Positions 1 through 64,000 are shown, counted from the first letter of the stretch. The stretch: DNA of 64,000 nt from Bdellovibrio sp. 22V (GCF_030169785.1 NZ_CP125854.1:2108001-2172000), one strand, 5' to 3'. Notes: a model not told the origin generated them from the sequence alone. Numbers and translations are program-made.

Positions 1-290
1 ATATACTTTTGGACAAAAGGAACATCGACTTCCTCTTTAAAGAGAAAGACCACGTAATGACTGGCGTCCGTCACTTGGGTTTGATTCCAGGAAACAGCTT
101 TCAACTTTTCACGCACCTCGGGATTTTCAATCACTAAAAACTTCCAAGGTTGGATGCCGTAAGATGAGGGCGCCAAATGCAATGAATCCGTTAAAAGTTT
201 CCAGTCATTTTCCGAGATTTTTTTAGTCGCGTCGTAGCGTTTCGTTGCGTATCGCCATTCGAGCGCTTCTTTAATACTTGCGTGAGTCAT
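1..290 (-). CDS. Nitroreductase family protein (partial, C-terminus outside window)
   Basis: The minus-strand reading frame opens with ATG at 290, preceded by a strong GAAGGAG ribosome site 5 bases upstream, and stays open to the window edge (about 96 codons). The N-terminus (MTHASIKEALEWRYATKRYD) followed by LAPSSYGIQPWKFLVI is typical of FMN-dependent nitroreductases of the NfsB/YfkO class: the RYATKRYD and S-S-x-x-x-Q-P-W segments contribute FMN contacts. Such enzymes reduce nitroaromatics or quinones with NAD(P)H in the cytoplasm. It is divergent from the Rrf2 regulator at 469, which is a plausible controller. Substrate cannot be read from this fragment. Confidence 0.88.
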   Translation of the reverse strand, partial: MTHASIKEALEWRYATKRYDATKKISENDWKLLTDSLHLAPSSYGIQPWKFLVIENPEVREKLKAVSWNQTQVTDASHYVVFLFKEEVDVPFVQKY

Positions 291-318
291 AATTCTCCTT
301 CACCCGGGAGGGTTTTAA

Positions 319-331
319 TGTAACAGATACA
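319..331. promoter_or_regulatory. Candidate operator of the Rrf2 regulator
   Basis: TGTAACAGATACA is an interrupted palindrome (TGTA-n-C-n-G-n-TACA) about 30 bases upstream of the nitroreductase start, in the divergent interval shared with the Rrf2 gene. Position and symmetry fit a regulator site. No binding consensus is known to me for this subfamily, so the assignment is inference. Confidence 0.35.
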
Positions 332-468
332 AGCACAATATAAAGACCTCCGGACCTAAATGCAACAGTAAAAAGCACATTTTAAATGAGTTTTGCTTAA
401 AATCGTTTAAAAGGGGGCCTAAGCTCCCGCCGATTGTTTATTTTTGCATCATGGGGTAGGATGGTCTC

Positions 469-882
469 ATGGTTGATCAACGGTTTTCTGTCTCAGTTCA
501 TATCATGACGGTCCTTGCTTATCACAAGGATGAGATGATGACGTCGGAGGAGCTCGCTTCGAGCATTCGCACAAATCCGACTGTGATCCGCCGTTTAGTT
601 TCCAAACTTGTCGATGCGGGCCTGGTTGATTCCTTCAAAGGAAAAGCGGGTGGAGTGCGTTTGGCGGGTTCCGCGAAAGAAATCTCTCTTAAAGATATTT
701 ACGAAGCGATCTGCGACAAAAAGAAATTGATCGCAACACCTTGTAAAGAGCCCATGAAACAATGTGCAGTCAGTTGCAATATGGGAAAGCTTCTTGAAGA
801 TGTCGTTGAAGGCATGGAAGAACATTCCATGAATTATCTCTCTAGCATTCGTTTGGCCGATCTCGCTTCTAAAATCAAATAA
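469..882 (+). CDS. Rrf2 family transcriptional regulator (YwnA-like)
   Basis: The 137-residue protein has an N-terminal winged helix-turn-helix (roughly 8-65; TSEELASSIRTNPTVIRRLV is the recognition region) and the usual Rrf2 wing KGKAGGVRLA. The C-terminal half carries three cysteines spaced C-x6-C-x3-C (residues about 92-103), similar to the place where IscR/NsrR bind an Fe-S cluster, although the spacing differs from the classical motif. Rrf2 proteins sense redox, NO or electrophiles. The neighbouring divergent nitroreductase suggests it responds to electrophilic or nitro compounds; that is inference. Confidence 0.9.
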   Translation: MVDQRFSVSVHIMTVLAYHKDEMMTSEELASSIRTNPTVIRRLVSKLVDAGLVDSFKGKAGGVRLAGSAKEISLKDIYEAICDKKKLIATPCKEPMKQCAVSCNMGKLLEDVVEGMEEHSMNYLSSIRLADLASKIK

Positions 883-895
883 CCAAGGAGTTTCC

Positions 896-1447
896 ATGAA
901 AGCTCTATGGTTGCCTGAGTCTCTGACTGGAGAACGAGTCACGCTTCGCAAACACAATCTCGAACTTGCCGAAACGATGTTTCAATATATCGATCAGGAT
1001 CGCAAGCGGTTGGTGCATCTTCCGTGGGTGGACTTTACTCATGGCGTGCATGACGAACGCGACTATATTGAAATGACTCATCGAGAGTGGGAAGATTTCA
1101 AGATGTTCGACTATGGTCTTTTTCGCAATGAGGGCGACGTCTACATGGGCAATATAGGAGTTCACACCATCGCCTGGGATCATGACCGCTGTGAGCTGGG
1201 ATACTGGATTCTTGGAAATTTTGAGGGGCACGGATATGTTTCTGAAGGCGTACGTCTTTTAGAAAAAACTCTTTTTGATGTTGGCTTTCACCGCATTGAA
1301 ATTCACTGTTCAGGGGCTAATACGCGCTCTGGAGCCGTCGCGGAAAGGTGCGGCTATAAACTCGAAGGCGTCTTGCGCGAACACGCCGTTGAACAAGGTG
1401 CTCGGCGCGACACCCGCGTCTATGCAAAGCTAAAACATGAAAGATAA
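896..1447 (+). CDS. GNAT family N-acetyltransferase (RimJ/RimL type)
   Basis: The 183-residue single GNAT domain begins with the LTGERVTLRKHN strand and has the acetyl-CoA binding segment GYWILGNFEGHGYVSEGV (about residues 100-118), followed by the ANTRSGAVAERCGYKLEGVLRE motif seen in ribosomal-protein and other amino-group acetyltransferases. It starts 13 bases after the Rrf2 gene, with AAGGAG before the ATG, so it may be cotranscribed. The acceptor substrate is unknown. Confidence 0.9.
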   Translation: MKALWLPESLTGERVTLRKHNLELAETMFQYIDQDRKRLVHLPWVDFTHGVHDERDYIEMTHREWEDFKMFDYGLFRNEGDVYMGNIGVHTIAWDHDRCELGYWILGNFEGHGYVSEGVRLLEKTLFDVGFHRIEIHCSGANTRSGAVAERCGYKLEGVLREHAVEQGARRDTRVYAKLKHER

Positions 1448-1625
1448 AAAAGAACTCATCGAAGAACTGCATCGTAAAGCTGTCGAGCGGGGAGAAGAAT
1501 CCTACATCGATCCTGAAACAGGCTATCTGGTTTTCACAGAACTCTTCCACAAACGCCGCGGCCACTGCTGCGAATCAGGCTGCCGTCACTGTCCTTACGG
1601 CTTCAAAAAAAAGACCTCTGAATAA
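1437..1625 (+). CDS. Small DUF5522-like cysteine-rich protein
   Basis: A 62-residue cytoplasmic protein that overlaps the acetyltransferase gene by 11 bases. After a charged helix it has YIDPETGYLVFTELFHKRRG followed by CCESGCRHCPYGF; this cysteine cluster close to the C-terminus resembles the DUF5522 family, small proteins of unknown function. The cysteines could bind a metal. The conserved ending and tight overlap support a real gene. Confidence 0.75.
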   Translation: MKDKKELIEELHRKAVERGEESYIDPETGYLVFTELFHKRRGHCCESGCRHCPYGFKKKTSE

Positions 1626-1728
1626 CCTTTTCGGGGATGCTGTGTTGTCCTCTTGGAGAACTCTTCTTGGGAGTGGTTCTTGCAAAGTCTCTTTTATAAG
1701 ATCTCAACTCTGAAAAAGAGAGGCTTTG

Positions 1729-2595
1729 ATGGATAAGAAGTTAACACTTGTGACCCTATTTGCCACCTTCGCCCTTTTCAGTGAAGGAGCGTTCGCTAAT
1801 TTCTATACCGTGTATCGTTACCCGGTGGCAGCGGCGGGCTCTTGTATAAAACCCCATGATTCCAGCCCGCGGGAGATTCTGCGCAGAAATGGGATCGGAT
1901 ATCATGGAAATCCTAGCCAGTCCGAGATCGCCGCTTTGGCAAAAGGGGTCGGCCAAGTCGAGCGCCTTTTAGGTGATCCTTTGCCTCATCCATGGCGCCA
2001 AAATTACAAGTTTATTGATGCTTCTGGAAAATGGAATCAAGGTCCTACCACGATCAATATCCGCCGCCCGCGCGGTTCTGCAAAAGGAACTAACGTCGGC
2101 CGTATGATGCATGAGTTGGGTCACAAGGTCGGAAATTCCGGCGTGTATCAGAGTTATGCGAAATTCACCGGCCGCACACGTTGCCGTATTACCGGCTACG
2201 CGGCTTCGAAATTCAACGAAGAGTTTGCCGAAGTTTTTGAAGCTTACGTGGTCTATCCTGATCTCTTAGCGCAGAAGTGCCCGAAGGCATTTGAGTTTAT
2301 GGCGACGCGTTTGTTCCCGAACACAAACGACGAGATTTCGACATGTAAGAAGGTCGCAGACAACGAAGGGCCGCAATTGCCTCAAGAAATTCCAATCCCG
2401 ATTCCACGCCCTGACTTTGAACATGATCACGATCACGGTGAAGTGGAAACCGACGAAGACGTAGTCATCGAAGTCGACGGCGAAGAAGCAGACGAAGATG
2501 AGAACCACGTCGAGGAAGTATCCGGTTCGAATGTTCAGCTTCCGGTAAGGAATATTCCAGTTCCAACAGCGCGCCCAAGCAGCGGTGTGCGATAA
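1729..2595 (+). CDS. Putative secreted zinc metalloprotease with acidic/proline-rich tail
   Basis: ATG at 1729 follows an AAAGAGAGG ribosome site. The first 24 residues form a signal peptide (LVTLFATFALFSEGAFA). The central region holds MMHELGHKVGN, a HExxH zinc motif, and about 45 residues later FNEEFAEVFEAYV, which could supply the glutamate third ligand as in lethal-factor-like gluzincins (E-x-FAE). Conserved cysteines suggest disulfides in the exported protein. The last 80 residues are low-complexity: IPIPIPRP, a DHDHD His/Asp run, a long Asp/Glu stretch, then a second Pro-rich segment. The family assignment is inference from motifs. Confidence 0.7.
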   Translation: MDKKLTLVTLFATFALFSEGAFANFYTVYRYPVAAAGSCIKPHDSSPREILRRNGIGYHGNPSQSEIAALAKGVGQVERLLGDPLPHPWRQNYKFIDASGKWNQGPTTINIRRPRGSAKGTNVGRMMHELGHKVGNSGVYQSYAKFTGRTRCRITGYAASKFNEEFAEVFEAYVVYPDLLAQKCPKAFEFMATRLFPNTNDEISTCKKVADNEGPQLPQEIPIPIPRPDFEHDHDHGEVETDEDVVIEVDGEEADEDENHVEEVSGSNVQLPVRNIPVPTARPSSGVR

Positions 2596-2600
2596 AAATA

Positions 2601-2627
2601 AAAAGGCGCTGAATCCAGCGCCTTTTT
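2601..2627. terminator. Bidirectional terminator between convergent genes
   Basis: AAAAGGCGCTG-AATC-CAGCGCCTTTTTT forms an 11-bp stem with a T-run on the plus strand and an A-run that serves the minus strand, between the metalloprotease gene and the DUF1993 gene. Confidence 0.9.
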
Positions 2628-2650
2628 TATTTCTGTTGAGTTCACAGAAA

Positions 2651-3157
2651 TTATTTTTTCAAAGGAAGTTTCCCCAAATAATCTTTCTTGCCGATATCAA
2701 CGCCGTTGTGGCGAAGAATCGAATACGCTGTTGTTACATGGAAATAAAAATTAGGAACTGCGTGGTGAAGAACGTACTCTTCGCCGGTCATCCATTGTCC
2801 TTCCCAACGAGGCTGCGTGATGTGACGGGATGTCGCTTCGGCGAAATCTTTCGCAGCCACTGTTTCCAAGTAAGAAATCGTGCTAGCAATGCGCGCTTTG
2901 AGTTCAGGCAAAGTTTTTTCTGTGTCGGCGTGTGAAGGAGCTTCTTTCGCCGTCAAACGAGCCGCGCAAAGCTTTGCAGTATCACAAGCAATTTGAATCT
3001 GACGCGCCAACGGGAACTGATCCGGCGCCAAGCGTGAATTGACAAGCACGTCGGCATCAAACTTTTTCATTTGTGCATACTCAGCGCCTTTATCCAGAAT
3101 CGCGGAAAGATTGTGAAGAGATTTAATAAAAGAGGGGACCGTCATTTCATAAAGCAT
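2651..3157 (-). CDS. DUF1993 family protein
   Basis: I place the start at ATG 3157, which has CTCCTGGAGG just upstream; the frame is open further 5' but without a ribosome site. The 168-residue protein begins MLYEMTVPSFIKSLHNLSAILDK and contains SRLAPDQFPLARQIQIACDT and HHAVPNFYFHVTTAYSILRHNGVDIGK, which are the hallmarks of DUF1993, a DinB-like four-helix family. Function is unknown; related folds bind a metal through histidines, and HH...H residues are present in the C-terminal part. Confidence 0.88.
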   Translation of the reverse strand: MLYEMTVPSFIKSLHNLSAILDKGAEYAQMKKFDADVLVNSRLAPDQFPLARQIQIACDTAKLCAARLTAKEAPSHADTEKTLPELKARIASTISYLETVAAKDFAEATSRHITQPRWEGQWMTGEEYVLHHAVPNFYFHVTTAYSILRHNGVDIGKKDYLGKLPLKK

Positions 3158-3282
3158 AAAGCCTCCAGGAGTATGACTATGAAAAGATCTGACGGGAAAG
3201 TCCAGTGTCAAATTCTATCGTTCGCGCCGTTGCAAAATCCTTCGCTTTCCGATGTGATTCTAGATGAAGCATGGAGGCGAAG

Positions 3283-3669
3283 ATGGATGAATACTATTAC
3301 ACTCCCCGAGATCCGCGCGAGACTTACAAACGCTATGAGCGCACCTACGACGGCAGCTTGCGTTTTAAAAGGGAGCCTGAAGAAGATTTTCGCGGTAAAG
3401 GACCCAAGAACTACGTGCGCAGCGACGGGCGTATTTATGAAGAGATTTGTGAAGTCCTCACTTTGGATCCCGACGTGGACGCCAGCGAGATCGACGTGCA
3501 GGTGAAAAACGGGGTGGTGACTCTGAGTGGAACCGTCGAAACGAGAACTCTGAAGCGCTATGCGGAAGACTCGGTCTCTGACGTCTTTGGAGTGAAAGAC
3601 ATCATCAATGAAATTCGTGTTATCGATCAAGATCCAGACAGAAAAAGAATCAGCGAAGCATTGAAATAA
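3283..3669 (+). CDS. BON domain protein
   Basis: ATG at 3283 is preceded by GGAGG with 5-base spacing, which favours it over the in-frame ATG at 3271. The first 55 residues are rich in Tyr, Arg and Asp (DEYYYTPRDPRETYKRYERT). Residues about 60-120 form a BON domain (YEEICEVLTLDPDVDASEIDVQVKNG followed by VVTLSGTVETR), a fold that binds phospholipid surfaces in OsmY-like proteins. There is no signal peptide, so it is probably cytoplasmic or reached by another route. Role unknown; BON proteins are often linked with envelope or osmotic stress. Confidence 0.85.
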   Translation: MDEYYYTPRDPRETYKRYERTYDGSLRFKREPEEDFRGKGPKNYVRSDGRIYEEICEVLTLDPDVDASEIDVQVKNGVVTLSGTVETRTLKRYAEDSVSDVFGVKDIINEIRVIDQDPDRKRISEALK

Positions 3670-3673
3670 AACG

Positions 3674-3703
3674 AAAAGCGCTGAAGCTCTCGTCAGCGCT
3701 TTT
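3674..3703 (+). terminator. Rho-independent terminator after the BON gene
   Basis: AAAAGCGCTGA and TCAGCGCTTTT form an 11-bp stem around an 8-base loop, just after the BON gene stop codon. Confidence 0.85.
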
Positions 3704-3897
3704 ACTTTTACAAAATTCTTTTGTTTTCCGTAACGGAATTTGCATCGTTTTTTAACAGCACGAAAAAACTGCCCAGAAGATTTTCACTCTGCGGAAAGAG
3801 TTTTTGCCTGTCGCCGCAAATGTCCACGAGTTTGACAGTTTCAAAAAAACAAAAACACAAGATTCTGTTTTTGAGGCATCGAGGATCCGCCAAGCCC

Positions 3898-3906
3898 TGC
3901 TATATT
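3898..3906 (+). promoter_or_regulatory. Candidate extended -10 promoter of the motor-like operon
   Basis: TGCTATATT matches an extended -10 element (TGn-TATATT) 24 bases before the start of the MotB/OmpA-like gene. No good -35 is present at 17 bases, though TTGAGG occurs further upstream. A transcript from here would have a very short leader. Confidence 0.35.
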
Positions 3907-3930
3907 TAAGGCCAGGTGGGGTGCGTCGTT

Positions 3931-5526
3931 ATGTCTTTTAACTATGCAAAGAATAAAGAACATAATTCGCAGGACAGTTTTTGGACGTCCTATTCGGATC
4001 TCTTCTTGGGGCTCAGCACGATCTTCCTATTGTTGTATGTGACAGCCAGTCTCAGAACGGGAACCGAAGGTTTGCGAAATCAAGTTGAGAATCAGAAGCT
4101 CTCTATGAAAGTAGAAGAGCTGCAACATCAATTGAAAATGTATGAATCCGTAAAGAACGATTACCTCGCCAATCAAGCCACGAAGGATGAGGCTCAAGAG
4201 TATCAGGAGCTTATGGATAAGCTCACTCTCTTGCAAGAGGACGCTAAAACGGAAAAAGACCGTCTTGTGCAGGAAGCTCTTGAGAACGAGAAAAAAGTGA
4301 AAGCTTTGAATAAGTACCAACAGATGGTGCGTAACGTTCTTAATGCCAACAAGATGGCGAAATCGAAGATCATCAACCGTGACGACTTAATCAAAGAACA
4401 AGACGTTGAAATTGAAACCCAAGAGACGACGATTGCCGACTTGAATAAGGATATTCAAGATAAGAAGCAGTTGATTTCTCAGGGTGAGATGAAGATCAAG
4501 CAAACACAGGCCGTGTTGCAAAAGCGCGTCAACGAGCTTCGCTATGCTTATAAAATGAATAAGCTTTCGAAGAATCTGTTTGAGCAGAAGATGGCTCAGG
4601 CGCGCGCTGAAAGTCAGCAAAAGGTGGAAGCTCTTTCCCAGGCCAATGCTCAGTATCAGCAGCAATTGCAAGCGGCGAGCACGCAGCTAGGTCAGGTGCA
4701 AGGGGAGCTTTCGCAAACGCAAGGATTGCTAGCGCAGAAAGAAAACGAAGCGAAGTATCTTTCTGGAGCTCTTTCAAAAACAAAAGCGGAATCGCAAGCT
4801 AGGATGGCGGCGATGTCTGCAGGTTTCGCGCAAGAGAAGGCTGGCCTGCAAGCAGGGATGGCTGCAGAGCGTGCTGCGAACGCAAGAAGAGTCGCTGCGA
4901 TGCAAGGCGCTTTGGCTGACACTCAAGGACAGTTGGCGAAAGCGAAAGCTGAAATCGAAGCGCGCAAAATGGTGGCTGGTGAAATTCAGCGCGGTTTTGC
5001 GAAAGCCGGTATCAAGGCGGATATCGACATGGAATCAGGCGATGTCGTCTTGGATTTCGGGCAAGCCTACTTTGATAGCGACTCGGACCGTTTGAAGGCG
5101 GAAATGAAAAACGTCATCGAAAGAGCGATGCCGATTTACTCGCGTTCTTTATTCGGGAATCCCAAAGTGTCGGATAAAATCTCTGCGGTCGAAATTATCG
5201 GTTTCGCTTCTCCGACCTATCAGGGGCGCTACATTGATCCGCGCAGTCCTAAGCCTGAAGATAAAGTCGCTTTGAAATACAACATGGATTTGAGTTATCG
5301 CCGTGCGAAGTCTATTTTCGCTTACATGTTGGACGACCAAAACGTGCAGTTCGACCATCAGAAGGAATTGATGTCGTTGATGAAAGTTTCAGGACGAAGC
5401 TTCTTGGAAGTCATGAATGTACAGAACAGAAACGTCGCAACAGCGGCGGAGTTCTGTAAACAGAATGACTGCAAGAAGGCACAACGGGTGATCATCCGTT
5501 TTAGCATGGATTCTAAAAAACAATAG
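3931..5526 (+). CDS. MotB/OmpA-like protein with long coiled coil
   Basis: A 531-residue protein from ATG 3931 (AGGTGGGG upstream; GTG 3916 is a less likely start). A short N-terminus leads to one transmembrane helix, SYSDLFLGLSTIFLLLYV (about 20-38). Its Asp23 sits where MotB has the proton-binding Asp (YADF in MotB, YSDL here). Residues about 50-345 are Gln/Glu/Lys/Ala-rich heptads predicted as coiled coil. Residues about 350-531 form an OmpA/MotB-like peptidoglycan-binding domain (VVLDFGQAYFDSDSDRLK; IIGFASPTYQGRYID; YRRAKSIFAYML). The channel partner follows 9 bases downstream. Flagellar MotB proteins lack the ~300-residue coiled coil, so this is a different motor-type complex; its output is unknown. 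Confidence 0.85.
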   Translation: MSFNYAKNKEHNSQDSFWTSYSDLFLGLSTIFLLLYVTASLRTGTEGLRNQVENQKLSMKVEELQHQLKMYESVKNDYLANQATKDEAQEYQELMDKLTLLQEDAKTEKDRLVQEALENEKKVKALNKYQQMVRNVLNANKMAKSKIINRDDLIKEQDVEIETQETTIADLNKDIQDKKQLISQGEMKIKQTQAVLQKRVNELRYAYKMNKLSKNLFEQKMAQARAESQQKVEALSQANAQYQQQLQAASTQLGQVQGELSQTQGLLAQKENEAKYLSGALSKTKAESQARMAAMSAGFAQEKAGLQAGMAAERAANARRVAAMQGALADTQGQLAKAKAEIEARKMVAGEIQRGFAKAGIKADIDMESGDVVLDFGQAYFDSDSDRLKAEMKNVIERAMPIYSRSLFGNPKVSDKISAVEIIGFASPTYQGRYIDPRSPKPEDKVALKYNMDLSYRRAKSIFAYMLDDQNVQFDHQKELMSLMKVSGRSFLEVMNVQNRNVATAAEFCKQNDCKKAQRVIIRFSMDSKKQ

Positions 5527-5535
5527 GGGTGGGTT

Positions 5536-6438
5536 GTGACACAAAAGGCTTTTGCTGAGTATTTTATAATTATGCTCCCTTACGCGATGGCGGGGATCTT
5601 TTTGCTCGGTCTGTTCTTTCGAGCGATGATCTACTACACAGTTCGCCGTCACGAATGGTTTGCCAAGGAATTTGAAAAACGCGTGAATCGTTTTATCGAG
5701 GGGGAAACTCCCGGTAAAACTGAAAATGTGTCTTTCTATGTGTTGGCGAAGAAAACGTTGGAAAGAACCTATTACGAAGTTTTTGAAATTCGCGACCGTA
5801 TGAAACGCCGTAAGCCTGACTCCATCATGGCGACAAGTGACCGCCTCTTTTTGGTGCGCCAAGGCTGTGCGTGGCTGGTGAAAGACATTCTGAAACAGGT
5901 GAAATTTCTGAAGTGGAGCGAAGGCAATCCAAAGCTTCTCAACATCACGAAAGCGACTTTGCAACATAATCCTTGTTTCAATCGTGTGTTCGGTGTTTTA
6001 CCGATGGTCGGTCTTAACGACTTGATCTCGATTTTGCCGGGGCTTTTCGTTGTCGCAGGGATTTTAGGAACTTTCATCGGTATCGCGGGCGGTTTGCAGG
6101 AACTCGGCACGATGAATTTGCAGGATCTTGAAAATACGAAGAACATCATGGACCGTTTCCTTCACGAAATTTCTTTCGCGATGAAAACGTCTATCGTCGG
6201 TATTATTTTTTCTTTGCTGTCGCATATTACGAACGTCATTCTTTCTCCGGAAAGAGCTTACGTTTCGATGGTGGATCGTTTTGAAAGTGCCCTTGATTTA
6301 TTGTGGTATCGCAGTGACAACAATGACTTCCCAGCTCATGAAAGACCATTCGATGAACATCGTGATGCCGTTGAAGCGCTCGCGGAAGATGCGCTTAATA
6401 AAGAGATTGGGAAGGCGGCCGTAGCCCGAGGAGCCTAA
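5536..6438 (+). CDS. MotA/TolQ/ExbB/ZorA-like proton-channel subunit
   Basis: Starts at GTG 5536 behind AGGGGTGGG. The 300-residue protein has TM1 at about 9-34, a cytoplasmic section of about 130 residues, then TM2 (GLFVVAGILGTFIGIAGGLQ, about 169-188) and TM3 (SFAMKTSIVGIIFSLLSHI, about 213-231). The GTFIGIAGG and AMKTSIVGIIF motifs are the channel helices of the MotA-TolQ-ExbB-ZorA superfamily, in which five copies surround two MotB/TolR-type helices. With the gene just upstream it probably forms an ion-driven rotary unit in the inner membrane. A truncated FHA gene begins directly at its stop codon. Confidence 0.85.
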   Translation: MTQKAFAEYFIIMLPYAMAGIFLLGLFFRAMIYYTVRRHEWFAKEFEKRVNRFIEGETPGKTENVSFYVLAKKTLERTYYEVFEIRDRMKRRKPDSIMATSDRLFLVRQGCAWLVKDILKQVKFLKWSEGNPKLLNITKATLQHNPCFNRVFGVLPMVGLNDLISILPGLFVVAGILGTFIGIAGGLQELGTMNLQDLENTKNIMDRFLHEISFAMKTSIVGIIFSLLSHITNVILSPERAYVSMVDRFESALDLLWYRSDNNDFPAHERPFDEHRDAVEALAEDALNKEIGKAAVARGA

Positions 6439-6576
6439 TTGAACACGTTCATAGTCACTATCCAAAGGAAGGATCAGGTGCTAAGCCGTGAGGTGAACAA
6501 AGATTCGTTCACCGTGGGCCGTGCTATGGAGTGCGATATCTCACTCAATGACAGTCACGTGAGTCGTGGAAAGTAA
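6439..6576 (+). pseudogene. Truncated FHA-domain gene (45 codons)
   Basis: Directly after the TAA of the channel gene, TTG 6439 opens a 45-codon frame. Its residues 22-44 (SFTVGRAMECDISLNDSHVS, then RGK and stop) match the first half of an FHA domain: GR-x3-CDI-x-L-x-D-x-x-VSR, the phosphothreonine-recognition core. A complete FHA domain continues with H/K-A-x-I and the N-G-T segment for another 50 residues; here a stop codon follows RGK and no frame downstream restores the domain. I read it as the remnant of a third operon gene cut by deletion. It could still be translated by coupling as a short peptide. Confidence 0.75.
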
Positions 6577-7040
6577 TCCGGGTTTTTTTATTTTCAAAAC
6601 ACAGAAATCTAAATCTCGAAATCTGAGTAAACAGCGGGAGTGACGTCGCCAAGCGAGCGTAAGAATGTCTCGTTCTGTGTTAGTCGGCAGGAAAAATTCT
6701 TGAGGGGATTTTTCTGTCGAGCGTCCTCGAAATGTCTCATTTTAAGATTTTCAACAAACAAAAATTGATAGATTTAAACAAAAAACAGCGTGAAAAGACG
6801 ACCTGTGTCTCGCGCGTAAAGTCTTGTTTTTACTGTTTAATCTCATTGAGGTCGAGTCGCGAGAGCTTTTTTCAAGGCCCTATGGTATTCTTAAAGCATC
6901 AAGTACAGGAATCACTTCCTGGGTCCTTTTTAAGTCTTTTTTGACTGATTCAAAAAAAGATCTCTCGGGGAATCGCCCGAGCACGGGAAAAGAAAACTGA
7001 ATACGAGAAAAGAAAGGGTCGAGATGCGACAGGGTGTCTT
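6577..7040. other. 464-bp gene-free stretch with hairpins
   Basis: No convincing gene was found. The stretch is AT-rich and holds GGTTTTTTTATTTT just after the FHA stub, a hairpin at 6906-6921 (CAGGAA-TCAC-TTCCTG) followed by two T-runs, and a hairpin at 6964-6981 (CTCGGG...CCCGAG) in the leader of the SMR gene. A 70-codon frame at 6732-6944 shows no homology that I can recognise. The length is unusual for this dense region and fits a deletion scar or a regulated leader. Confidence 0.6.
6906..6938 (+). terminator. Possible terminator or attenuator upstream of the SMR gene
   Basis: A 6-bp stem CAGGAA/TTCCTG with a 4-base loop is followed by CCTTTTT and further on CTTTTTT. The stem is short and the T-run is offset by several bases, so this is weak as a terminator. 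Confidence 0.4.
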
Positions 7041-7454
7041 ATGGCATACGTCTACTTGGCAGCAGCAATTATCTTTGAGGTCGTCGGCACAATCACGATG
7101 AAGTACTCGGAGGGATTCACAAAGGTGATCCCAGTCATACTCACTCTGGTATGTCATGGAATCTGCTTTGTGGCTCTCGCTGTAGCACTGAAGTCCCTCC
7201 CTATCAGCATGGTCTATGCTATTTGGGCGGGTGTGGGAACAGCGATCATGGCGTTCATCGGCATGATGATGTTCAATGAGCCTCTTCCTCTGCAAAAAGT
7301 TCTCGCGACAACGCTTATTATTGTGGGTGTTGTGATGTTGAACTTCGCAGACAAAGAAAAGCCTGCTGAACAACTTGCAAAAGTTGAAACAGCAAAAGAG
7401 TTGAAAGAAAAACCAGCCGTGGTTGTTGATATGCGACAACGCAATTCTGGTTAA
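7041..7454 (+). CDS. SMR family multidrug efflux protein (EmrE-like)
   Basis: A 137-residue protein with the four transmembrane helices of small multidrug resistance pumps. TM1 (YLAAAIIFEVVGTITMKYS) carries the essential glutamate corresponding to EmrE Glu14, and SMVYAIWAGVG matches the signature around Trp63. SMR dimers exchange protons for cationic drugs or guanidinium-like compounds in the inner membrane. The last 30 residues (KEKPAEQLAKVETAKELKEK...) are a charged extension that standard 105-110-residue members lack. The WAGVG motif is closer to EmrE/QacE than to the SugE/Gdx type. Confidence 0.92.
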   Translation: MAYVYLAAAIIFEVVGTITMKYSEGFTKVIPVILTLVCHGICFVALAVALKSLPISMVYAIWAGVGTAIMAFIGMMMFNEPLPLQKVLATTLIIVGVVMLNFADKEKPAEQLAKVETAKELKEKPAVVVDMRQRNSG

Positions 7455-7489
7455 TTTCTCTCGAATTTGTCGTTTTCAAATTTAAAAAA

Positions 7490-7530
7490 AAAGAAAAAGA
7501 TCAGGGAAAGCATCTCTGATCTTTTTCTTT
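7490..7530. terminator. Bidirectional terminator
   Basis: A 15-bp AT-rich stem (AAAGAAAAAGATCAG pairing with CTGATCTTTTTCTTT) between the convergent SMR and FMN-reductase genes, with T-runs available on both strands. Confidence 0.8.
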
Positions 7531-7536
7531 TTTGGA

Positions 7537-8151
7537 TTAGCGGGAAGATGGTTGGTGTTTTTGCTCTTCCAGGAATTCGTTGAGACGATCAAAAGGTGTT
7601 TCGCGGCGAGAAGCGTATTGCAAAAACTCGACAAGAACGGCCTTGAGGCGATCAACTTGTTTTGGATCTTTGAATTGGTCGTTATCATCGAAAGCTTGAT
7701 CGGCACCGGCGACTCCAAAATAATCGGGCCAAACAAAAGATCCCAGAATGTGGAACGTCACGCGAGAGTGGAGGTTGCCGCGAACGGCCGCTAAACGACC
7801 TGGCGACGCTCCTATAAGACAGATCTGCTTGCGGCGCACGGGCACAGGGTCCAAGCGCGAAAGCCAGTCTATGGCGTTCTTAAACGTCCCGGGAATACTG
7901 CCATTGTATTCGGGACTTGAGATGATCACAGCATCCGCTTCTTCAAATTTTTTTGCCAGCTTCAAAACGCCTTCGGGAACTCCTTGGTTTTCCTCAAGGT
8001 CTCCGTCGTACATTGGCATGGGGAATTCATTGAACTCGTGAAGAGCGACCTCTGTATGGGGAATGCCTCTTACGATATCGGCAGCGATACGAATGAGTTT
8101 TTTATTGTAAGATCCATGGCGAAGTGACGGTGCAAATAAAAAGACTTTCAT
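7537..8151 (-). CDS. NADPH-dependent FMN reductase family protein
   Basis: A 204-residue flavodoxin-fold oxidoreductase. It begins MKVFLFAPSLRHGSYNKKLI, whose S-L-R-x-G-S-x-N segment binds the FMN phosphate, and contains IISSPEYNGSIPGTFKNAIDWLSR, the family signature in which PEYNGS contacts the isoalloxazine ring. Members reduce FMN, quinones, azo dyes or chromate with NAD(P)H in the cytoplasm. It is monocistronic, with the start at ATG 8151. Confidence 0.92.
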   Translation of the reverse strand: MKVFLFAPSLRHGSYNKKLIRIAADIVRGIPHTEVALHEFNEFPMPMYDGDLEENQGVPEGVLKLAKKFEEADAVIISSPEYNGSIPGTFKNAIDWLSRLDPVPVRRKQICLIGASPGRLAAVRGNLHSRVTFHILGSFVWPDYFGVAGADQAFDDNDQFKDPKQVDRLKAVLVEFLQYASRRETPFDRLNEFLEEQKHQPSSR

Positions 8152-8204
8152 ACACGCTCCGTATTTTTCTGATTTAACCTGAAGCCAAAAGTATTCGACA
8201 TATT

Positions 8205-8843
8205 TTATTTCAACATTGATTTTTTGAGTTGAGCAACGCCTTCATCAGCGGGTTTGCCAAGCCAAATAGAAAAGATTTTTTCAATCAAACCCGTTGAGCC
8301 TTTAATCTCAGAAAGGTTGCCTGTCGTTGTTTCATAAAGCACAGCCTCCACACCATCTTTGAGGCGGGCGCCGACAATTGTGAGAGCTTTGCCTTCTTTG
8401 GCTTCGCCGCCTTTTGCAACGGAATCAAGAAACTGTTTTACAGAGGCATCTTCTGTATCAATTTTGTTGGCCTTCAAAGCCTCTTTGAATGACTTTTGTA
8501 CGTTGTCGGCATCGACGTCGCGAAGGAAATGAAGCTGTACTGCGACAGCTTTTTGATCTTTCAGTGACCCCAGAGCTTCAGCGTCCGCTTTTTTGAAACT
8601 TTCGGGAGTGCTGACAAAAAGCTGACCCACGTAAACCTTAACGTTTACGAATACGACTTTCTTGGCGCGTAAGCCTGCTCCAACAGAAGTGAGCTTAAGA
8701 GATTCATTCTCTACGTTCGCCGTTGCGGAAGTCGCAAGAGTCAGGCCTTCCACCTTTTCTCCTTTGCCTTCTGTTGTCAGCAAAGCCGCAGAGGCATTTA
8801 AAGATAAAAGAAGAGTGAATAAAGAGGCGATGAACAGTTTCAT
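8205..8843 (-). CDS. Exported chalcone isomerase-like protein
   Basis: A 212-residue protein with an N-terminal signal peptide (MKLFIASLFTLLLSLNASA). The mature part contains GAGLRAKKVVFVNVKVYVGQLFV and VAVQLHFLRDVDADNVQKSF, typical of bacterial chalcone-isomerase-like (fatty-acid-binding fold) proteins, which are periplasmic. A flavonoid substrate is unlikely here; related proteins bind fatty acids. The gene stands alone with AAAGGA before the start codon. Confidence 0.85.
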   Translation of the reverse strand: MKLFIASLFTLLLSLNASAALLTTEGKGEKVEGLTLATSATANVENESLKLTSVGAGLRAKKVVFVNVKVYVGQLFVSTPESFKKADAEALGSLKDQKAVAVQLHFLRDVDADNVQKSFKEALKANKIDTEDASVKQFLDSVAKGGEAKEGKALTIVGARLKDGVEAVLYETTTGNLSEIKGSTGLIEKIFSIWLGKPADEGVAQLKKSMLK

Positions 8844-8964
8844 TGGGAAATCCTTTCTGTCTTCAATTCACTTAAAAGGATTTGCCTCGAGATATAAAAT
8901 GTCAATGGGGAAAAGTTTTGTTGGCAGGATCGCTTTGGTACATTAAACTTTTTGCTAAAGACGC

Positions 8965-10341
8965 ATGAGTGAGCAACAAAGATCGTCCCCTTTATTCAGG
9001 CAAAAGTTAGAGATCTTGATTCTAAGTGAATCAGATGAAGTTCTTAGTCGTGCCAAACATGTTATTTCGACTCATTTCTTTACGTTTCGTCAGCTGAATT
9101 ACCAGAGTCTGCCGCAGGAGGCTTTGGGTGATCTTCTCAAAGCGCAACTGATTTTATTAGCGCAAGAAACAGATGAACCTTTGGTCGCTTTCGCAACCCG
9201 CGTGGATCGTGTCTTAGATCTGTTTCCTCGCTCGCGCCTAGTGACCGTGATGAGTGCAGCTTCCGCTAAAGAAAATCTCGAAGGCACGCAAAACGTTCGA
9301 GTCACTCCTCTGTCACAGTCCGAGTTTCATTCGAGCTTGAAGTTTGAATATCTCTGTCTTTACCGTTGTCGGTTTCAGTTTTTTGAGATTCAGAATTCCG
9401 ATTTTTTTCCGATGACGACAATGATGCTTCCGGCTTTTGTTCGTTTGGAGCTGAATCAAAGATATTTGGCGGTGCTTTTCAGTAACACGGTTCTTTCAGA
9501 CGAAAAATTCAGTCGTATCGAAAAAGCCTCTGGTCTTTATATTCAGATCAAAGACAGCGAGAAGTACCTGCAGTACATCAATTCTTATTACGACACCTCA
9601 GGAAAGGCGCTGAGGAAACGCGCCCGCGCTTTGTTTTTATGTGTGATCTATTATTCATTGCGTTTGAATGAGATTCTGCTTTTTGATTTTAAAACAAGTA
9701 AAGACGATGAGGTCTCTGCGGCCTACGAAGGATTGAAGAAAGTTGCTGAAGAACTTTTTCAAATCATGCGTGGCGAAGAAAATTTGTGGGACACATTTCG
9801 CGAAGCTGTCTCTGATGAGTTCACGATATTCTGGCGTTCACCTTGGATTGCAACTTATGCGGCTTTGATGTCCTTAAAAAGCGGTCAAGGCGATCCGATG
9901 ACAGCATTTTTAGCGGGACTCTTTGCGGACGTCGGTATTTATGATTTGGAAGAGAAAATCGCGCATCAGTATTTTCTTTCGGATGATAAGAAGATTCCTG
10001 AAGATTCGAGATCCAGTTTTGAAAAGCATCCGCTTTTGTCTTTGAACCGTTGTCTGATCAAAAAACTACCGTTGGATGAGGCTGTGAAAAGCGCGCTTGT
10101 CTGCACGCATGAACGAGCCGATGAGAAGGGCTTTCCGAATCAGGTGCCGGCGGCACAATTGCCCGTCGAGGCGCAGTTGGTTCAGTTTGCGGAGCGCATT
10201 GATCAAGAGGTTCTTACGACAATGCAAAAGAATGGCGTCGGCTTCCGCTTTCTTAAGGAAAAATTGTGGGAAGCGGAAAGTAAAAATCCGGGCGCTTTCA
10301 GTTCCGAATTCTTGTCTGCCATTGCCGAGTCTCTGATTTAA
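8965..10341 (+). CDS. Degenerate HD-GYP protein with receiver-like N-terminus
   Basis: A 458-residue cytoplasmic protein. Residues about 15-115 resemble a receiver fold (LEILILSESDEVLSRAKHVI), but the phospho-acceptor is not evident. Residues about 290-458 align with HD-GYP domains: AFLAGLFADVGIYDLE, FEKHPLLSLNRCL, and THERADEKGFPNQV (from HHERxDGxGYP). The HD dyad is Ala321-Asp322, and GYP is GFP with the first His changed, so catalysis of c-di-GMP hydrolysis is probably lost. Such proteins may act as c-di-GMP or protein-binding scaffolds. The gene starts 121 bases after the divergent chalcone-isomerase-like gene. Confidence 0.8.
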   Translation: MSEQQRSSPLFRQKLEILILSESDEVLSRAKHVISTHFFTFRQLNYQSLPQEALGDLLKAQLILLAQETDEPLVAFATRVDRVLDLFPRSRLVTVMSAASAKENLEGTQNVRVTPLSQSEFHSSLKFEYLCLYRCRFQFFEIQNSDFFPMTTMMLPAFVRLELNQRYLAVLFSNTVLSDEKFSRIEKASGLYIQIKDSEKYLQYINSYYDTSGKALRKRARALFLCVIYYSLRLNEILLFDFKTSKDDEVSAAYEGLKKVAEELFQIMRGEENLWDTFREAVSDEFTIFWRSPWIATYAALMSLKSGQGDPMTAFLAGLFADVGIYDLEEKIAHQYFLSDDKKIPEDSRSSFEKHPLLSLNRCLIKKLPLDEAVKSALVCTHERADEKGFPNQVPAAQLPVEAQLVQFAERIDQEVLTTMQKNGVGFRFLKEKLWEAESKNPGAFSSEFLSAIAESLI

Positions 10342-10449
10342 AGCCGAACCTCTTTGACACCTCTTGTAACATGCAGAATCCTTTTGCGCCCTTGTGCGCT
10401 TTTGCATTTAATGAAATGGCTTTGAAAAACCGCAACAGAGGAGCACAGA

Positions 10450-10932
10450 ATGCTTAAAAAATTGGCGTTGGCACTTTGCTTAATCGCATTTGCTGGCACA
10501 GTGGAAGCCAAAGAACTTACAAACCGTTTGGGCGTGGGCGTAAAAAAGAATACGTCCCTGGATCTGCCAGAGCTTGCAGCCGTTTACTATCCTAATTCCG
10601 ACATCGCATTTGCCGGCGGCTTAGGCGTAGATACTCAAGAAGATGCATCTCGTTTTTCTTTTAATGCGGGCGTTCGCCGCATTGTTTTCAAAGAAGATAA
10701 TATGAACTTCTACATGGGGGGCTCTGTAGGTCTTGTGAATTTCGAGACCCTGGGCGAAAAAGAATCGGGCTTTGAATTGAACGCTCTGTTTGGCGGTGAG
10801 TTCTTCTTGCCTGGTTTGGATTCTTTGGGATTCACATTTGAAGGCGGTGTGGGCGTGATCTCTGCTGACAACGTTCGCTTCAGAACAATCGCTGACGGTC
10901 CGTTCAGCGCTGGAATTATTTTTTACTTCTAA
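10450..10932 (+). CDS. Small outer-membrane beta-barrel protein
   Basis: A 160-residue protein with a signal peptide (MLKKLALALCLIAFAGTVEA) and alternating hydrophobic/glycine strands typical of an 8-stranded barrel (FAGGLGVDT, FYMGGSVGLVNF, FTFEGGVGVI). It ends GIIFYF with a C-terminal Phe, the BAM-recognition signature. No named family recognised. RidA starts 17 bases downstream. Confidence 0.75.
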   Translation: MLKKLALALCLIAFAGTVEAKELTNRLGVGVKKNTSLDLPELAAVYYPNSDIAFAGGLGVDTQEDASRFSFNAGVRRIVFKEDNMNFYMGGSVGLVNFETLGEKESGFELNALFGGEFFLPGLDSLGFTFEGGVGVISADNVRFRTIADGPFSAGIIFYF

Positions 10933-10949
10933 AAAAAGGAATGAAACCG

Positions 10950-11327
10950 ATGAAAAAAGTTATTCATACAGACAATGCTCCGAAGGCGGTAGGCCCTTAC
11001 TCTCAAGCAATTCAAATGGGTGACATGCTTTTCTGTTCTGGACAAATTTCTATCGATCCGAAAACGAACGAAGTTTTTACGGGCGATATTAAAACTCAGA
11101 CAGAGATGGTGATGAAAAATGTCGAAGCGGTTCTTGCGGCATCGGGAATGAATTTCTCGAATATCGTGAAGACGACAATCTTCATCACAAACATGAGCGA
11201 CTTCGCGACTGTGAACGAAGTTTATGCGAAAGCATTCAAAGAGGCACCTCCTGCGCGTTCGACTGTGGGCGTAGCGGCGCTTCCTAAGGGTGTGAACGTG
11301 GAGATCGAAGTCATTGCGCATCGCTAA
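10950..11327 (+). CDS. ridA: RidA family enamine/imine deaminase
   Basis: I use ATG 10950, which has AAAGGA 9 bases upstream and gives the usual N-terminus MKKVIHTDNAPKAVGPYSQA. The 125-residue trimeric RidA fold is complete: LFCSGQISIDPKT, NVEAVLAASG, and PPARSTVGVAALPKGVNVEIE. The Arg of PPARS is the substrate-carboxylate binder of active RidA. It hydrolyses reactive 2-aminoacrylate made by PLP enzymes. The gene overlaps the following DUF218 gene by 14 bases. Confidence 0.93.
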   Translation: MKKVIHTDNAPKAVGPYSQAIQMGDMLFCSGQISIDPKTNEVFTGDIKTQTEMVMKNVEAVLAASGMNFSNIVKTTIFITNMSDFATVNEVYAKAFKEAPPARSTVGVAALPKGVNVEIEVIAHR

Positions 11328-11889
11328 GTCTTTGCTGCGCTCTCGTTCTTTTTGGGTCTTGCTGCTTTTTAGCGGCGTCGTGATTTTTCGTTATTACGGA
11401 GAATTCCAAAAGGTGCAAAATGAGAGCGTGCAATCTTGGATGAAAACTCCTTCTGCTGATTGTGCCGTTGTCCTGACAGGCGGGGCGGGAAGAGTGCGCG
11501 AAGGTTTTGATTTACTCGCGAATCAAAACGTAAAAAAGTTGGTGATTTCAGGCGTGTATTCCAATGCGCGCCTGCGCGAGATCATGCCAGTCTGGTCTTT
11601 TTACGGAAATCTTTCAGAGAATGACGTTGTTTTGGATCGTCGCTCGGAAACGACTTACGGGAATGCCCAACAAAGTCTGCCGATTGTGGAAGCGCTAAAA
11701 TGCCGCGACATCCTGCTGGTGACGTCGCGCTTGCACATGTATCGCTCGTATCGCACTTTTCGTGCGGCCTTTCCTGAAAACATCTACATAAAGAAACACG
11801 CTATGATCGGCGGTCGTTACGAGGCTTCCGTCTGGGAGACGGGCTTTGAAGCGTTGAAATCTTTCTTCTACTCCTTGTGGGCTTACTAA
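11314..11889 (+). CDS. DUF218 (YdcF/SanA/ElyC-like) membrane-anchored protein
   Basis: A 191-residue protein starting at TTG 11314 inside the end of ridA, suggesting translational coupling. One N-terminal transmembrane helix (SFWVLLLFSGVVIFRYY) anchors a periplasmic DUF218 domain: CAVVLTGGAGRVREGFDLL, KLVISGV, SETTYGNAQQSLPIV, ILLVTSRLHMYRSYRTF. Relatives SanA and ElyC affect envelope integrity and peptidoglycan precursor handling at low temperature. The exact reaction is unknown. Confidence 0.88.
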   Translation: MRIAKSLLRSRSFWVLLLFSGVVIFRYYGEFQKVQNESVQSWMKTPSADCAVVLTGGAGRVREGFDLLANQNVKKLVISGVYSNARLREIMPVWSFYGNLSENDVVLDRRSETTYGNAQQSLPIVEALKCRDILLVTSRLHMYRSYRTFRAAFPENIYIKKHAMIGGRYEASVWETGFEALKSFFYSLWAY

Positions 11890-11963
11890 AATCAGGACTT
11901 AGATCTAATCCCTAAAAATCAAAAGAAAACCGATAAGTTTTCTGGAAGATAGAGGGAAGAACT

Positions 11964-12788
11964 ATGACTTCTTTACTGGCGCACGTTGATTCGCTAGGAA
12001 GATTTGTTACGAAGAATTTGGAGTACACGGCACGTGTCCTCCTGATGGTCTATCTTTCGTTGCGTGCCACTCTGCTTGATAAAGCCCAAGGCTTTCGCCA
12101 AATTGTCGGCGTTATTTCCGCACAAATTTATTTCACGGGCTGGCAGGCGTTGCCATTGATCTCGGTTCTTGCTTTGGGCGTGGGCTCCATCATGATCATG
12201 CAGTCTTTGGCCAATCTGACTTTGCTTGGCGGCACACAAATGATCGGAAGCTTTTTGATCGTGATGGTTTTGCGTGAGGCCGGGCCGTTACTTGTGGCTC
12301 TTGTGGTGATCGCACGCTCGGGGACGGCGGTTGCTTCCGAAGTTGGAAATATGCGCGCCAATCGCGAGATCGAAGCCCTTGAGAGCATGGGAATTAATCC
12401 TTTGAGTTTCATTGTTTTCCCGCGTGTCATTGGCGGCATTATCAGCGTGCTTGCCTTGGCTTTCTATTTCAACTTTATCGCCTTGATCGGCGGCTTTCTG
12501 GTCACACGGTTTGTGCAGGATATGCCGTTTGCCTTCTATACGGATTCTTTAATGCGGGCTTTTGCTCAAGAGGACGTGCTGATCTTTCTTCTTAAAAACG
12601 GATTTAGCGGGATGATCATTTTCGTCGTGTCTTGCTATCAAGGCTTGTCGGTAAAGCGCAGTCCGCATGAAGTTCCACAAGTCACCACGCAAGCGGTCGT
12701 TAACAGCATTATCTTCGTAGTTATTTTTAATCTTATGGTTTCAGCTTTGTTTTATTTAAATCAACTTCGCAGTTTAGGGGTGGTCTAA
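11964..12788 (+). CDS. mlaE: MlaE-type ABC transporter permease
   Basis: The 274-residue inner-membrane permease of the Mla/MCE lipid transport system. It has the MlaE signature LREAGPLLVALVVIARSGTAVASEVGNM followed by EIEALESMGINP, and five to six hydrophobic segments. Together with the ATPase and MCE protein downstream it would move phospholipids between inner and outer membranes. The genes overlap by 1 and 4 bases, so this is one operon. No MlaB or MlaC gene is adjacent. Confidence 0.93.
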   Translation: MTSLLAHVDSLGRFVTKNLEYTARVLLMVYLSLRATLLDKAQGFRQIVGVISAQIYFTGWQALPLISVLALGVGSIMIMQSLANLTLLGGTQMIGSFLIVMVLREAGPLLVALVVIARSGTAVASEVGNMRANREIEALESMGINPLSFIVFPRVIGGIISVLALAFYFNFIALIGGFLVTRFVQDMPFAFYTDSLMRAFAQEDVLIFLLKNGFSGMIIFVVSCYQGLSVKRSPHEVPQVTTQAVVNSIIFVVIFNLMVSALFYLNQLRSLGVV

Positions 12789-13498
12789 TGAAAATCGAGA
12801 GTCTTAAATTTGAAGGTGTTTCATTTACACACGAGGGACAAGATCCGATTGTTCACAACGTCGAGTTTGATTTTCCAATGAACGAGATTCACTGGGTCAA
12901 GGCGGAAGAAGGAGCCGGGAAGAGTTCGCTTTTGCAAATTCTAGCAGGCTTGCAAATTCCTCAATCGGGGAAGTACTTGATCAACGGTGAAAATGTTTTG
13001 GAAATGTCTTTTGAAGAATTTTTACCGTATCGCCTGCAAATCGGTTACTCGTTTGACTACGGCGGTTTGATCAACAATCGCACGCTGTTTGATAACTTGA
13101 TGTTGCCTCTTTTGTATCACAAGGTGGTTTCTCCGGAAGAAGCGAAAAAGCGTGTCGTAGACATGTTGAAGGAATTCGGCATGGAAAAATTCGCGCACGA
13201 AAGACCTGCGCACGTGCCAGGCCGCATTCGCAAGCTGACATGTGTTTTAAGAGCCTTGATCATGCGCCCGCAAGTTCTGCTTTTAGATGATCCAAGTGTG
13301 GGGATGGGCCAAGACAGTATTTATACTTTCGTGGATCATATCCATCGCCTGCGCAAAGAAGGCCACTTCAGTCATATTTTTATTAGCTCTTACGATGAGA
13401 AGTTTATGAACCTGTTTGCTTATCAAATTATCCACTTGGATGATGGGCAGCTTTATTACCAAGCAGTGGATCCAGAGAAAAGAGTTGTTCATCTATGA
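12788..13498 (+). CDS. mlaF: MlaF-like ABC ATPase with divergent motifs
   Basis: A 236-residue ABC ATPase paired with the MlaE permease. Walker A is EEGAGKSSLLQILAGL (about residues 38-53). The signature motif LSGGQ is replaced by VPGRIRKL, and Walker B is VLLLDDPS, with Asp instead of the catalytic Glu. The H-loop region reads HIFISSYDEKFM and lacks a clear switch His. These changes suggest slow or altered ATP hydrolysis compared with E. coli MlaF. Its place in the mlaE-mlaD operon leaves little doubt about its partner. Confidence 0.88.
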   Translation: MKIESLKFEGVSFTHEGQDPIVHNVEFDFPMNEIHWVKAEEGAGKSSLLQILAGLQIPQSGKYLINGENVLEMSFEEFLPYRLQIGYSFDYGGLINNRTLFDNLMLPLLYHKVVSPEEAKKRVVDMLKEFGMEKFAHERPAHVPGRIRKLTCVLRALIMRPQVLLLDDPSVGMGQDSIYTFVDHIHRLRKEGHFSHIFISSYDEKFMNLFAYQIIHLDDGQLYYQAVDPEKRVVHL

Positions 13499-14451
13499 TG
13501 AAGGTGAAGTTTAATAAGTTTGAAAGAGTCGCAGGTCTCTTCATTCTCTTGGCTATTGGGGGAGTGTTGCTGACCGCGACCGTTGCAGCGATCAAACAAG
13601 GTTGGTTTGAGCCGAAGGTCCGCTATACGACGACGTTTGAAAATGCTGACGGGATTCATCAGGGAACCTTGGTGCAAATCTCGGGTCTGCGTGCCGGCGC
13701 CGTAGAAACCGTGGAACTGGAAAGCGACAATCGCATTCGCGTGGGATTTTACGTCTTGGGAAAATTCCAGGACCGTATTCGTGAAAACAGCACGGTGCAA
13801 CTGATTCGTCCGTTTATTATCGGGGAAAGAGTGCTCGATCTGTCGGTTGGAAGCGATCGGTTTGAAGTCATTCCAGCGCAAAGTGCGGTGAAGTCTTTAG
13901 AGACCGTGGATCTTATGACATTGATGAGCGGAAAGAACATGAATTCCTACCTTTCAAAATTGGGAGGAATCTTAGAAAGCATGCAAGTGATTGTCGATGC
14001 TTTTGCGGATAAAAGCCGTGCCGAAAGCATGGTGCGTGTGATCGACCGACTTGATCCGTTAATGAAAAATCTGAACACGATGTCGATGGAAGTCATCAAA
14101 CTTTCCAAGCAGGCCACACATGACGATGGCGTGCAAAAGCTTGTCGGCAATTTAGCTGTGACAACCCGGGAGATCAATCGCATCTTGCCTGAGCTCAACG
14201 AACAAAATCCGGAGCTCGCAAAAGATTTGGCAACCATGACGCAGAATCTGGCGGTGGTAACCAAGGCGATCGGACCTGCGGTAAAAGAAGTAGAAACGGA
14301 ATTACCGGGAGCGAGTGTGAAACTCGTTCAGGCTCTCAATGAGACAGTGGTTGTCCTAAAAGCGATGCAAAAGAGCTTCTTTATGCGAGGAAGTGTTCGT
14401 GAAGTGAAAGAAGAAGAAGATGCTTTACGAATGCCGGCTCACACTAAGTAG
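13495..14451 (+). CDS. mlaD: MlaD-like MCE domain protein
   Basis: A 318-residue protein whose ATG overlaps the mlaF stop codon (ATGA). One N-terminal transmembrane helix (VAGLFILLAIGGVLLTATVA) is followed by the MCE domain (residues about 40-115: YTTTFENADGIHQGTLVQISGLRAGAV, then VGFYV). The following 200 residues are largely helical, as in longer MCE proteins that build a hydrophobic tunnel. It binds lipids in the periplasm and couples to MlaEF. Confidence 0.92.
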   Translation: MMKVKFNKFERVAGLFILLAIGGVLLTATVAAIKQGWFEPKVRYTTTFENADGIHQGTLVQISGLRAGAVETVELESDNRIRVGFYVLGKFQDRIRENSTVQLIRPFIIGERVLDLSVGSDRFEVIPAQSAVKSLETVDLMTLMSGKNMNSYLSKLGGILESMQVIVDAFADKSRAESMVRVIDRLDPLMKNLNTMSMEVIKLSKQATHDDGVQKLVGNLAVTTREINRILPELNEQNPELAKDLATMTQNLAVVTKAIGPAVKEVETELPGASVKLVQALNETVVVLKAMQKSFFMRGSVREVKEEEDALRMPAHTK

Positions 14452-14561
14452 ATCTCGTTTCGCCTTGAGATTATAAGGGAACAAATTTTTTTAACCGCCC
14501 TTTAGTAAGTGGCACGAACGCACGATATTACTCTTGCTCACAAATGAAGCAGGGGTGAAAC

Positions 14562-15362
14562 GTGCGATCCTTTTTTCGCGTTGGTATTCTCTTACTCCTG
14601 AACGTTGCGGTACAAAGAACAGAAGCCAAAAATTTAAAAATAGCCTTCGGCAATGGCCGGCCTCCTTATGTTTTTCAAGAACAAGGGAAGTGGAAAGGCA
14701 TCGAAGTTGAAGTCGTCGGCGAAATCTTTCGTCGTTTAGGTCAGAAGTACACTTTCGATAATATGTCTCCGTTGCGCTTGGAAGCCGAAGCCAAACATGG
14801 AAATTCCTACGATGTTGTCGTCGGAGTTCCTTTGGCTTCTGACGGAGCGGTGTTTTATTCGGAGCCTTACGTGTATTTTCAGAACTACGCGATTGCCTTA
14901 AAAAAGAAAAAAGTCGCTGTCAAAAATATTAAGGATCTGCAGCGCTATCGGATCGGAACATGGGTGAATGCCTGGAAAGATCTGGGACCCGCGTTTCGTT
15001 CGACTTACTCTCCGAAAGCGAATGGAGATTTTTCGACGGGCTATAAGGAGTTCGTCAAGCAAGAGGAGCAAAGCGAAGCTTTCTGGAGTGAAAAAATTGA
15101 TGTTATCATCATCGACCGCTACGTTTTCGGGTGGTTTCGCATGGTGCAGGCGGCAAAAGTCGATACGGCGAAAGATATCGAAGTGTTTCGTTTGTTTTCT
15201 GAAAAAATGGCGTCGCATGTCGCTTTTCATGACGAGAAACTTCGGGATTCTTTTAATCGCGAATTGGCGAAGCTTCACGAAAGTGGCGAGTATGAGCGGA
15301 TTGTTCGCAGTTATGTCGGCGAAAGCTTGGCGGCGCTTTTAACGTCTAAAAACATACGATAG
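14562..15362 (+). CDS. Periplasmic solute-binding protein (family 3, amino-acid type)
   Basis: Starts at GTG 14562 behind AGGGGTG. The 266-residue protein has a signal peptide and a bilobed SBP_bac_3 domain: LKIAFGNGRPPYVFQEQGKWKGIEVEVV, YDVVVGVPLASDGAVFYSEPYVYFQNYAIALKK, and a C-terminal FNRELAKLHESGEYERIVRSYVG. The canonical Arg/Asp ligand residues for alpha-amino acids are not clear. No ABC permease or ATPase is adjacent, so it may be a free sensor or scavenging protein, as is common in these bacteria. Confidence 0.85.
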   Translation: MRSFFRVGILLLLNVAVQRTEAKNLKIAFGNGRPPYVFQEQGKWKGIEVEVVGEIFRRLGQKYTFDNMSPLRLEAEAKHGNSYDVVVGVPLASDGAVFYSEPYVYFQNYAIALKKKKVAVKNIKDLQRYRIGTWVNAWKDLGPAFRSTYSPKANGDFSTGYKEFVKQEEQSEAFWSEKIDVIIIDRYVFGWFRMVQAAKVDTAKDIEVFRLFSEKMASHVAFHDEKLRDSFNRELAKLHESGEYERIVRSYVGESLAALLTSKNIR

Positions 15363-15420
15363 CGCTCTATGTCGAGGCAAGAGAGAGGATAATTCTCTTG
15401 AATCCACTTCCTAGCATCTT

Positions 15421-16683
15421 ATGATAGAGGCTATGCTGGTTGGACACTTGTTTCGCCATTTTATTTTCTCTAAAAGAGCCGGGTCTTTGATCCGTCGGAT
15501 CTCTTGGCTTTCCATGGTTGGAATCGCGATCAGCGTGACGGCTTTTCTTGTCGTTTTATTTGTCATGAACGGAATGAATGCCGCCATCAAAAAAAGAATT
15601 CTTGGGTTGGAGCCGCATCTTTACGTGCAGGTTTCCGGCATCACGTCGCCGTCCGTTTTAGAAACACATCCCGTTTATCAAAGACTGCATGAGACTCCGG
15701 AAAACAAAGCCTATGTGTATGAAACTCAAGATGTGATTATTCGCAGTCAAGACGGTCAATTCCGCGGCGGTATTGCGCGCGGAGTGACACGCGAAAGTCT
15801 AGAGCACTTTTCAGAGCAGCTTCAACAAATGGACCGAAAAAATATCGATCGTGAATCACCGGCGTATTTTACCGATCCTCAGGACGTGCCGGACCAGGGC
15901 GAAATCGTGATGGGTGTGGATCTGGCGCAATCGCTAGGCGTTTTTGAGGGGGATTTTGTCACCGTGGTTGCGCCGTCGGGATTGTTATTACCTCCAGGGG
16001 AAACACCTAAGTTCGAGCGAGTGCGTATTAAAAGAATCGTAACGACGAGTCTAGCGGATATCGATTCCCAATATGTTTTCTATCAGCGGGGTAAAGCGCT
16101 GAACTCTTTGGTCGATGAAGGAATGCGCAAGATCGGGATTGAAGCCTGGTTGGCTGACGAATCGCGCATTGAAGACGCAAAAGAAGATTTGATGAAGTTT
16201 AGTGACGTCAGCGTTGAAACCTGGATGGATCGCAACTCAGCTCTTTTGTATGCATTGAAATTAGAGAAGCTGACGATTGGCACCTTTTTAGGTTTGGCCG
16301 GTATGATTGCAGCAAGCTCTATTTTAACTGTTCTTGCTCTATTGCTTTCACAGAAGAAAAGAGATATCGCCATTCTGCGCACGATTGGTTTTTCAGGTCG
16401 GCAGACAGTGAAGACGTTCACGCAGCTGGGATTTATTCTGGCTTTTGTCGGAGTGCTTGTCGGCGTGATCTTAGGCACGGGGGTGGGACTGTATCTGCAG
16501 GCCCATCCGATTCAACTGGGCGCTTCGCAAATCTATTACGATCCGTCGATCCCAGCTCTTGTTGATTACACTTTGATGTTCGCGGTTCTTATTATCAGTG
16601 CTTTGACCGCGTGGTTTGGATCTTATATCCCGGCAAGAACAGCGGCTGAGGTGCAACCCTCAGACGCCTTAAGAATGAAATAA
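15421..16683 (+). CDS. LolC/LolE-type ABC transporter permease (FtsX superfamily)
   Basis: A 420-residue membrane protein with one N-terminal helix (SWLSMVGIAISVTAFLVVLFVMNGM), a periplasmic domain of about 200 residues, and three C-terminal helices with the FtsX signature (KKRDIAILRTIGFSGRQTVKTF, then PARTAAEVQPSDALR). This is the layout of LolC/LolE, which extract outer-membrane lipoproteins. The start is uncertain: ATG 15421 has no clear ribosome site and ATG 15433 has AGAGG very close. No LolD ATPase gene lies nearby. It ends one base before the convergent dapD gene. Confidence 0.88.
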   Translation: MIEAMLVGHLFRHFIFSKRAGSLIRRISWLSMVGIAISVTAFLVVLFVMNGMNAAIKKRILGLEPHLYVQVSGITSPSVLETHPVYQRLHETPENKAYVYETQDVIIRSQDGQFRGGIARGVTRESLEHFSEQLQQMDRKNIDRESPAYFTDPQDVPDQGEIVMGVDLAQSLGVFEGDFVTVVAPSGLLLPPGETPKFERVRIKRIVTTSLADIDSQYVFYQRGKALNSLVDEGMRKIGIEAWLADESRIEDAKEDLMKFSDVSVETWMDRNSALLYALKLEKLTIGTFLGLAGMIAASSILTVLALLLSQKKRDIAILRTIGFSGRQTVKTFTQLGFILAFVGVLVGVILGTGVGLYLQAHPIQLGASQIYYDPSIPALVDYTLMFAVLIISALTAWFGSYIPARTAAEVQPSDALRMK

Positions 16684-17505
16684 TTAAACACTGACTTGAT
16701 AGTCGCGCAGAGCATCTGTCAAAGATGTCTTCAGATCTGTACTTGGTTTTCTTTTTCCGATAATCAATGCACACGGCACTCCGTATTTTCCAGACGGGAA
16801 GTCTTTCATTTGGGTGCCAGGAATCACGACGCAATTGGCGGGTACGCGACCTTTGTATTCCACAGGAGAAGATCCTGTCACATCAATGATTTTCGTACTT
16901 GCCGTGATTGTTACACCCGCACCAAGTACAGCACCCTCTTCGATGACCGCACCTTCGACAACGATACAGCGGCTGCCGATAAAGGCATTGTCTTCCACGA
17001 TTACTGGAGATGCCTGAACAGGTTCAAGAACGCCGCCAATACCCACGCCGCCGGAAAGATGCACGTTCTTTCCAATTTGCGCGCACGAGCCTACGGTCGC
17101 CCAGGTGTCGACCATCGTTCCAGAGCCAACGTAAGCGCCAATGTTCACGTATGACGGCATAAGAATCGCCCCTTTTTCAATGAAGGAGCCTTTTCGCGCC
17201 AGAGCGTGTGGGACAACGCGAACGCCATCTTCTTCGCTCCATTGCTTCACGGGAATTTTATCGAAGTAAGTGAAGTCGCCGGCTTTCATGATATCCATTT
17301 TTTGGATGCGGAAATAAAGCAAAATCGCTTTTTTGATCCATTCGTGAGTGATCCAGCCTTCAGTGGTTTTTTCGCAAACGCGAAGGCGTCCTGAATCCAG
17401 GCCTTCGATCGTCTCAACAATGTGTTTCAATTCTTGCGTTGTAAGCTGATCGACGGTTTTTCCGTTTTGGATGTCAGTATAAATTTTATTCACGTCATTC
17501 TGCAT
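16684..17505 (-). CDS. dapD: Tetrahydrodipicolinate N-succinyltransferase
   Basis: The 273-residue enzyme of the succinylase branch of diaminopimelate/lysine synthesis. The C-terminal half is a left-handed beta-helix with hexapeptide repeats (GAYVGSGTMVDTWATVGSCAQIGKNVHLSGGVGIGGV), containing the DapD signature G-V-x-I-G-G-V-L-E-P-x-Q-A. The N-terminal part (RRVVPHALARKG region) fits the helical domain. Length is normal. CGAAGGAGGAC sits before the ATG. The MpaA-like gene lies 19 bases upstream on the same strand, so the two are probably cotranscribed. Confidence 0.95.
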   Translation of the reverse strand: MQNDVNKIYTDIQNGKTVDQLTTQELKHIVETIEGLDSGRLRVCEKTTEGWITHEWIKKAILLYFRIQKMDIMKAGDFTYFDKIPVKQWSEEDGVRVVPHALARKGSFIEKGAILMPSYVNIGAYVGSGTMVDTWATVGSCAQIGKNVHLSGGVGIGGVLEPVQASPVIVEDNAFIGSRCIVVEGAVIEEGAVLGAGVTITASTKIIDVTGSSPVEYKGRVPANCVVIPGTQMKDFPSGKYGVPCALIIGKRKPSTDLKTSLTDALRDYQVSV

Positions 17506-17524
17506 ACGTCCTCCTTCGCGCGAA

Positions 17525-18178
17525 CTATTTTCTTTCTAAAACTTTGAGTGATTCCAGAATCGCTGGAACATGAATTTCAATAATTTTTTCTGCCGACAGA
17601 CCTCTTTCGATTTCATAAGTCAATGTCGGGAAATTTCTTTCGAGTCCTGTGTAAGTTCCCAGGCACCCTGGTGTTGGATAGCCGATGTCGTCATCAATTT
17701 TATAACCGGTTCTTTGCGCTAAAACCTCGGCCACCTGGCGGCAGTCGCCGTTGACGTTTAAGACCGGATGCCAAGAGTGTAAACTCAAAATAAACACTGG
17801 TTTTTTCTGCTCAAGATAAGCCATCAAACCTTTGTTTTCGTTTTCGCTTCCCGCAAAAGGGCCGGGATGATAGCGGGGCGTTTTTACTTCCGGAGACCAA
17901 TCTTTAGTTGGCAGATTGCGGTTCAGATCCACACCGTTGCCGTTACCGCGGGTTTTGAAAATCACACCTTCAAAGTTAAATTGCGGTACCAATGTGAGGT
18001 TGAGCTTGTAGGGGAAGGAGTGCATAAAGTGCTTCAAAAGCTCTTGAGAAGCGATGACGCCTTCAATTTCGTCGCCATGGACGCCGCCCAGGATAAGAAC
18101 TTCCGGACCGTCATTATGAAATTCATAGGCTATGACCGGCATGCCTTTAGAAGTGGTGGTAAAAATAGAAGTTTTCAT
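17525..18178 (-). CDS. M14-family zinc carboxypeptidase, MpaA-like
   Basis: A 217-residue cytoplasmic protein with the full M14 metal and catalytic set: GGVHGDEIEG (His and Glu zinc ligands), NGVDLNRNLP (substrate-binding Asn-Arg), ILSLHSWHP (third ligand His) and LTYEIERG (catalytic Glu). The short size and NRNLPTKDW resemble MpaA, which cuts gamma-D-Glu-meso-diaminopimelate bonds in murein peptides. The operon with dapD and the divergent lysA and nearby murI support a role in recycling Dap from self or prey wall peptides. Succinylglutamate desuccinylase-type activity remains an alternative. Confidence 0.8.
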   Translation of the reverse strand: MKTSIFTTTSKGMPVIAYEFHNDGPEVLILGGVHGDEIEGVIASQELLKHFMHSFPYKLNLTLVPQFNFEGVIFKTRGNGNGVDLNRNLPTKDWSPEVKTPRYHPGPFAGSENENKGLMAYLEQKKPVFILSLHSWHPVLNVNGDCRQVAEVLAQRTGYKIDDDIGYPTPGCLGTYTGLERNFPTLTYEIERGLSAEKIIEIHVPAILESLKVLERK

Positions 18179-18222
18179 GACAAAATATCCTTCCTGCGCG
18201 ATGATGCTAGCACGAGGTTTGG

Positions 18223-19398
18223 ATGGAATACATCAATAATGAATTATGCCTAGGGCCGTTAAAGAAGCCGCTCCTTCCGTTGTGTGCCAACTACATGCGG
18301 CCGATCTATGTGTATGACCTCGATTTTCTTTCGGCGCGTTTTAAAACGATGTCCCAGCATTTAAAGGGTGTGCGTCTTTTTTATGCGATGAAAGCCAACT
18401 CCAACCCTGAGATTTTGCAGCAGCTAAAAAAGCTGGGTGCGGGCGCAGACGTTGTCTCTCTCGGTGAAATCAAACGAGCTTTAGAAAGCGGCTTTTCCGT
18501 TCAAGACATCGTTTATAGCGGCGTCGGTAAAACGCGCCATGAAATCACCGAAGCGTTAAAGCTCGGTATTTATCAGATCAACGTAGAAAGCCTGCCGGAG
18601 TTGGAGCGTATTGGTGCGTTGGCGCGAAGTCTCAATAAAAAAACGTCGATCGCTTTGCGACTGAATCCTGATATTGATATTAAAACTCACCCCTATATCG
18701 CCACAGGACTTAAAGATAATAAATTTGGAATGGAGCTGGGGCTTATTCCAGAGTTGATTAAAACTTTAAAGTCCTATGCTGATTGTATTGAGCTTGTGGG
18801 TGTGAGTTTACATTTAGGCTCTATGATGATGGAGTTTTCCGGCTATCAAGAGGCGTTACTAAAACTCAAATCAGTTTTTGTAGAGCTGCAAAAAGAGTTC
18901 AGTACATTGAAACGCTTTGATTTTGGCGGGGGCCTTGGCATTTTCTATGATCGCTTGGATCTGGAGTTGGAAGAAAGCCTTCTTAAGGATTACGCTAAGA
19001 TCACGCTTGAAACCTTGGGCGATCTTAACTGCGAGTTGCAGTCAGAGCCGGGGCGTTGGCTTGTTGGCCATTGCGGGGCTTTGATCACGCAGGTTCAATA
19101 CATTAAGAAAACCAAAGACAAAACTTTTGTCATCGTTGATGCGGGTATGAACCATCTAATCCGTCCGTCTTTGTATGAGGCCGATCATCTGATTTTGCCT
19201 CTCAAAAAAGCGTCGGCGGAAATGAAAGCGGATATCGTGGGGCCTATCTGTGAATCCTCTGACTTTTTCGCCAAAGACCGTACGCTAGGCTCAGTCAGTG
19301 AAGGGGATTTTGTTGCGGTTTTGGATTCGGGTGCCTATGGGTACTCGATGGCGAGTATTTACAATCTGCAAGAACTGCCTTTGGAAATCTGTATCTAA
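18223..19398 (+). CDS. lysA: Diaminopimelate decarboxylase
   Basis: A 391-residue PLP enzyme of the alanine-racemase-fold class. The PLP lysine lies in RLFYAMKANSNPEIL; HLGSMM, FDFGGGLGIFYD and SEPGRWLVGHCG are phosphate- and substrate-binding segments; GPICESSDFFAKDR supplies the active-site Cys of LysA. It converts meso-diaminopimelate to lysine. The C-terminus (SMASIYNLQELPLEICI) stops about 15-20 residues earlier than in common LysA proteins. Its 3' end overlaps convergent murI by 4 bases. Confidence 0.93.
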   Translation: MEYINNELCLGPLKKPLLPLCANYMRPIYVYDLDFLSARFKTMSQHLKGVRLFYAMKANSNPEILQQLKKLGAGADVVSLGEIKRALESGFSVQDIVYSGVGKTRHEITEALKLGIYQINVESLPELERIGALARSLNKKTSIALRLNPDIDIKTHPYIATGLKDNKFGMELGLIPELIKTLKSYADCIELVGVSLHLGSMMMEFSGYQEALLKLKSVFVELQKEFSTLKRFDFGGGLGIFYDRLDLELEESLLKDYAKITLETLGDLNCELQSEPGRWLVGHCGALITQVQYIKKTKDKTFVIVDAGMNHLIRPSLYEADHLILPLKKASAEMKADIVGPICESSDFFAKDRTLGSVSEGDFVAVLDSGAYGYSMASIYNLQELPLEICI

Positions 19399-20201
19399 AG
19401 ATCGACAACGCGAAAGCCGCTGGCAACAACGGGTTTTAAAATGCGATGAGCCACTTCGGTGAAATGCACGGAGTGGTCTGTTGTCATGATATCAATCACG
19501 CGGTTGTTGCCCGCTGAATTTCTTTTAAGTCGACCGGAACTGAAATCTCTTTCCAACCAACGCGCAATTGCTTCGCCAGAGTCGACAAGCTCAATCGCAG
19601 ATCCCGTCACACGAGCAATAGAGTTCTTAAGAATCGGATAGTGCGTGCAACCCAAAATCAAGGTGTCGATTTGATTTTGCAAGAGCGGACTTAAATAACG
19701 GAAGACGATCAAATTCGTCACAGGATCGGAATCCCAGCCTTCCTCTGCCAGGGGAACAAAAAGTGGACAGGCCTGATCAAAGACCACAGCCTCGGCATTC
19801 AGTTCGCGAATTTTTTTAGTATAAGCCTGGCTGTTCACGGTGGCTCGAGTGCCAAGAACGCCGATTTTGCGAGTTTGGGAAAGCTCCAACGCTCTTTGCG
19901 AACCCGGTTCGATCACATTGTAAATCGGCAGACCGTCAAACTCTTTTTCGGTGAGCTGACTTGAAGCTGTATTGCACGCGATGACGATTGCTTTTACATC
20001 CTGTTTTTCAAGAAAAAGAATATTCTGCTCAGAATATTTGCGAATCGTTTGCGGAGATTTCGACCCATAGGGAAGTCTTGCCGTATCCCCCAAGTAAAGA
20101 AAACTTTCTTGAGGGAACTGCAAAGCCAATTCTTTAAGAACGGTGAGACCACCAATTCCAGAATCGAAAACGCCAATGGGACGAGTATCTACAGCCGACA
20201 T
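19395..20201 (-). CDS. murI: Glutamate racemase
   Basis: A 268-residue cofactor-independent racemase making D-glutamate for peptidoglycan. Both catalytic cysteines are present, in IVIACNTASSQ and LILGCTHYPIL, along with the opening VFDSGIGGLTVLKEL and the LGDTARLPYGSKS segment. It is the last gene of a run with the IMPDH-like gene 2 bases upstream. Confidence 0.96.
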   Translation of the reverse strand: MSAVDTRPIGVFDSGIGGLTVLKELALQFPQESFLYLGDTARLPYGSKSPQTIRKYSEQNILFLEKQDVKAIVIACNTASSQLTEKEFDGLPIYNVIEPGSQRALELSQTRKIGVLGTRATVNSQAYTKKIRELNAEAVVFDQACPLFVPLAEEGWDSDPVTNLIVFRYLSPLLQNQIDTLILGCTHYPILKNSIARVTGSAIELVDSGEAIARWLERDFSSGRLKRNSAGNNRVIDIMTTDHSVHFTEVAHRILKPVVASGFRVVDL

Positions 20202-20203
20202 TC

Positions 20204-21253
20204 TTAAGTTTTTACCCCGTGAGCCCGAGACTCTGCAACTCCGTTCGCCGACATTTCCATAAACAATGCTTTTTCACGGATTTCAGAAATAGTCGTTGCA
20301 TTCACATAGCTCATGCCTGAACGAATGCCACCAGTCACTTCGAGGATCACATCTTTCACGTGACCTTTCACATTGACTTGAGTTGATTCGCCCTCTGGAG
20401 CCATACCTTCAGGAACGCCGCCGCGCCAAGAGTCTTGAGCCGAGCGTGAAGCCATACCACGGTATTGTTTTTTTCCATTTTTGATTTCGCCCGGCGTTTC
20501 AATTGTGCCGGAAAGCATACTGCCAAGCATAACGACATTTGCGCCCGCAGCGAAAGCTTTCACCATGTCCCCGGAAGTACGAATACCGCCGTCAGCGATC
20601 ACAGGGACGCCGTAGCTTTCCGCGATTTCAGAGCACAAAGCCACCGCCGTCAATTGCGGCACGCCACAACCTGTGATGATCCGAGTGGTACACATAGATC
20701 CAGGACCGATGCCCACTTTGATTGCATCCGCACCGGCTTCGATCAAATCACGAGCCGCATCCGGAGTCGCCATATTGCCGGCGATAATATCAATCTTTGG
20801 ATAATTGTCTTTAAGCCATTTCATCGTCTCCATCATTTGCACGGAGTGTCCGTGCGCGATGTCGATCGTGATCACATTGGCGCCGGCATCAATAACCGCT
20901 TTTGCGCGCGCTTTGAATTCTTCACCCACGCCAACGCTGGCAGAGATAACTTTTACGCCGGCCTCTTTCAAGCGACGAGCCTGCGATGCTTGTTCTTCAA
21001 TAGTGATAAAGCGGTGAAGAATACCTACGCCGCCGAGTTGGTTCATCGCAAAGGCCATATCGTATTCTGTGATCGTGTCCATGTTTGCGCTGATGATCGG
21101 CGTTTCGATGGAAATATTTTTAGTCAATTTAGTGGTGAGGTGCGGATCGCGACGAGAGCGGATGTCTGAACGAGCCGGCACAATCAAAACGTCATCAAAT
21201 GTGAGACCGCGACCGCGATTTTTAATGTCTTTCCAGTTAAACATGAGCGTCAT
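20204..21253 (-). CDS. IMP dehydrogenase/GMP reductase family protein without CBS domains
   Basis: A 349-residue TIM-barrel enzyme with [15 protein letters not shown], the catalytic loop [18 protein letters not shown] (active-site Cys before TT), [13 protein letters not shown] and [11 protein letters not shown]-like flap residues. It lacks the CBS pair that most IMPDHs (about 490 residues) carry, and matches GMP reductases in size; yet the end ([18 protein letters not shown], then [13 protein letters not shown]) resembles IMPDH. The reaction is therefore either IMP to XMP or GMP to IMP. ATG 21253 overlaps the upstream membrane protein gene by 17 bases; ATG 21244 is possible. Confidence 0.85.
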
Positions 21254-21917
21254 GTTTTCTTACCTCGCTTCTAAAAATATTGAACAAAATATGAGTTGAT
21301 ACCAAAAGTAAATACGTGTCCAGAGCCGAGAGCACCAAGCTCGCCAAAGGTGTTTTCCACACCAGACGGTAGGAATCAAAAAGTCCAGAGAGCAGAACCG
21401 GAAGGAAGAGATGAAATAAGACAAAGACTCCGAATACTTTTCCGAAATTACGGCGCACGATTTGTGAGGATTTTTGAAGAGCGTCTTCTTTGCCTTCATC
21501 GTAGCGTTTCGACGTCGTCACAACTAAAGGAACCAGACTGTATTCGATATACTTCCAAACTCCCGGAAGAATAAAAAGCAAGGACCATAAAAGGGTTTTT
21601 CCCCACGAACGCAAAGTTTCGATCGCCACTTGATTCAAATTCTTGCCCAGGAAGCTTTCCAGGCCGTCCGCGAAGCCGACCAGAGTGTTCAAGGCATAAA
21701 GAGCCACGGTCATTAATAAGACCGGAAAGACGATGCTGCTGATAATGGAAAGAAAACCCCAAAGATAAACCTGTTGCTGAGCTCCACTGGGATCGCGAAG
21801 TGCTGATTCTATGTGCAGATTTAGGTACTGGTCGATGTTGCTCGACAGTACGACCAAGACAAACAGGGGCAGGAAGACTTTTTTAAAAACCTGAAGGTTT
21901 TCAGCAAAAAATTTCAC
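21237..21917 (-). CDS. Integral membrane protein of unknown function
   Basis: A 226-residue protein with about five hydrophobic helices (FLPLFVLVVLSS; FLSIISSIVFPVLLMTVALYAL; TLLWSLLFILPGVWKYIEYSLV; VFGVFVLFHLFLPVLLSGLF; LASLVLSALDTYLLLVSTHILF). The LLFILPGVWKYIEYSLVPLVV segment resembles the membrane core of DUF975/YckC-like proteins, but the family is not certain. It overlaps the IMPDH-like gene, so the two may be cotranscribed. Confidence 0.7.
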   Translation of the reverse strand: MKFFAENLQVFKKVFLPLFVLVVLSSNIDQYLNLHIESALRDPSGAQQQVYLWGFLSIISSIVFPVLLMTVALYALNTLVGFADGLESFLGKNLNQVAIETLRSWGKTLLWSLLFILPGVWKYIEYSLVPLVVTTSKRYDEGKEDALQKSSQIVRRNFGKVFGVFVLFHLFLPVLLSGLFDSYRLVWKTPLASLVLSALDTYLLLVSTHILFNIFRSEVRKHDAHV

Positions 21918-22026
21918 TTAAGTATTTAGATCGCGAAAGAAAAGACGAGTCAAGCGAAGTCTTGTTAAGAAACACGTCTTCTTCGCCCTCCCTATGAAGG
22001 ATAATGTCAAAAGGGGAGATACTGTT

Positions 22027-22908
22027 ATGGGCCATCGTATCATGGTCATGGGTTCAAGTGGCATTCTTGGTCGGGAAGTGATCGAGTCCTTGCGCAATGC
22101 GGGACGGAACTTTATTGCCACCTCTCGCAGTTTGGAACGTCTGCCCTCGGGGGTGCGTTCCTTGCAACTGAATTATGATAATTTTTCGCTCCTTGAGCAG
22201 GCATTTCGCGATATTGACATCCTTTTCTTTTTGCAGCCTCTCGCCCCCAATATGATTCCCGAAGCGGAAAAAATTCTACGCGCGGCCAAGTCTTCGGGAG
22301 TGCAATTTGTCTTAAAAGTTTCTGAGTTAGGGGCCTCGCCAACGTCCCAATATCTTTTCCAAAGAGTGCACGGAGCCGTGGACGACATGTTGGCTGAAAG
22401 TGGTTTGCGCTATTGCATCTTTCGGCCCAATACGTTTATGCAAAATTTTATTTTTTCACATGGCGAACCTTTGCGCCAAGGGGCTTTGTTTTTACCAGAG
22501 GGGGAAGGGCGAACCTCCTTCGTAGATGCTCGCGATGTCGCTGAAGCGGCCTTGCGGGTTTTTGATGATCCTTCGCCTTATCATAAACTGACCTTCGATC
22601 TGACAGGAGAAAGAGCGATTTCCAACGCCGAAGCGGTGGCGCTTATTTCAAATCAGGTGGCGCGCCGCCTGGCTTATGTTCCCGTGACGGAAGAGGTGGC
22701 TCGTCGCTTTTTGGAAAATACGATGGAGGATCGTTGGCAAATGGATGCGATCATGAGCCTGCATCGTGCGACCCGAGAGGGCATGGCTTCGCAGGTGACC
22801 GACGCCTTTGAAAGACTCACGGGTAAACACCCTCGTCGCTTTGAAGATTTTTGTTTTGAGATGAAGGACGAGTGGAAACTTCGTCCTCCGCCAGATATTT
22901 CTCTTTAA
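22027..22908 (+). CDS. NmrA/SDR-type NAD(P)-binding protein
   Basis: ATG 22027 is preceded by GGGGAG at good spacing and gives MGHRIMVMGSSGILGREVIESL, an atypical-SDR Rossmann start (GSSGILG). The 293-residue protein continues with FRDIDILFFLQPLAP, VSELGAS, and FRPNTFMQNF, characteristic of NmrA-like and SDR_a5 proteins, which bind NAD(P) as redox sensors or reduce quinones. ARDVAEAALRVF is the usual conserved segment of the family. Stand-alone gene; the substrate is unknown. Confidence 0.85.
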   Translation: MGHRIMVMGSSGILGREVIESLRNAGRNFIATSRSLERLPSGVRSLQLNYDNFSLLEQAFRDIDILFFLQPLAPNMIPEAEKILRAAKSSGVQFVLKVSELGASPTSQYLFQRVHGAVDDMLAESGLRYCIFRPNTFMQNFIFSHGEPLRQGALFLPEGEGRTSFVDARDVAEAALRVFDDPSPYHKLTFDLTGERAISNAEAVALISNQVARRLAYVPVTEEVARRFLENTMEDRWQMDAIMSLHRATREGMASQVTDAFERLTGKHPRRFEDFCFEMKDEWKLRPPPDISL

Positions 22909-22910
22909 GT

Positions 22911-23423
22911 TTAAACAAGATCTTTTAAGGAAGAACGGCGTTGTCCTGCTGCAAGCATTTCTTTACCTTTGCGGCGAAGCGCTTCTTCGCTATAGCCTAA
23001 AGCAGCTCCCCACACGACGTGGCTTGCGGCCATCATGATATTGCGCTCGCGGGCCATGTCTTTAGCAGAGGGTTTTAAATTCATGCCGGGAATCAAACCA
23101 TAGTAACTCGTAGCCCAGACTCCCAATCCGAAAAGGCCGCCTTTGACCATCGCCGGGCCAGGAACTTTTGTCGCAAGATAAGAATAGAGCACGCCGCAGG
23201 CGAGGCCGTATCCATAGTGCGAAAACATTGTCGCTTGTTCCTGCATTTGCGGACCCATTTTTTCAGCGAGGCCCGTTTTCTTCGCGATATTTTGGGTCAG
23301 TTGCGCGGGGGGCAACGGCTTTTGCTGAGAAGCGGGAAGTTTTGTAAAACGATTGAAAAGAGCCAAAGTCATAGAACTCGTTGCAAGAACGCTGGCCCAG
23401 ATTCCTCGAAATAGAAAGTTCAT
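22911..23423 (-). CDS. Membrane protein, YagU/DUF1440-like
   Basis: Start set at ATG 23423 (AAAAGGAG upstream). The 170-residue protein has a hydrophobic N-terminus (FLFRGIWASVLATSSMTLALF) and two to three further membrane segments (YGYGLACGVLYSYL; GLFGLGVWATSYYGLIPGM; MMAASHVVWGAALGYSEEAL). Arrangement and GVWATSYYGLIP resemble YagU/DUF1440 or related small inner-membrane families. Function is unknown; the family call is tentative. Confidence 0.65.
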   Translation of the reverse strand: MNFLFRGIWASVLATSSMTLALFNRFTKLPASQQKPLPPAQLTQNIAKKTGLAEKMGPQMQEQATMFSHYGYGLACGVLYSYLATKVPGPAMVKGGLFGLGVWATSYYGLIPGMNLKPSAKDMARERNIMMAASHVVWGAALGYSEEALRRKGKEMLAAGQRRSSLKDLV

Positions 23424-23556
23424 AAGAGCTCCTTTTCGATAAGTTTCCTTCAGAATAGGCTTCCTCCTTGGGAAAGGGAGGACTTGTGTTATAAAACAGA
23501 GCTTCCTTGCATACATTCAAACAGACTCCGCCGTTTGTGTTTGTTACGTTGTGGGA

Positions 23557-24684
23557 ATGGCAAACACTGAAGAATGGCATGATCTCGGCGAGGTCTCTCA
23601 CTTAAAAACAAAACCGCTGCGACAGTTGGAAGTGGCGGGTAAAAAGATTGCGCTCATTTATAAAGATGACGAATTCAGTGCGATCTCCGGAGTTTGCAAT
23701 CATGTCGGAGGACCGCTCGGGGACGGTGTGCTTGAAGGCGATTATGTCGTTTGTCCCTGGCACTACTACAAATTTCATTGGAAGACGGGCGAGGGTGAGC
23801 CGGGATATGAAGCGGATCGCGTACCCATTTTTCCCGTGAAGGTGGAAGGCGGCCGGGTTTTGTTAAGCTTGCAAAGACTGACGACGCGAAATCATATTCA
23901 TCATGAACCAATGGCGCTGGCGCGAAAGCCGGAGCGGCAGGCGGGACCCCTGCGAATTGCGGGGATCTCGGCGACAGCGATGGACTTAAAGTATCCGCGT
24001 CCTTCGACATCGGAAATTCTTTTGCAGGAAGCTTTACAACACGCCAAAACGCAAGGATACGATACGCATTTGATAAAGTTGCGAGAGCTGCAGTTTCGCC
24101 ATTGCGAGGGTTTTTATTCGAAGAGCTCTCACGCGTGTATCTGGCCTTGTTCGATCACTCAGCTGGATCCTCAGGATCAGTTGGACCAAGTTTATGAAGA
24201 TCTTGTGCATTGGGCGGATGTTATTATCGTTTCTACGCCGATTCGCTGGGGCTCGGCGAGCTCACTGTATTTCAAAATGGTGGAGCGGCTCAATTGTATT
24301 CAAAATCAAATCACCATCCATAACAATCAGCTGATCTGTAATAAGGTCGCCGGGTTCATCATCACCGGTGGTCAAGACAATGTGCAAGCTGTCGCAGGTG
24401 GCATGATGGGATTTTTTTCGGAGTTGGGATTTCATCTTCCGCCGTTTCCTTACATTGCGCACTCTCTAGGGTGGAGCATGGAAAACATGGAACACAACGT
24501 TCGCTACGTTCAACACAGCAAAGTCTTGGTCGAGGCGGCCGAAGAACTTATCAATCGCTGTGCGACTTTAGCGCAGTCTTTGATTCTGGCCAATGCCCCG
24601 AATACCTTGGTGCAGCGGGCGGGCCGAAAAGCCTTTAACATTCACGGGCATCGCGACGATCCCCACATCAATTCGCAAATCTGA
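23557..24684 (+). CDS. Rieske [2Fe-2S] - flavodoxin-like reductase fusion
   Basis: A 375-residue cytoplasmic fusion. Residues about 5-105 form a Rieske domain with CNHVGG and CPWHYY (C-x-H-x16-C-x2-H), as in NirD and ferredoxin components of dioxygenases. Residues about 130-340 form an NAD(P)H-dependent FMN reductase/flavodoxin-like domain (LRIAGISATAMD; VIIVSTPIRWGSASSLYFKMVERL; GGQDNVQAVAGGMMGFFSELGF). Between them lies CEGFYSKSSHACIWPC, which could bind a second metal or cluster. Electrons could flow inside one chain between flavin and the Rieske cluster. No oxygenase gene is adjacent. GTG 23551 is an alternative start. Confidence 0.85.
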   Translation: MANTEEWHDLGEVSHLKTKPLRQLEVAGKKIALIYKDDEFSAISGVCNHVGGPLGDGVLEGDYVVCPWHYYKFHWKTGEGEPGYEADRVPIFPVKVEGGRVLLSLQRLTTRNHIHHEPMALARKPERQAGPLRIAGISATAMDLKYPRPSTSEILLQEALQHAKTQGYDTHLIKLRELQFRHCEGFYSKSSHACIWPCSITQLDPQDQLDQVYEDLVHWADVIIVSTPIRWGSASSLYFKMVERLNCIQNQITIHNNQLICNKVAGFIITGGQDNVQAVAGGMMGFFSELGFHLPPFPYIAHSLGWSMENMEHNVRYVQHSKVLVEAAEELINRCATLAQSLILANAPNTLVQRAGRKAFNIHGHRDDPHINSQI

Positions 24685-24808
24685 AGGTTCACCGGCTGTG
24701 AACATCTGTCCTTGTGATAGGCGAGTCTCACCTTTTTAACCTCAGCACATTCCGCAGTGGCGACAGGGGCCTTTTGGGCGTAAAACCTTAGCAAAAACAG
24801 GAGACATT

Positions 24809-25111
24809 ATGTTTAAAAAATCAATGGTAACAATGGCGGCGATGGCTTTGTTGCTCAGCGGTTTTGAAGCTTCCGCCGCTTCATACTGCAAAGCCAGTAA
24901 AAAAACCACTCGTCAAATTGAGCAACTAAGAATCGTGGAGCTTCCTTATCAAATCGTGGAAAGCAAAGTGGTGAAAGCATTAATCACGGATCGATGCGTG
25001 CGCAAGCGTCTAAGTGACGAGGAAATCCTCACACTGAAAGACATGCTTCTTTCTTACGACTACAGCGAAGACACCGCGGCGCAAATCATCGGTGAATTCT
25101 TAGCGCAGTAG
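24809..25111 (+). CDS. Small exported protein of unknown function
   Basis: A 100-residue protein with a signal peptide (MVTMAAMALLLSGFEASA) and a mature helical part containing two cysteines (SYCKASK and TDRCVRK), which may form a disulfide in the periplasm. CAGGAGACATT precedes the ATG. I recognise no family. Confidence 0.65.
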   Translation: MFKKSMVTMAAMALLLSGFEASAASYCKASKKTTRQIEQLRIVELPYQIVESKVVKALITDRCVRKRLSDEEILTLKDMLLSYDYSEDTAAQIIGEFLAQ

Positions 25112-25135
25112 AAAGTTCCGCTTCCTGAGTGAACG

Positions 25136-25167
25136 AAAGCCGCCATCATCCGAGGGCGGCTTTTTAT
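25136..25167 (+). terminator. Rho-independent terminator
   Basis: AAAGCCGCC and GGCGGCTTT form a 9-bp stem with a 10-base loop and a T-run, after the small exported protein gene. Confidence 0.88.
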
Positions 25168-25259
25168 TTTTGAAAAACTAAAGAAGCTTGCTTTGCCTGG
25201 TAATCTGCTATGAAATAATGGCAGAGACTTGTGTTAAATAACCACAACAAGGGGAGTGC

Positions 25260-25655
25260 ATGAAACACAAAATCGCTATGATCTCAAGAATCATCTTGGG
25301 GCTTATTTATTTCGTTTTCGGATTAAATGGATTTCTAAACTTTATTCCGCCACCACCGACACCGTTTCCCGAGGCAGCTATGACCTTCATGGGGGGAATG
25401 ATGGCGGCTCCTTATTTCTTTCCGGTGTTAAAAGGAACTGAAACTCTTTGCGGTCTTTTGTTGTTGTCCGGATTCGCAGCGCCGTTGGCTCTTGTGATCT
25501 TGGCTCCTATCACTTTACAGATTTTCTTGTTCCACTCATTTATGACACCTGGACTTGAAAACTCTATTATGCCAGTTGCAATGATCGCTTTGCACATTTT
25601 AGCTGCGACAGCATATTGGGCTTTGTATCGTCCGTTGTTTTCTCGCCGCTCGTAA
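25260..25655 (+). CDS. DoxX-like membrane protein
   Basis: A 131-residue protein with four membrane helices. ISRIILGLIYFVFGLNGFLNF, MGGMMAAPYFFPVLKGTETLCGLLLLSG and FAAPLALVILAPITLQIFLFHSFM correspond to the DoxX/DoxD layout. The function of most DoxX proteins is unclear; some act in quinone or thiol redox chemistry. The start follows CAAGGGGAG. Confidence 0.82.
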   Translation: MKHKIAMISRIILGLIYFVFGLNGFLNFIPPPPTPFPEAAMTFMGGMMAAPYFFPVLKGTETLCGLLLLSGFAAPLALVILAPITLQIFLFHSFMTPGLENSIMPVAMIALHILAATAYWALYRPLFSRRS

Positions 25656-25668
25656 ATGACGGTGACTC

Positions 25669-25695
25669 AAAGAAGCCTCGCGCAGAGGCTTCTTT
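25669..25695. terminator. Bidirectional terminator
   Basis: AAAGAAGCCTC-N5-GAGGCTTCTTT gives an 11-bp stem between the convergent DoxX-like and CoA-binding genes. Confidence 0.85.
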
Positions 25696-25697
25696 TG

Positions 25698-26108
25698 TTA
25701 GAACCAGCGCTTGTGTTCGATGATCAAACAACGATTTGATACTACTTTGATTCCCGCATCTTCGGCGCGCTTTTCCGCCTCTGGATGAGAAATCCCCAAT
25801 TGGAGCCAGAGCACCTCAACGCCGCCAACAGCGAGAACTTCGTCGACGACTTCAGGAATGCGATCAGAGCTGCGAAAGACGTCGACGAACTTGCGATACT
25901 CTGCCGGGATCTCTTGAAGGCTTTTATAGATTTGAAAGCCGCCTTCGGAGTGTTGTTTTGGGTAGGTGCCGACCATTTGCCAACCGTGATCGCGCATGTA
26001 GACAGGAACATAATGGCTCGCCTTAGTGGAGTCCGGGCTTAACCCATAAACGGCAAATTTTTTATACTTTTCCAGAAGACCTTTGATTTCGCTGTCTTTG
26101 ACATTCAT
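25698..26108 (-). CDS. CoA-binding domain protein (YccU-like)
   Basis: A 136-residue single Rossmann-like CoA_binding_2 domain: KFAVYGLSPDSTKASHYVPVYM, then GWQMVGTYPK, VDVFRSSDRIPEVVDEVLA and VLWLQLGISHPEAEKRAEDAGIKVVSNRCLIIEHKR. This matches the YccU family, which binds CoA or succinyl-CoA-like ligands but has no known reaction. Monocistronic. Confidence 0.93.
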   Translation of the reverse strand: MNVKDSEIKGLLEKYKKFAVYGLSPDSTKASHYVPVYMRDHGWQMVGTYPKQHSEGGFQIYKSLQEIPAEYRKFVDVFRSSDRIPEVVDEVLAVGGVEVLWLQLGISHPEAEKRAEDAGIKVVSNRCLIIEHKRWF

Positions 26109-26287
26109 GATAAGGCGCCTTTCTTCGATTTACAGAGTTTAGTCCGTTCTTCGAGGAAAGGCATCTGTTTCTAAACTTTATGTTATTGGTCAGGCTCCGT
26201 TTTTTGGGGAGTCTTGTCTTTATCTTTTTTGGAGCGCCGCGGTCTCCACGACTTTGGCGCACTGGCAAAGAGAACTAGATACATGTT

Positions 26288-26737
26288 CTATTCCCATCGC
26301 GCATGAAACTTCTCGATTTTATCGATCATCTCTTTTTTCTGCTCCGGAGTCAGAGTTTTATGAAGAGCTGCGACTTTGTCTAAGTATTTGTCGACCTTGG
26401 CGTCGAAGCGTGCCTGGCGAGCTTTAATGAGTTCTTTGATTCTGGACTTATCTAAATCGTCAGCCAAGATGAGACCTTTAACAGTGTCCTTCATGCCTTT
26501 GCGAACGTTTTTTTCCTCCGCGAAATCTTTTTTCATTTCTGAAGTGATGTCGCCTAAGAGAGCTTTTTGCTGCTCATTGAAATCAAGTTTGTCGGCGATT
26601 TTTTCACTGATGGCGCTGATTCTTTCTTCCGGACTTTTATGGCATCCACTTAGAAAACCGACGCTGCCAATCGCAAGCAGAATTCCTAAAACTTTTGGCC
26701 ATTTTCTATGGTGGTGTGAATGGTGATGATGTCTCAT
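26288..26737 (-). CDS. CpxP/Spy-like lipoprotein with His-rich N-terminus
   Basis: A 149-residue protein starting MRHHHHSHHHRKWPK, followed by a hydrophobic helix and lipobox FLSGC, so it is a likely lipoprotein. The mature part is helical with FNEQQKALLGDITSEM and TLTPEQKKEMIDKIEK, the LTxxQ-type motifs of Spy/CpxP periplasmic chaperones. Seven histidines in the signal-peptide n-region are very unusual. The gene is divergent from a two-component system, as cpxP is from cpxRA in enterics, and shares an interval with a GTAAC direct repeat. Confidence 0.8.
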   Translation of the reverse strand: MRHHHHSHHHRKWPKVLGILLAIGSVGFLSGCHKSPEERISAISEKIADKLDFNEQQKALLGDITSEMKKDFAEEKNVRKGMKDTVKGLILADDLDKSRIKELIKARQARFDAKVDKYLDKVAALHKTLTPEQKKEMIDKIEKFHARWE

Positions 26738-26822
26738 AGATTTTTTTCCTCCTAGGGGTTGCGTTGTTAAAAACAGTTTAGGTCTTTTGCGGGCGAGGGT
26801 GGTTTCAGGAGTGTTAATCTTT

Positions 26823-26837
26823 GTAACAAATTGTAAC
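26823..26837. promoter_or_regulatory. CpxR-type direct repeat GTAAC-N5-GTAAC
   Basis: Two GTAAC half-sites with a 10-base period lie in the divergent interval between the CpxP/Spy-like gene and the response regulator. The E. coli CpxR box is GTAAA-N5-GTAAA, and OmpR/PhoB-family regulators generally bind such tandem repeats. Autoregulation and control of the lipoprotein gene is the natural reading. Confidence 0.6.
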
Positions 26838-26897
26838 CGCTTGATTATTCTGGGAAAATATCTTTGGTTCGGGCGGGGATTGTCTTATGATGTCTTT

Positions 26898-27590
26898 ATG
26901 AACCGTATCTTATTGATCGATGACGATCAGAAATTGGGCGATCTGCTTAAGCAATATTTTCTGCAATTCGAATTGCAGATTGTGCAAACGCTTTTACCTT
27001 CGGAAGGACTGTCGTCTCTTAAGAAAGATAAATTCGATGCGATCATTCTGGATGTCATGTTGCCAGAGATGGATGGTTTTGAAGTCTGTAAAAGAATACG
27101 CAGCTTCAGTGAGGTTCCGATTCTTATGTTAACGGCTCGCGGGGAAACCTCTGACAAAGTTTTAGGTCTTGAACTGGGTGTTGATGACTATTTGCCGAAG
27201 CCTTTCGAAGCTCGCGAGCTTGTCGCGCGAATCAAAAGTCTGATCCGCCGTTACCGCAAGACGGCTCTTTCAAGCAAATTGAAATCGGGTGATCTTGTTC
27301 TGGATACGCAATTGCGTGCGGCGTTTTTGCAGGGCCAGAATCTGAATCTCAGCACACACGAGTATGAACTGCTTAAGTTTTTAATGGCGCATTCCGGGCA
27401 AAGTCTTTCGCGCGATCGGATTATGGATGAACTGCGCGGTGTGGACTGGGAAGCCTATAACAGAAGTATTGACGTCGCGGTGAGCAGGCTCCGACAGAAG
27501 CTTAAAGATCCAGCGAAAGCTCCGGTTTATCTGCGCACAGTCTGGGGCGAGGGGTATTGTTTTATTGCTCCGGTGGAGGAAGTTCTGTGA
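26898..27590 (+). CDS. OmpR-family response regulator (CpxR-like)
   Basis: The start is ATG 26898, giving MNRILLIDDDQKLGDLL. The 230-residue protein has a receiver domain with the acidic pair Asp8/Asp9, phospho-acceptor Asp52 (IILDVMLPEMDG), Thr79 and Lys101 (LPKPFEARELVARI), then a winged-helix DNA-binding domain (about 135-228; LSTHEYELLKFL, SRDRIMDEL, YNRSIDVAVSRLRQKL). It overlaps the sensor kinase by 4 bases (GTGA). Divergent placement with a CpxP/Spy-like gene suggests an envelope-stress regulator. Confidence 0.93.
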   Translation: MNRILLIDDDQKLGDLLKQYFLQFELQIVQTLLPSEGLSSLKKDKFDAIILDVMLPEMDGFEVCKRIRSFSEVPILMLTARGETSDKVLGLELGVDDYLPKPFEARELVARIKSLIRRYRKTALSSKLKSGDLVLDTQLRAAFLQGQNLNLSTHEYELLKFLMAHSGQSLSRDRIMDELRGVDWEAYNRSIDVAVSRLRQKLKDPAKAPVYLRTVWGEGYCFIAPVEEVL

Positions 27591-28894
27591 AACATCGAGT
27601 GAAGAAGAAACTCTTATTGCGCATATTTCTGACGTTTCTGATGACGGCGATTTTGATTACGGGAGGCGTTTTTCTTTTGGCGCATTCCCTGTCGCCGGAA
27701 AAAGCACTTTCCGGAGTGGCTGAAAAGAACATCGTTTTTTATCTTTCGGGTTTGCAGCAGAAATTAAATGCATCTTTGTCGGAAGAGGGAATTGAGGAGC
27801 TTTACAAAGATTTGCATGTTTATGCACGGGTCGAAGGTTTTGAAGATCTCGCCAATCGCCAGGGGCTGCCGTCCTTCGCAGAGCTCGAAAAAGAAGATTC
27901 CCATAAATCGGACAAGGTCTCTCTCGGAAGAAAGAAAGGTTATTTCTTTGCAGAACTCAAAGGAGCCTCGCCGAAAACGGCGTGGTTTATTTCCGCCAAA
28001 GAATTTCCGCGGGGATTTGCCTTTCCGTTTGCGGCCATTGCGGGATTTATATTTTTTATTTTAATCATGAGTTTCTTGACGATCCGCTGGATGATGTCAC
28101 CTATCAAGGTGCTTCTTACAGGTGTGGCTAAAATTTCCGCCGGGGATTTAAAGTACCGGGTGAAAACACGCCAAGGCGGAGAGTTTCAAATCATCAGCGA
28201 AGCTTTTAATCGCATGGCGGATGGTTTGGAGAAAATGGTGCGTTCCAAAGAACAACTTCTTCGTGATGTGAGTCATGAATTGCGCAGTCCTCTGACAAGA
28301 GTGGGTGTGGCAGTGGATCTGATGTCCGACGAGAAATTAAAAACTTCCATCAAAGAGGATTTGCGTAAAATGGAAGAGATGGTCTCGGAGATTTTAGAGT
28401 CCTACCGTCTGCGTGAAGGGGAAGCTTCTCTAAAAAAAGTTGAAGTGACTTGGAGCGAACTTCTTGCCGGTATTGTCAGCGATTATCAGGAAGTGTCCCC
28501 GAACGTGCTCTTGAAGCTTGAGACCGACGGCAAGGCTTTTATTGATCCCATGCAGATCGAGCGAGTGTTAAGAAATCTTATCGAGAATGCGATCAAGTAT
28601 GCGAAAGAAAATTCCCAAGAGATCACGGTCACCCTGACGAAACACAAGGATCAGTGGTGCGTGAAAGTGAAAGATGACGGGAAGGGCATTGCGGAGAAAG
28701 ACTTGCCGCATATTTTTGAACCTTTTTATCGCGCGGATGCGGCTCGCTCGCCAGGAAAGTCAGGGTTTGGTTTGGGGCTCGCCATTGCAAAATCCATCGT
28801 GGAAGCGCACGGGGGACGAATTTCTGTGCAGAGCAAACTAGGTCAAGGCTGTGAATTTATCCTGAGTATTCCTGCAACGAACTCCGCTTTTTAA
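27587..28894 (+). CDS. Sensor histidine kinase (CpxA-like)
   Basis: Starts at GTG 27587 overlapping the regulator stop codon. The 435-residue protein has TM1 (about 11-33), a periplasmic sensor region of about 110 residues, TM2 (about 146-167), a HAMP domain, a HisKA domain with His230 (LLRDVSHELRSPLTRVG), and a HATPase domain with N-box NLIENAIKYAK, KDDGKGIAEKDL (G1), FEPFYRAD and SGFGLGLAI (G2). The layout matches CpxA/EnvZ-type kinases. The LxxPxTRVG following His favours bifunctional kinase/phosphatase action. Confidence 0.93.
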   Translation: MKHRVKKKLLLRIFLTFLMTAILITGGVFLLAHSLSPEKALSGVAEKNIVFYLSGLQQKLNASLSEEGIEELYKDLHVYARVEGFEDLANRQGLPSFAELEKEDSHKSDKVSLGRKKGYFFAELKGASPKTAWFISAKEFPRGFAFPFAAIAGFIFFILIMSFLTIRWMMSPIKVLLTGVAKISAGDLKYRVKTRQGGEFQIISEAFNRMADGLEKMVRSKEQLLRDVSHELRSPLTRVGVAVDLMSDEKLKTSIKEDLRKMEEMVSEILESYRLREGEASLKKVEVTWSELLAGIVSDYQEVSPNVLLKLETDGKAFIDPMQIERVLRNLIENAIKYAKENSQEITVTLTKHKDQWCVKVKDDGKGIAEKDLPHIFEPFYRADAARSPGKSGFGLGLAIAKSIVEAHGGRISVQSKLGQGCEFILSIPATNSAF

Positions 28895-28941
28895 TTTGCC
28901 TTCGCTGTGCGCGTGTGGAGAAAATGAGCAAGGAGGAAATT

Positions 28942-29304
28942 ATGGCGAAGTATGTCGACGGATTTGTGATTGCCGTTCCCAAAAAAAATGTAAAAGCCTA
29001 TCAAGCGATAGCGAAAAAAGCGGGAAAGGTATGGATGGAGTATGGTGCACTGGAATATTTCGAGTGTGTCGGTGAAGATATGCAATCTCCATTCGGTGTG
29101 CCATTTCCACGTTTGGCGAAATTAAAACCCAATGAAACGGTGATTTTTTCATGGATCGTTTATAAGTCAAAGGCCCATCGTGACCGCGTGAATGCGAAGG
29201 TCATGAAAGACCCGCGCATTATGAATGTCGATCCTAAAAGCATGCCGTTTGATATTAAACGCATGAGTCATGGTGGTTTCGACGTCCTCGTCGAAGGCAA
29301 ATAA
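28942..29304 (+). CDS. DUF1428 family protein (YbaA-like)
   Basis: AAGGAGG precedes ATG 28942, giving the normal N-terminus MAKYVDGFVIAVPKKNVKAYQ. The 120-residue protein contains EYFECVGEDM, LKPNETVIFSWIVYKSKAHRD and FDIKRMSHGGFDVLVE, all typical of DUF1428, a ferredoxin-like dimeric alpha/beta-barrel fold of unknown function. It ends adjacent to the convergent soxR gene. Confidence 0.92.
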   Translation: MAKYVDGFVIAVPKKNVKAYQAIAKKAGKVWMEYGALEYFECVGEDMQSPFGVPFPRLAKLKPNETVIFSWIVYKSKAHRDRVNAKVMKDPRIMNVDPKSMPFDIKRMSHGGFDVLVEGK

Positions 29305-29763
29305 TTATTCGCTTTCAATAAGGTGGCGGGGACCTGGTCCCTGCTGTCCCAGTTTGTCGTCTGGATTTCTTAACGGACACTCTTTCAAGGACAAGCAGCC
29401 ACAGCCAATGCAGCTTGTAATCTGATCCCGCAGCTGTATCAAACTTGTGATTCTTTCTTCCAGCATATCTTTCCAAGCTTCTGTAAAGCGGCGCCAGTCT
29501 TTCGCGCTGGGGATGTGATCGTGCGGTAAATCAGCCAGTGCTTCAAGAATAACGGAAAGAGGAATTCCTGCACGTTGAGCGATTTTGATAATCGCAATAC
29601 GGCGAAGCACAGCGCGGTGATAACGGCGTTGATTTCCTTCTGTGCGCCAGCCTGCAATCAAACCTTTTGCTTCATAAAAGTGAAGAGTGGAAACAGCGAC
29701 GCCGCTGCGTTTGGCGACTTCTCCGACAGAGAGGGTTGTTTTTATATCTTCATTTTCTTCCAT
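29305..29763 (-). CDS. soxR: SoxR redox-sensitive MerR-family activator
   Basis: A 152-residue regulator with an N-terminal MerR helix-turn-helix (LSVGEVAKRSGVAVSTLHFYEAKG), the linker helix, and the [2Fe-2S] cysteine motif CIGCGCLSLKEC (C-x2-C-x-C-x5-C) near the C-terminus. Oxidation of the cluster by redox-cycling compounds or superoxide activates target promoters. A SoxR box stands 24 bases upstream in the divergent interval, so the target is probably the membrane protein gene at 29,858; no soxS is visible. Confidence 0.95.
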   Translation of the reverse strand: MEENEDIKTTLSVGEVAKRSGVAVSTLHFYEAKGLIAGWRTEGNQRRYHRAVLRRIAIIKIAQRAGIPLSVILEALADLPHDHIPSAKDWRRFTEAWKDMLEERITSLIQLRDQITSCIGCGCLSLKECPLRNPDDKLGQQGPGPRHLIESE

Positions 29764-29784
29764 GCGAAAACCTCATTATTTCTT

Positions 29785-29814
29785 TGACCTCAAGTATTGT
29801 TGAGGTTCTAGAGT
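29785..29814 (+). promoter_or_regulatory. SoxR box inside a -35/-10 spacer
   Basis: CCTCAAGTATTGTTGAGG (29788-29805) is an inverted repeat close to the E. coli SoxR operator (CCTCAAGTTAACTTGAGG). It overlaps a TTGACC -35 (29785-29790) and runs to a TAGAGT -10 (29809-29814), with an 18-base spacer, slightly long as in MerR-type promoters. The promoter faces the gene at 29,858. Confidence 0.8.
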
Positions 29815-29857
29815 GGGCACATTAATACAAAATCCACCAAAAGGGGAGAAAGAAAAA

Positions 29858-30220
29858 ATGGGTTACGTTCCTTCAAAGATCATTCACTTGATCAGTCTTG
29901 CCGTCTTGTTCTTAAGTTTCGGAATGATTTTGGCAGCGACGCTGCAAACAAATCCAGGGAAACTCAGGAAAGCGGGTTTTATTCTTCACGGCATTTCCTG
30001 GCTGACTCTTTTCCTGAGCGCCTTTGGTTTGGTGTCCGCGCTGGGTATGCACGCGGCTTTTCCAAAGTGGGCTTCGGTGAAAACAGTTATTTGGGTGGCG
30101 TTGGGCTTGAGTGTTCTTTTGCTTGCGAAAAGGCCGAAACTTTCAGGGATCACGATGCTTCTTATAAGCGGATTGGGCGTGGCCGCTATCTGGCTCGCCG
30201 TCGCGAAACCGGCTCTTTAA
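29858..30220 (+). CDS. Small membrane protein, predicted SoxR target
   Basis: ATG 29858 has AAAGGGGAG upstream. The 120-residue protein consists of four membrane helices (IIHLISLAVLFLSFGMILAA; AGFILHGISWLTLFLSAFGLV; SVKTVIWVALGLSVLLLAK; ITMLLISGLGVAAIWLAVAK). It resembles short uncharacterised cytochrome/invasion-type membrane families but I cannot name it. Its promoter carries the SoxR box, suggesting a role in resistance to redox-active compounds. Confidence 0.75.
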   Translation: MGYVPSKIIHLISLAVLFLSFGMILAATLQTNPGKLRKAGFILHGISWLTLFLSAFGLVSALGMHAAFPKWASVKTVIWVALGLSVLLLAKRPKLSGITMLLISGLGVAAIWLAVAKPAL

Positions 30221-30798
30221 GACGTAAAGGGTTGAAGTGCAGAGCGAAAGCGACTGACGAGATGTCGCTCGATATTTCTTTCGTTAAGAAAACCGAATTG
30301 AAAGATCGAGCCCTGCACTAAAGCTTCTAAAGTCATCGCAAGATCTTCCGGGTCAGAGACCTTCTTGATTTCACGATTTGCGATGGCCTCCTCGATAAGA
30401 CGACGGAAAATCCCGCGCGTTTCTGCAAAATAAGAAGCGACTTTTTTCTTTGCTTTCGGATCTTCCGCTTCGGTACCCAGCCATCGCAAATGCTCACCCA
30501 ATCTTTTCGAATCAACGCTTTTAGCGATAAGGCGCAAAAACTCGAAGATCCCATTCAGACCATTCAGTTCAGAGATTTTCGTGGTATTCATCTTAGCCAT
30601 ATTTTCATCCCACTTTTGATTGCGGGCTAAAAAAGCCAGACGTTTTTTCGTTTTGAAGCGTTTGACAAGCGCCGCCGGAGAAAGCCCCGTGGCCCTGGAA
30701 ACTTGTTCAAAAGTAAATGATTCAAAGCCTTCGTTAGAAATGACCTCGAATGCGATTAACAATATCTCAGAATCACTGACTTTTTTGGGTCTTGCCAT
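30217..30798 (-). CDS. TetR family transcriptional regulator
   Basis: A 193-residue regulator from ATG 30798 (MARPKKVSDSEILLIAFEVI). The N-terminal helix-turn-helix reads FTFEQVSRATGLSPAALVKRFKTKKRL. The C-terminal ligand domain (LARNQKWDENMAKM... EEAIANREIKKVSDPEDLAMTLEALVQGS) is not assignable to a ligand. ATG 30825 is in frame but lies inside the palindromic intergenic site, which favours 30798. Divergent from the clpP paralogue. Confidence 0.88.
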   Translation of the reverse strand: MARPKKVSDSEILLIAFEVISNEGFESFTFEQVSRATGLSPAALVKRFKTKKRLAFLARNQKWDENMAKMNTTKISELNGLNGIFEFLRLIAKSVDSKRLGEHLRWLGTEAEDPKAKKKVASYFAETRGIFRRLIEEAIANREIKKVSDPEDLAMTLEALVQGSIFQFGFLNERNIERHLVSRFRSALQPFTS

Positions 30799-30805
30799 AT
30801 TTCTA

Positions 30806-30833
30806 GATAGTAAATGGTTATTCACTTATTATC
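30806..30833. promoter_or_regulatory. Candidate TetR operator between tetR and clpP genes
   Basis: A 28-bp imperfect palindrome (outer arms GATAGTAA and TTATTATC, 10 of 14 symmetric pairs) fills most of the 53-bp divergent interval. This is the usual position of an autoregulatory TetR site. Confidence 0.5.
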
Positions 30834-30851
30834 AAGAAGGAGGTGCATTCT

Positions 30852-31466
30852 ATGGCAATCAATCCCTATGTAATCGAGTCCACATCGGCCGGTGAAAGAA
30901 GTTATGATATTTACTCAAGGCTTCTGAAGGACCGTATTATCATTCTAGGAACAGCGATCAATGATGACGTTGCGAACTCGATTGTCGCGCAACTGCTTTT
31001 TCTTGAGGTGAATGACCCAAATAAAGACATTCATCTTTATATCAATTCTCCTGGCGGCTCGGTTTCTTCGGGGCTCGCAATCTACGACGTCATGCAGTTT
31101 GTAAGATGTGATGTGGCCACCTATTGCATGGGAATGGCGGCAAGCATGGGGTCTTTCCTTTTGATGGCGGGTGCGCAAGGTAAAAGATATTCGATGCCGA
31201 ACAGTCGTATTCTTTTGCATCAGCCGCATTTGGGTGATGGCGGTATCGGCGGTCAAGTCACCGATATAGAGATTCATGCTAAAGAGCTTGTGCGTATGAA
31301 AAAGAAAATGACCGAGATATACGCAACTCATACCGGAAAAAGCGCGGATCATCTCGCTGGAATTATGGAACGTGATTACTATATGAGTGCCGAGGATGCG
31401 AAGTCATTTGGGCTTATTGATCACGTGGTTGAGTTTAGAAAGAACAAACTCAAAAACGCGGTATAA
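30852..31466 (+). CDS. clpP: ClpP-family protease subunit lacking the catalytic Asp
   Basis: ATG 30852 follows AAGGAGGTG. The 204-residue protein has the ClpP fold: [18 protein letters not shown], catalytic Ser98 in [14 protein letters not shown], and His123 in [10 protein letters not shown]. The third triad position, Asp171 of E. coli ClpP (IERDTERD), aligns with Ile172 here (LAGIMERD); the alignment HTGxS...ERD...SA has no gap. It is therefore probably a paralogous or regulatory ring subunit, or relies on another residue. No ClpX or trigger factor gene is adjacent, and the divergent TetR gene is a likely regulator. Confidence 0.88.
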
Positions 31467-31472
31467 GTTTCG

Positions 31473-31501
31473 CGGGACTCGTTTTTTCTTTTCGAGTCCC
31501 G
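31473..31501. terminator. Terminator between clpP paralogue and hydrolase
   Basis: CGGGACTCG and CGAGTCCCG form a perfect 9-bp stem enclosing a T-rich 11-base loop between convergent genes. There is no long T-run after the stem on the plus strand, so efficiency is uncertain. Confidence 0.6.
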
Positions 31502-31517
31502 TGAGGACGAAGATTTG

Positions 31518-32402
31518 CTATTTAGAATCTAAGAATTCACTGACAAACAAAGCGGTGGCTTCAGGTGCGCGGCTGTTTTCCGCGACTCCAGAGCTCACTT
31601 CACCGATATAGCTGCCATGTGTGCCCGGTAGAACGGCAAGGCGTCCGTGGGGCAGAGTGCGCGACATTCTCGCAGCGTGCTCCACAGTGATGGCGTCTTT
31701 GTCGCCAATAATGACAAGTGTGGGTGAAGAGATCGACTTGATTTCTTTTTCAGGAATATCTTTGAAGTTTTGCATGCGTTTACTGTCTTGCAAGAAGAGT
31801 TGTTCCTGATGTTTTGGATCCGGATTGATCTTGCGGTCCGCATCAAGCAAAGACTTCGGCATATCTTCTATACGGGCTTTGTTCATGCCATCCCAAAATC
31901 CTTTGATCATTCCGTCGCGGCGGTATTGCGCCGAAGCGATGATCAGTTTGTTCACTTTATGCGGATGAAAATGAGCGACACGCAAAGCGACGGTGCCTCC
32001 GTTACTAAAGCCCATGATATCCGCCTTCTCAATTTTCAAATACTCGAGCAAAGCCGCTGCGTCTTTTGCTGAGTTGTCGAAAGTGAAGGGGCGGTTGATC
32101 GCCACCGTGTGGCCGTGGCCTTGTTCTTCCATAGCGATGACTCGGCGATGTTTCGCGATTAACGGGATAAAGCGCGCGTAGTTCGATTCGATGGTCTCGC
32201 CTCCGCCATGGAGCAAAAGAAGGGGAATAGGATTGTGAAGTTCTTCTGTCGGTTCATAAATTTCATAATAAAGATTTAGACCGTTCACAGGTGCATAACC
32301 GCTTTGCGCTTGCGGTGCAGGATTTTTTGATGAAGACCCTTTAGGGGAATGTGTGCAAGCTGCAAGAATAAAAAACGGTATAAATACTAACAGAGCTTTC
32401 AT
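31518..32402 (-). CDS. Alpha/beta hydrolase lipoprotein
   Basis: A 294-residue protein with a lipobox signal (FIPFFILAACTHSP). The mature hydrolase has the oxyanion segment LLLLHGGGET, nucleophile elbow IMGFSNGGTVAL (Ser), acid LVIIGDKDAIT (Asp) and His in VLPGTHGSYIG. Substrate unknown; an exported esterase or peptidase-like enzyme is likely. One base separates it from the AHSA1 gene upstream on the same strand, so it is probably in the ArsR-AHSA1 operon. Confidence 0.87.
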   Translation of the reverse strand: MKALLVFIPFFILAACTHSPKGSSSKNPAPQAQSGYAPVNGLNLYYEIYEPTEELHNPIPLLLLHGGGETIESNYARFIPLIAKHRRVIAMEEQGHGHTVAINRPFTFDNSAKDAAALLEYLKIEKADIMGFSNGGTVALRVAHFHPHKVNKLIIASAQYRRDGMIKGFWDGMNKARIEDMPKSLLDADRKINPDPKHQEQLFLQDSKRMQNFKDIPEKEIKSISSPTLVIIGDKDAITVEHAARMSRTLPHGRLAVLPGTHGSYIGEVSSGVAENSRAPEATALFVSEFLDSK

Positions 32403-32403
32403 A

Positions 32404-32895
32404 CTAGGGACGTCCTTTCAAAGTTTCTAAATAGTGGGCCAGGTTGCCAACATGCTGTTTGCCACCTTCAATCGCGCCGTATTTTTTATTTATTCTTTCA
32501 AGTTCTTCCTTGCTTGGGAAGATTTGTTCCATTGTCAGGTTTGTTCCGTCACCAGCTTCTTCGAAGAAAATCTTCGAGTGAAAGTGCACGTCCGTGTCGC
32601 CCTCGCCATCGCCGAGATGTTTATAGGAAATATAATTCGGTTTTTCGATGTCGATGAACTGAATTTTATTTTTGTAATCGCGTCCATCGGGACCATGCAT
32701 AATGAAATCCCAAATTCCATCTTTGCTGAAGTTCAGGCTTTTCGTTGTAATCGTAAAGCCATCGGGTCCCCACCATTGGGACAGATGTTCGTGCGAAGAC
32801 CATGCTGCAAAGACCAGCTCTACCGGGGCATCAAAGTAGCGTTTGTAAATAACCTTGTTGCCCTCAACGATTGTCTCGATATTATTTTTTTTCAC
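32404..32895 (-). CDS. AHSA1/SRPBCC domain protein
   Basis: A 163-residue protein with the Aha1-C/START-like fold: [32 protein letters not shown], then [21 protein letters not shown]. Such proteins bind hydrophobic ligands and in bacteria are very often encoded with an ArsR regulator, as here (overlap of 14 bases with the upstream arsR-type gene). Cytoplasmic; function not known. Confidence 0.92.
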
Positions 32896-33211
32896 GAGCT
32901 TTATCCTTTTTCATTTTGAGTAGGTATTTTTCTAAATTATCCAACCGCTCATTCCAGAGATTGCGGATCTCCAAAAGCCAATCTTCCACTTCACTGAGAC
33001 CCGATTCATGAAGGCTGTAGATCCGCTTCTGTGCCTCTTTTTTCATCTGCAGAACTTTGGCTTCTTTTAAAATTTTAAGATGCTGGGAAATGGCGGGAGG
33101 ACTCATTTTGAAACTCTGACTGATCTCTGTCGAAGTTAGTTCTCCATTGCGAGCAACAAGTCTCACAATTTCCCGTCTGGTATCGTCTGAAAGAGCGGCG
33201 AATGCGTTCAT
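32882..33211 (-). CDS. ArsR-family transcriptional regulator
   Basis: A 109-residue winged helix protein: [48 protein letters not shown] is the ArsR DNA-binding part, followed by the wing and a C-terminal helix ending KKDKAREKK. There are no metal-binding cysteines, as in the ArsR regulators paired with AHSA1 proteins. The promoter -10 ends about 8 bases before the ATG, so the mRNA is probably leaderless. Confidence 0.92.
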
Positions 33212-33218
33212 GAGACCA

Positions 33219-33252
33219 ATAATAAAGTATTTGCTTAATTAAGTCAATACTT
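33219..33252 (-). promoter_or_regulatory. ArsR-gene promoter within a 28-bp palindrome
   Basis: Read on the minus strand: -35 TTGACT (33247-33242), 17-base spacer, -10 TATTAT (33224-33219). The site 33225-33252 is a near-perfect palindrome (AAGTATT and AATACTT arms around CTTAATTAAG), overlapping the -35 and spacer: an autorepression operator. Confidence 0.75.
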
Positions 33253-33318
33253 AAATATGGAAGGCTTTTTCCCGCGCAAGGAGGGGTACTAAGCGCAAGG
33301 TCAAAACGAACTAAGTGG

Positions 33319-33346
33319 TTGACCTTTAAAGTCGAAACTGTAAAAT
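33319..33346 (+). promoter_or_regulatory. tRNA-Leu promoter
   Basis: TTGACC (33319-33324), 16-base spacer, TAAAAT (33341-33346), placing the transcription start about 5 bases before the mature tRNA end. Confidence 0.65.
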
Positions 33347-33357
33347 TTGACCTTCGT

Positions 33358-33449
33358 GCCCCGGTGGCGAAATTGGTAGACGCACAGGACTTAAAATCCT
33401 GGGATTCCTTCACAGGGTCGTGCCGGTTCAAGTCCGGCCCGGGGCACCA
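33358..33449 (+). tRNA. tRNA-Leu (anticodon UAA)
   Basis: A class II tRNA: acceptor stem GCCCCGG pairs with CCGGGGC, D-arm includes GGCGAAATTGGTAGACGC, anticodon stem CAGGA/TCCTG encloses loop CTTAAAA with anticodon TAA, a long variable arm follows, and the T-arm is GCCGG-TTCAAGT-CCGGC. The CCA end is encoded (33447-33449). It reads UUA (and UUG by wobble). Its last bases are also the start of a 24-bp inverted repeat. Confidence 0.97.
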
Positions 33450-33591
33450 CTTCCTCTTCTTTTGCTTCGGACAGTCCTCGCTCGTTTTAATTGTTACTTC
33501 GATTGGAATCTTTCGGCTCGATGTTGTTGCGTCGTTCTTACTTCGTTCTTTTTTTGCTGCGGAACTTGCAAAAGAAGAGGAAGTGGTGCCC
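33442..33591. repeat. 24-bp perfect inverted repeat beginning in the tRNA-Leu 3' end
   Basis: Arm 1 at 33442-33465 runs from the acceptor stem through CCA into downstream sequence. Arm 2 at 33568-33591 is its exact reverse complement. The interval of 102 bases is T-rich and non-coding. In RNA the arms could pair and sequester the tRNA 3' end. Confidence 0.85.
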
Positions 33592-33619
33592 TCCTTTTTT
33601 TGGGGGAGGGTAGTTTTTT
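33589..33619 (+). terminator. Terminator downstream of tRNA-Leu region
   Basis: CCCTCC pairs with GGGAGG across a T-rich loop and is followed by TAGTTTTTTA. It overlaps the last bases of inverted-repeat arm 2. Confidence 0.6.
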
Positions 33620-34031
33620 AGGATTTGATTTCTGCCCAGGTTTTGGCTTCTTGGTCTTTGGTGAACGTTCGCATTTCGGTGATTTTGCCGTTTTTGAATG
33701 TGAAACCGTCGGGGAAGCGGGCGTCGATCCATTCGGAGTTGTTTTTTAGTCGGACTCTGACGTGTAAGAAGGCGATGACTTTATTGCCCATGCCTTGGAA
33801 GTGTTCGGGTTCGCAGCTTCCTTCGGCCCATGTTGCGCGGCCTTGTCTAAGATGTTTTTCAAAATCTGCCAGTCCGCGATAGGTGCCGGAGGAAGGAAAG
33901 CCTTCCGGCTCTGTGCGCTCGATTTGTGGATCAAAAAAACTCAGAGCTGTTTCAATGTCATTGCGGTTGATCGCCGCATAGACGGCTTTGAGTATTTCTA
34001 TTTCTTGAATATGGGAGTTTGGGGTCATCAT
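33618..34031 (-). CDS. SnoaL-like/NTF2-fold protein
   Basis: A 137-residue protein with the start IEILKAVYAAINRNDIETALSFFDPQIERTEPEG and the end DGFTFKNGKITEMRTF, typical of SnoaL-like polyketide-cyclase/NTF2-fold proteins. These bind small ligands or act as isomerases; the specific role cannot be read. The thioesterase gene lies 2 bases upstream, so both are probably one transcript. Confidence 0.88.
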   Translation of the reverse strand: MMTPNSHIQEIEILKAVYAAINRNDIETALSFFDPQIERTEPEGFPSSGTYRGLADFEKHLRQGRATWAEGSCEPEHFQGMGNKVIAFLHVRVRLKNNSEWIDARFPDGFTFKNGKITEMRTFTKDQEAKTWAEIKS

Positions 34032-34033
34032 GA

Positions 34034-34465
34034 TTATTTAACTTTCTGAACGACCGCGATCGTGAGTCGGCTGATGCACACGAGCTTATCGTCTTCACTT
34101 GTGATTTTGATTTCCCATACTTGCGTTGTTCTTCCCAAATGAATTGGCGTTGCACGGCCGGTGACGGTGCATGACCGTACGGAGCGAATGTGATTGGCAT
34201 TGATATCAAGACCCACACAGAAATGACCTTCGGGAGCGTAAAGTTGCGCGGCGATCGAGCCCAAGCTTTCGGCAAGCACTACGGAGGCTCCACCATGCAA
34301 GATGCCGTAAGGTTGGTGCGTGCGATGGTCGACCGGCATTGTGCCTTCAAGCAGGCCGTCCTCGACTTTTGTGATGCGAATGCCGAGTGTTTCCAGCATT
34401 GTGTTTTTTGAAAGAGCATTGAGTTCATCAACAGTCGCTTTTTTTCTTTGAATTTCCATGCGCAC
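34034..34465 (-). CDS. Hotdog-fold acyl-CoA thioesterase (PaaI/YdiI-like)
   Basis: A 143-residue hotdog protein. THQPYGILHGGASVVLAESLGSIAA carries the family motif (HGG and the catalytic acidic residue in LAES), and INANHIRSVRSCTVTGRATPIHLGRTTQVWEIKI is the second half. Relatives hydrolyse DHNA-CoA, phenylacetyl-CoA or related thioesters in the cytoplasm. Confidence 0.9.
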   Translation of the reverse strand: MRMEIQRKKATVDELNALSKNTMLETLGIRITKVEDGLLEGTMPVDHRTHQPYGILHGGASVVLAESLGSIAAQLYAPEGHFCVGLDINANHIRSVRSCTVTGRATPIHLGRTTQVWEIKITSEDDKLVCISRLTIAVVQKVK

Positions 34466-34491
34466 CTCTGTCGATATTCTAAAAAGAAAAT

Positions 34492-35172
34492 CTAAGAGGT
34501 CAAGGAAGCGATAAATTGGCGCATGTCCTCGGGGAGAGGGCTTTCAATTACGAGGTTCTCGTGCGTGAAGGGATGTGTGAACTCCAGACGCAGAGCATGT
34601 AACATAAGTCTTGGAGCTGCGGGCTTTTGGGGAGAGGGGTAAATGTCATCACCAAAAATCCCCATGCCGTTTTCAGAGAGATGCACGCGAATCTGATGCA
34701 TACGTCCTGAGAGCGGTTTGGCTTCGACAAGCAGACCCTTCGTATAAGTTTCAATTCGACGAAAAACTGTGTGAGCCTTATCGCCGCCGGAGCGCACGGA
34801 TTTCATTTTCATTTTTTTCAGAACAGGATCGCGGACCTCGGCGAGATGATTTTGAACCTCCCAGTTCGCGGGAGATTTCTTTGACTGAGTCACACACAGG
34901 TAAGTTTTTTGGATCTTGTGCTTCTTAAACATCTCTGCCAGAGGCTCATTGGCGATTTTATTTTTCGCGAAAATCATCACGCCCGATGTGTCGCGGTCCA
35001 AACGGTGATGAAGAGCTAAATAAAAATCTTTTCCGCGCTCTTCTTGGAGTTGTTTTTTTAAGAGAGTGAAAAAATCCGGCCGGCGTTTATCGACGGTGGG
35101 TTGTGAAGGAAGGCCTGCGGGTTTTTCCGCAGCGATGAAGTATTCGTCCTCGAAGAGGATATTCAAATTCAT
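34492..35172 (-). CDS. RluA-family pseudouridine synthase
   Basis: A 226-residue enzyme that isomerises uridine in rRNA or tRNA. LHHRLDRDTSGVMIFAKN contains the catalytic Asp; EDEYFIAAEKPAGLPSQPT and PLSGRMHQIRVHLSENGMGIFGDDIY are further family motifs. There is no S4 domain, as in RluA/TruC-like members. The target site is undetermined. It overlaps the upstream HNH nuclease gene by 4 bases. Confidence 0.93.
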   Translation of the reverse strand: MNLNILFEDEYFIAAEKPAGLPSQPTVDKRRPDFFTLLKKQLQEERGKDFYLALHHRLDRDTSGVMIFAKNKIANEPLAEMFKKHKIQKTYLCVTQSKKSPANWEVQNHLAEVRDPVLKKMKMKSVRSGGDKAHTVFRRIETYTKGLLVEAKPLSGRMHQIRVHLSENGMGIFGDDIYPSPQKPAAPRLMLHALRLEFTHPFTHENLVIESPLPEDMRQFIASLTS

Positions 35173-36059
35173 CGCTTATTGATCATGCAGAATTCGAGAT
35201 TGTCGTTGATGTATTGTCTTTGACTCTCAAGTTCTGTTTTGGAAATACGGAAATTAGAGACTTTGCAGCCGTAGTTTGTGACGACTTCGTGAATGGCTTG
35301 CGCCTCATCCGGGTTCATCGTCAAGCCCCAGATCAATTTCACAGTCAGCCAGTCTTTAACATACTGACAGCGGTAAGAAAGTTCCGTTGGAAGATATCGG
35401 TCTGGAGCACGGTCGCCCTTAGATGTGTTCTCGCGAACAGAAGCTGGAATCAGATGATTTCTGTAGCCCATGTAGTTCGCATAAAGACAGCGCGTTTTAT
35501 AATCCCATTTCCAAGCGCCAGACACGTAAGCGTTCTTGAGTGGCACCATGTGATCAATTTGGATTTCGCGGGAAGAAGTAAATTCTTTATTGGAATAAGG
35601 ATCTAGCCAGCGACCTGTTTCAACGACGCATTGGCGATCGCCGCGGTAAGTGATTTCCTCTTCACTATCACGCACTAAAACTTTCGCGCGCGTGTTCATG
35701 CACGTGTCGTCTGTAGGATCATTGATCCAGCGGCCAAAGTGCAATTTGCGGATGTAGCCTTCTTCTGGAAGAGCGAGGTCTTCATTGTGAATCGTCCAGC
35801 GCAGAAGATTCACGAGAACTTTTTTAGTTACTTTAATAAATTGGTGAGCATCAAAAACCGGAGAGAACTCGCTGAATGAGTGAGCCGCTGTACGGCGACC
35901 ATTGCCGTCTTCGAGATGTTCTTCGTTGACCGTGTAGTACTCGTGGTAAACCGGTAGGGGCTTTTGCGGTGTGAGCTGTTGCTGCTGACCTGAGGACGAT
36001 GCGTGGCTTTGAAGTGCCAACAGCGTCAGTATCAGAATCAATGCCTTTTGAAGTTTCAT
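35169..36059 (-). CDS. Secreted HNH endonuclease family protein
   Basis: ATG 36059 has GGAGGGGGA upstream and starts a signal peptide (MKLQKALILILTLLALQSHA). The 296-residue protein contains REIQIDHMVPLKNAYVSGAW and YMGYRNHLIPASVRENTSKGDRAPDRYLP, an HNH/DUF1524-like core (DHMVPL...N-H-L...N-x-x-K-G-D) found in secreted nucleases. Cysteines suggest disulfides. An exported nuclease fits degradation of prey or environmental DNA. In-frame codons upstream of 36059 have no ribosome site. It shares 4 bases with the RluA-type gene. Confidence 0.85.
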   Translation of the reverse strand: MKLQKALILILTLLALQSHASSSGQQQQLTPQKPLPVYHEYYTVNEEHLEDGNGRRTAAHSFSEFSPVFDAHQFIKVTKKVLVNLLRWTIHNEDLALPEEGYIRKLHFGRWINDPTDDTCMNTRAKVLVRDSEEEITYRGDRQCVVETGRWLDPYSNKEFTSSREIQIDHMVPLKNAYVSGAWKWDYKTRCLYANYMGYRNHLIPASVRENTSKGDRAPDRYLPTELSYRCQYVKDWLTVKLIWGLTMNPDEAQAIHEVVTNYGCKVSNFRISKTELESQRQYINDNLEFCMINKR

Positions 36060-36334
36060 TCGGGTCCCCCTCCGCGAATCGGACACAATAAAGCACGACT
36101 TCCTTTGTGGATTCAAGGAAACAATTTGTCAGGATTTTGTTGTTTTTACATGCATCGCGTTAAGTATGCAATATGAGGACGATTTGCTGTTTATTTGCGC
36201 AAATTTAATCTGCCGTTCTGCGCATAATATTATTCGCGTGAAGAATATATAGGGTCCGGGGGCCGTTTTCTGTTGTTGTGCAGGGGCGCGGTTTATCGTT
36301 AAGCTTGAATCCATCATATAGAGGAGAGGCATCC

Positions 36335-36523
36335 ATGAACTTCAAAACACTTATTATGACAGCGGCAGTAGCTTTGACTTTGGCGGCTTGCGCGCAAAAA
36401 GCTCACCAACACGCAGGTTGCAACTGCGGTCACAGCGAAGCAAAAGCAGAAGCGAAATGCTCTGGCACAGAGTGCGCCGTTGATAAGAAATGTGCGGAGT
36501 GCACACAAGCCGCAGCGAAGTAG
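36335..36523 (+). CDS. Small cysteine-rich lipoprotein
   Basis: A 62-residue protein from ATG 36335 (GAGGAGAGGC upstream). The signal peptide ends in LTLAAC, a lipobox. The mature part is rich in Cys, His, Lys and Ala: HQHAGCNCGH, AKCSGTECAVDKKCAEC. Seven cysteines besides the lipobox Cys could bind metal or form disulfides in the envelope. No family recognised. Confidence 0.75.
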   Translation: MNFKTLIMTAAVALTLAACAQKAHQHAGCNCGHSEAKAEAKCSGTECAVDKKCAECTQAAAK

Positions 36524-36548
36524 GCTCTGAATACTTTAGATTTTTAAG

Positions 36549-36576
36549 AAGCCCCTGAGAAATCAGGGGCTTTGTT
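36549..36576 (+). terminator. Rho-independent terminator
   Basis: AAGCCCCTGA-GAAA-TCAGGGGCTT: a 10-bp stem with a GAAA tetraloop and T-rich tail after the small lipoprotein gene. Confidence 0.92.
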
Positions 36577-36616
36577 GTTTTTGACGCAACCTCGTTTCAA
36601 GAGATCGTTAAGATTC

Positions 36617-36641
36617 AATCAAATGATTAAATCGTTTGATT
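36617..36641. promoter_or_regulatory. TetR operator of the efflux operon
   Basis: A 25-bp near-perfect palindrome (AATCAAA...TTTGATT, with GAT/ATC inside; only two symmetric mismatches besides the centre) lies 30 bases before the TetR gene. Confidence 0.75.
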
Positions 36642-36670
36642 AATAGGGGCCCGTAAATTACGGTGTCCAC

Positions 36671-37318
36671 ATGAACTCACTGCAAGAAATGACTCCGGAC
36701 GATGTTGGCGCTCGACAGAGAATCACAGAAGCAGCCATTGTGCTTTTTGCCAACGAAGGTCTGCACGGAACCAGTACGCGGGATATCGCGAAGCAATCAG
36801 GTTTAAATCTTAGTCTTATCAGTTACTACTTTGGCGGCAAAGAGGGGCTTTATCGCACGGTCATACAAGAATTCGTGCAAAAGATCTTTTTGCAAATTTC
36901 CAACGTCGTGAATGAGTTTGAACAAGACACTGTCAGCGAAAGAAGTTTGCGCAAAGCCATTCAATCGCTGATTCAAACTGTGATTGATTGTCGTGTCGCC
37001 AATCCGCATATGGCAAAGATTATGACTCGGGAAAAGCTGCAAGGTCTGCCGTTCTCTCGAGAAATTCACGAAACAATGATGACCGGTGCCGGTTTAAAAC
37101 TTGAATCCATAATTATTAAAGCGCAAGAGGCGGGGCTCGTAAAAAAGCAGATCAATCCGCGTTTCTTTATCCTCTGTTTGGTGGAGGGAATGCTGGGTTA
37201 CTTCAACATCGTCGATTGCAATTGCTCTTTCAATGACGGTTTGTATGCAAAACCAGAGCATAAAAATGAACTCATGAATCAGATTTCGCTATTGTTTTTA
37301 GAAGGGATTTTAGAATGA
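36671..37318 (+). CDS. TetR family regulator of RND efflux operon
   Basis: A 215-residue regulator; ARQRITEAAIVLFANEGLHGTSTRDIAKQSGLNLSLISYYFGGKEGLYR is the DNA-binding domain. The C-terminal domain (FLQISNVVNEFEQDTVS... HMAKIMTREKLQGLPFSREI) resembles TetR repressors of the CecR/DUF1956 type. ATGA overlap with the TolC-like gene and a palindrome upstream indicate autoregulation of the three-gene operon. Confidence 0.92.
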   Translation: MNSLQEMTPDDVGARQRITEAAIVLFANEGLHGTSTRDIAKQSGLNLSLISYYFGGKEGLYRTVIQEFVQKIFLQISNVVNEFEQDTVSERSLRKAIQSLIQTVIDCRVANPHMAKIMTREKLQGLPFSREIHETMMTGAGLKLESIIIKAQEAGLVKKQINPRFFILCLVEGMLGYFNIVDCNCSFNDGLYAKPEHKNELMNQISLLFLEGILE

Positions 37319-38733
37319 AAAAGGGAGCCCTCGTAGGTTTGTTCTTCTTAGCTTGGCAACCTCAGTCCTTCGCAATGAATTTGCAGGATTATTTAAAAGC
37401 TGTTGAAACCAGAAATAAAAGTCTTCAGGCATTCGATGCATCGACAGCCGCAGCCGAGTCGCGCAAAGAGGCGGGCGACATTGAACTTGTGCCGATGCTT
37501 TCAGCGGACGCGCAGTGGATCAGTGATAAGGCACCGCTCAGCCAGTTTGCGTTGATTGGCGCCACTGAAAGTAAATCCGCGCAGTACAGTCTGGGATTGG
37601 CGAAAAAGTTTTCTTCAGGAACCAGCGTCGCATTGTCGGCGATGGCCGCGGAGTTTGATAACGTCGGAGCGCCCGGTGTTTATCAAAAGTTCGGTGTCGG
37701 CTCTTTAGGAGTCGAGCTTTCGCAATCTCTCTGGAGAGACTTTTTCGGAAATGCCACTCGCTTAAGAAGACAGCGTGAAGACGCCGCCACATCAGCAGAG
37801 ACCGGTTCTTTTGATTTGCAAAAGAAAGCGGTTCTTGTCGGCGCGGAAGCCGCTTACTGGGATTATGTATACGCGAGTGAAAACCTTAAAGTCGGAAAAG
37901 CTTCTTTGGAGCGTGCGAAGCGTATTGAAAGCTGGACCCGCCGCCGTGTGAATGACGGTATTAGTGATCGCGCGGATCTATTGCAGGCGCAAGCTCTTGT
38001 GTCGACTCGTCAGTTGTTGTTGATCTCGACCGAAGATGAATTGGCGGCGGCGAAAAGAAAAGTGCGCGATTACCTGGAGCTGGCAGATTCCGAAGAGTTT
38101 CCCGAGATTACGGGCGACATCAATCAAAGCCGTGCTTTGAGCAGCATGATCACGGGGAAAAAAGGAAAAGTCGTAGCGATTGAAGCTTACCTGGCGTCAT
38201 TGCAGGCCAAAGCCCGTTCTTTAGCGGCTCGAGAAGTCGAAGATGCTTATCGTCCGGATCTTATCCTTGGCGGATCTTATAAAACCAATTCCTTGGAAGG
38301 GGATATGAATACCGCTGTCGGGCAATGGACGGATATGGACCGACCGACTGCGAAGGTGGGTTTGAGTTTCCGTTATCTTTTCGACACAGACGTAAAATCC
38401 TCCGCGCAAGAGGCCGCACGTGCGGAGGCGCTTGCTGCAAGACTTCAGAGTGAAAGAAAAATGCTTGAGAGTGACAGCGCATGGACAGAGCTCAATCGCC
38501 GTTACATCGAGCTGAGTAAACGTATTGAGGCCGCGGCTGAAACGTCCCGCTTGCAAACAGCAGCGGCGAAAGCGCAAACGGATCTTTTCAATAAAGGACG
38601 CTCGATCACAATGAACGTAATCAATGCAGAAGAAGATGCCGGTGTTGCGGAATTGAATTTAATCAGATTGAAATCGGAACAGAGAAAAATGGAGGCTCAA
38701 GGGCGCTTGTTTGTCGCTATTGAGGAGCAATAA
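37315..38733 (+). CDS. TolC-family outer membrane efflux protein
   Basis: A 472-residue protein with a signal peptide (GALVGLFFLAWQPQSFA) and two OEP repeats typical of TolC: long helical stretches (ETRNKSLQAFDASTAAAESRKEAG; AQALVSTRQLLLISTEDELAAAKRKVRDYL) and beta-strands (SAQYSLGLAKKFSSGTSVALSAMA). It would form the trimeric outer-membrane channel for the RND pump that starts at its last base. The order regulator-OMF-RND is unusual. Confidence 0.88.
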   Translation: MKKGALVGLFFLAWQPQSFAMNLQDYLKAVETRNKSLQAFDASTAAAESRKEAGDIELVPMLSADAQWISDKAPLSQFALIGATESKSAQYSLGLAKKFSSGTSVALSAMAAEFDNVGAPGVYQKFGVGSLGVELSQSLWRDFFGNATRLRRQREDAATSAETGSFDLQKKAVLVGAEAAYWDYVYASENLKVGKASLERAKRIESWTRRRVNDGISDRADLLQAQALVSTRQLLLISTEDELAAAKRKVRDYLELADSEEFPEITGDINQSRALSSMITGKKGKVVAIEAYLASLQAKARSLAAREVEDAYRPDLILGGSYKTNSLEGDMNTAVGQWTDMDRPTAKVGLSFRYLFDTDVKSSAQEAARAEALAARLQSERKMLESDSAWTELNRRYIELSKRIEAAAETSRLQTAAAKAQTDLFNKGRSITMNVINAEEDAGVAELNLIRLKSEQRKMEAQGRLFVAIEEQ

Positions 38734-41700
38734 TGAATTTACCAAGTCTTTCAATTAAAAGACCGATTTTTATTTCGAGTGTCGTCATCCTGATGCTGAT
38801 CCTGGGAGTGTTTTCATTGCGAAAAATGCCCGTGGATTTGTTTCCGGATGTGACCTTTCCAGTATTGATGGTGCAAGTGACCTATCCCGGCGCTTCTCCA
38901 CTGGATTTAGAGAAACAGGTTTCTAAACCTATTGAAGATGAAGTCGGAAGTCTTTCGGGACTAAAGACGCTGACTTCGAACAACTTAGACAGCGTCGCCG
39001 TGATTGTTTTGGAATTCCAATTGGGGACGGACATTCGCGAGATGGAACAAGAAGTTCGTAACCGTATCGGAAATATTCGCCGGGATTTGCCGACGGATAT
39101 CTACGAGCCGGTCATTCGCCGTTTCGACCCGGCCGATCAGCCGATTGTGACCTTGGCGTTGACGACGGATCTTGACGATGCCAAAGCCTACGACTTAGCC
39201 AACGAAGTAATTAAGCCTTTGTTCGAGCGTATTAAAGACGTGGGACAAGTGGATATCTTCGGTGGTCGTAAGCAAGAGATTCACGTCTTGATCGATAAGA
39301 ACCGTCTGCAAGACCGTAAGATTTCAATGCTGCAAGTGTCGCAGCGTATTTTGGACACGTCCAAAGATACGCCGATTGGAAAGATTGAAAATCCCAGTGA
39401 CGAAACGACTTTGCGAACAAGCGGGGAGTTTGATTCTCTTAAACAAATTGCGGAAGTAAACGTGAACTTCATAGGTTCCGACCGCGCTGTTTTGGTTGAA
39501 GACGTCGGCCGTGTTGTGCGCAGTCTTGAAGATCAAAAAACAATGGGGCGTATCAACGGGAAGAAAGCCTTGTTGCTCAACGTTTATAAACAACGTGGTG
39601 CAAATACGGTGGCTGTGGCTGAAGCCGTTAAAAAGAATATCGAAAAAGCCAACACCCTGATGAAAGACCGAAAAACCAACGCGCAGGTCACGATGGTGCG
39701 TGACAGCTCTCGTCCGATTCAATTGAACGTTTATGACGTTAAAGAATCTATTATTATCGGTATTATTCTTTGCGTGATTGTGGTGTTCTTCTTCTTGGGA
39801 TCCGCGCGTTCGACATTTATTACGGCGATGGCGTTACCGAACTCCCTTTTGGGCGGTTTCGTTATCATGTATGCGATGGGCTTTACGATCAACTTGATGA
39901 CCTTGTTGGCGTTGTCTTTGGCTGTTGGTCTTTTGATCGACGACGCGATCGTGGTGCGGGAAAATATTTTCCGTCATCTTGAGATGGGTAAAAAACCCAA
40001 AGATGCGGCATTAGACGGAACCAAAGAAGTGGCCATGGCCGTGATCGCGACAACTCTTGTGGTTATTGCGGTGTTTGGACCGATCTCTTTCTTGCAGGGG
40101 ATCGTCGGACAGTTCTTTAAACAGTTCGGTTTAACTGTCGTCTTTACAATGTTGATTTCGTTGTTTGACGCCTTTACGGTGGCGCCAATGCTTTCTGCTT
40201 ACATGGCTCATCCGAATGAGCATGTGAAGGGCACGGGCTTTGTCGGAAAAATGCTGACGGGCTTTGACCGTTTCCAAACTTGGCTGGAAGACATTTATGA
40301 AAAAGCGTTGAAGTATACGTTGCACCATCCGATCAAAATTTTGATCGCGGGCACATTGATCTTCTTTGGTTCTTTGGGAACGATTGCTTTCATTCCGAAA
40401 ACATTCTTGCCTTCTCCGGATAACGGGGAGTTTATGGTGAACATCGAGTTGCCTGTAGGCTCTTCGCTGATGGCGACCAGCAAGTTCACGGAAGAAGTCG
40501 AGAAGGTTTTTGAAGGAGATAAAGCGGTCGATATTATTCTGGCGATTGTGGGGAACACCAATAATGAGTCGAACAAATCGTCTTTGTTCGTTCGTTTGGT
40601 GGAGCGTAAAAATCGCAGCATGACGACAACGGATTACAAAGAAACTCTTCGTAAGAAGTTGGAGAAATTCAACGGCAAGTCTTCCGTGCAAATCGGTGAC
40701 ATTGATGCCGTGGGTTCGGGGGAAAAGCCCTTGAACGTGATCATTCAAGGTGAAAACCTGGAAGACCTCAATGCTTACGCAACAAAACTGGTTGAGAAAA
40801 TGAAAAAGATCCCGGGTCTGGTGGACGTTGATACAAACTTCCGCTCTGGGAAACCTGAATTCCACGTTGTCTTTGATCGTAAAAAATCAGAGGCTCTGGG
40901 CGTTTCGACGGTTGTTGCCGGTGGCGAGCTTCGTAACCGCACCGAAGGAAACGAACAGGCGATCTTCCGCGAAGACGGGATCGACTATAAAATCCGCGTT
41001 CGTTTTGAAGAGGCTTTCCGCGACTTGCGCACGCAGTTTGCGACCACGCTTGTGCCAAACTCGAACTACAATATGATTCCCCTTCCGCGTATTGCAAAAG
41101 GGGAAGAGGCCTTTGGTTATTCGCAGATCAATCGCCAAAACAAAGGCCGTTACATCCAAGTTTCAGGAAACTTGGCTAAAGGTGGTGCGTTAGGAACGAT
41201 TTCGACTGAGATTGAAAGAATTGTGAAGAAAGAATTGCCGCCTCCTCCGGGAATTGATTTTAGTTTCCGTGGACAGGCCGATGACTTTAAAGAGTTGATC
41301 GAAAACATGCTCTTGGCGATTTTCCTGGGTGTGACGTTTATTTACCTCGTGCTTGCGAGTTTGTATGAAAGCTTTATCACTCCGTTCTCGATTCTTCTGG
41401 CGTTGCCATTGGCGATGACGGGCGCCTTCTTGGCTCTTTTGATTTTCGGGAAGACGATTGATATCTTCTCGCTGATTGGGATCGTGCTCTTGCTTGGGGT
41501 CGTGGCGAAGAACTCGATCTTGCTTGTGGATTATACGAATCAGTTGATTCACGAGGGACTTGAGCGCAATGCCGCGCTTTTGAAAGCGTGCCGCACGCGT
41601 CTGCGTCCGATCTTGATGACGTCGCTCGCGTTGATCTCTGGGATGATTCCAATTGCGATTGGTTTGAACGAAGCCTCTGCGATGAGAACGTCCATGGGTA

Positions 41701-41834
41701 TTGCGATCATCGGCGGTTTGGTGAGTTCGACGCTTTTGACATTGCTGATTGTTCCAGCGGCGTTTGGCTTTATCGAAGACTTTAAAGCGTGGGTTCGCGC
41801 GAAACTTGCGAAGATCACGGGCTATCAGCCTTAA
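38733..41834 (+). CDS. RND-family efflux transporter (AcrB/HAE1-like)
   Basis: A 1033-residue inner-membrane pump with 12 transmembrane helices and two large periplasmic loops. The start SIKRPIFISSVVILMLILGVFSLRKMPVDLFPDV and LSLAVGLLIDDAIVVRENIFRHLEMG are RND signatures; the double Asp in TM4 (LLIDDAIVV) is the proton relay, and KNSILLVDYTNQL is the TM10 region. It is a drug/solute-proton antiporter of the HAE1 or related group. No membrane-fusion (adaptor) protein gene lies in the operon. The 3' end overlaps convergent selO by 4 bases. Confidence 0.95.
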   Translation: MNLPSLSIKRPIFISSVVILMLILGVFSLRKMPVDLFPDVTFPVLMVQVTYPGASPLDLEKQVSKPIEDEVGSLSGLKTLTSNNLDSVAVIVLEFQLGTDIREMEQEVRNRIGNIRRDLPTDIYEPVIRRFDPADQPIVTLALTTDLDDAKAYDLANEVIKPLFERIKDVGQVDIFGGRKQEIHVLIDKNRLQDRKISMLQVSQRILDTSKDTPIGKIENPSDETTLRTSGEFDSLKQIAEVNVNFIGSDRAVLVEDVGRVVRSLEDQKTMGRINGKKALLLNVYKQRGANTVAVAEAVKKNIEKANTLMKDRKTNAQVTMVRDSSRPIQLNVYDVKESIIIGIILCVIVVFFFLGSARSTFITAMALPNSLLGGFVIMYAMGFTINLMTLLALSLAVGLLIDDAIVVRENIFRHLEMGKKPKDAALDGTKEVAMAVIATTLVVIAVFGPISFLQGIVGQFFKQFGLTVVFTMLISLFDAFTVAPMLSAYMAHPNEHVKGTGFVGKMLTGFDRFQTWLEDIYEKALKYTLHHPIKILIAGTLIFFGSLGTIAFIPKTFLPSPDNGEFMVNIELPVGSSLMATSKFTEEVEKVFEGDKAVDIILAIVGNTNNESNKSSLFVRLVERKNRSMTTTDYKETLRKKLEKFNGKSSVQIGDIDAVGSGEKPLNVIIQGENLEDLNAYATKLVEKMKKIPGLVDVDTNFRSGKPEFHVVFDRKKSEALGVSTVVAGGELRNRTEGNEQAIFREDGIDYKIRVRFEEAFRDLRTQFATTLVPNSNYNMIPLPRIAKGEEAFGYSQINRQNKGRYIQVSGNLAKGGALGTISTEIERIVKKELPPPPGIDFSFRGQADDFKELIENMLLAIFLGVTFIYLVLASLYESFITPFSILLALPLAMTGAFLALLIFGKTIDIFSLIGIVLLLGVVAKNSILLVDYTNQLIHEGLERNAALLKACRTRLRPILMTSLALISGMIPIAIGLNEASAMRTSMGIAIIGGLVSSTLLTLLIVPAAFGFIEDFKAWVRAKLAKITGYQP

Positions 41835-43243
41835 GTGTAAACACCTCGGAAGCTGCGAATTTCTTGCAGCTTCTTTTCAAACGGAGCCCAGTCGTCATTG
41901 TCAGCGATGGGCTTCCACAATGCTTCCAATTCATCAATCAACATCGAACAGGCTTTGCCTTGCTGAAAGTAAGGATGGACTGCGATTTGGTTATCGGCGA
42001 TTTCATAACAATTCAATGTGTCTTTAAGTTTTGCGAAAGACTCTTTCTGGTATAGAGCCGCTTGCGGAGATCTTTGCAGGCGCTCGTCGTTGGCGCCGGA
42101 ATGCAAATCAAAAAGAGTCTGCTCAAACAACCCTTTTTCCTGATCCATGAAGGAGAAAAGATCTGTAACCAGTTCCTGATTCAGATCCGCTTGCGCTGCG
42201 GGTTCTTCAAGGGGATTGCGCAAATTAAGACGTTTAAGAAGCCTGTGGTGAATGTGAAGGGAAAAGGTGTCGCTAAAATCTTCAAGCAGATCTTGAACCG
42301 GCAACTCAGGAAAGGCCTTCATCAAGGCGCCGCCTAGTTGATAAAGATTCCACAACACGGAAGCTGGTTGTCGGCCGTAACAATAAAGTCCCGCTTCATC
42401 AAAATAGGCCGCTGTGAAAGCGGGATCGTACGTCGGAAGAAAGCGATACGGACCGTAATCGAAACTTTCACCGGTGATATTCATATTGTCGGTATTTAAA
42501 ACACCGTGAACAAATCCTGAGATCATCCACGAAGCTGCGGTTTTAGCCGAGGCCTGGGAAACCTCCCGCAAGAAGGCCGCCGCGCGCTCAAGATCGGTGA
42601 AAGAACTTAGCTGTGGGTAAAAATATTTTACGCAATAGTCGATAAGTTTTTTGATGTTCTCCGTTTCGCCTAAAAATGCGAGACGCTGGAAAGTTCCGAA
42701 ACGAATGTGACTGTGACTAAGACGAACAAGAACTCCGGCGCGGGTGGGGGAAGGTTCGTCGTGTCTTTCAAGACTTTCTCCCGTTTCGAAAACCGAAAAA
42801 GTTTTTGAAGTGTTCATGCCGTAGGATTCAAGCATTTCGGTGGCGAGAATTTCGCGAAAAGCTCCTTTTAAAGTCAGACGACCATCGCCATTGCGCGAGT
42901 AGGGAGTTTGTCCACTGCCTTTGGTGCCTAAATCAAAAAGTTTTCCTTCAGTCAGAAATTGCGCAAACAGAAATCCACGACCATCACCAAGACGAGGATT
43001 GTAAACTTGGAATTGATGCCCGTGATAGCGCAAAGCCAAAGGCTTTTGAATATTCTTCTCGATCGGTTGGAAAGACCAAAAGTGTTTTTGCCACTCCTCC
43101 GCCGTGAGGTGTGCAAGGCCGATGCTGTGAGCCGCATCCTGATTGCGATAGCGTAAAATCGCTTTGGGAAACTGTGCAGGTTCGACTTCGTCGTAGAAAT
43201 CGGGGCCGAGCTCATAAATGGGAGGATTTTTATATTGTGGCAC
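41831..43243 (-). CDS. selO: SelO/YdiU protein AMPylase (pseudokinase)
   Basis: A 470-residue member of the UPF0061/SelO family: LALRYHGHQFQVYNPRLGDGRGFLF, FDLGTKGSGQTPYSRNGDGR, FREILATEMLESYGM, GFVHGVLNTDNMNITGESFDYGPYRF. These are the flipped-ATP pseudokinase motifs; SelO transfers AMP to Ser/Thr/Tyr of redox proteins. The C-terminus ends FRGVYT and lacks the Cys-Ser-Cys or Sec ending of longer homologues, so the regulatory disulfide seen in E. coli may be absent. Length is close to the short YdiU type. Confidence 0.93.
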   Translation of the reverse strand: MPQYKNPPIYELGPDFYDEVEPAQFPKAILRYRNQDAAHSIGLAHLTAEEWQKHFWSFQPIEKNIQKPLALRYHGHQFQVYNPRLGDGRGFLFAQFLTEGKLFDLGTKGSGQTPYSRNGDGRLTLKGAFREILATEMLESYGMNTSKTFSVFETGESLERHDEPSPTRAGVLVRLSHSHIRFGTFQRLAFLGETENIKKLIDYCVKYFYPQLSSFTDLERAAAFLREVSQASAKTAASWMISGFVHGVLNTDNMNITGESFDYGPYRFLPTYDPAFTAAYFDEAGLYCYGRQPASVLWNLYQLGGALMKAFPELPVQDLLEDFSDTFSLHIHHRLLKRLNLRNPLEEPAAQADLNQELVTDLFSFMDQEKGLFEQTLFDLHSGANDERLQRSPQAALYQKESFAKLKDTLNCYEIADNQIAVHPYFQQGKACSMLIDELEALWKPIADNDDWAPFEKKLQEIRSFRGVYT

Positions 43244-43310
43244 CTCTATTTTATGAGCCTTTCCCCGAAGAAACGCAAGCAGGGAGAGTCTCTAGTTGAC
43301 AGTTATTTGC

Positions 43311-43330
43311 ATTTAGGAGAAAACCTAAAT
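43311..43330. promoter_or_regulatory. Palindromic operator upstream of merC-like gene
   Basis: ATTTAGG-N6-CCTAAAT is a perfect inverted repeat 17 bases before the GTG start, with TTGACA at 43296-43301 just upstream. It could be a metal-regulator site; the regulator is not known. Confidence 0.5.
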
Positions 43331-43346
43331 ACCAAAGGCGGTCGTC

Positions 43347-43778
43347 GTGAACGAACATGCATGCTGCGAAGTGAATCACTCTGAACACGAACAATTCGAT
43401 GAGAAGACGGGAACCTGGGATAAGATCGGGATTTTTCTTTCAAGTCTTTGTGCGATTCACTGTCTGGCGACACCTTTGCTTGTTTTGACTTTGCCAGTAA
43501 TGGGCGAAGTTTTTGAACAAGAGTGGATGCATTTAACAATGGCTTTGTTTGTTGTGCCTGTAGGTCTTTTTGCTTTCTGGTCCGGCTACAAACACCATAA
43601 GCAAGTGAAAGTTTTCGCTTTGGGCGTCTTAGGTCTTCTTATGGTCGGTGGTGCTTCCTTAGCTCCACATTCATGGGTCGAGCTCTTCGAATACGACGTT
43701 GTGACCATTCTCGGAAGTATCTCTCTGATCACCGCGCACGTTTTGAATCGTCGCGCGTGCTTGTGTCATAAGCACTAG
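43347..43778 (+). CDS. MerC-domain membrane protein
   Basis: Starts at GTG 43347. The 143-residue protein has an N-terminal CC and His-rich stretch (NEHACCEVNHSEHEQ), then a MerC domain with four membrane helices; LSSLCAIHCLATPLLVL contains the conserved C-x2-H-C. The end RRACLCHKH adds another metal-binding-like cluster. MerC proteins take up mercury in mer operons, but free-standing forms may handle other metals. Its last 108 bases overlap the convergent L,D-transpeptidase-like gene. Confidence 0.87.
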   Translation: MNEHACCEVNHSEHEQFDEKTGTWDKIGIFLSSLCAIHCLATPLLVLTLPVMGEVFEQEWMHLTMALFVVPVGLFAFWSGYKHHKQVKVFALGVLGLLMVGGASLAPHSWVELFEYDVVTILGSISLITAHVLNRRACLCHKH

Positions 43779-44435
43779 TTCTTTGTGATAGGCATAAAAG
43801 ACGGCTCCGCCTTTGATCAGCGGAAGCAGTTTTTTATTAACAGCCTCTGAGACGGCGGGGCATCCCCAGCTTCGCCCCATTCTTCCGTATTTTTCTAGAA
43901 ATTCCAGCGAGACATATTTAGCTCCGTGCATGACGATGTCTCTTTTAAAGGCGAGGTCGTTGGTTTTTTCCAACCCATGCAAGTAAAGCGATTCGCCGTG
44001 TTTGCCGGTGTAAATAGAACCCGTGATGTAAAATCCCAAAGAGGATTTACGCGAATCGATTTCATTCGAAAAACTGACGGCGCGGTCTTCGCCGGAGTTC
44101 ACTCCGTGCGCGACATAATATTTTTCGACGCCGCCATTTTTTAGATTCATAAAGTAAAGACGCTTTTCCGAAGACGGCTTGGAAAAATCAACGATCACGG
44201 CGTAGTCTTTGTTCGCGATCTTTTTGGTCGTCGTCTCTTCGTTGAGTTTTAGTTTGAATTTTTTGTCGGCATTGAGATCAAGAAATTCGAAAACGCGCTC
44301 GACGGCTTGTTTCGGTACGCCTTGCTTGCGAAAGACATCGTAAAGATATCGGCCACTGATTTTTTTATCAAACCAACTTGCCTGTGTTGTAGAGGTGAGC
44401 ACCAGCAAGATGAAGAAGCTAAGAACTGCTTTCAT
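43671..44435 (-). CDS. Murein L,D-transpeptidase catalytic-domain protein (exported)
   Basis: The likely start is ATG 44435, giving MKAVLSFFILLVLTSTTQA as signal peptide. The 254-residue protein contains DYAVIVDFSKPSSEKRLYFMNL, DIVMHGAKYVS and GRSWGCPAVS; the H-x14-17-S-x-G-C-P pattern is the YkuD-type active site with nucleophilic Cys (YkuD_2 family). It would act on peptide cross-links in the periplasm. The C-terminal 35 residues extend into the convergent merC-like gene over 108 bases. Confidence 0.85.
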   Translation of the reverse strand: MKAVLSFFILLVLTSTTQASWFDKKISGRYLYDVFRKQGVPKQAVERVFEFLDLNADKKFKLKLNEETTTKKIANKDYAVIVDFSKPSSEKRLYFMNLKNGGVEKYYVAHGVNSGEDRAVSFSNEIDSRKSSLGFYITGSIYTGKHGESLYLHGLEKTNDLAFKRDIVMHGAKYVSLEFLEKYGRMGRSWGCPAVSEAVNKKLLPLIKGGAVFYAYHKELVLMTQARATIQNVRGDQRDTSENGHNVVFEELDP

Positions 44436-44685
44436 TTTTTTCACTCCGTGAAATGTGCCAGGGCATTTACCTTTGTGCTCCTCGGAAGGACTGTCTAATT
44501 TCTTTGTCGAAATGGCGGACGGCGAAAAAAGCTTTTTCCGCGAAGGGTGCAACAAACTGTGGCGCTTGCATTCGGACTTTTGTCGATTCTCTTGCGCCGA
44601 TCCGCAATATTTGCAAATTTACAATTGATAACTAAATGAAAAGGAATAGTATCGCTAATTGAGAATTCTAAATGGAGGCATCCTG

Positions 44686-45060
44686 ATGGATAACAAAATG
44701 AATCGTCGTAGTTTCTTTTCAACTGTTGCGAAATTAGCGGGTGTAGCTGTCGTAGCTCCAGCTGCTTTGACAGCGGTTTTCTCGTCTTCTGCACATGCAC
44801 AAAAGAAGAGAGGCGGAGCGGCTCCAGCAGCCGGCAATGCTATGCCTATGGTTGATCCCAATGACTCTGTGGCAAAAGCTGTGAAGTATATTGAAGATCA
44901 TAAAAAAGCTCCCGAAGCGAAAGGCAATCACTGCGCGACTTGTGGTTTCTACGCTAAGAAAGAGACTCGCAATGGTAAAGAAGCGGGAACTTGCACGATC
45001 TTCGCGGGCAAACTGGTTTACGCTGATGCTTGGTGCGCATCTTGGAATAAAAAAGCTTAA
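44686..45060 (+). CDS. High-potential iron-sulfur protein (HiPIP) with Tat signal
   Basis: ATG 44686 follows GGAGG with 7-base spacing. The 124-residue precursor has a twin-arginine signal (NRRSFFSTVAKLAGVAVVAPAA, cleavage near AHA-QKK). The mature region carries four cysteines as C-x2-C-x16-C-x13-C (HCATCGFY; AGTCTIFAG; ADAWCASW), matching HiPIP [4Fe-4S] proteins, which carry single electrons in the periplasm, e.g. between the bc1 complex and an oxidase. Stand-alone gene. Confidence 0.93.
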   Translation: MDNKMNRRSFFSTVAKLAGVAVVAPAALTAVFSSSAHAQKKRGGAAPAAGNAMPMVDPNDSVAKAVKYIEDHKKAPEAKGNHCATCGFYAKKETRNGKEAGTCTIFAGKLVYADAWCASWNKKA

Positions 45061-45088
45061 TAAAGCATTTCATTATTTCAGAAAAGAA

Positions 45089-45118
45089 AAAGGGGCTTAT
45101 ACAGCCCCTTTTTTATTT
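45089..45118. terminator. Terminator between HiPIP and GMC oxidoreductase genes
   Basis: AAAGGGGCT-TATAC-AGCCCCTTTTTT: a 9-bp stem with T-run between convergent genes. Nearly the same hairpin recurs at 51,756. Confidence 0.9.
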
Positions 45119-45124
45119 TGTTCG

Positions 45125-46810
45125 TTACGCCAGTTCCGTTGCCTTTTTCAGAATAGAATCTTTGGCGGGAATTTGCTCGGAAATGTATTCAGCCAAGGCT
45201 GCGATCGTGAGTGACGGATTCGGCCCGATCGATGTTGGAATGATACTGCCATCGACAACGTAAAGCCCGTCATAACCAAAGACTTTTCCTTGCGGAGAAA
45301 CAAAGCCGTCTTCCGACGTATTCCCCATGGGACACCCGCCTAGAGGATGGACCGCGATCACCTTATCAAGATGCGTGAGAGGATTATCCATGAACACGCC
45401 GCCGACTTTATCCGCGATATTTTTCATGGCACGACGAAGACGGTCATAGTGCAGTTCGCTCTTCTCGAGCTTCCAGCGGATAACGGCTTTATTGTCTGAG
45501 CGCAACGAGATCTCGCCATCGGGGCGATCACGTCCCATTCCCAAGAGGACAAAAGCACGACGAACAAAGTCGGCGCGGTCGATCGCTGTGGCGAAGTCGT
45601 CGCCAATATTGAGTTCTTTGCGTGGATTCTTAAGACGCAAAATCTTATAAAGATAGTCGCGAAGGTTTTTTGCAATCAGTTTCAGAGTTCCGCCAAGACC
45701 CCGCAGTTGCGGAATTTTGCCGGAAAGATACCAGGCCATGCCGATGGGAAAACCCGCGTCTTCAACGACCATATTGTGAGCAAAGCCATCGGGATAATTC
45801 TTAAAGGAATATTGTAAGGCACCCGTGATGACGGGACCGTTTGTGGGATCGAGGTTCTCTTCAGAATCAAGAACGATTCCCAAAAGATCGCCGTTGCCAC
45901 ACCATTTTTTTCCTAACCAGGAATTCAAACGGGGAAGATAACCTTCCTTTTTCATTTTTAAAAGCAAAGACGTCGAACCTACAGAGCCCGCCGCCACAAT
46001 AACGTTTTTCGCGGTGAAAGAGATCTCATGCTCTGGCATTTGCGGAATCACGTAGGTCACTTTATAAACGCCGTCGATGTATTCAATGCGTTGAACCTCA
46101 GCGTGGGTGCGTACTTCCGCTTTCGTTTTTAAATGCTGGGCGCGATAAAGATAATTTAAATCCAAAGTATTTTTCGCGTGAATGTTACAACCAAGATCGC
46201 ACTCGCCGCACTTTGTGCATTTCGACTGGGTGGCACCATGAATGTTCTTTGTCTGCTCGCCGGGATAAGCGCCTTCAAAGCGTACGGCTAAAGGCGGCAG
46301 GACGAATTTGGGAGGTTCATTTTCTTCGTCGGAAACGGGAAGCTCCGTCGCCAAACGTTTGAGCGTACTTGTTTTCGGAGTGTGATGATAAAAGGACTCT
46401 GTTTCGAAAGGATAAGGTTTTGCTTCCATCGTGGCTAGAACTTTATCGTAATAAGGTTCTAACTTTTCCCGCGTAAAACCACCCGGCCAAGCGTGGAAAT
46501 TTTCAGCGGGCATTTTGTAAAGAACGTTGGCGTAAATAAGACTGCCGCCGCCAAGTCCGCTTGCTGTCAAAGAGATTGCATCACTTTCCGGATTGTCGAG
46601 AAATTCCATAAGACCAAATTTATTGTCTTCGGGATCCCAGAACATGTTTTGTTGGATCTCGTGAGGACGACGCGGGAACTCGTGCATTTTCCATTGGCGT
46701 CCGCGTTCCAGAAGCAAAACTTTGTAACCTTTTTCAGCAAGCCGGCACGTCATCACAGAGCCGCCGAATCCAGAACCAATAACAATATAGTCGTAATCGC
46801 AGTCGATCAT
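45125..46810 (-). CDS. GMC oxidoreductase, cholesterol-oxidase-like
   Basis: ATG 46810 has AGAGG 9 bases upstream. The 561-residue flavoprotein begins DYDYIVIGSGFGGSVMTCRLAE (FAD-binding GxGxxG), followed by LTASGLGGGSLIYANV, and ends with HPLGGCPMGN and YVVDGSIIPTSIGPNPSLTIAALAE, the GMC C-terminal motif including the catalytic His region. An insert (CTKCGECDLGC) has four cysteines, suggesting a ferredoxin-like site present in this subgroup. The closest type is bacterial cholesterol/3-beta-hydroxysteroid oxidases. It is the last gene of a three-gene operon. Confidence 0.88.
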   Translation of the reverse strand: MIDCDYDYIVIGSGFGGSVMTCRLAEKGYKVLLLERGRQWKMHEFPRRPHEIQQNMFWDPEDNKFGLMEFLDNPESDAISLTASGLGGGSLIYANVLYKMPAENFHAWPGGFTREKLEPYYDKVLATMEAKPYPFETESFYHHTPKTSTLKRLATELPVSDEENEPPKFVLPPLAVRFEGAYPGEQTKNIHGATQSKCTKCGECDLGCNIHAKNTLDLNYLYRAQHLKTKAEVRTHAEVQRIEYIDGVYKVTYVIPQMPEHEISFTAKNVIVAAGSVGSTSLLLKMKKEGYLPRLNSWLGKKWCGNGDLLGIVLDSEENLDPTNGPVITGALQYSFKNYPDGFAHNMVVEDAGFPIGMAWYLSGKIPQLRGLGGTLKLIAKNLRDYLYKILRLKNPRKELNIGDDFATAIDRADFVRRAFVLLGMGRDRPDGEISLRSDNKAVIRWKLEKSELHYDRLRRAMKNIADKVGGVFMDNPLTHLDKVIAVHPLGGCPMGNTSEDGFVSPQGKVFGYDGLYVVDGSIIPTSIGPNPSLTIAALAEYISEQIPAKDSILKKATELA

Positions 46811-46822
46811 TGTCTTCAACCT

Positions 46823-47935
46823 CTATGCTACGCAGATTTGATAACGGGGAAGTATTTCGTGCAAAACACTGAAGCGGTAGTAGGCCAGCGCATCGTGCAT
46901 CATTTTCCAGTTTGAAGTCAGAAATGTCTCTTTATAGACGACGTCTTCATATTCAAACTCGTCCTGAGTGTCATAGTCGAACGCTTCTTTCAACCAGGAG
47001 TCTTGGCCCTCGGTTGAATACTTCCATGTGTCGGTGCCAAAACTAAAAGCGCCGCAACGGATTTCATGCTCCCATTTTTTCAGGCGGTCTTCGGATTCTT
47101 CGTTATCGATGTTTTCAAGAAGCTCTTTGATTTTTGCGATATCCCGCTCTTGAATTTTGATGACAGTCATCTTGTGAGTTTCGCGCAGACGTTTGTAAAA
47201 ATCCAGAACGTGATGAACGGCTGTCATGTAGTCGGTGGGATTGTCTCGTTCGATAAGACGGCCTTTCCAGTCACGGTAACTCCACTTAAGGTACGGAAGA
47301 TCGGGATAACTAAGAACGCTGCCATGGCCGATGGGATTGGCTTCACTGACAAAATAGGAAATCAGACGGTCATAAAGAAATCGCCACCACGGGCGGTATT
47401 TGCCGCTTTTAAAGTACTGATCACGGTAATCGAGCATCTCGTGATCTAAAGAGCCCGCATCGTCATAGATATCATAGACTTTGTTCGACTCGTGCGTGAT
47501 TCCGGAAAATCCCTGATGCGCCCATGTATCGACATAAGCGTGAGTAGTCACACCAAGAAGATGATACCCATAAGTACGCTGAAAATTTTGAATGCAGTTT
47601 TGAGTGATGTCCTGCGCGACTTTGCTGTTTGGGCGACAGATCAGTTTTTGAGTCAACGGATCCATCTGTAGGTCGCTGACGCTGTTACCGGGGATAAAAT
47701 GAAACGGAATCCACACGTGGTGGTTAGCCAATTCTTTAAAGTTACGATAGTCGAGCATCTTATGCGCGCTGGCCGTGAACTTGTACATGGAGCGGTTGTT
47801 AAACAGAATCGTGCCTTCGTGAATTGCATCGTCCACGTATTGGGAGGCACTTGCGATCGTGTTTGCCTCGTAAGGCGAAAAGCCGCTTAAACGTGCCAAA
47901 ACATATGTAACGCCGAGATGAAAATCGATTTGCAT
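46823..47935 (-). CDS. DUF6765-like protein
   Basis: A 370-residue cytoplasmic protein starting MQIDFHLGVTYVLARLSGFSPYEANTIASASQYVDDAIHEG. Its conserved histidines and aspartates (HHVWIPFHF; GVTTHAYVDTWAHQGFSG; DHEMLDYRD) resemble metal-dependent helical HD-type or phospholipase C/S1-P1-nuclease-like proteins. The family appears to be DUF6765. Its place between the GMC oxidoreductase and the hydrolase (spacings of 12 and 1 bases) makes it part of the same pathway; the reaction is unknown. Confidence 0.75.
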   Translation of the reverse strand: MQIDFHLGVTYVLARLSGFSPYEANTIASASQYVDDAIHEGTILFNNRSMYKFTASAHKMLDYRNFKELANHHVWIPFHFIPGNSVSDLQMDPLTQKLICRPNSKVAQDITQNCIQNFQRTYGYHLLGVTTHAYVDTWAHQGFSGITHESNKVYDIYDDAGSLDHEMLDYRDQYFKSGKYRPWWRFLYDRLISYFVSEANPIGHGSVLSYPDLPYLKWSYRDWKGRLIERDNPTDYMTAVHHVLDFYKRLRETHKMTVIKIQERDIAKIKELLENIDNEESEDRLKKWEHEIRCGAFSFGTDTWKYSTEGQDSWLKEAFDYDTQDEFEYEDVVYKETFLTSNWKMMHDALAYYRFSVLHEILPRYQICVA

Positions 47936-47936
47936 T

Positions 47937-49691
47937 TTAAGCTCCTTGCTCTTTCAGGAAGGCAACGAGTTTAGGGAAGACTTCAATATGGCAATACTGT
48001 CCCATAAAAACGTCTTGATGCCCGTAGTGGGGGAGTTCCAAATAACGAACTTTTCCGTGATGCTCGCGAAGCTGGGCATAAGTTTCCTTATTAGAACCCG
48101 GAAAAATATGATTCTCAGAGCCGCTCATAAGAAGTATTGGCGGCAGGTCTTTGCGTTTTTTCATCTCTTCCAAATAATTCGTGCGATTTTTCTTTTCATA
48201 AGAAATAGAGGCTTTGGCGAAAAGCATTTTGCGAATATGTCTGTAGTAATGAAAACTGGTTCCGCCGAAAAGATCGACCAGACGACGGTGCGTAATCGGG
48301 TGCATGTTGCGGTGAGAGTAAGCGGCGGGAAAACCCCAGCCCCACATAAAGCTCACAAGGTGACAGGCCGGTTCTTTACACTCTTTGCGCAGTAGGCGCT
48401 CCATCCAGTAAATCCATTTTCCAAAACCGGGACCGGGAAGGTACGGCATTCGCGGACTGATGTAAGCATAGCCAAAAAGATGTTCAAATACTGTCGGCCC
48501 GAAGAGCAGTTTTAAAAAGCCTTGCCAGCGCACTTTAGGAGTTAAAGAAACGCTGTTGGAAATAACGCTTTTAATATTTTTTACGTGACCCGCGGCCAGC
48601 GAAGCCATGAATGCCAGGGAACCCACGCAATGACAGATCACGTGGATCTCTACATCTTCGCCGCATTTTTGGCGGATAAATTCGACGGCTCGAGGAACGT
48701 CATTTTTTGCGATGTCATCGATCGTATAACGATGCGGAATAAGATTGTAAGTAAAGCGTCCGCTGCCACGCCAATCGAGCGACCATACGTCCGTAAAGCC
48801 GTGGGCATGAAGATAGTTCACCAGGTTTTGATGCTCCGGCATGATGTACATATCCGTGGAGGTTGTAAGGCCGTGCAAAAGCAAAACAACCTTTTTGCTT
48901 TCTTTCACCTTAAAGCGCTGAACTGAAATCGTAAGACCATCCGCCGTATCAAGCGGATGTAAAGTTTTTTCACCGAGGGCCACGCCTTGGGTCGTATGCA
49001 AAGGGTAAAGATGTTCATTCCAGCGCGACGACGTGGTTGTGAACATGAAAGGGGCATAAGCCTGCCAAAGGTTGGCGGCAAAGACGTTGAGGAACTGCGC
49101 GATAAGGCTTTGTTCTTCTAAAGGACTGTCGGCATTCGTTTTAAAAGTACCAAGTTGTTTAATGAAGTCGCCGACGGAAATATGCAAAATGCCTAAGCCA
49201 TGAACTTTCTTTTCTTGGCCGTCTTTGAAATCGGAGTGACCTTCCCAGAGATAAAAATACAATGTCGTTGTCTGTGACCACGCCTCAAAACCGTCTTCTT
49301 TTAAAATTTCTTTGAAGCCGTAAAAGGTCCAATCTTTCCCTTGGGTGTCTTGCAGGTAAAGACGGTAGTGCATTTCTTTCGCGGTGTCCAAGTCGGGACT
49401 TACGGAAGGCCGAGTAAAAAGATTGAAGTGGCCTTCTTCGACGGAAAAATTTTTTCCCGCAAAAGACGCGACAGTTCCGAAGGCGGCCGCTTGCAATTCA
49501 GGATCGCGAATGAACGAGTTCACGTCTTGCACAGAGATCGTCAGTGTAAATTCGAAAGGCTGGTGGTGAGGACTGATTTCGGCTTCTTGAAATGAAGTGC
49601 GCGAAAGAGGATGCGCGGGATTCAGAGTGAAGTTTTGAGCAACAATGTGCCCGGCCATTCTTTCAGTGAACTCTAAGCTGTGTACTGTCAT
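47937..49691 (-). CDS. Large alpha/beta hydrolase with Cys at the nucleophile elbow
   Basis: A 584-residue protein. Residues about 1-245 form a beta-rich domain of unknown type (HYRLYLQDTQGKDWTFYGFKEI). Residues about 265-584 are an alpha/beta hydrolase: VVLLLHGLTTSTD (oxyanion), VWSLDWRGSGRF, nucleophile elbow VICHCVGSLAF in which Cys355 replaces Ser, LLMSGSENHIFPG (acid region, Glu/Asn instead of a plain Asp) and ELPHYGHQDVFMG (His). Cys nucleophiles occur in PHA synthases and dienelactone hydrolases. First gene of the GMC operon; I infer a lipid or sterol substrate. Confidence 0.82.
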   Translation of the reverse strand: MTVHSLEFTERMAGHIVAQNFTLNPAHPLSRTSFQEAEISPHHQPFEFTLTISVQDVNSFIRDPELQAAAFGTVASFAGKNFSVEEGHFNLFTRPSVSPDLDTAKEMHYRLYLQDTQGKDWTFYGFKEILKEDGFEAWSQTTTLYFYLWEGHSDFKDGQEKKVHGLGILHISVGDFIKQLGTFKTNADSPLEEQSLIAQFLNVFAANLWQAYAPFMFTTTSSRWNEHLYPLHTTQGVALGEKTLHPLDTADGLTISVQRFKVKESKKVVLLLHGLTTSTDMYIMPEHQNLVNYLHAHGFTDVWSLDWRGSGRFTYNLIPHRYTIDDIAKNDVPRAVEFIRQKCGEDVEIHVICHCVGSLAFMASLAAGHVKNIKSVISNSVSLTPKVRWQGFLKLLFGPTVFEHLFGYAYISPRMPYLPGPGFGKWIYWMERLLRKECKEPACHLVSFMWGWGFPAAYSHRNMHPITHRRLVDLFGGTSFHYYRHIRKMLFAKASISYEKKNRTNYLEEMKKRKDLPPILLMSGSENHIFPGSNKETYAQLREHHGKVRYLELPHYGHQDVFMGQYCHIEVFPKLVAFLKEQGA

Positions 49692-49902
49692 TCATCAAAG
49701 ATAGGGATATTCACATATAAAGTAAATGTCGTTTGGACTTTAGATCGGAGGACGGAATCTCAAAGCCGTGGACGCACCCTTATGAAGGGCTTTTCAACAG
49801 TTACCGATTTACCTTGGAAATCATCATTACTATTTTTTAAAGTTTCTCAAGATGAAACAGTGAGGGTCTTCAGGGGAGATTTTAAGGCTCCGAAAAGAAC
49901 TT

Positions 49903-51750
49903 ATGAAGTTTTATAGGCACGTCTTATACGCGATTCTTTCTTTGCTTGGACTTTCTGGCTGCAGTCTGGATGCATCTTTAAAAAGCCAACTCCTCTCTCA
50001 AGTGAGCAGTGAACGTTTTAAGCTTACGCCGGAAAGAGATCTGGTTTTTACGGAGCAGGGAACGCTGAGCTTCGCGGTGAATACAACGCCTCTTTTTTCT
50101 CCGTCTGCGGTGGCTCCTGCGGTCAGTACGGCGCAGTTGAAAGTTCTAGCGGATGTCACGGTGCTGGCGACGCCGGCTCTTGTCGATGATATCAAACCTT
50201 TGCTTCGTCCCGAGAGAGTGGATGTCGGAACAGAGCCTTTAAGCATACCGCCGATTCCAGATAATTTCGAAACGACACCCGTGGCTTTCCGAAAGAGTTC
50301 AAGTCTTTCGGGTGTTTCGTCTTTTGATCAATGCTCTTTGACACCGTTGTTGCCCGGGGCTGAATGTTCTTTTGAGAGTGTGAGCGTGCCTTTAGAAGAA
50401 ATTGAAACGGGCGCGTTGACATTTCATTTCGATCAAGGGGAAGACGCTCAATACGAAACAAAACGTTACAAAGTCTCTCGTGTGTCCTTTGGCGCCTTGA
50501 CGAGTGATATATCTCCGTCGTTTTCCGCAAGAGAGTCGGGCGTGGCGGTGCTTGATAATGAATACTATCAATTAAGTTCCGACAACAGCACTTACCTGAA
50601 AACGTCGCCTACGACATTTAGAAAAGTTTATCAGCGCAGCAGTAACTATGATTTCTTGAAAGAGATCGCGCGATTTGGCGATTACATTTACTTTCATGGC
50701 TACAAACCCAATGTCGACTATACAGGCCTTTATGTTATGAAGGCGGATTTTTCTGAATTTAGGCTGGTCGCGAATATTAGAACCAACGCGAGTGATCTGT
50801 CGATGTTTGGCAACTATGAAATGGTGCTCTATCGTGGAAAGCTGTATTTCACGCTTTACGAAGCTGATTTTAGAAGTAAACTTTTTCGCATGAATCCGGA
50901 CGGCACCGGCGTAGAGAAGATCTCGAATTTTGTTTCTGGCGCGGCTGACGGAATCTTCATGCTGAAAGTTTACAATGACAAACTTTATTTTACCGCGAAC
51001 GTAGGTTCGACTCCGTCGACCGGATACAAATTATTTTATCTTACAACGGACGAGGGCGGGGATAATCTCGCGATCTATCGCTTTCCTAATATGAATGCCA
51101 CAGGTTATGACATCGGCGGTATTTACGTTGTTGAAAATAAACTTTATGTCGTCGGCACGACATCTCTTGGCAGCGGAGTTTATAGAATATCTTCGGATCA
51201 CTCGACCTGGACGCGAATTTTAGAAACGGAAAATTACTACACATTCGAATTCGTGCATAAAAGTCCTTTGTGGCTCGCCGCTTTTAGCGAGAGCTTTAGC
51301 GATTCTCGTTATAGTTTTTTTCTTTTTAATCCCACGAACGAGCAGTTCACCTTGCTGTCGGACTTAGACCCCGACGGGACGACTTACAATATAGCTCCGG
51401 AAAATTTTGTTTTAAGTGCGGATCGTATTTATTTTGCCGCTTCGACAGAAGGCATGTCGGCCTTAATGTCGACGAATTACCAAGGCGGAGACCTCAAGGT
51501 GCATGCGCTCGACGTGAGTGTTGATGACCGACTTGCGATTCTTGGAGATCGTGTCTTTTTTACCGCGGAAAACAGTTCGTTTGATAAAGATATTTACTCC
51601 ATCAATGCCAAAACCGGCGAAGGTTTGCAGCGGCACACGAATATGGGAAGCTGGGGGTGGAATCTGACGAATCAATCTATGTATCAGTTGCCAAGCTCAG
51701 AGCTTATTTTCGTCTGGAGTGGAGAGATGTTTATGATCGAATTCCTCTAA
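49903..51750 (+). CDS. Lipoprotein with beta-propeller-like repeats
   Basis: A 615-residue protein with signal peptide and lipobox (LLGLSGCSLD). The first 200 residues are Ser/Thr/Pro-rich. The rest contains repeated blades of the form LYF-x-A...LYRMNPDGT (YIYFHGYKPN; LYFTLYEADF; LYFTANVGST; LYVVGTTSLG; IYFAASTEGM; VFFTAENSSF), as in TolB/DUF5050-type propellers. Likely an outer-membrane or periplasmic protein; ligand unknown. Monocistronic. Confidence 0.8.
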   Translation: MKFYRHVLYAILSLLGLSGCSLDASLKSQLLSQVSSERFKLTPERDLVFTEQGTLSFAVNTTPLFSPSAVAPAVSTAQLKVLADVTVLATPALVDDIKPLLRPERVDVGTEPLSIPPIPDNFETTPVAFRKSSSLSGVSSFDQCSLTPLLPGAECSFESVSVPLEEIETGALTFHFDQGEDAQYETKRYKVSRVSFGALTSDISPSFSARESGVAVLDNEYYQLSSDNSTYLKTSPTTFRKVYQRSSNYDFLKEIARFGDYIYFHGYKPNVDYTGLYVMKADFSEFRLVANIRTNASDLSMFGNYEMVLYRGKLYFTLYEADFRSKLFRMNPDGTGVEKISNFVSGAADGIFMLKVYNDKLYFTANVGSTPSTGYKLFYLTTDEGGDNLAIYRFPNMNATGYDIGGIYVVENKLYVVGTTSLGSGVYRISSDHSTWTRILETENYYTFEFVHKSPLWLAAFSESFSDSRYSFFLFNPTNEQFTLLSDLDPDGTTYNIAPENFVLSADRIYFAASTEGMSALMSTNYQGGDLKVHALDVSVDDRLAILGDRVFFTAENSSFDKDIYSINAKTGEGLQRHTNMGSWGWNLTNQSMYQLPSSELIFVWSGEMFMIEFL

Positions 51751-51755
51751 AAGAA

Positions 51756-51783
51756 AAAGGGGCTTTACAGCCCCTTTTTTATT
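51756..51783. terminator. Terminator between propeller lipoprotein and fadD
   Basis: AAAGGGGCT-TTAC-AGCCCCTTTTTT: 9-bp stem with T-run, serving convergent genes and almost identical to the hairpin at 45,089. Confidence 0.9.
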
Positions 51784-53446
51784 ATTTTGGGTTTTCACGA
51801 AGCGCGCGGCGAAGGATCTTACCGACGTTTGTTTTCGGAAGTTCCGTTCTGAACTCTACTAAGCGCGGCACTTTGTAATTCGTTAATGATTTGCGGGCGT
51901 GCGCGATAACTTCTTCCGCTGTCAGCTTGTCGTCCTTTTTAACGACGAAAACTTTGACGATTTCACCGGAGTGTTCATCAGGAATACCGATCGCGGCTAC
52001 TTCCAGCACGCCCGGGTGTGAAGCGATAGCCTCTTCCACTTCGTTTGGATAAACGTTAAAGCCAGACACAAGAATCATGTCTTTTTTGCGGTCGACGATT
52101 TTCAAGAAGCCATCGTTGTCAAAAACAGCGACGTCACCGGTCTTAAGCCATCCGTCAACGATCACTTTTGCCGTCTCGTCAGGACGATTCCAGTATCCCG
52201 CCATGACTTGCGGGCCTTTACAGCAAAGTTCGCCGGCTTCTCCCATGGGAACTTCTTGATTGTCGTCGTTAAGAAGTTTTACGTCTGTGCTTGGGAAAGG
52301 AAGGCCGATTGTGCCGACTTTATCCGTACCATCGATAGGATTGCAGCAGACAACCGGAGAAGCTTCAGTAAGACCATAACCTTCCACGATCACGGACTTT
52401 GTCAGCTCCATCCATTTTTCCGCCACGGATTTTTGCAAAGTCATTGCACCTGCAACGCTGACTTTCACGCGGCTAAAGTTCACAGTCATAAATTCTGGAT
52501 TGTTCATGAGAGCGTTAAAGAGCGTATTAACTCCGGCCATAATGGTGAAGTCGACTTTCTTAAGCTCTTTGATAAAACCAGGGATGTCGCGCGGATTTGT
52601 GATGAGCACGTTTTCAGCGCCATAGCGAAGCAGACCCAAGCAGTTCAAAGTCAAAGCGAAGATATGGTAAAGCGGCAAAGCTGCAATCGCGATCTCTTCG
52701 CCTTCACGCAATTTTGGTTTCATCCAGTCGCGGATTTGCAAAACGTTCGCTAAAACGTTGCGGTGTAAAAGCATTGCGCCTTTTGCAACGCCGGTCGTTC
52801 CACCTGTGTATTGCAAGAAAGCGATGTCTTCTAAAGTTGTCGCTATCTTTTGTGAAGGCTTCATGGCGCCTAACTCTAAGGCCTGACGGAAAGAGTACGC
52901 CTGCGGAAGGTTGTAAGCCGGCACCATTTTTTTGATGTACTTTACAACAGAGTTCACAAGAATTCTTTTCGGAGTCGGGAACATGTCGCCGATTTCCGTG
53001 ACGACGATGCTTTCAATGTTCGTGTCTTTCAAAATCTGCTCAAGCAAGTGGGCGTAGTTGGCCAAGATCACAATCGCTTTGGCGCCAGAGTCTTTGAACT
53101 GATGTTGCATCTCTTTAGCTGTGTAAAGAGGATTCGTATTTACGATCGTCAAACCCGAACGAAGAGCAGCGAAGGCGACAATCGGGAATTGCAAAAGATT
53201 CGGCATTTGAATCGCAATGCGATCGCCTTTTTTTAGTTTCAACTCGTTTTGCAGAAACGATGCAAACTGATCCACGCGGCGATCGAGCTCGTTGAAGGTG
53301 AGGCTGACTCCCATGTTTGTGAAGGCTTTCTTCGTATTGAACATACGAATGGATTCTTCATAGAGGTCAAACAGCGAAGAATAGTTTGAGAAGTCGACTT
53401 CTGGTGAGACGCCTTTTGGATATTTCTTAAGCCAGATTTTTTCCAT
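51782..53446 (-). CDS. fadD: Long-chain fatty acid-CoA ligase
   Basis: A 554-residue AMP-forming ligase: LQYTGGTTGVAKGAMLLHRN (ATP-binding P-loop), GYGLTEASPVVCCNP, GWLKTGDVAVFDNDGFLKIVDRKKDMILVSGFNVYPNEVEE and the C-terminal Lys in PKTNVGKILRR. The Y-G-L-T-E and V-S-G-F-N motifs are those of FadD. It activates fatty acids, for example from prey lipids, for beta-oxidation or phospholipid synthesis. GGAGA precedes ATG 53446. No other beta-oxidation gene adjoins it. Confidence 0.95.
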   Translation of the reverse strand: MEKIWLKKYPKGVSPEVDFSNYSSLFDLYEESIRMFNTKKAFTNMGVSLTFNELDRRVDQFASFLQNELKLKKGDRIAIQMPNLLQFPIVAFAALRSGLTIVNTNPLYTAKEMQHQFKDSGAKAIVILANYAHLLEQILKDTNIESIVVTEIGDMFPTPKRILVNSVVKYIKKMVPAYNLPQAYSFRQALELGAMKPSQKIATTLEDIAFLQYTGGTTGVAKGAMLLHRNVLANVLQIRDWMKPKLREGEEIAIAALPLYHIFALTLNCLGLLRYGAENVLITNPRDIPGFIKELKKVDFTIMAGVNTLFNALMNNPEFMTVNFSRVKVSVAGAMTLQKSVAEKWMELTKSVIVEGYGLTEASPVVCCNPIDGTDKVGTIGLPFPSTDVKLLNDDNQEVPMGEAGELCCKGPQVMAGYWNRPDETAKVIVDGWLKTGDVAVFDNDGFLKIVDRKKDMILVSGFNVYPNEVEEAIASHPGVLEVAAIGIPDEHSGEIVKVFVVKKDDKLTAEEVIAHARKSLTNYKVPRLVEFRTELPKTNVGKILRRALRENPK

Positions 53447-53577
53447 TTCATTCTCCGATGCTAAAAATTCTGTGGATCAATGCTGAGTTTTATTTACCTT
53501 TAAAATTTTAGAGTAAAGATTCAATCATGGTAAAGTAAATTCTTGTTTTCACTGGTGGTATTTGCCAGACTTAGAGC

Positions 53578-54702
53578 ATGAAACTTGTTTCGTGGTGGGT
53601 TCTTCTGAGTTTAAGTCTTTCCCTCGTTGGCTGCTTTTCTAAGCAAGAAAAAGCGCCGGAACCTGTATCTAGTGGCAAAACGACGGTTTCTGTTCTGCCC
53701 CCAAAGAAAAACTCGACGGAGCCCGCAAAAGATAAAGCGCTTGAGGCCTTTGCGCGTTATTTCGAGCAGGCTGACGCTATTCATCGTGAAGCCTGGTGGG
53801 TTTTAACGGAAGAACGACGTCCTGCTGGCAAGTCGCCTTTTGGAAAAGTTCAAAGGGCTTTGTTGTCCTCACAAAACATTAAGCTCTCGAATAAGTCCAT
53901 GTTTCGCTGTGACCGCTATTTGGTGAAGCGCGATATCATGGGGCTTTCAGGTTATCCGCAAAAGGCGGAAGTTTTTGAAAAGTGCAGTGAAAAAACGCCG
54001 GCAAAGCTTTTGGCGGAGTTTTCCGCTCCCTCGGTGAGCGAAGTGCAAGTGACGTTCTTTCCTGATGGTCTTGAAGAAGTCCTTGGTCTAGGTGCGACGG
54101 TTTTAAACAAGCGCAGTCAGTGCACGCTTAAAGGAAATGAAAAAGGCCAGCTTGTAAGTCTTCAGTGTAAAGACTGGGCGCAAGATCGCAATCAAACGCA
54201 AATGATTCGACTCGATGTCTACGATTACTCGAAAGAGGGAAAAAATCTGATCAAACTGCGCGGCAAAGTTTATGAAAACCTTTCCGACACCCGCAAGATT
54301 GAAGCGGATATTCCCATGGAAGGAAAAATCCAAGTCACAGAGACCGAGCTGTATCCTCCGGAAACGCCTCCGCCGCCTGTGAATCCAACGCCGACGCCGG
54401 CGGCGAAGGGAGGCCCTGCTCCGGAGAGAGCCGCAAATGCGCCGCCTTTAGAGTTGCCGCCACAAGGACAAGGTCCCGAAGGTTTGATTCCTCCTCCGCG
54501 CGAAGAGATGGCTGTGGATCCGGATGTATTAATGCAAAGACAGCAGCAGCAAGGCGACGGCCCTGTGCAGGTTTTACCTCTGAGTGAGCAACAAAGAATT
54601 CTTGAGGGGTTGCCGCCAGAAGGTGTAGAACCGGAAATGCCACCGCAAGAGCAGGGCCAAGAGCCGCCTGCGCCTGAAGGAGTTGAAAATCATGGCCGCT
54701 AA
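53578..54702 (+). CDS. Lipoprotein with Pro/Gln-rich C-terminus
   Basis: A 374-residue protein with lipobox signal (LSLSLSLVGCFSKQ). Residues about 60-255 form a globular region with conserved cysteines (SMFRCDRYLVKRD; EKCSEKTPAK; RSQCTLKGNE; SLQCKDWAQD), suggesting two disulfides. Residues about 258-374 are low-complexity Pro/Glu/Gln (PPETPPPPVNPTPTPAAKGG; QRQQQQGDGP; QEQGQEPPAP). No family recognised. The peroxiredoxin gene overlaps the end by 11 bases, so the genes are cotranscribed. Confidence 0.75.
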   Translation: MKLVSWWVLLSLSLSLVGCFSKQEKAPEPVSSGKTTVSVLPPKKNSTEPAKDKALEAFARYFEQADAIHREAWWVLTEERRPAGKSPFGKVQRALLSSQNIKLSNKSMFRCDRYLVKRDIMGLSGYPQKAEVFEKCSEKTPAKLLAEFSAPSVSEVQVTFFPDGLEEVLGLGATVLNKRSQCTLKGNEKGQLVSLQCKDWAQDRNQTQMIRLDVYDYSKEGKNLIKLRGKVYENLSDTRKIEADIPMEGKIQVTETELYPPETPPPPVNPTPTPAAKGGPAPERAANAPPLELPPQGQGPEGLIPPPREEMAVDPDVLMQRQQQQGDGPVQVLPLSEQQRILEGLPPEGVEPEMPPQEQGQEPPAPEGVENHGR

Positions 54703-55165
54703 AATCGAAATTGGTAAAAAAGTTCCTAATTTTAAAATTCCCTCTTCCAATGGGGAGGATTTTTCTTTGTCGAGCCTCAAAGGGAAAAAAGTGGTGTTGT
54801 ATTTCTATCCGAAAGACAGCACTCCAGGCTGCACGACAGAAGGTATTGAGTTCAATGAACTTTTGTCGCAGTTTAAAAAACAAAACACTGAAGTTTTGGG
54901 AATTTCCCGCGACAGTTTAAAGTCCCACGATAAATTTATCTGCAAGTACGACTTTAAGTTTTCTCTTCTCTCGGATGAAGAAGAGGAAGTTTGTAAGCTT
55001 TTTGATGTGATTAAAGAAAAAAACATGTACGGCAAAAAAGTGATGGGCATTGAGCGCAGCACTTTTGTTCTTGATGAAGATCAAAAACTTGTCGGCGAAT
55101 TCAGAAAAATCAAAGCGCAAGGCCACGCAGCAGAAATGCTGAAGTTCGTAAAAAGTCTCAAGTAG
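54692..55165 (+). CDS. bcp: Thioredoxin-dependent peroxiredoxin Bcp (1-Cys form)
   Basis: ATG 54692 follows GAAGGAG. The 157-residue AhpC/TSA-family enzyme has YPKDSTPGCTTEGIEF, with the peroxidatic Cys but without the second Cys five residues later that E. coli Bcp uses for resolution. A Cys at FICKYDF or VCKLF could resolve instead. It reduces H2O2 and lipid peroxides with thioredoxin. Confidence 0.93.
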   Translation: MAAKIEIGKKVPNFKIPSSNGEDFSLSSLKGKKVVLYFYPKDSTPGCTTEGIEFNELLSQFKKQNTEVLGISRDSLKSHDKFICKYDFKFSLLSDEEEEVCKLFDVIKEKNMYGKKVMGIERSTFVLDEDQKLVGEFRKIKAQGHAAEMLKFVKSLK

Positions 55166-55191
55166 GAAAAAGGTGCCAGGTACCTTTTTCC
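55165..55191 (+). terminator. First of two tandem hairpins after bcp
   Basis: GGAAAAAGGT and ACCTTTTTCC pair over 10 bp with a 7-base loop, starting at the bcp stop codon. There is only a short C/T tail. Confidence 0.65.
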
Positions 55192-55201
55192 CTTTCCCGA
55201 A

Positions 55202-55230
55202 AAAAAAGGCTCCTTGTCGGAGCCTTTTTT
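55202..55230. terminator. Second hairpin, bidirectional terminator between bcp and htpG
   Basis: AAAAAAGGCTCC and GGAGCCTTTTTT form a 12-bp stem with a short loop; T-runs exist on both strands. Confidence 0.9.
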
Positions 55231-55261
55231 ATTTTTATCCAGTTAGCGGAATGTGCCGCAG

Positions 55262-57136
55262 TTAGTGTTTGCTCTCAGCTGCTTGCACCATCAGTTCTGC
55301 GACTTGTTGTGAGAACTTCACCGGATCCGGCAATGACGAACCCTCAGTGAGCAATGCCTGTCCGTAAAGGATTTCCGCCCATTGGGACTGTTGCTCCGGC
55401 GATGCCGTTAGCATCTTTTTAAAGACGGCGTGGTTCGGATTGATCTCCATAATACGTTTCGTTTGCATGCCGGCATATTCTTTCCCCATTTGCGCCATCA
55501 GCTTTTGCATGTGCGCGGAGGGGTCGGAAGAAGAGGAAACCAGGCATGCCGGCGTGTTCGTCAGACGATCGGAAAGAACAACGTCTTTCACGTTCTCTGC
55601 CAAAGTTTTTTTCATCACCTCAAGAACAGGTTTCAAAGTTTCTTCGGCCTGTTTCTTTTCTTCCTCTTTCTTTTGCTTTTCTTCAGCTGTGTCTAAATCC
55701 AAACCTTCGCGAGTGATGGATTGCAGCTTCTTACCTTTGAACTCGCGCATCGAATCGACCACCCACTCATCCACCGGATCGACAAGAAGAAGAACTTCGT
55801 AACCTTTTTCTTTAAGCTTCTCAAGGTAAGGACTGTTGCTAACCTGGGAAAGAGAATCGCCTGTGATAAAGTAAATATCTTTTTGCGTTTCTTTCATGCG
55901 CGCGACGTATTCGTCGAGTGTTGTCATCTTATCTGACGCCGTCGAATGGAAAAGAACCAGATCTTGCAACTTTTCTTTGTTTGCCGGATCGCTTGGCAAG
56001 CCTTCTTTCAAAGTCGCACCGAACTCAGTCCAGAAGTCTTCGTAAACGCTGCGCTCTTTTGTCAGAAGGTCTTTGAGAGTTGCCAAAGTCTTGTTCGTGA
56101 CGTTCTTGCGAATTTGCGTCACTTGACGATCTTGCTGCAAAAGCTCACGAGAGACATTCAAAGAAAGGTCGCTGCTGTCGACAAGACCTTTCATAAAGCG
56201 TAAATAAGCCGGGATCAGATCTTTGCAGTCAGACATGATAAACACGCGCTTGATATAAAGGCTTAAGCCATATTCCATGTCGCGCATATTGTAGTTAAAA
56301 GGCTTCTTGTTCGGAAGATACAAAAGCGCGTTAAACTCCATCGTGCCTTCGGCTTTGTAGTGAACGGTGCGCAGAGGCTCGTTCCAATCGTGCGTAAGGT
56401 GTTGATAGAATTCTTTATACTCTTCCGCCGTGATTTCGGACGGGGACTTCAGCCACAAGGCTTTTTGCGAATTCAGAACTTCATCTTCTTTTTCACCCTG
56501 CATTTTGATTGGGTAGGCGATAAAGTCGGAATACTTTTTAACAAGGGATTTAAGAACCCAAGTATCGGTGAAGTTTTGCACTTCATCTTCTTCTTTAAAT
56601 TCTTTTAAATGCAACGTGATTGTCGTTCCGTTGCCATCAGGACGAGGCACGCTGTCGATGGAGTAAGTGCCATCACCTTGAGATTCCCACACAGTGCCGT
56701 CGTTGGTGCCGGCTTTTTGCGTGTGCAAAGTCACACGATCAGCCACCATAAAGGCAGAGTAAAAGCCCACGCCGAACTGACCGATCAATTCGGGCTTTGA
56801 TTTCATTTCGGCATTCATTTGCGCGAAGGCTTTGGCGCCAGAGCGGGCGATCGTTCCGATAAACTCGACGACTTCTTCCTGAGTCATGCCGATACCATTA
56901 TCGATAATCTTTAGAGTTTTCATATCGGATGAAGGTTCAAGACGAATCGTCGGTTGCCAGTTTTCAGGCAAAAGACTTGGATGAGTCAAAGAGTTGAATT
57001 TGAGCTTGTCGATCGCGTCGGAAGCATTGGAAAGAAGCTCACGCAAAAAGATCTCTTTATGCGAATAAAGAGAATGAATCACGATATCGAGAAGCTGTTT
57101 TATTTCTGCATTAAAACTTTGGACTTGTTTAGCCAT
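55262..57136 (-). CDS. htpG: Hsp90-family chaperone HtpG
   Basis: A 624-residue chaperone of normal length. The N-terminal GHKL ATPase domain contains HSLYSHKEIFLRELLSNASDAIDKL, KIIDNGIGMTQEEVVEFIGTIA and GQFGVGFYSAFMVAD; the middle domain YIKRVFIMSDCKDLIPAYLRFMKG carries the Hsp90 signature, and the C-terminal dimerisation domain ends in AAESKH. The gene is monocistronic with AAGGAGATTTT before the ATG. Confidence 0.97.
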   Translation of the reverse strand: MAKQVQSFNAEIKQLLDIVIHSLYSHKEIFLRELLSNASDAIDKLKFNSLTHPSLLPENWQPTIRLEPSSDMKTLKIIDNGIGMTQEEVVEFIGTIARSGAKAFAQMNAEMKSKPELIGQFGVGFYSAFMVADRVTLHTQKAGTNDGTVWESQGDGTYSIDSVPRPDGNGTTITLHLKEFKEEDEVQNFTDTWVLKSLVKKYSDFIAYPIKMQGEKEDEVLNSQKALWLKSPSEITAEEYKEFYQHLTHDWNEPLRTVHYKAEGTMEFNALLYLPNKKPFNYNMRDMEYGLSLYIKRVFIMSDCKDLIPAYLRFMKGLVDSSDLSLNVSRELLQQDRQVTQIRKNVTNKTLATLKDLLTKERSVYEDFWTEFGATLKEGLPSDPANKEKLQDLVLFHSTASDKMTTLDEYVARMKETQKDIYFITGDSLSQVSNSPYLEKLKEKGYEVLLLVDPVDEWVVDSMREFKGKKLQSITREGLDLDTAEEKQKKEEEKKQAEETLKPVLEVMKKTLAENVKDVVLSDRLTNTPACLVSSSSDPSAHMQKLMAQMGKEYAGMQTKRIMEINPNHAVFKKMLTASPEQQSQWAEILYGQALLTEGSSLPDPVKFSQQVAELMVQAAESKH

Positions 57137-57216
57137 AAAATCTCCTTCGAAAGCATTTTAACGACTTCCAAAATCTGGGAATTTTTAAAATTTTGGCAAG
57201 TCGTTAAAGTAAAAAT

Positions 57217-58296
57217 TTAAGTATTGAAATTCATTTTTTTCGCAATCGATTCCGGCAAAGGCGGGACTTGCGAACCTGGAATAAAGAACGTTGTTAAATT
57301 AAAGAAATCGCCAAAGATTTTATGCTTCGAGGTCGCGTCAGCCAGGTACTTATGTCCGCTAGAGCCGCCCGTGCCGATCTTTTGGCCAAGCATTCTTAGC
57401 GCCATCATCGCGTGTCGGTAGCGCCATGTCGTCATGATTTCATCGATGTCCAAAAGCGCACGGATGATTCTAAACGGCGTCTGTAAAATCGGTTGGTGAC
57501 GGTACAAAGGGATCAAAATAGCTGCGTGCAGGGCTTTATAGCTTAAGCGGTACTGGCCTTCTTGGCGCAATTTATTGTAAACCTCTTCGTTAAAGAGCGC
57601 TTCGAAACTGCCCAGAGCGGCCTCGAGGCCGGCGATGTCTCTTTTCTTTTCCTCTTCTGTAAGGCGGGAGTTCGCGCGAACGGTGTTCATATCGCTTTGG
57701 AACATCGAGTGCACGGCTTGCTTATACGAATCCCAGAAGTTGAAGTTCTCGCCTTGCAAGAACGGCGTTCTTTCAAGCCATTTCTCTACGGCATCAAAAA
57801 GCGACGTTGAATTTAAAACGTTCAACATCACCTGTTGTTGTTCTTCGGTCAGAGACTTATAAAAAGGAGACTGATTGTAAGCCAAACGGTCGCCCATGCG
57901 CAGACCTAATTTGGTTTCAATCAAACGCCATTGAAAGCTTTGAAACCCCGAAGCCGGGTAAAGCATGTCGCGGAAATCCAGAAAGTCCATTGGTGTCATT
58001 GTTTCAAGAACATCCACCTGACCGATGATAAGCTTTAGGATCGCGACAATACGTTCAAGACGGGCGGAAGTAACACCGAGTTCTCTTTCAGGAATTTCGT
58101 TTTGCTGGAAAGTTGTCAGCACCGAATCCAATTCGAAAATGATTTGTTTAAACCACAATTCGTAAGTCTGATGAACTGTGATGAAAAGCATTTCATCGTG
58201 AGCGGGTTTTCCGTATTCAATACTCTTTGGATTTTGTGCGGAAAGCAGAGTGTCTAGGCCCAAATAGTTATGATAGTGCACCGGAGGGTATTTCAT
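57217..58296 (-). CDS. kynA: Tryptophan 2,3-dioxygenase
   Basis: A 359-residue heme dioxygenase that opens tryptophan to N-formylkynurenine. HYHNYLGLDTLLSAQ, HDEMLFITVHQTYELWFKQIIFELDSV (substrate pocket), SFQWRLIETKLG and WRYRHAMMALRMLGQKIGTGGSSGHKYL (heme His region) are all present. It is the last gene of a five-gene operon and overlaps the PLP enzyme gene by 4 bases. Length is longer than E. coli-type prokaryotic TDOs (about 280) and closer to eukaryotic-like ones. Confidence 0.96.
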   Translation of the reverse strand: MKYPPVHYHNYLGLDTLLSAQNPKSIEYGKPAHDEMLFITVHQTYELWFKQIIFELDSVLTTFQQNEIPERELGVTSARLERIVAILKLIIGQVDVLETMTPMDFLDFRDMLYPASGFQSFQWRLIETKLGLRMGDRLAYNQSPFYKSLTEEQQQVMLNVLNSTSLFDAVEKWLERTPFLQGENFNFWDSYKQAVHSMFQSDMNTVRANSRLTEEEKKRDIAGLEAALGSFEALFNEEVYNKLRQEGQYRLSYKALHAAILIPLYRHQPILQTPFRIIRALLDIDEIMTTWRYRHAMMALRMLGQKIGTGGSSGHKYLADATSKHKIFGDFFNLTTFFIPGSQVPPLPESIAKKMNFNT

Positions 58297-59318
58297 CGTG
58301 AAAGCTCCTTTAAAGCTGAAGCAAAGCCGTCAATGTCTTCTTTTTGCGTATCCCAAGAAGTCATCCAACGACATTCAAAAGTGTTCTCGTCCCAAACGTA
58401 AAAGAAATATTTTTCGCGCAGAGGTTTTACCCAAGAGCTCGGAATTTTCGCAAAGACCGCGTTGCTTTGTGGAGTCTCGCGAACCTGAACTCCAGGAATG
58501 GATCGAACCGCTTCGTAAAGATACAAAGCCATATCGCAAGAATGTTGCGAGATTTCTTTCCACAAGCCGTTGGCGAAATAAGTTTCAAACTGACAGGCGA
58601 TAAAGCGGGTCTTTGAGGGAAGCTGGGCGCTTTGCTTGCGGATGTATTTAAAATCCTGCGCCAAATCTTTATTAAGAAAAACAACGGCTTCTCCCATCAT
58701 AAGACCGTTTTTCGTACCGCCAAAAGAGACGACGTCGACGCCAAGATCCGTTGTGATTTCTTGCAATGTCTTTTTAAGAAATGTCGCCGCATTGGCAAGA
58801 CGGGCACCGTCGATGTGCACGTGCATTTTTTTATCTTTGGCCCAAGCGATTAAAGTCGTGAGTTCTGCCAACGAATAAGTCGTCCCAAGCTCCGTCGGTT
58901 GTGTCAGACTCAAAACCTGCGCTTGTGAATAATGCTGATCGCCGCGACGGATAAATGCTTTTTCAAGCTCATCGACAGAAAGTTTTCCGTTGCGAGAAGG
59001 AAGGGCGATCAATTTGCAACCCGCCATAAACTCCGGCGACCCGCATTCATCGACATTGATGTGCGCGACATCAGAACACAGAACGGACTGATAAGGCCGG
59101 GCTATCGATCTTAAGGCCGTAACATTGGCCGCAGTACCATTGAACACGAAGAAGACCTGCGCGTGAGGGCCGAACTCGCGGCGAAAAGCTTCGACGGCTT
59201 TTTCCGTCCACTCGTCCGTGCCATAAGCCGGGGCGTGTTCGACATTTGCCAGAGCCAAGGAAGCTAAAATCCGCGGATGAACTCCAGCATGATTATCACT
59301 GCCAAAACCTCGTTTCAT
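58293..59318 (-). CDS. Threonine aldolase-like PLP enzyme
   Basis: A 341-residue fold-type I PLP enzyme of the beta-eliminating lyase/threonine-aldolase family: FGSDNHAGVHPRIL, FVFNGTAANVTALRSI, HVHIDGARLANA (Asp for PLP nitrogen) and VVSFGGTKNGLMMGEA (PLP Lys). Low-specificity L-threonine aldolases cut threonine to glycine and acetaldehyde. In an operon with tryptophan dioxygenase it could act on a kynurenine-type substrate; that is inference. Confidence 0.9.
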   Translation of the reverse strand: MKRGFGSDNHAGVHPRILASLALANVEHAPAYGTDEWTEKAVEAFRREFGPHAQVFFVFNGTAANVTALRSIARPYQSVLCSDVAHINVDECGSPEFMAGCKLIALPSRNGKLSVDELEKAFIRRGDQHYSQAQVLSLTQPTELGTTYSLAELTTLIAWAKDKKMHVHIDGARLANAATFLKKTLQEITTDLGVDVVSFGGTKNGLMMGEAVVFLNKDLAQDFKYIRKQSAQLPSKTRFIACQFETYFANGLWKEISQHSCDMALYLYEAVRSIPGVQVRETPQSNAVFAKIPSSWVKPLREKYFFYVWDENTFECRWMTSWDTQKEDIDGFASALKELSR

Positions 59319-59320
59319 AA

Positions 59321-60280
59321 TCAGCCCTTTTTAAGAGTGGCGAAAATAAAATTATACGCGATCAGAGCGGCCAATTTACTTGTGCGATTGTCTTGATCCA
59401 AAGGAGGTGAAACTTCATAGATGCCGATACCACGAACATCAAATTCGCGAACCAACCACAAGAAGCTCTCTAAAAATTCTTTCGTGAAAAGTCCCGTCGT
59501 CCAAGATTGGCTGCAGCCGGGAGCTTCATTCGAAGTAAAGGCATCGATATCAATACTCAAGAAGACTTTTTTCTTCTCTTTGCCCTGCATGAAGTTTTGC
59601 AGCGTTTGCTGAAGGCCTGCTTCATTCACTTGATCTAGCGTGAAGATCGCCGCGCCATGATTCTTGGCCCATGTGATGTGCGCTTGGCTGTTGCATTGAT
59701 TTTGAATGCCGACTTCCGCAAAGTCCACGTGACCATGAAACTCAGACAGAACGCGATGAAAAGGCGTTCCTGAATTCAAGCCCTTGTCAGTCGGGCGCAC
59801 ATCCATATGAGCGTCGAAATTAATCAGAACCGCATCGTCCTTGTAAACGTCCAAGAAGCCTGCGCCATCGCAGTAGCCATAGTCGTGGCCTCCACCGAGA
59901 GAGATCCAGCGTTTACCGCTTTGGGCGAAGGTGCGCACTGTTTCGCGCGCCCGCTCGTGACGTTCCGCTAAAGGCTTCTCTTTATCGACAAGATCGCCCA
60001 CGTCGAGAATTTTCGGTAGGCGTGTTGCAAGCAAGTGCGGAGTCATTTTGTAGAGGTAAAGACGAACATGATGTGGAGCCGTTTGTGCTCCCGGACGACC
60101 ACCGTTAAGGGCGATACCTTCGTCATCAGGATAACCTAGAATAGTAATGTCAGAGGGAGTGTCAGCGATCGATTGCAGATCGGCTTTACTAAGGAGCTGG
60201 ACGCATTCACCAAGACGAGGATCTTCTTTATCATTTTTCGTGAAAAGAAGATGTTTGTCGATCGGATGAAACCAGCTCAT
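59321..60280 (-). CDS. Ureohydrolase family (formimidoylglutamase/agmatinase-like)
   Basis: A 319-residue arginase-superfamily enzyme (ATG 60280 overlapping the upstream stop as TAATG; GTG 60298 is an alternative). The Mn-binding motifs are complete: SLGGGHDYGYCD, LINFDAHMDVRP and FLSIDIDAFTSNEAPG. The NSGTPFHRVL segment and sequence around it resemble formimidoylglutamase HutG. The reaction releases an amine/formamide or urea from a guanidino- or formimino-group. The operon with tryptophan catabolism leaves the substrate open. Confidence 0.87.
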   Translation of the reverse strand: MSWFHPIDKHLLFTKNDKEDPRLGECVQLLSKADLQSIADTPSDITILGYPDDEGIALNGGRPGAQTAPHHVRLYLYKMTPHLLATRLPKILDVGDLVDKEKPLAERHERARETVRTFAQSGKRWISLGGGHDYGYCDGAGFLDVYKDDAVLINFDAHMDVRPTDKGLNSGTPFHRVLSEFHGHVDFAEVGIQNQCNSQAHITWAKNHGAAIFTLDQVNEAGLQQTLQNFMQGKEKKKVFLSIDIDAFTSNEAPGCSQSWTTGLFTKEFLESFLWLVREFDVRGIGIYEVSPPLDQDNRTSKLAALIAYNFIFATLKKG

Positions 60281-60864
60281 TATTTCAGGTTGCCCCACTT
60301 AGAAAGTCGAAGAATTTTATTAATATTTCCAGTTTCAGAGTCGTAGATTTTCATCGTTGCGTTGCTCTTGTTGAACTGGATCGTCGCAAACGTCGTGCTT
60401 GTCGAATCAGACAAGAAAAGAACCCACTCTTTGCCGCCAGAAGGCGTGATGCTGTAAGTGTAGCGCACCGGTTCTACAACGGAAATCGCAGAGCCGTTTT
60501 GGAAGTCCTTCATGTTGATCGGGTAGAAGTTCAAAGATTTGAAATCACGAACTGTGATCACACCTTCTTGGCTGTACCAGTAACCAAGCATCTTTTTAAG
60601 ACCAACGTAGTCGATGCTTTCGATCACGGCTGTGCACGTGTCTTTATCAAGAAGACCTGAAGCCGTAATTGTATCGCCTGAAGCAAGCTTGCGAAGGCTT
60701 TCTGCTGCATCCTCTGATTTTGTGTCAACAAGGTATCTATAGCATCCGTTATCTGCGAGCAAATAAACGCCAGATGGGTCTTTAACCACGGTACCACTTA
60801 CGGGCGTAGCCGCAGAGGCCATGCATGTTGAAACAAGGCTGAGGACGAAAAGCAAAAATCTCAT
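60280..60864 (-). CDS. Small exported protein of unknown function
   Basis: ATG 60864 has AAGGTGGGG upstream. The 194-residue protein has a signal peptide (MRFLLFVLSLVSTCMASA) and a beta-rich mature part (ATPVSGTVVKDPSGVYLLADNG; ITPSGGKEWVLFLSDST). No family recognised. It lies between the creatininase-family and ureohydrolase genes in the same operon; its export contrasts with the cytoplasmic neighbours. Confidence 0.75.
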   Translation of the reverse strand: MRFLLFVLSLVSTCMASAATPVSGTVVKDPSGVYLLADNGCYRYLVDTKSEDAAESLRKLASGDTITASGLLDKDTCTAVIESIDYVGLKKMLGYWYSQEGVITVRDFKSLNFYPINMKDFQNGSAISVVEPVRYTYSITPSGGKEWVLFLSDSTSTTFATIQFNKSNATMKIYDSETGNINKILRLSKWGNLK

Positions 60865-60908
60865 GCCCCACCTTGTTTCATGGGTCGAAAGCTCGGTCAA
60901 TAGTATTC

Positions 60909-61628
60909 CTACTCCATTTTTTGACAAATGGAGTCAACTGCTAAATTAAATAGCATTTTACCATGTTCGGCAGAGCAAAGGCTCGGGTTTGAACCCATTC
61001 GGCCATCGGGAAAAATTTCTCGGAATTCTTGAGGCGCCATCGGCCAATGTGGACGATCTTTCGTGGGCTGAAAATTCATCTTCGGAACGTCTTTATAAGC
61101 TTCAGGATGTGTGTACATCGTGACGGAAATCTCCCCGCACGTGGCGTGGAATCCGTTTTCATTCCCAAAAACTTTGTTTTCGTAAGCCGTGACTTCAGGA
61201 AGATGCCACCAGTTAAAAAGCTTAATATCGAAAGTTTCTTTGTCTTGTTTGGCTTGGCAGAACGCCGAAGTCAAAGGCGCGATATTTCCGCCATGACCGT
61301 TAATAAAAGTGAACTTATTAAAGCCGTGCTTGCCAAGACTTTGAATAATCTCTGTCACGACTTGAATGTAAGTGAGTGGAGAAAAAGTGATCGTGCCCGG
61401 AAACGCCATGTGATGAACGGCCATGCCAAAACAAAGCGGCGGCGCCACCAGAGTTTGAGTTTTTTCTCCCACGGCTTTAGCGACTTCCCATGCCGAAAGA
61501 TAGTCGATACCGATAAGCCCTGTCGGGCCATGTTGTTCGGTTGAACCGACAGGCACAATGATGTGCTTTTTGGTTTTGAGATACTCTTCCACTTGTGGCC
61601 AGGTTTTTTCTTGTAGATTCATCGACAT
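60909..61628 (-). CDS. Creatininase-family amidohydrolase
   Basis: ATG 61628 follows GGAG. The 239-residue protein has the family motifs IIVPVGSTEQHGPTGLIGIDYL (metal-binding Glu and His) and FTFINGHGGNIAPL, plus GFHATCGEISVTMYTHPE with the further Glu ligand. Members hydrolyse cyclic or linear amides (creatinine, formamidopyrimidines). As first gene of the kynA operon it is a candidate for an amide-hydrolysis step, possibly N-formylkynurenine. Divergent from 61671. Confidence 0.88.
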   Translation of the reverse strand: MSMNLQEKTWPQVEEYLKTKKHIIVPVGSTEQHGPTGLIGIDYLSAWEVAKAVGEKTQTLVAPPLCFGMAVHHMAFPGTITFSPLTYIQVVTEIIQSLGKHGFNKFTFINGHGGNIAPLTSAFCQAKQDKETFDIKLFNWWHLPEVTAYENKVFGNENGFHATCGEISVTMYTHPEAYKDVPKMNFQPTKDRPHWPMAPQEFREIFPDGRMGSNPSLCSAEHGKMLFNLAVDSICQKME

Positions 61629-61670
61629 TGTCTTGCTCCAGTCCTCTAAGCACACATAAGATTAAGATAA

Positions 61671-62519
61671 ATGTCTATGGATAACGGAACTCGTCAGCTT
61701 TCTTTTCCTCTGCGCGGTGAATGGCCTGCGGCCGACGTCGTGGCTTTGCGCGATGTCGACGTGGTAGGTGTCGGTGGTCTGCGCCGCCATCAGCTCGAAG
61801 AGTTGCAAAAAACAAAGAAAATTATTTTGCAAACGCATGAAAATAAAATTCCTTCTTCGGTTCTTTCGATTTATCAGGCCGAGCTTCTGCGCACATTGCA
61901 GTGGCTCCGTCCGTTCAAAGTGGAAGAAGGGACGTCTTTCGATTTTGTTCAAGAGCAGAAAAATCTTTTTGATAAGATTTTTCCTCTGACCAAGCAGGGC
62001 TTGGGATTTACTGCCAACAAACTTCGCGATTCGTATCTGGAAGACATGGAGTGGAGCAGCTGGCTTTTGCAAGATCACTGGCGCTATTTCGTCGGGTATC
62101 TTCGTCAGAAATTTCCGGACAGAATGGATTTGATGGAGCTCGCACATTGGGAGTGGGTCCTGGCGTGGCTCGAAATTCAACCGTTTGATATCGGCGCTTT
62201 GGAATTCGGTTTGGTGGTGATCAATCCAAGTCTTCAGGTGGTTTCGTTATCTCAGGACAATCCTGTTTTAAAGCGAGACAAAGGTATGTATGCTTTTGTT
62301 TACAGTGACGATCGCGGTACTGTGGTGGAAAGGTCACTGGACGTCTATGAAGCGCAAATCATCGACTTATTACAAGAAGATAGAAAGTACACACCTGAGC
62401 AGTTGGTGCAAGCCGCGCTTTTAAGTGACGAAATAACACCACGGCTATCGCCCGAGGAATGGCAAAAAAAGTTTTTATCATTGCAAGCCGACGCTATACT
62501 CATTTGTGTAAGTGGATAG
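61671..62519 (+). CDS. Conserved hypothetical cytoplasmic protein
   Basis: A 282-residue soluble protein; the start ATG 61671 has a weak ribosome site. Features: TRQLSFPLRGEWPAADVVALRD, RPFKVEEGTSFDFVQEQKNLFDKIF, DHWRYFVGYLRQKFPDRMDLMELAHWEWVLAWLEIQ, and a C-terminal DEITPRLSPEEWQKKFLSL. The middle is Trp- and Asp-rich. I do not recognise the family. It starts 42 bases from the divergent creatininase-family gene. Confidence 0.65.
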   Translation: MSMDNGTRQLSFPLRGEWPAADVVALRDVDVVGVGGLRRHQLEELQKTKKIILQTHENKIPSSVLSIYQAELLRTLQWLRPFKVEEGTSFDFVQEQKNLFDKIFPLTKQGLGFTANKLRDSYLEDMEWSSWLLQDHWRYFVGYLRQKFPDRMDLMELAHWEWVLAWLEIQPFDIGALEFGLVVINPSLQVVSLSQDNPVLKRDKGMYAFVYSDDRGTVVERSLDVYEAQIIDLLQEDRKYTPEQLVQAALLSDEITPRLSPEEWQKKFLSLQADAILICVSG

Positions 62520-62548
62520 TTCAGATTCGACGAACAGGGAGAGTGAGT

Positions 62549-63091
62549 ATGAAATCTAAATTGTTGGTGTTAAGCGCGTTGTTGAGTGTAGGTCTTTTTG
62601 CTTCCATCTCTGAAGCCCGCAGCACCGGTGGCGGTGTGATGTTGACGGCGAATGCGTTTATGCGCAACACAACCTCAAAGGTAGGCAGTGGTTCCGAAAG
62701 CGAAAGCAAGGTGAGTACCTATGATTTGAAGCTGGGTTATCTTGGCGGTAGCGGCTTGTATCTGGGCGGTATCTACTCTATTTCCAAGACAGAAGGTAGC
62801 GGCGCCTCAACGGACGGCAAAGCTTTAGGTGGCTCTATTGGTTATGTCGGAGCCAGCGGATTTTACGTGCAAGGTCACTACTTAGCGCAAGCAGAGTACG
62901 GCGATTGGAAAGAGGGAACAGGTTTCCAAGGTGACTTCGGTTATATCACGAATGTCACAGGTGCTTTTATCGTGGGCGTTGAGCTTTCATATCGCGCGAT
63001 TGAGTATAAAAAAGACGAAACAGATGCTTCTGTTTCCAGTATTAAAACATCGGAGTTGATGCCACTTCTCACGGTCGGCTTTATTTTTTAA
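62549..63091 (+). CDS. Small outer-membrane beta-barrel protein
   Basis: ATG 62549 follows AGGGAGAGTGAG. The 180-residue protein has a signal peptide (KLLVLSALLSVGLFASISEA), then glycine/aromatic-rich beta strands (YDLKLGYLGGSGLYLGGIYS; GYVGASGFYVQGHYLAQ; AFIVGVELSYRAIEY) and ends LTVGFIF with a C-terminal Phe, the outer-membrane targeting signal. Eight to ten strands are likely. Monocistronic. Confidence 0.8.
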   Translation: MKSKLLVLSALLSVGLFASISEARSTGGGVMLTANAFMRNTTSKVGSGSESESKVSTYDLKLGYLGGSGLYLGGIYSISKTEGSGASTDGKALGGSIGYVGASGFYVQGHYLAQAEYGDWKEGTGFQGDFGYITNVTGAFIVGVELSYRAIEYKKDETDASVSSIKTSELMPLLTVGFIF

Positions 63092-63126
63092 GGACGAAAA
63101 ATATAAATTTTAGAACGTTATTGTGA

Positions 63127-63150
63127 GGCTCCCAGGACGGGAGCCTTTTT
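63127..63150. terminator. Terminator between beta-barrel and HD-domain genes
   Basis: GGCTCCC-AGGAC-GGGAGCC followed by TTTTTT, a 7-bp GC-rich stem between convergent genes. Confidence 0.9.
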
Positions 63151-63161
63151 TATTTTGCGGT

Positions 63162-64000
63162 CTATAGACCCTTAAGAATTTCGTTCAACATTTGCAGATG
63201 TGGCAGAGGATGTTTCCCGACGTGATCGATCATAAGCTTTTTTGCGGCCTCAGCTTTTGGAATGCCTTCAAAAGTAATCAAACGATCCATCGCATTCGCG
63301 GAAGACACGATAATCGCCAAAGGATCCTGTTCTTTCTCGCGCAGACCTTGAGGTCCCGTGCCGTTAATGGTTTCTTCGTGTTGCGCGATGATGTTGATGA
63401 CAGTTTGATCGAAGTGTTTTTTGTCGTGCACGCGCAAAGCACCTTCTCTTGGATGGCGATCCCACATCGCTTTGTCAGCGGCACTCATCGTATCGAGAGG
63501 CTGATTCAAGTTGAGCGTCGTATTGTGATGACCATAATCGTGCAGAAGAGCGCCCAAAGTCAGGAGCTGAGTTTTCTTAGGGTCGGTGACTCCCAATTTC
63601 TGAGCTAAAGCAATCGCCAGCGTTGAAACCGTCACGCCATGATGGGCGATATTTTTGTCGGTGTTTTCCATGTTCATGATCGCACCCATAGCCTGGGCGT
63701 TACTCATGATAAAGCTGACGTATTTACCGGCAGCATCTTTAGCATAGTTGTAGGACTCGACGTTGTCGGCGTTTTCAAAAACCTCTTCCGTATTGCTTTG
63801 CTGCGATCCTTGAATGATTTCAGCACGCGTTTGAATGTCCTTGTTCGAGGAGTTGTCATAAGCCGTTTCAATATTCTTCTGCAAGTAGTTGCGATAAGCG
63901 GCTTCCTCGTCATTGAGGATGTACATTTTGCGAAGCTTTTTGTCCTTAAGACGCTTAAGGCGTTCCCCTTCGAAACTGTCGCCGCGACGAAGGTAGAGAA
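63162..64000 (-). CDS. HD-GYP-like domain protein (partial, N-terminus outside window)
   Basis: The reading frame is open to the right edge; 279 residues are visible. The part before residue 30 (LYLRRGDSFEGERLKRLKDKKLRKMYI) looks like a linker from an N-terminal sensory or PilZ-type domain. The HD domain has IAHHGVTVSTLAIALAQKLG and LGALLHDYGHHN (HD dyad intact), WDRHPREGALRV, and IIAQHEETINGTGPQGL, in which the HHE-x-x-DG-x-GYP motif is degenerate (QHEE, NG, GPQ). So metal binding is likely, but c-di-GMP hydrolysis is doubtful. Stop follows ILKGL. Confidence 0.88.
   Translation of the reverse strand, partial: LYLRRGDSFEGERLKRLKDKKLRKMYILNDEEAAYRNYLQKNIETAYDNSSNKDIQTRAEIIQGSQQSNTEEVFENADNVESYNYAKDAAGKYVSFIMSNAQAMGAIMNMENTDKNIAHHGVTVSTLAIALAQKLGVTDPKKTQLLTLGALLHDYGHHNTTLNLNQPLDTMSAADKAMWDRHPREGALRVHDKKHFDQTVINIIAQHEETINGTGPQGLREKEQDPLAIIVSSANAMDRLITFEGIPKAEAAKKLMIDHVGKHPLPHLQMLNEILKGL

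Follow-up and report, generated by a model that had tools for sequence, protein, structure and literature searches.

The window analysed here is a 64,000-nt stretch of the genome of Bdellovibrio sp. 22V (G000 in our comparisons), and all positions refer to the window unless another genome is named. On the plus strand, positions 3931–5526 encode c0, a ZorB/MotB-type protein of 531 aa, recognised by the PADLOC ZorB1 model, by profile matches to PDB sequences and by its fold. After a gap of 9 bp, positions 5536–6438 (plus strand) encode c1, a short ZorA/MotA-type channel subunit of 300 aa with three transmembrane (TM) regions, recognised by the same three kinds of evidence. The operon's third gene, c2, which encodes an FHA-domain protein, is represented by a 5′ stub that begins immediately after the c1 stop codon; the stub encodes 45 aa (6439–6576, plus strand) and was identified by its 86% identity to the start of intact c2. 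Within the stub, the 21-bp sequence ATGACAGTCACGTGAGTCGTG (6548–6568, plus strand) marks a rearrangement breakpoint: it is found at both ends of the broken c2, and synteny with the related genome G020 breaks here. An earlier note on this DNA had described a MotB/OmpA-like protein and a MotA/TolQ/ZorA-like protein encoded 9 bases apart, and both are present as described.

At its N-terminus, c0 has a short stretch in the cytoplasm; a single hydrophobic segment follows, then a long helical part that runs to residue ~359, and finally an OmpA-like domain. Hydropathy and conservation define a single TM helix at residues 19–43 (3985–4059, plus strand), which carries a W-x-S-Y-S-D-L-F motif; Trp18, Tyr21, Ser22, Asp23, Leu24 and Phe25 are invariant in 29/29 homologues. 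Profile alignment sets fWtsYSDLF of c0 against FWISYADLM of Escherichia coli ZorB, with Asp23 (codon 3997–3999, plus strand) opposite Asp26. In Zorya, the equivalent ZorB Asp24 is required for defence (PMC11890865). The earlier suggestion that Asp23 corresponds to a proton-binding Asp agrees with both the alignment and the invariance, and we regard this residue as a conserved candidate proton carrier, through which protons would flow.

Residues 44–359 of c0 (4060–5007, plus strand) form a helical spacer of about 315 residues, the length of which differs among species in the alignment of 29 homologues. The AlphaFold2 model, which like that of c1 rested on a small alignment (only 29 sequences for c0 and 31 for c1), predicts a nearly continuous helix from residue 20 to 359 followed by an OmpA-like alpha/beta domain. 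The individual helices span residues 20–81, 85–208, 214–307 and 314–359, with breaks within the spacer at 82–84 and 209–213; pLDDT in the spacer is 80–90 between residues ~150 and 270. In structural comparisons, residues ~136–291 matched antiparallel coiled coils, including those of the SMC arm, the dynein stalk and the PI3K inter-SH2 region. Given the helix breaks and the matches to antiparallel coils, the spacer is probably a helical hairpin that turns at residues 209–213, and hence a folded-back stalk rather than a straight rod. A straight rod of ~300 residues would be 45 nm long, which exceeds a normal periplasm. Thus, the coiled coil of ~300 residues proposed previously is present as a long helical spacer, but it is predicted to fold back instead of forming one rod.

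The OmpA-like C-terminal domain of c0 (residues 360–531; 5008–5523, plus strand) was assigned from Pfam, fold and conservation. Its match to PF00691 (OmpA; 18.5 bits) and the match of c0 to MotB_plug (13.4 bits) are both below the Pfam cut-offs; by fold, the C-terminal part of c0 resembles ZorB (8vvi; Z 16.9) and MotB (Z 12.8). The OmpA signature residues Asn451, Leu454, Ser455 and Arg458 are retained, and two cysteines, C509 and C514, are invariant in the 29 homologues. The GHTS motif of the ZorB II peptidoglycan site reads GFAS in c0, with Ser427 invariant. Since the peptidoglycan-site His is replaced by Phe, peptidoglycan binding by c0 is uncertain.

Hydropathy analysis of c1 gives three hydrophobic regions (residues 5–36, 151–190 and 211–238), and the protein ends ~60 residues past the last of these, without a long cytoplasmic tail. 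Gly175, Gly178, Thr179 and Gly182, all in the second hydrophobic region, are invariant in 31 homologues. The AlphaFold2 model (mean pLDDT 82) has a predicted fold of the MotA/TolQ/ExbB/ZorA type, with which the profile matches agree, the MotA_ExbB Pfam match itself (17.1 bits) being below its cut-off. Structural comparison gave Z scores of 12.7 for ZorA, 12.2 for ExbB and 11.4 for TolQ; because these values are nearly equal, with ExbB within 1 Z unit of ZorA, fold alone cannot part ZorA from ExbB and TolQ, whereas sequence profiles do separate them.

The PADLOC ZorB1 model matches c0 (7.1e-29), and many PADLOC ZorA models match c1, among them ZorA1 (1.3e-11); NCBIfam ZorA families also match c1 (6.3e-11 and 2.3e-10), all below the NCBIfam cut-offs. 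As a control, we took five other members of the MotA/TolQ/ExbB family encoded in this genome. None matches any PADLOC model at 0.001, and all five match TolQ or MotA models strongly. We also ran profiles built from the 31 c1 and 29 c0 homologues against all PDB sequences. The c1 profile matched only ZorA (best 1.1e-7), and the c0 profile matched ZorB (8.8e-6 and 1.6e-5) and otherwise unrelated coiled coils that align with the spacer; MotA, TolQ and ExbB were absent from the matches of either profile. Among Pfam and NCBIfam models, c0 matches OmpA, MotB_plug and ZorB and no TolR/ExbD model. The weak MotA_ExbB and MotB_plug matches could indicate that c0 and c1 are ordinary flagellar stator paralogues. 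However, c1 has three rather than four hydrophobic regions and no MotA NCBIfam match, whereas two further MotA genes in the genome reach 285.7 and 337.2 bits with models of the flagellar motor, and we consider a stator origin very improbable indeed. We conclude from the profiles that the nearest described relatives of c0 and c1 are Zorya ZorB and ZorA, not flagellar, Tol or Exb proteins. The pair had previously been set apart from flagellar MotAB, TolQR and ExbBD, a distinction that holds. It had also been set apart from classic Zorya; this is right in that there is no ZorA tail and there are no effector genes, but the ZorAB kinship that had been set aside is still the closest one.

Two features of the locus bear on a possible Zorya assignment. 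ZorA and ZorB homologues are encoded side by side, the arrangement by which Zorya is recognised; and a PADLOC search of the nine flanking genes and c2 gave no match to ZorC/D/E/F/G or to any other model. Given that a ZorA tail and effector genes were sought and not found, c0-c1-c2 should not be classed as a Zorya system. A PHROGs search gave no match, and we therefore reject a phage-borne origin.

In relatives, intact c2 encodes a protein of 707–1369 aa in which an FHA domain (3e-17) is followed by a long coil, a single TM helix and a conserved C-terminal domain of ~150 residues, for which we found no Pfam match and no TonB match. The gene starts within 0–90 bp after c1 in nearly all relatives. 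Among 26 homologues, Gly27, Arg28, Ser42, His45 and Gly65 of the FHA domain are invariant and Asn64 is conserved in at least 90%, so that the canonical phosphothreonine-binding residues (GR, SxxH, NG) are kept. The TM segment lies at residues 550–568 of the G020 protein and is preceded by basic residues; from this position and charge, the FHA domain and coil would lie on the cytoplasmic side, with the C-terminus in the periplasm. Some Bdellovibrionota loci (L105:2055-4832, L106:6021-8702, L119:4233-5174) have a further FHA gene next to the operon, possibly a c2 duplicate.

The c2 stub still matches FHA models (PF16697, 1.2e-4; PF00498, 0.018). It covers c2 residues 1–43, and blastn homology ends at 6566–6568. 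The remainder of c2, residues 37–729 (76% identity), lies outside the window at G000:C1:1196384-1198468 on the minus strand, 916 kb away; an internal deletion of c2 is thus rejected. This distant piece is an open frame of 723 codons, in which the first start codon, a GTG, would give a 691-aa protein. The two break ends share 21/21 identical bases, and synteny with G020 extends over c0, c1 and the beginning of c2, then jumps to the distant piece for 36 kb. A simple inversion is insufficient as the cause: Dps and SMR genes, which would be the ancestral neighbours had there been one inversion, are ~500 kb apart in G020 and G006. Because synteny with G020 shows at least two further breaks, and so at least three in all, we conclude that c2 was split by a multi-step chromosomal rearrangement, although the split, seen in only one genome, may be an assembly error.

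Some neighbouring genes were noted in passing. Immediately upstream of the displaced c2 piece lie a RelE/HigB-like toxin gene with an Xre-type antitoxin gene (by eye) and a Dps-like gene (L075:3632-4989; G000:C1 about 1198500–1199900); at least the flanks of this toxin–Dps stretch are ancestral, and the stretch moved next to c2. An SMR/EmrE-like transporter gene (by eye) at window positions 7041–7454 lies ~560 kb from c0-c1 in G020 and adjoins them here because of the rearrangement. Positions 11964–14451 look like an ordinary Mla-type lipid-transport operon (permease, ATPase and MCE protein; by eye).

The break parts Arg28, in the stub, from His45 and Asn64, in the distant piece, so neither piece would encode a complete FHA site. 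Since c2 is cut within the FHA domain, phosphothreonine control has probably been lost in this strain. The earlier note had proposed such control and had listed a truncated FHA gene in the operon: the FHA gene is a genuine component, with its site intact in relatives, but it is one half of a broken gene rather than a naturally short one. The cut inside the FHA domain would fit an operon that is a decaying relic in this strain, and the close relative G017 has lost all three genes. However, the reading frames of c0, c1 and the distant 3′ piece of c2 are open, and their divergence is no faster than that of intact homologues: the distant piece is 71–77% identical to three relatives, compared with 75–77% between G020 and the other two. 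We conclude from this rate that either the split is recent or the distant piece is still used. A recent split or an assembly error would each account for the broken gene, and we regard decay as a serious possibility, though short of an even one.

To place the operon in a wider context, we examined 60 related genomes. Both c0 and c1 are present in the same 39, and c2 is present in 37 of these 39 and absent from all 21 others, never occurring without c0-c1. Intact FHA genes thus accompany the pair, a combination that the earlier note had suggested searching for, and no further conserved neighbour emerged. The two genomes in which c0-c1 are kept and c2 is undetected (G047:C1:314181-315587 and G052:C36:39016-40429; L072, L073) belong to one genus and have a longer spacer and a different c1 C-terminus, indicating that c2 is not strictly needed in that genus. 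In 80 named loci, all apparently from Bdellovibrionota (a few carry titles suggestive of mis-binned MAGs), both c0 and c2 are present on contigs that extend far enough, L156 being one of very few exceptions; other neighbour families adjoin the operon in no more than six. We conclude from these neighbourhoods that c0-c1-c2 is a three-gene unit without a fixed context. In a phylum sample, c1-type matches occur in 144 of 291 genomes, a distant sister group included. The dN/dS of c1 is ~0.01–0.04 between species, an approximate value as synonymous sites are near saturation. Given this purifying selection and retention of the pair across the phylum, the arrangement is not a product of chance.

The same data bear on whether the operon is a degenerate or unusual Zorya anti-phage system, in which the pair would sense phage envelope damage and c2 would be an unrecognised effector or sensor. 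ZorA and ZorB are the nearest sequence relatives, and loss of the genes is patchy, as this explanation would have it. However, c1 has no ZorA tail, the ZorB-like gene comes first, the PADLOC searches found no partner, the distribution is conserved and apparently vertical under strong purifying selection, and no defence gene is conserved near the operon in the 80 loci. We therefore think a Zorya system improbable; the distribution and the partners are more in keeping with a role in the envelope or in predation than with phage defence. The operon is present in nine of ten putatively named intraperiplasmic Bdellovibrio (HD100, Tiberius, SSB218315, kdesi, W, NC01, KM01, SKB1291214 and ZAP7), the exception being the putative B. 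reynosensis (G017), and both sequenced epibiotic predators, the putative P. exovorus JSS (G025) and Ca. B. qaytius (G187), are without it (lifestyles from the genome table in PMC11656739). This pattern is only a hint, since the two epibionts belong to one lineage.

Divergent c0-c1 pairs in one family of the phylum (f18; c1 profile E ~1e-33 to 1e-41) also have the OmpA protein first, and in some of these sister pairs the spacer is longer still. In six of six sister loci (L187, L188, L189, L190, L191 and L192), a ~150-aa protein is encoded directly after c1, in place of the FHA gene. Three of these proteins were scanned and contain cNMP_binding (1.7e-17, 2e-13 and 2.3e-21); the other three are closely alike by eye. 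At least one genome, G232, carries both the FHA-type and the cNMP-type forms. Because the sister pair has a cNMP-binding protein where c2 would be, the cytoplasmic signal reader appears to be a swappable part.

Sequence comparisons thus support well the assignment of c0 and c1 as a ZorAB-lineage motor subunit pair with a third, signalling subunit. Beyond this, we lean towards a reading in which c0 forms the dimer and c1 the pentamer of a proton-driven 5:2 motor, c2 is a third, cytoplasm-facing subunit, and the role is most likely in the cell envelope. Rotation, c2 docking and anchoring are inferred by analogy with Zorya, MotAB and TolQR. Asp23 would carry protons between a ring of c1 subunits and the pair of c0 TM helices, and the OmpA-like domains, on their long and probably folded-back stalk, would attach to, or press against, peptidoglycan or the outer membrane. 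The FHA domain of c2 would read a phosphothreonine signal; c2 would reach the motor by its coil and TM helix, couple signal and motor to its extracytoplasmic C-terminal domain, and so stand in for the cytoplasmic tail of ZorA in Zorya. Most probably, the motor would serve to transmit force, to move over surfaces or to enter prey, and not to defend against phage. The cut in c2 would, in this genome, impair FHA control and possibly the whole machine.

A related possibility is a gliding or force motor like Myxococcus Agl-Glt or Tol-Pal, with c2, as GltG, an FHA-TM-periplasmic transducer that is driven by c0/c1 and acts on the outer membrane. In the Agl-Glt core, GltG combines an FHA domain at the N-terminus with a TonB-like domain at the C-terminus (PMC3169522), and the FHA domain, coil, TM helix and conserved C-terminal domain of c2 resemble this layout. 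However, c0 is of the OmpA/ZorB type rather than the TolR/ExbD type, c2 has no TonB match, and the Bdellovibrio Agl-Glt candidate is a different locus, Bd0828-0838 (PMC3169522); we consider such a motor unlikely. The FHA proteins Bd0473/Bd0474 in the Bdellovibrio Tn-seq and AlphaFold papers were rejected as the same locus, as they belong to a different, Tad-linked one. Our literature search found no description of a c0-c1-c2 operon, and a published stator phylogeny excludes ZorAB and does not mention FHA (PMC12505986). The motor is uncharacterised, probably proton-driven and found across Bdellovibrionota, and two of its three genes are whole in the window. A further suggestion, which we make tentatively and hold to be doubtful, is that it represents a new class of Bdellovibrionota-specific proton-powered envelope machine: a motor of the ZorAB type that lacks the tail, has a long folded stalk in the periplasm and serves intraperiplasmic predation under the control of interchangeable cytoplasmic signal readers, either an FHA-coil-TM protein or, in the sister system, a cyclic-nucleotide-binding one.

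Flagella, gliding, nutrient import, the upkeep of the outer membrane and phage defence all draw on ion-driven 5:2 motors. If our favoured envelope reading is true, a conserved motor of the ZorAB lineage that lacks defence partners, and whose regulatory subunits would read phosphothreonine or perhaps cyclic nucleotides, would make the Zorya motor one member of a larger family of envelope machines. It would also be a candidate for force-generating steps of predation, which is testable in B. bacteriovorus HD100, a genetically tractable strain with intact copies of all three genes.

Of the known systems, Zorya ZorAB (types I and II; PDB 8qyd, 8vvn and 8vvi; PMC11890865) is closest, with the best sequence and fold relatives of both proteins, a ZorB TM Asp (Asp26/Asp24) equivalent to Asp23 of c0, and the fold of an OmpA-like peptidoglycan domain on the B subunit. 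Unlike Zorya, the operon described here encodes an A subunit without the long C-terminal tail and a B subunit with a long helical spacer, places the B gene first, has a third gene with FHA, coil and TM helix instead of ZorC/D/E/F/G, and is retained phylum-wide with no conserved defence genes nearby. Flagellar MotAB/PomAB share the MotB-like topology, the OmpA-like domain (Z 12.8 to MotB) and the TM Asp, but differ in the four hydrophobic regions of the A subunit, in the MotA models that fail to match c1, and in a spacer far shorter than that of c0. TolQR, ExbBD and AglRQS have in common with c1 the three-TM A-subunit fold (ExbB, Z 12.2), whereas c0 has an OmpA-like domain rather than one of the TolR/ExbD type, and these systems gave no profile match in the PDB. 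Finally, GltG of the Myxococcus gliding complex (PMC3169522) differs from c2 in that the C-terminal domain of c2 has no sequence match to TonB and in that its motor, AglRQS, is not ZorAB-like; yet GltG, like c2, combines an N-terminal FHA domain with a C-terminal extracytoplasmic domain, and it works with a proton-driven motor.
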